Below, in pieces: positions 1 to 6,059 of a stretch of 6,059 nucleotides of DNA. Source of the stretch: Deltaproteobacteria bacterium RIFOXYA12_FULL_61_11 (lineage in GTDB: Bacteria; Bdellovibrionota_F; JAHFAK01; YA12-FULL-61-11); contig MGSU01000273.1 in NCBI GenBank assembly GCA_001799195.1, forward strand, positions 1-6,059, given 5' to 3'. The stretch's first letter is position 1; each line of letters begins with the position of its first letter. The position numbers and the translations under genes are program-made. A model generated the notes under the pieces. The model did not search any database, was not told the origin of the DNA, and was given only the letters and a program-made list of their open reading frames with translations.

Positions 1-311
1 ACCTCGGACACGTCTTCCCCCGGGTTGACCAGGTTCTGTTGCTCGGCCAACGCAGACTTGACGCTGCCCTCGATGCGCACGTTGACATAGTTTGCCAGCT
101 CGTGGCGGGCCATGGCCGCGGCGGCCAAACGCAGGTCGCCCTCGGAATACCCTTCCACCATGCCCACCGCAAACCGGGCGGTCTTGCTCTCTTCCAGCAG
201 GTCGTTGTTCGGCGAGTCGATCCACTTCGGCCGCCCACCGGTGGCGGTGGCGCAGGCGACGAGCAGGACGAGCAGCACCACGGTGAATACTGTTCGAGTC
301 GATGACAGCAT
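1..311 (-). CDS. LPP20-like outer-membrane lipoprotein (N-terminal part)
   Basis: This gene is cut by the left edge; 103 codons are visible. The protein opens with a lipoprotein signal: a basic/polar start with Arg6, a hydrophobic run at about 8-19, and the lipobox Leu-Val-Ala-Cys at 17-20. Cys20 would be lipidated, and Ala at +2 (no Asp) suggests outer-membrane sorting. After it come Pro-Lys-Trp (28-30), a short Ala-Val-Gly strand (48-50) and an Ala-rich helix (about 59-76) running into Val-Asn-Val. That order, P-W then xVGx then an A-rich helix, resembles the LPP20 family, whose role is mostly unknown. The start at 311 is preferred because GGAG (322-319) lies 7 bases upstream. An in-frame ATG at 317 is almost against that GGAG. 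The gene has the same direction as the transporter gene but is about 270 bases from it, so it is probably its own unit. Lipoprotein call firm; family call moderate. Confidence 0.72.
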   Translation of the reverse strand, partial: MLSSTRTVFTVVLLVLLVACATATGGRPKWIDSPNNDLLEESKTARFAVGMVEGYSEGDLRLAAAAMARHELANYVNVRIEGSVKSALAEQQNLVNPGEDVSE

Positions 312-578
312 GATCATTCTCCATTTGTATTTCTTGGGCCTTTCGGTGCGACGAACCTAGCAAAAGGATGGCGAAGGGGCAACCTGGAAGATGGCATTAT
401 CCGGCAAGCGCCGAACGTGCAATCGTAGGAGGCTAGCGTCCTGTTGATCGAGCGGCACTGCGCCGGAAGCTCCTCCAGCCGTCCGTGGAGGTTCGGTCCT
501 TCGGTGCCGGTGAGGACGAGAGGTGAGCTGCTCTTGGATCAGGTTTTGTATCCCTTTACAGTCCTTGCGGGAATGCGG
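312..578. other. Gap between transporter and lipoprotein genes
   Basis: I see no convincing gene in these 267 bases. The stretch is the 3' flank of the transporter gene and the 5' flank of the lipoprotein gene on the minus strand. It holds the lipoprotein's ribosome binding site (GGAG at 322-319), a weak promoter candidate and two small inverted repeats. One has arms at 472-477 and 486-491 (6 base pairs, 8-base loop). The other has arms at 496-500 and 513-517 (5 base pairs). Neither is followed by a T-run on the minus strand, so neither is a clear intrinsic terminator. The transporter mRNA may end by Rho or read through. Confidence 0.5.
396..422 (-). promoter_or_regulatory. Weak sigma70-like promoter candidate for the lipoprotein gene
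   Basis: Reading the minus strand, TTGCAC (422-417) and GATAAT (401-396) are separated by 15 bases. Both boxes are close to the sigma70 consensus, but the spacer is two bases shorter than ideal. Transcription would start near 389, leaving a leader of about 77 bases before the ATG at 311. The position fits a separate transcription unit for the lipoprotein, but the match could be chance. Confidence 0.25.
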
Positions 579-2891
579 TCACCGTATCGCGCTCCGGGTG
601 ATGAAGCTCGGACGGAAGAGTGTGATGAGGGCGGGGAGGAGGAAGAGGGCGCCGAGCATGCTGACGACCATCCAGAAGACAAGTAGGAAACCCATTTCCG
701 CCTGGAACCGCAGGAAACTGAAGTTCCAGAAGGCCACTCCGGCTACCATGGTGGCGGCGGTGAAGGTGACGGCCTTGCCCGCGGTGCGGAGGGCCACGGA
801 GACCGCGAGGTCGAGGTCGGCGCAGCGTTGGTATTCTTCTTTGATCCTGTCGACGATGTAGAGACCATAGTCCACACCTAGGCCCACGCCCAGGGCGACG
901 ACGGGCAGCGCATTGATGTCGAGGCCTATTCCCCTGGCTCCCATGAGGGCATAGGTGAGGTAGTTGGACAGGATCAAGGGGACCATGAACAGCAGCCCGG
1001 CCACGATTGAGCGATAGGCCAAGCCGCAGAAGAGGAAGACGATCGAGAAAGCCAAGACCGTGATCTTAGCCTGGTGCCAGGTGATGACCTCGTTGACCGC
1101 GGCGAGGAGGCCGCCGAAGCCCCCGGCCAGGCGGAAGCGGGCTTTTTCCAGAGTGTGGGTTCCAATAAAATCCTGGGCCGCGGCGATCACCTTGCGCAGC
1201 GTCTCGCCGCGATGGTCGCGCAGGTACAAGGTGATATTGGCGTTCTGGCTGTCGATGGTCACGAAGCGTCCGAGATCCCCGGGTTCGCTCGAGCTGTAGA
1301 TCATTTCCAGGTAGAAACCGCTCTCAGCGGGATCGTCCGGCACGAGTTCCCACTTCGGAAAGCCCCCGTGCAGGGTGGCGATGATGCCGGGCAGCAGATC
1401 CGCCAGCGAACTGGTTCCCGTGACTTCGGGAAGCCGTTCCATATGTCGTTGGAACGCCTCCATGGTCAGCAAGACCCGGGGATCCTTGATCGCCTCGCGG
1501 GTCTCGCCCTCGACTACCACGCTCAGGAGCTCTGTCTTGCCGAAGCGCTCGGCAATGGCGGCGGTGGCGCGGTTGTAGGGGGAATCCGGCCACAAGAGAG
1601 GGGTTCCGGGATGGACGTCCCCGACCTCGAGGTTGCTGGCGAAATAATAACCGCCGATCAGCAGGACCGAGGTGACGGTGAGGACCACGTACCTGGACCG
1701 TCCGCGGCTCACCCCCGCGATCGCGCCGTGCAACCGGTCGAAGATCGTGTTTTTCGAGACGGCACGGGAGGGTGGCGGAAGGATCGAGAGCAAGAGGGGG
1801 TTGAGGATCAAGTCGCTGACCAGGATCGAAAGCACCCAGAAGCTGCCGAGCAGAGCCAGTTTCTGCAACAGGGGTATGGGAGTGAGCAGGACCAGGGCGA
1901 CACCGATCGCGTCCGTGAGGATAGAAACCAAACCCGGCGTGAACAATCCCTTGAACGTGGCGACCGCGGCGCGGTCTCGATCGCCGTGTTTCCTGAATTC
2001 CTCGAGATAGCGTTCGACCAGTTGCACCGAATGGCTGAGGGCCCGCGCGCTGATGATGAAGGGTACGACGATGACCAGGGGGTCGAAATTGCAGTCGAGC
2101 AGGGCGAGGAAGCCGAGTCCCCACAACGCAGACACGGCCGCTGTGCAGAGGGGGACCAGCACGCCGCGTAGGTCGCGGAAGTAGAGTACGAGGACGAGCA
2201 CGATAGCCAACAAGGTGTACAGGAAGAGACGCTGGACTTGGGGGTACTGTTGCAGGATCCAACCGAGCATGACCGGCCGTCCGATCATGGAGAGGTGCAG
2301 GTGTTCGTTTGTCTCCGCTGTCACGATCTTTTCGAGTTCGGCGTACACCAGGGGGACGTCGAGGCGATCTTCGAAGAAGCCTGCCAGGATCAAGGCGGCG
2401 CGGAGGTCCTCGGAGACCAGGGTGCCGTAATAGCGCGGTGAGGACACGAGTTGTTCGCGTACGGCGGCGAGCTCCGCCTCGCTCTCGGGTATCTCGGGCC
2501 ACATGATCGGAGTAGCGAGGAAGCCTCGGTGTTCGTCCACGTCAAGGCGTTTGACCTTGCGTTGGGCGATGGACAAGACCTGGTAGTTGTTGATGCCCGG
2601 TAGCAGCTCCAGGGCCCGGGTGATGCGTTGGATGGCCTGCAGGACTTCTTTACGGAAGATATCGCCCTCATCGACCTCGACCTGGATCATCACGGTCGAG
2701 GCTCCGCCGAAGATGTCTTTGTATCCGATGAAGGTTTCGACGAAGGGATGATCGGAGGGGAAGAGATCGATGATCGGGCTGTCCACCCGCAGGTGGAGGG
2801 TTTTCCAACCGAAAAAAACGGTCAGGACCGTGATCAGGAGCAAGACGTAGGTACGCCTGCGGAGCAGGAAGAGGGCGAGACGTTGGGCCAT
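579..2891 (-). CDS. MMPL/RND-superfamily inner-membrane transporter
   Basis: This is a predicted proton-driven pump of the RND superfamily (MMPL/HAE3-like branch), about 770 residues. Residues are numbered from the upstream ATG at 2897. The architecture is two repeats: TM1 (about 17-33), a periplasmic loop (34-222), TM2-TM6 (about 223-372), then TM7 (402-420), a second loop (421-608) and TM8-TM12 (about 611-761). TM10 carries the family motif Gly-Val-Asp-Tyr-Gly-Leu followed by Val-Asp-Arg, with Asp676-Tyr677 as the expected proton relay. The matching site in TM4 is Ser288-His289. There is no duckbill-sized loop or long N-terminal helix like that of AcrB. The stop of the propeller gene overlaps the ATG at 2897 (ATGA), but GGGGAG (2903-2898) abuts that ATG. 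It sits 6 bases before the ATG at 2891, so I chose 2891; 2897 remains possible. The gene is last in the operon. Substrate unknown; a lipid or other hydrophobic molecule is inferred from the family and neighbours. Confidence 0.93.
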   Translation of the reverse strand: MAQRLALFLLRRRTYVLLLITVLTVFFGWKTLHLRVDSPIIDLFPSDHPFVETFIGYKDIFGGASTVMIQVEVDEGDIFRKEVLQAIQRITRALELLPGINNYQVLSIAQRKVKRLDVDEHRGFLATPIMWPEIPESEAELAAVREQLVSSPRYYGTLVSEDLRAALILAGFFEDRLDVPLVYAELEKIVTAETNEHLHLSMIGRPVMLGWILQQYPQVQRLFLYTLLAIVLVLVLYFRDLRGVLVPLCTAAVSALWGLGFLALLDCNFDPLVIVVPFIISARALSHSVQLVERYLEEFRKHGDRDRAAVATFKGLFTPGLVSILTDAIGVALVLLTPIPLLQKLALLGSFWVLSILVSDLILNPLLLSILPPPSRAVSKNTIFDRLHGAIAGVSRGRSRYVVLTVTSVLLIGGYYFASNLEVGDVHPGTPLLWPDSPYNRATAAIAERFGKTELLSVVVEGETREAIKDPRVLLTMEAFQRHMERLPEVTGTSSLADLLPGIIATLHGGFPKWELVPDDPAESGFYLEMIYSSSEPGDLGRFVTIDSQNANITLYLRDHRGETLRKVIAAAQDFIGTHTLEKARFRLAGGFGGLLAAVNEVITWHQAKITVLAFSIVFLFCGLAYRSIVAGLLFMVPLILSNYLTYALMGARGIGLDINALPVVALGVGLGVDYGLYIVDRIKEEYQRCADLDLAVSVALRTAGKAVTFTAATMVAGVAFWNFSFLRFQAEMGFLLVFWMVVSMLGALFLLPALITLFRPSFITRSAIR

Positions 2892-2893
2892 GT

Positions 2894-3856
2894 TCATCTC
2901 CCCGACAGGCGGTCGAAGGACTGTGCCGGAAGGATGCGACGCAGGAGGTTGCCCCGGTCACCGGCGAGGAACTGATGTCCCGAGGGGAGGACCAGAACGG
3001 TCGAGAGCCAGGTGTGGAGCGGTAGGCGTTCGACAAGGGGGGAGCCTCCGGACGGCAGGGTGACCAGGGTGCCGTTCCCTCCGACGGCGACCAGGGTTCC
3101 TTCCCCCCCGAGGTGGAGGGCGAAGAGGTGTTCGGTGGTCCCGGTCGAACGGGGTAACCAGTGCTCGCCTCCATCCTCGGTGAGGAGCACGGTACCCTCG
3201 GCCCCGACCGCGGCACCGTGAAGAGGATCGGAGAAAGCCACGGCATAGAGGGAGCGTTGCAGGGGGAGTTGGACAGCGGACCAGGTAGTTCCTCCGTCAC
3301 GGCTGCGCTGGAGGGTGCCGAGTTCCCCGACCACGAACGCGAGTTCAGGGGTCACGAAGGTCACGTCGTGGAGGCCGGGTTCGTCCAGTGCTTCCTCAGG
3401 GAGTTGCAGTGCTCGCCGTTGCCAGGTCTTGCCGTGATCGAGGCTCTGCAGCAGGGTGGCGAAGTGCCCCACCGCCAGGGCGCGTCCATCGGGTAAGGCT
3501 GCGACCCCGAAGAGGGGCTGGGTTGCCCCGCTCTCGATCCTCTCCCAATGGTCTCCGCCGTCTTCGGTTCGCAGCACCAGCCCGGGTCTGCCAACGATCA
3601 GGCCTCGCCGTTCATCGACGAAATTCACGGCCAGGAGAGGTTCGGTGACCCCGGGGGTCAGCAAGGAAAAGCTGTAACCGCCATCGTCCGAGCGCAGCAC
3701 CAACCCGGGATGGCCGACCACCCAGATCCGCGAGCCTCGTCCGCACAAGTCGAAGAGTTTGTCGCGGTGATCGAGGTCGGCCAGGGGAGAGGCCGAGAGC
3801 CGGCCCTGACCGAGGAACAAGACCAGGAGTGTCGTGAAGATCAGAGCCGCTTTCAT
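2894..3856 (-). CDS. Secreted YCF48/BNR-type seven-repeat beta-propeller protein
   Basis: The protein has 320 residues. A signal peptide occupies about 1-22 (Lys2, a hydrophobic core at 4-15, a likely cut after Leu-Ser-Ala at 20-22), so it should be periplasmic. The mature part is almost all repeats. A strand of the type Val-Gly-x-x-Gly-x-Leu-x-Arg recurs seven times, near residues 46, 87, 128, 175, 216, 257 and 297. Five copies are followed by a BNR/Asp-box-like turn (for example Asp-Gly-Gly-x-x-Trp at 99-104, 187-192 and 228-233; the first copy ends in Phe63). This fits a seven-bladed propeller of the YCF48/HCF136-like family. That family is named for photosystem II assembly, but the fold is a general binding scaffold and nothing photosynthetic is present here. 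The ATG overlaps the DUF1329 stop (ATGA at 3856-3853), and only a weak ribosome binding site is visible, which points to translational coupling. It may help assemble or bridge the pump and its periplasmic partner; that role is inferred. Confidence 0.9.
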   Translation of the reverse strand: MKAALIFTTLLVLFLGQGRLSASPLADLDHRDKLFDLCGRGSRIWVVGHPGLVLRSDDGGYSFSLLTPGVTEPLLAVNFVDERRGLIVGRPGLVLRTEDGGDHWERIESGATQPLFGVAALPDGRALAVGHFATLLQSLDHGKTWQRRALQLPEEALDEPGLHDVTFVTPELAFVVGELGTLQRSRDGGTTWSAVQLPLQRSLYAVAFSDPLHGAAVGAEGTVLLTEDGGEHWLPRSTGTTEHLFALHLGGEGTLVAVGGNGTLVTLPSGGSPLVERLPLHTWLSTVLVLPSGHQFLAGDRGNLLRRILPAQSFDRLSGR

Positions 3857-5250
3857 CGTCCGCGTTTGCGCAAGGTGGCCAACGTGAACTCACCGGGTTC
3901 CAACCCGAGATTGCTCTTGGAGACATAGACCGGGAAAGCGGTGGCATGTTCGCTCTGCAGGTCCACCACCAGGCTCGCACAATACACCGGTGGGTGGGTG
4001 TCCTCGTCGGGAGATTGGTTGAAGCCGTTGATCAGGACCTTCCAGAGTTCGCCTTTCTTGTCGTAGGTTTCTTTGTAGGCGATGAGGAAGGTCTCGGCGT
4101 CGACATAGATGAGTTGGCGGGAATAGGGATAATCCGCCAGCTTCGGAGTGACCTCGAGTAGATACGTCGGCCGCAATTCCCAGTTACACGTGAGGTTCCA
4201 ATAGGGTTTGGTGCGGAAATCAAAGGTTTTATCGGCGTACTCCTTGCCCAGGCCAATACCCGCGTGCATGGGTGCCAGGCGGGTTTCCTTGCCCAGGAGC
4301 TTCCAGTTCATCCACTCCGGGTAGCCCATGAAACCCCGGACGTCCTCGTAGAGCATGTCGGTGGAGTTCCAGGTATCCCCGCGGGTGCCGAAGGTGTTGC
4401 GCAGTACCCTCCTCATAGCCGGGACGTAGATGTGCCCCTGCTGGTCGAGCGGGTCCACGCTGCGGCTGTAGAGGGCACCGAAGCCCTTCTTGTCATAGGG
4501 AGAGAGCGCGTAGGTGAGCGAAGTGTACTGGATGTTTTCCTTGAGGAACGCATCGATCGCGGGTTTGGGCGGCAGGTCGGTGCGATTGACGGTGCGGCAG
4601 ATGAAAGCCCAGCGCCATTCCTCGGTGTGTTCTACTCCGCGGGCGGACGAGACCCACTTGACCGCGTAATACGAATCGCCGTCGTCTCCGATGTAACAGT
4701 ACTGGTAGTTCCAGGCCGCTTCCAGGCCGTTCTTGGGTTGGGGAAAGGGCAATCCGGCGACGTATCCGTCCAGGCCGCGTTTGCGTACCTCCTTCCCGGT
4801 CTCGATCAGTTTTGCCTTGCCGGCGTGGGCAGTGGTCGCCTCGAGGTACCCGCGCGAGGGATGGATGGGCTTGTAGGCCACGATGGGGAGGCGGAGCCCG
4901 TGGCGTTCAATCAGGTTTCGGAGGCCTTTTGCAAGAAAACTGCTGTGTGCACCGGAGGTTGCCCTATCCAGGGTGGTCCCGACGAGTTTGGGTTCGGCCG
5001 AGAGGTCGGGCCGGAACCCCGCAAGGTCGGTCCAGTTCTTCGCGGTCATCGTCGTGCCCGGTTTCCAACGCGGGGCTTCTGGTGCGATCGGGGGAGGCGG
5101 TGCCGGGGGGGCGGGTTGCCCAACCGCAGCAGGAGGAGTCGTCGGGGCGGGGAGGGATTGCTCTTCCGGCGGAGGGACAGGGAGAGGAACCTCTTGGGCA
5201 GAGAGCAGGGAACAGTAAGCACTGCAGAGCAGCAGGAGCAAGGTTCGCAT
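3853..5250 (-). CDS. DUF1329 family periplasmic protein with proline-rich linker
   Basis: The protein has 465 residues from the ATG at 5250. This start is chosen over the GTG at 5265 because GGAGG (5263-5259) lies 8 bases before the ATG and covers the GTG-side codons. A signal peptide spans 1-18, with cleavage expected after Leu-Ser-Ala. Next comes a linker with 18 prolines in residues 21-60, then the DUF1329 domain from about 61 to the end. Family landmarks are Gly-Leu-Pro-Phe-Pro (166-170), Pro-Ala-Met-Arg-Arg (277-281), Trp-Glu-Leu-Arg-Pro (357-361) and Tyr-Ser-Arg followed by Tyr-Val-Asp (376-384). DUF1329 has no settled function. From memory it is considered related to the LolA/LolB half-barrel fold, which binds acyl chains; that link should be verified. 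It is encoded between an outer-membrane barrel and a propeller/pump pair, which suits a carrier or adaptor between membranes. Four cysteines remain in the mature protein (185, 218, 355, 424), so disulfides are possible. The family call is firm; the role is inferred. Confidence 0.9.
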   Translation of the reverse strand: MRTLLLLLCSAYCSLLSAQEVPLPVPPPEEQSLPAPTTPPAAVGQPAPPAPPPPIAPEAPRWKPGTTMTAKNWTDLAGFRPDLSAEPKLVGTTLDRATSGAHSSFLAKGLRNLIERHGLRLPIVAYKPIHPSRGYLEATTAHAGKAKLIETGKEVRKRGLDGYVAGLPFPQPKNGLEAAWNYQYCYIGDDGDSYYAVKWVSSARGVEHTEEWRWAFICRTVNRTDLPPKPAIDAFLKENIQYTSLTYALSPYDKKGFGALYSRSVDPLDQQGHIYVPAMRRVLRNTFGTRGDTWNSTDMLYEDVRGFMGYPEWMNWKLLGKETRLAPMHAGIGLGKEYADKTFDFRTKPYWNLTCNWELRPTYLLEVTPKLADYPYSRQLIYVDAETFLIAYKETYDKKGELWKVLINGFNQSPDEDTHPPVYCASLVVDLQSEHATAFPVYVSKSNLGLEPGEFTLATLRKRGR

Positions 5251-5253
5251 GAT

Positions 5254-5263
5254 GATCACCTCC
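5254..5263 (-). promoter_or_regulatory. Extended Shine-Dalgarno site of the DUF1329 gene
   Basis: On the minus strand the ten bases GGAGGTGATC are the exact complement of the conserved 16S rRNA tail GATCACCTCC. The GGAGG core is 8 bases from the ATG at 5250. Most sites match only 4 to 6 bases, so this one predicts efficient initiation within the operon mRNA. It also rules against the upstream in-frame GTG at 5265 as the start. Confidence 0.8.
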
Positions 5264-5317
5264 ACGGAAGAAGCTGTTGTCGGGTATCCGGTTTCGAATC
5301 CTCCGGCCTTGCGGAAG

Positions 5318-6059
5318 TCAGAATTGGCACTGAGCGGTCAGGTTCACCTCGTCGCGATCCCGGAACAGACCGACCCCCTGGTAGGGATCGGCGCCGAAGA
5401 AGTCGATCGCGGTGAGGTTGAGGCGCCAGGTATCGTACAGCCGGATGCCCAGACCGAGATTGAGGAACCCGCTCCGAGGGGAAACATAGGCGCCGATGAG
5501 TTTGGGAGCGAGGAGACCGTGAAAATAGGTCGTGGTCATGGCACCGATCGCCTTCCAGGAGTGGGTCCGCACCGTGTATTCGTTGTACCCCGGGATTTCC
5601 ACCAGATCGCTCTTCTCCACGTCGCTCAGCCCTGGAACCACGGTGTGCATCCATTGCGCGACGAGCAGGAAGTTCTGGGTCGGGTTGAGCCAGCGCAGCA
5701 TGGTCGGACGCATCAGCACCACCGCATAACTCGCCGCCAGTTTCTCGGCCGTATCGAAACGGTAGCGTTCGATACCAGCACCGTAGTCCTTGTCCAAGGC
5801 CTTGGAGGCCGTCCCGGACTGCCGTGGGAAGGTGCGGTCGGGTTCGATGGCCGTCTCGAGCTTGGCCACCATGCCAATCGGATTGTCGAAGGTGTAGTCC
5901 ACCGTGAAACCGGCGATGTGTTGCCTGGGAAACCCGAGGTAGAGGGTTTCCATGCGGGTATTGTCGACGAAGCCCATTTTCGCGTTGAGCACCTTGAGGT
6001 CGTAATAGAGGGGCACCGGCGGGGACATCTGGTGGGTGTAATAGTACACCAGGGAATAG
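5318..6059 (-). CDS. DUF1302-like outer-membrane beta-barrel protein (C-terminal part)
   Basis: The reading frame is open to the right edge, so the start is outside the window; 246 residues and the stop are visible. The GTG at 6049 is only an internal Val codon. The visible part has alternating polar/hydrophobic strands rich in Tyr, Trp, Phe and Gly, with charged turns. Segments near Pro-Arg-Gln-His and Phe-Thr-Val-Asp-Tyr look like paired barrel strands, followed by a fatty-acid-porin-like stretch with Trp and Asn-Pro-Thr-Gln-Asn. The chain ends in Gln-Cys-Gln-Phe; a terminal Phe is the usual signal for the BAM assembly machinery. Size, composition and the DUF1329 gene directly downstream (51 bases after the stop) point to DUF1302, normally about 550-650 residues. 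The C-terminal portion of DUF1302 is less distinctive than the N-terminal part, so another outer-membrane channel family is possible. It probably serves as the outer-membrane end of the system encoded by the next three genes. Confidence 0.75.
   Translation of the reverse strand, partial: YSLVYYYTHQMSPPVPLYYDLKVLNAKMGFVDNTRMETLYLGFPRQHIAGFTVDYTFDNPIGMVAKLETAIEPDRTFPRQSGTASKALDKDYGAGIERYRFDTAEKLAASYAVVLMRPTMLRWLNPTQNFLLVAQWMHTVVPGLSDVEKSDLVEIPGYNEYTVRTHSWKAIGAMTTTYFHGLLAPKLIGAYVSPRSGFLNLGLGIRLYDTWRLNLTAIDFFGADPYQGVGLFRDRDEVNLTAQCQF

Follow-up and report, generated by a model that had tools for sequence, protein, structure and literature searches.

A probable five-gene variant of the AmeABCD transporter operon in a Deltaproteobacteria genome

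Described systems closest to the operon

Envelope transfer of water-insoluble molecules is little known beyond the Lol, Lpt and Mla systems. A transporter type for hydrophobic compounds has been described in Castellaniella defragrans, where AmeABCD, called a tetrapartite exporter by its authors, consists of a DUF1302 protein, a DUF1329 protein of the LolA superfamily, a YCF48-type protein and an RND pump of the HAE3 type (PMC6394551). Growth of ame deletion mutants on limonene and other monoterpene hydrocarbons is poor, and when de-energized with CCCP the mutants show slightly raised Nile Red uptake (PMC6394551). We consider the Nile Red result to be modest evidence for export, and the growth phenotypes would fit uptake too. 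The operon described here is of this known but little-studied kind, with the same four families in identical order on a single strand. It differs from AmeABCD in an added lipoprotein gene, in a pump from a separate RND clade, and in having no monoterpene island on its own contigs. The family as a whole brings together a pump of the RND type, a shuttle with a LolA fold, a propeller and a barrel, but no fusion protein.

In P. putida the same four families are encoded by two separate gene pairs, PP_0765/PP_0766 and PP_2018/PP_2019, which have a Tween 20 phenotype in common; AlphaFold co-folding, carried out with the P. putida proteins and not with those of the present lineage, predicted a strong contact between the RND and YCF48 proteins and weaker contacts of DUF1329 with the pump and the barrel (PMC10866462). 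No lipoprotein was reported for that set. A nanopod cluster of benzene-degrading Desulfobacterota contains genes for a porin-like protein and for a DUF1329, YCF48 and MMPL set that is highly expressed during benzene degradation (PMC13101534). It has extra universal-stress and hypothetical genes, and a lipoprotein of the family described below was not reported there. A DUF1302 protein has been identified in the outer-membrane fraction of Delftia (PMC3110197).

Other systems are related more loosely. Lol shares a LolA-fold periplasmic carrier, here the DUF1329 protein, whereas the places of LolCDE and LolB are taken here by a pump of the RND type and the DUF1302 barrel, and DUF1329 has an N-terminal extension of about 100 residues; the operon may work like Lol without being a member of it. 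HpnN and MmpL3 belong, like the pump, to the MMPL/HAE3 RND superfamily and share its TM10 Asp-Tyr, but the pump differs in a TM4 Ser-His...Gln and in its linked partner genes. In Marinobacter, AupAB, an outer-membrane barrel with an inner partner, takes up alkanes (PMC5989066); it was considered as a homolog and dropped. AupA is FadL-like, and the barrel studied here matches DUF1302 only. Pfam searches of the window's proteins found neither the MCE-domain protein and ABC transporter families of Mla nor the membrane-fusion and TolC-type families of HAE1 tripartite efflux (AcrAB-TolC), the latter in agreement with the preliminary description of this DNA.

Gene content of the window and the contig carrying the 5' end

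The window, that is, the whole stretch of DNA that was analyzed (6,059 nucleotides), is one contig (C273) of the source genome from end to end, in an assembly fragmented into 342 contigs. It carries the following features:

5318–6059, minus strand: DUF1302 outer-membrane barrel, AmeA-like, C-terminal 246 residues only and open at the contig edge (PF06980, E 1.1e-7)
3853–5250, minus strand: DUF1329 periplasmic protein, AmeB-like, with signal peptide (PF07044, E 5e-47; PF17131 LolA_like, E 7e-16)
3856–4734, minus strand: LolA-fold domain of the DUF1329 protein, residues 173–465, in an AlphaFold2 model (pLDDT 85)
3853–3856, minus strand: ATGA overlap of the DUF1329 stop and the YCF48 start, read from the sequence
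2894–3856, minus strand: YCF48-type secreted beta-propeller, AmeC-like (PF14870, E 1e-29; solved Ycf48 chains, E 6e-23), assigned as a propeller by similarity to Ycf48
2894–2897, minus strand: ATGA overlap of the YCF48 stop and the RND start, read from the sequence
579–2897, minus strand: RND/MMPL transporter, HAE3 type, AmeD-like (PF03176, E 1.5e-31, two stretches)
2010–2036, minus strand: TM4 motif S288-H289-x-x-Q292-x-x-x-R296 of the pump, with His where TM10 has Asp
858–872, minus strand: TM10 motif D676-Y677...Y680 of the pump, at the usual proton-relay position and aligned with the DY site of MmpL4

The open reading frame calls and Pfam matches thus place DUF1302, DUF1329, YCF48 and an HAE3-like RND pump together on the minus strand, and both ATGA joins are present, as the preliminary description had stated of a same-strand barrel, DUF1329 protein, propeller and pump with the last three genes overlapping. 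The longest DUF1329 reading frame spans 3853–5265, with a GTG start at 5265. The ATG at 5250 is the likelier start, because GGAGGTGATCATC (GGAGGTG) immediately precedes it; this gives a protein of 465 aa and leaves 67 nt between the DUF1302 and DUF1329 genes. An incomplete minus-strand frame at 3–317, located 261 bases downstream of the pump, contains the lipobox LLVACATATGG, has no Pfam match and is probably a separate transcription unit.

Since the contig breaks off within the DUF1302 gene, the 5' end of the set is missing from it. A profile search of the genome's contigs located a lipoprotein gene at C115:8543–9826 (E 9e-63), and 71 bases after it the first 242 residues of a DUF1302 protein (C115:9898–10623), which run off the contig end. 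One DUF1302 protein from a genome of another phylum (G036) matches both contigs, its residues 56–226 corresponding to C115:10141–10623 and its residues 286–554 to the window. Because the halves of this protein match, we infer that C115 and C273 carry one operon split over two contigs; their compared ends do not overlap, and about 50 DUF1302 residues between them are unassembled. The operon would then read lipoprotein, DUF1302, DUF1329, YCF48, RND. For this lineage the earlier count of four genes is wrong, as the lipoprotein gene on C115 heads the operon.

Upstream on C115 lie a radical-SAM gene, a lyase-like gene and proS, hemL and hemC, the last three read from translations. No monoterpene-catabolism island is present on C115, and on the downstream side the contig ends. 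Since the operon sits beside such housekeeping-like genes, its cargo is not readable from its neighbors. Only one DUF1329 gene of this type occurs in the genome. A second pump and LolA-type pair is found on contig C8 (20867–22014), where a PF17131 LolA_like protein (E 5e-54) sits behind an MMPL gene heading toward the contig end (locus L024); the pairing of an RND pump with a LolA-fold protein is thus seen more than once in this genome.

Residues 173–465 of the DUF1329 model align with P. gingivalis LolA3 (9tp6) with a VIA-align Z of 21.2 over 237 residues at 2.7 Å, and the model matches the solved DUF1329 protein 4z48 with a Z of 18.3. Residues of about 70–172 form an extension outside both matches. 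The model thus shows a LolA-fold domain in the DUF1329 protein. The earlier view that the set is different in parts from Lol holds for its RND pump and barrel partners, but not for the DUF1329 protein.

Conservation of the set, transport direction and cargo

We scanned one genome per species across 84,980 species, using a pattern that included the TM4 letters, and obtained 80 related RND loci. Thirty-five loci extend 5 kb or more to both sides of the pump; all three partner families are present in 29 of these and none of them in five (L083, L087, L091, L094 and L102, one gammaproteobacterial clade). The families therefore neighbor each other in other genomes, as had been proposed, and their neighbors do not vary at random. 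The gammaproteobacterial pump clade (L083, L085, L087, L090–L092, L094–L100 and L102) mostly lacks the three partners nearby and includes two tandem pumps at each of L090 and L095. Three of its loci (L092, L098 and L102) are labeled as Klebsiella pneumoniae MAGs; their pumps barely differ from those in other Gammaproteobacteria MAGs, and the labels are probably wrong.

The best NCBIfam match of the pump is TIGR00921 (HAE3) with 184 bits, under the cut-off of 352. With 67.5 bits the pump is also far from passing the HpnN model, whose cut-off is 752, and it scores far under the cut-off of the BstA model; its nearest solved relatives are MmpL3-5 and HpnN. Its identity reaches 68% to Myxococcota copies, compared with 41% to the Aromatoleum plasmid copy and about 40% to Proteobacterial copies. 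H289 and Q292 of TM4 occur in 89/89 aligned rows, and SH..VQ is almost invariant there, a result partly biased by the scan pattern, which contained those letters; on re-checking, 10/10 plasmid copies found by whole-protein similarity have the same His and Gln. The TM10 Asp is present in 88/89 rows and Y680 in 89/89. The TM4 and TM10 sites may pair as a relay.

We consider it likely that the operon encodes a five-gene variant of AmeABCD that carries out proton-driven transfer of a hydrophobic molecule between the inner and outer membrane. The RND pump would take the molecule from the inner membrane, with the YCF48 propeller seated on it as an adaptor that replaces a membrane-fusion protein. The LolA-like half barrel of DUF1329 would receive the molecule and shuttle it through the periplasm to the DUF1302 barrel. 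For the lipoprotein we propose an anchor in the outer membrane, probable binding to the barrel and a role there as receptor, plug or scaffold. The preliminary description had proposed a conduit for a hydrophobic molecule between the two membranes, and this gains support from the conserved set, the LolA fold of DUF1329 and the AmeABCD and P. putida papers. Its statement that the module has no assigned substrate was too strong, given the monoterpene deletion phenotype and proposed efflux of AmeABCD and the catabolic neighbors of the Proteobacterial copies.

Among plasmid copies, the Aromatoleum one adjoins beta-oxidation genes, the P. veronii copy a phenol monooxygenase, and the Methylibium copy an alkane monooxygenase and rubredoxins; other plasmid copies lie near homogentisate dioxygenase, ring-hydroxylating dioxygenases, P450 and similar genes. 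On the Methylibium plasmid (RPME01, 532–549 kb; locus L021), two opposed copies of the cassette, with DUF1329 genes flanking DUF1302, are located near the alkane monooxygenase. The flanking-gene tallies of Proteobacterial loci are led by Old Yellow-type flavin oxidoreductases, thiolases, short-chain dehydrogenases, CoA transferases and sigma-54 regulators. Judged by gene neighborhood, these associations point to hydrocarbons, aromatics and terpenoids as cargo in Proteobacteria. The same tally at Myxococcota-type loci revealed no shared pathway and no catabolic theme, and their cargo may differ from the Proteobacterial one. The cargo would thus be hydrocarbon-like in Proteobacteria, while in the operon's own lineage it need not be a growth substrate. 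A lineage without catabolic neighbors separates the transport function from any single degradation pathway.

Characterized MMPL/HAE3 relatives of the pump move lipids or siderophores outward. On the direction of transport the evidence is divided: these relatives export, yet mutants of the described systems fail on the compound as food. We regard outward transport as somewhat more likely than inward transport.

Two more specific readings were weighed against this background. In the first, the operon would have a housekeeping role and export a lipid of the cell's own envelope (a hopanoid, sterol, glycolipid or other lipid), having evolved apart from the catabolic Ame cassettes. The stand-alone operon with its single DUF1329 gene, the unrelated neighbors, the position of the pump in its own clade, the LolA fold and the distant relation to HpnN are all in line with this reading. 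Its presence is nevertheless patchy, with genome G001 of the same class lacking the set, no adjoining lipid-biosynthesis gene was seen, and the HpnN and BstA scores lie far below their cut-offs; we hold such a dedicated lipid exporter to be tenable, if on the unlikely side.

In the second, the lipoprotein and the barrel would capture an external hydrophobe (an alkane, fatty-acid ester or terpene), DUF1329 would carry it inward, and the RND pump would draw it to or through the inner membrane. Poor growth of mutants on the hydrophobe itself, of ame on monoterpenes and of PP_0765/0766 on Tween 20, argues for uptake, as do the alkane uptake by the analogous AupAB, built from other families, and the catabolic Proteobacterial neighbors. 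Against it stand the exporting relatives of the pump, the Myxococcota-type loci without catabolic genes and the slightly higher Nile Red uptake of ame deletion cells, and we judge an uptake system to be rather unlikely.

A lipoprotein family preceding the barrel gene

An extra open reading frame recurs directly upstream of DUF1302 in the Myxococcota-type loci (L025–L040) and in G036 (L022). An alignment of thirteen copies shows a single family, whose shared features are the motif DTYQFNI, an N-terminal lipobox Cys and two other Cys that never vary. By profile search, the lipoprotein gene precedes DUF1302 in 13/13 Myxococcota-type scan loci with upstream coverage and in G036, and it is found in five further genomes of G036's phylum, making six there. 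The profile gave no match among the 64 other scan loci at E values up to 10. The gene lies on the same strand as the barrel gene, about 8–180 bases before it, and mean identity is about 35% across more than one phylum. In G098, G099 and G102 it is doubled in tandem at the same position, a pattern that G100 and G103 fit. All 19 lipoprotein-bearing rows fall in one RND clade of 22 (SH-aLRT 100), and the remaining three rows end before the lipoprotein position, their upstream sequence being missing.

That the other neighbors are not shared argues against mere conservation of the region. Although the loci are related by descent and the family has members away from the cassette, we find it improbable that the lipoprotein is an unrelated bystander kept nearby only through shared descent of the locus, given its presence in 19/19 covered rows, its retention at this level of divergence with strand and spacing maintained, and its tandem doubling in place. 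Pairwise distances of all five proteins correlate, those of the lipoprotein best with those of the barrel (r 0.82); such correlations are also expected from shared descent, and this one suggests a possible lipoprotein–barrel contact.

Pfam detects at most CarboxypepD_reg in the first half of the lipoprotein, above cut-off in two tested copies, and nothing in the second half; the NCBIfam search found no family, and the profile matched no solved structure by sequence. A model of the L028 copy (pLDDT 82) has two beta-sandwich domains, the first resembling prealbumin/CnaB-type domains. Compared over its whole length, the model comes closest to the C-terminal part of an Archaeoglobus fulgidus lipase (Z 11, 172 residues, 3.6 Å), a hint at lipid contact that shows no function. 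The FadL, TodX and lipase entries in the fold lists serve as hints only, their scores being middling or confined to one domain.

New with respect to the described systems are the lineage-specific fifth subunit, for which neither Pfam nor NCBIfam has a dedicated family, and the lineage-wide TM4 signature. This conserved subunit and the unusual signature provide a gene and residues that are open to testing. More tentatively, and with a probability we consider low, Myxococcota and the other phylum could have combined the gain of an obligate outer-membrane lipoprotein subunit, from an undescribed two-domain family, with an endogenous or scavenged lipid instead of a growth substrate as cargo and an asymmetric His(TM4)/Asp-Tyr(TM10) relay unlike that of MmpL3. 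The lipoprotein would then possibly be a lipid-capturing or plugging receptor, as the modeled lipase C-terminal fold would allow.

The family is multi-copy in G036's phylum (G098, G099, G100 and G103), with up to 13 matches in G098; some of these matches lie away from the cassette, in open frames longer than 1,000 residues. In the source genome, a weak match on contig C342 was rejected as a second copy, as it sits in a TonB-receptor-like protein. The lipoprotein on C115 (8543–9826; locus L117) is extended at its N-terminus by a long stretch that contains several Cys and a TDPSDDPATT repeat linker and is absent from its shorter relatives. In G036, a multi-haem cytochrome gene (L022:7615–9123) precedes the lipoprotein gene, an arrangement not noticed at the other loci.
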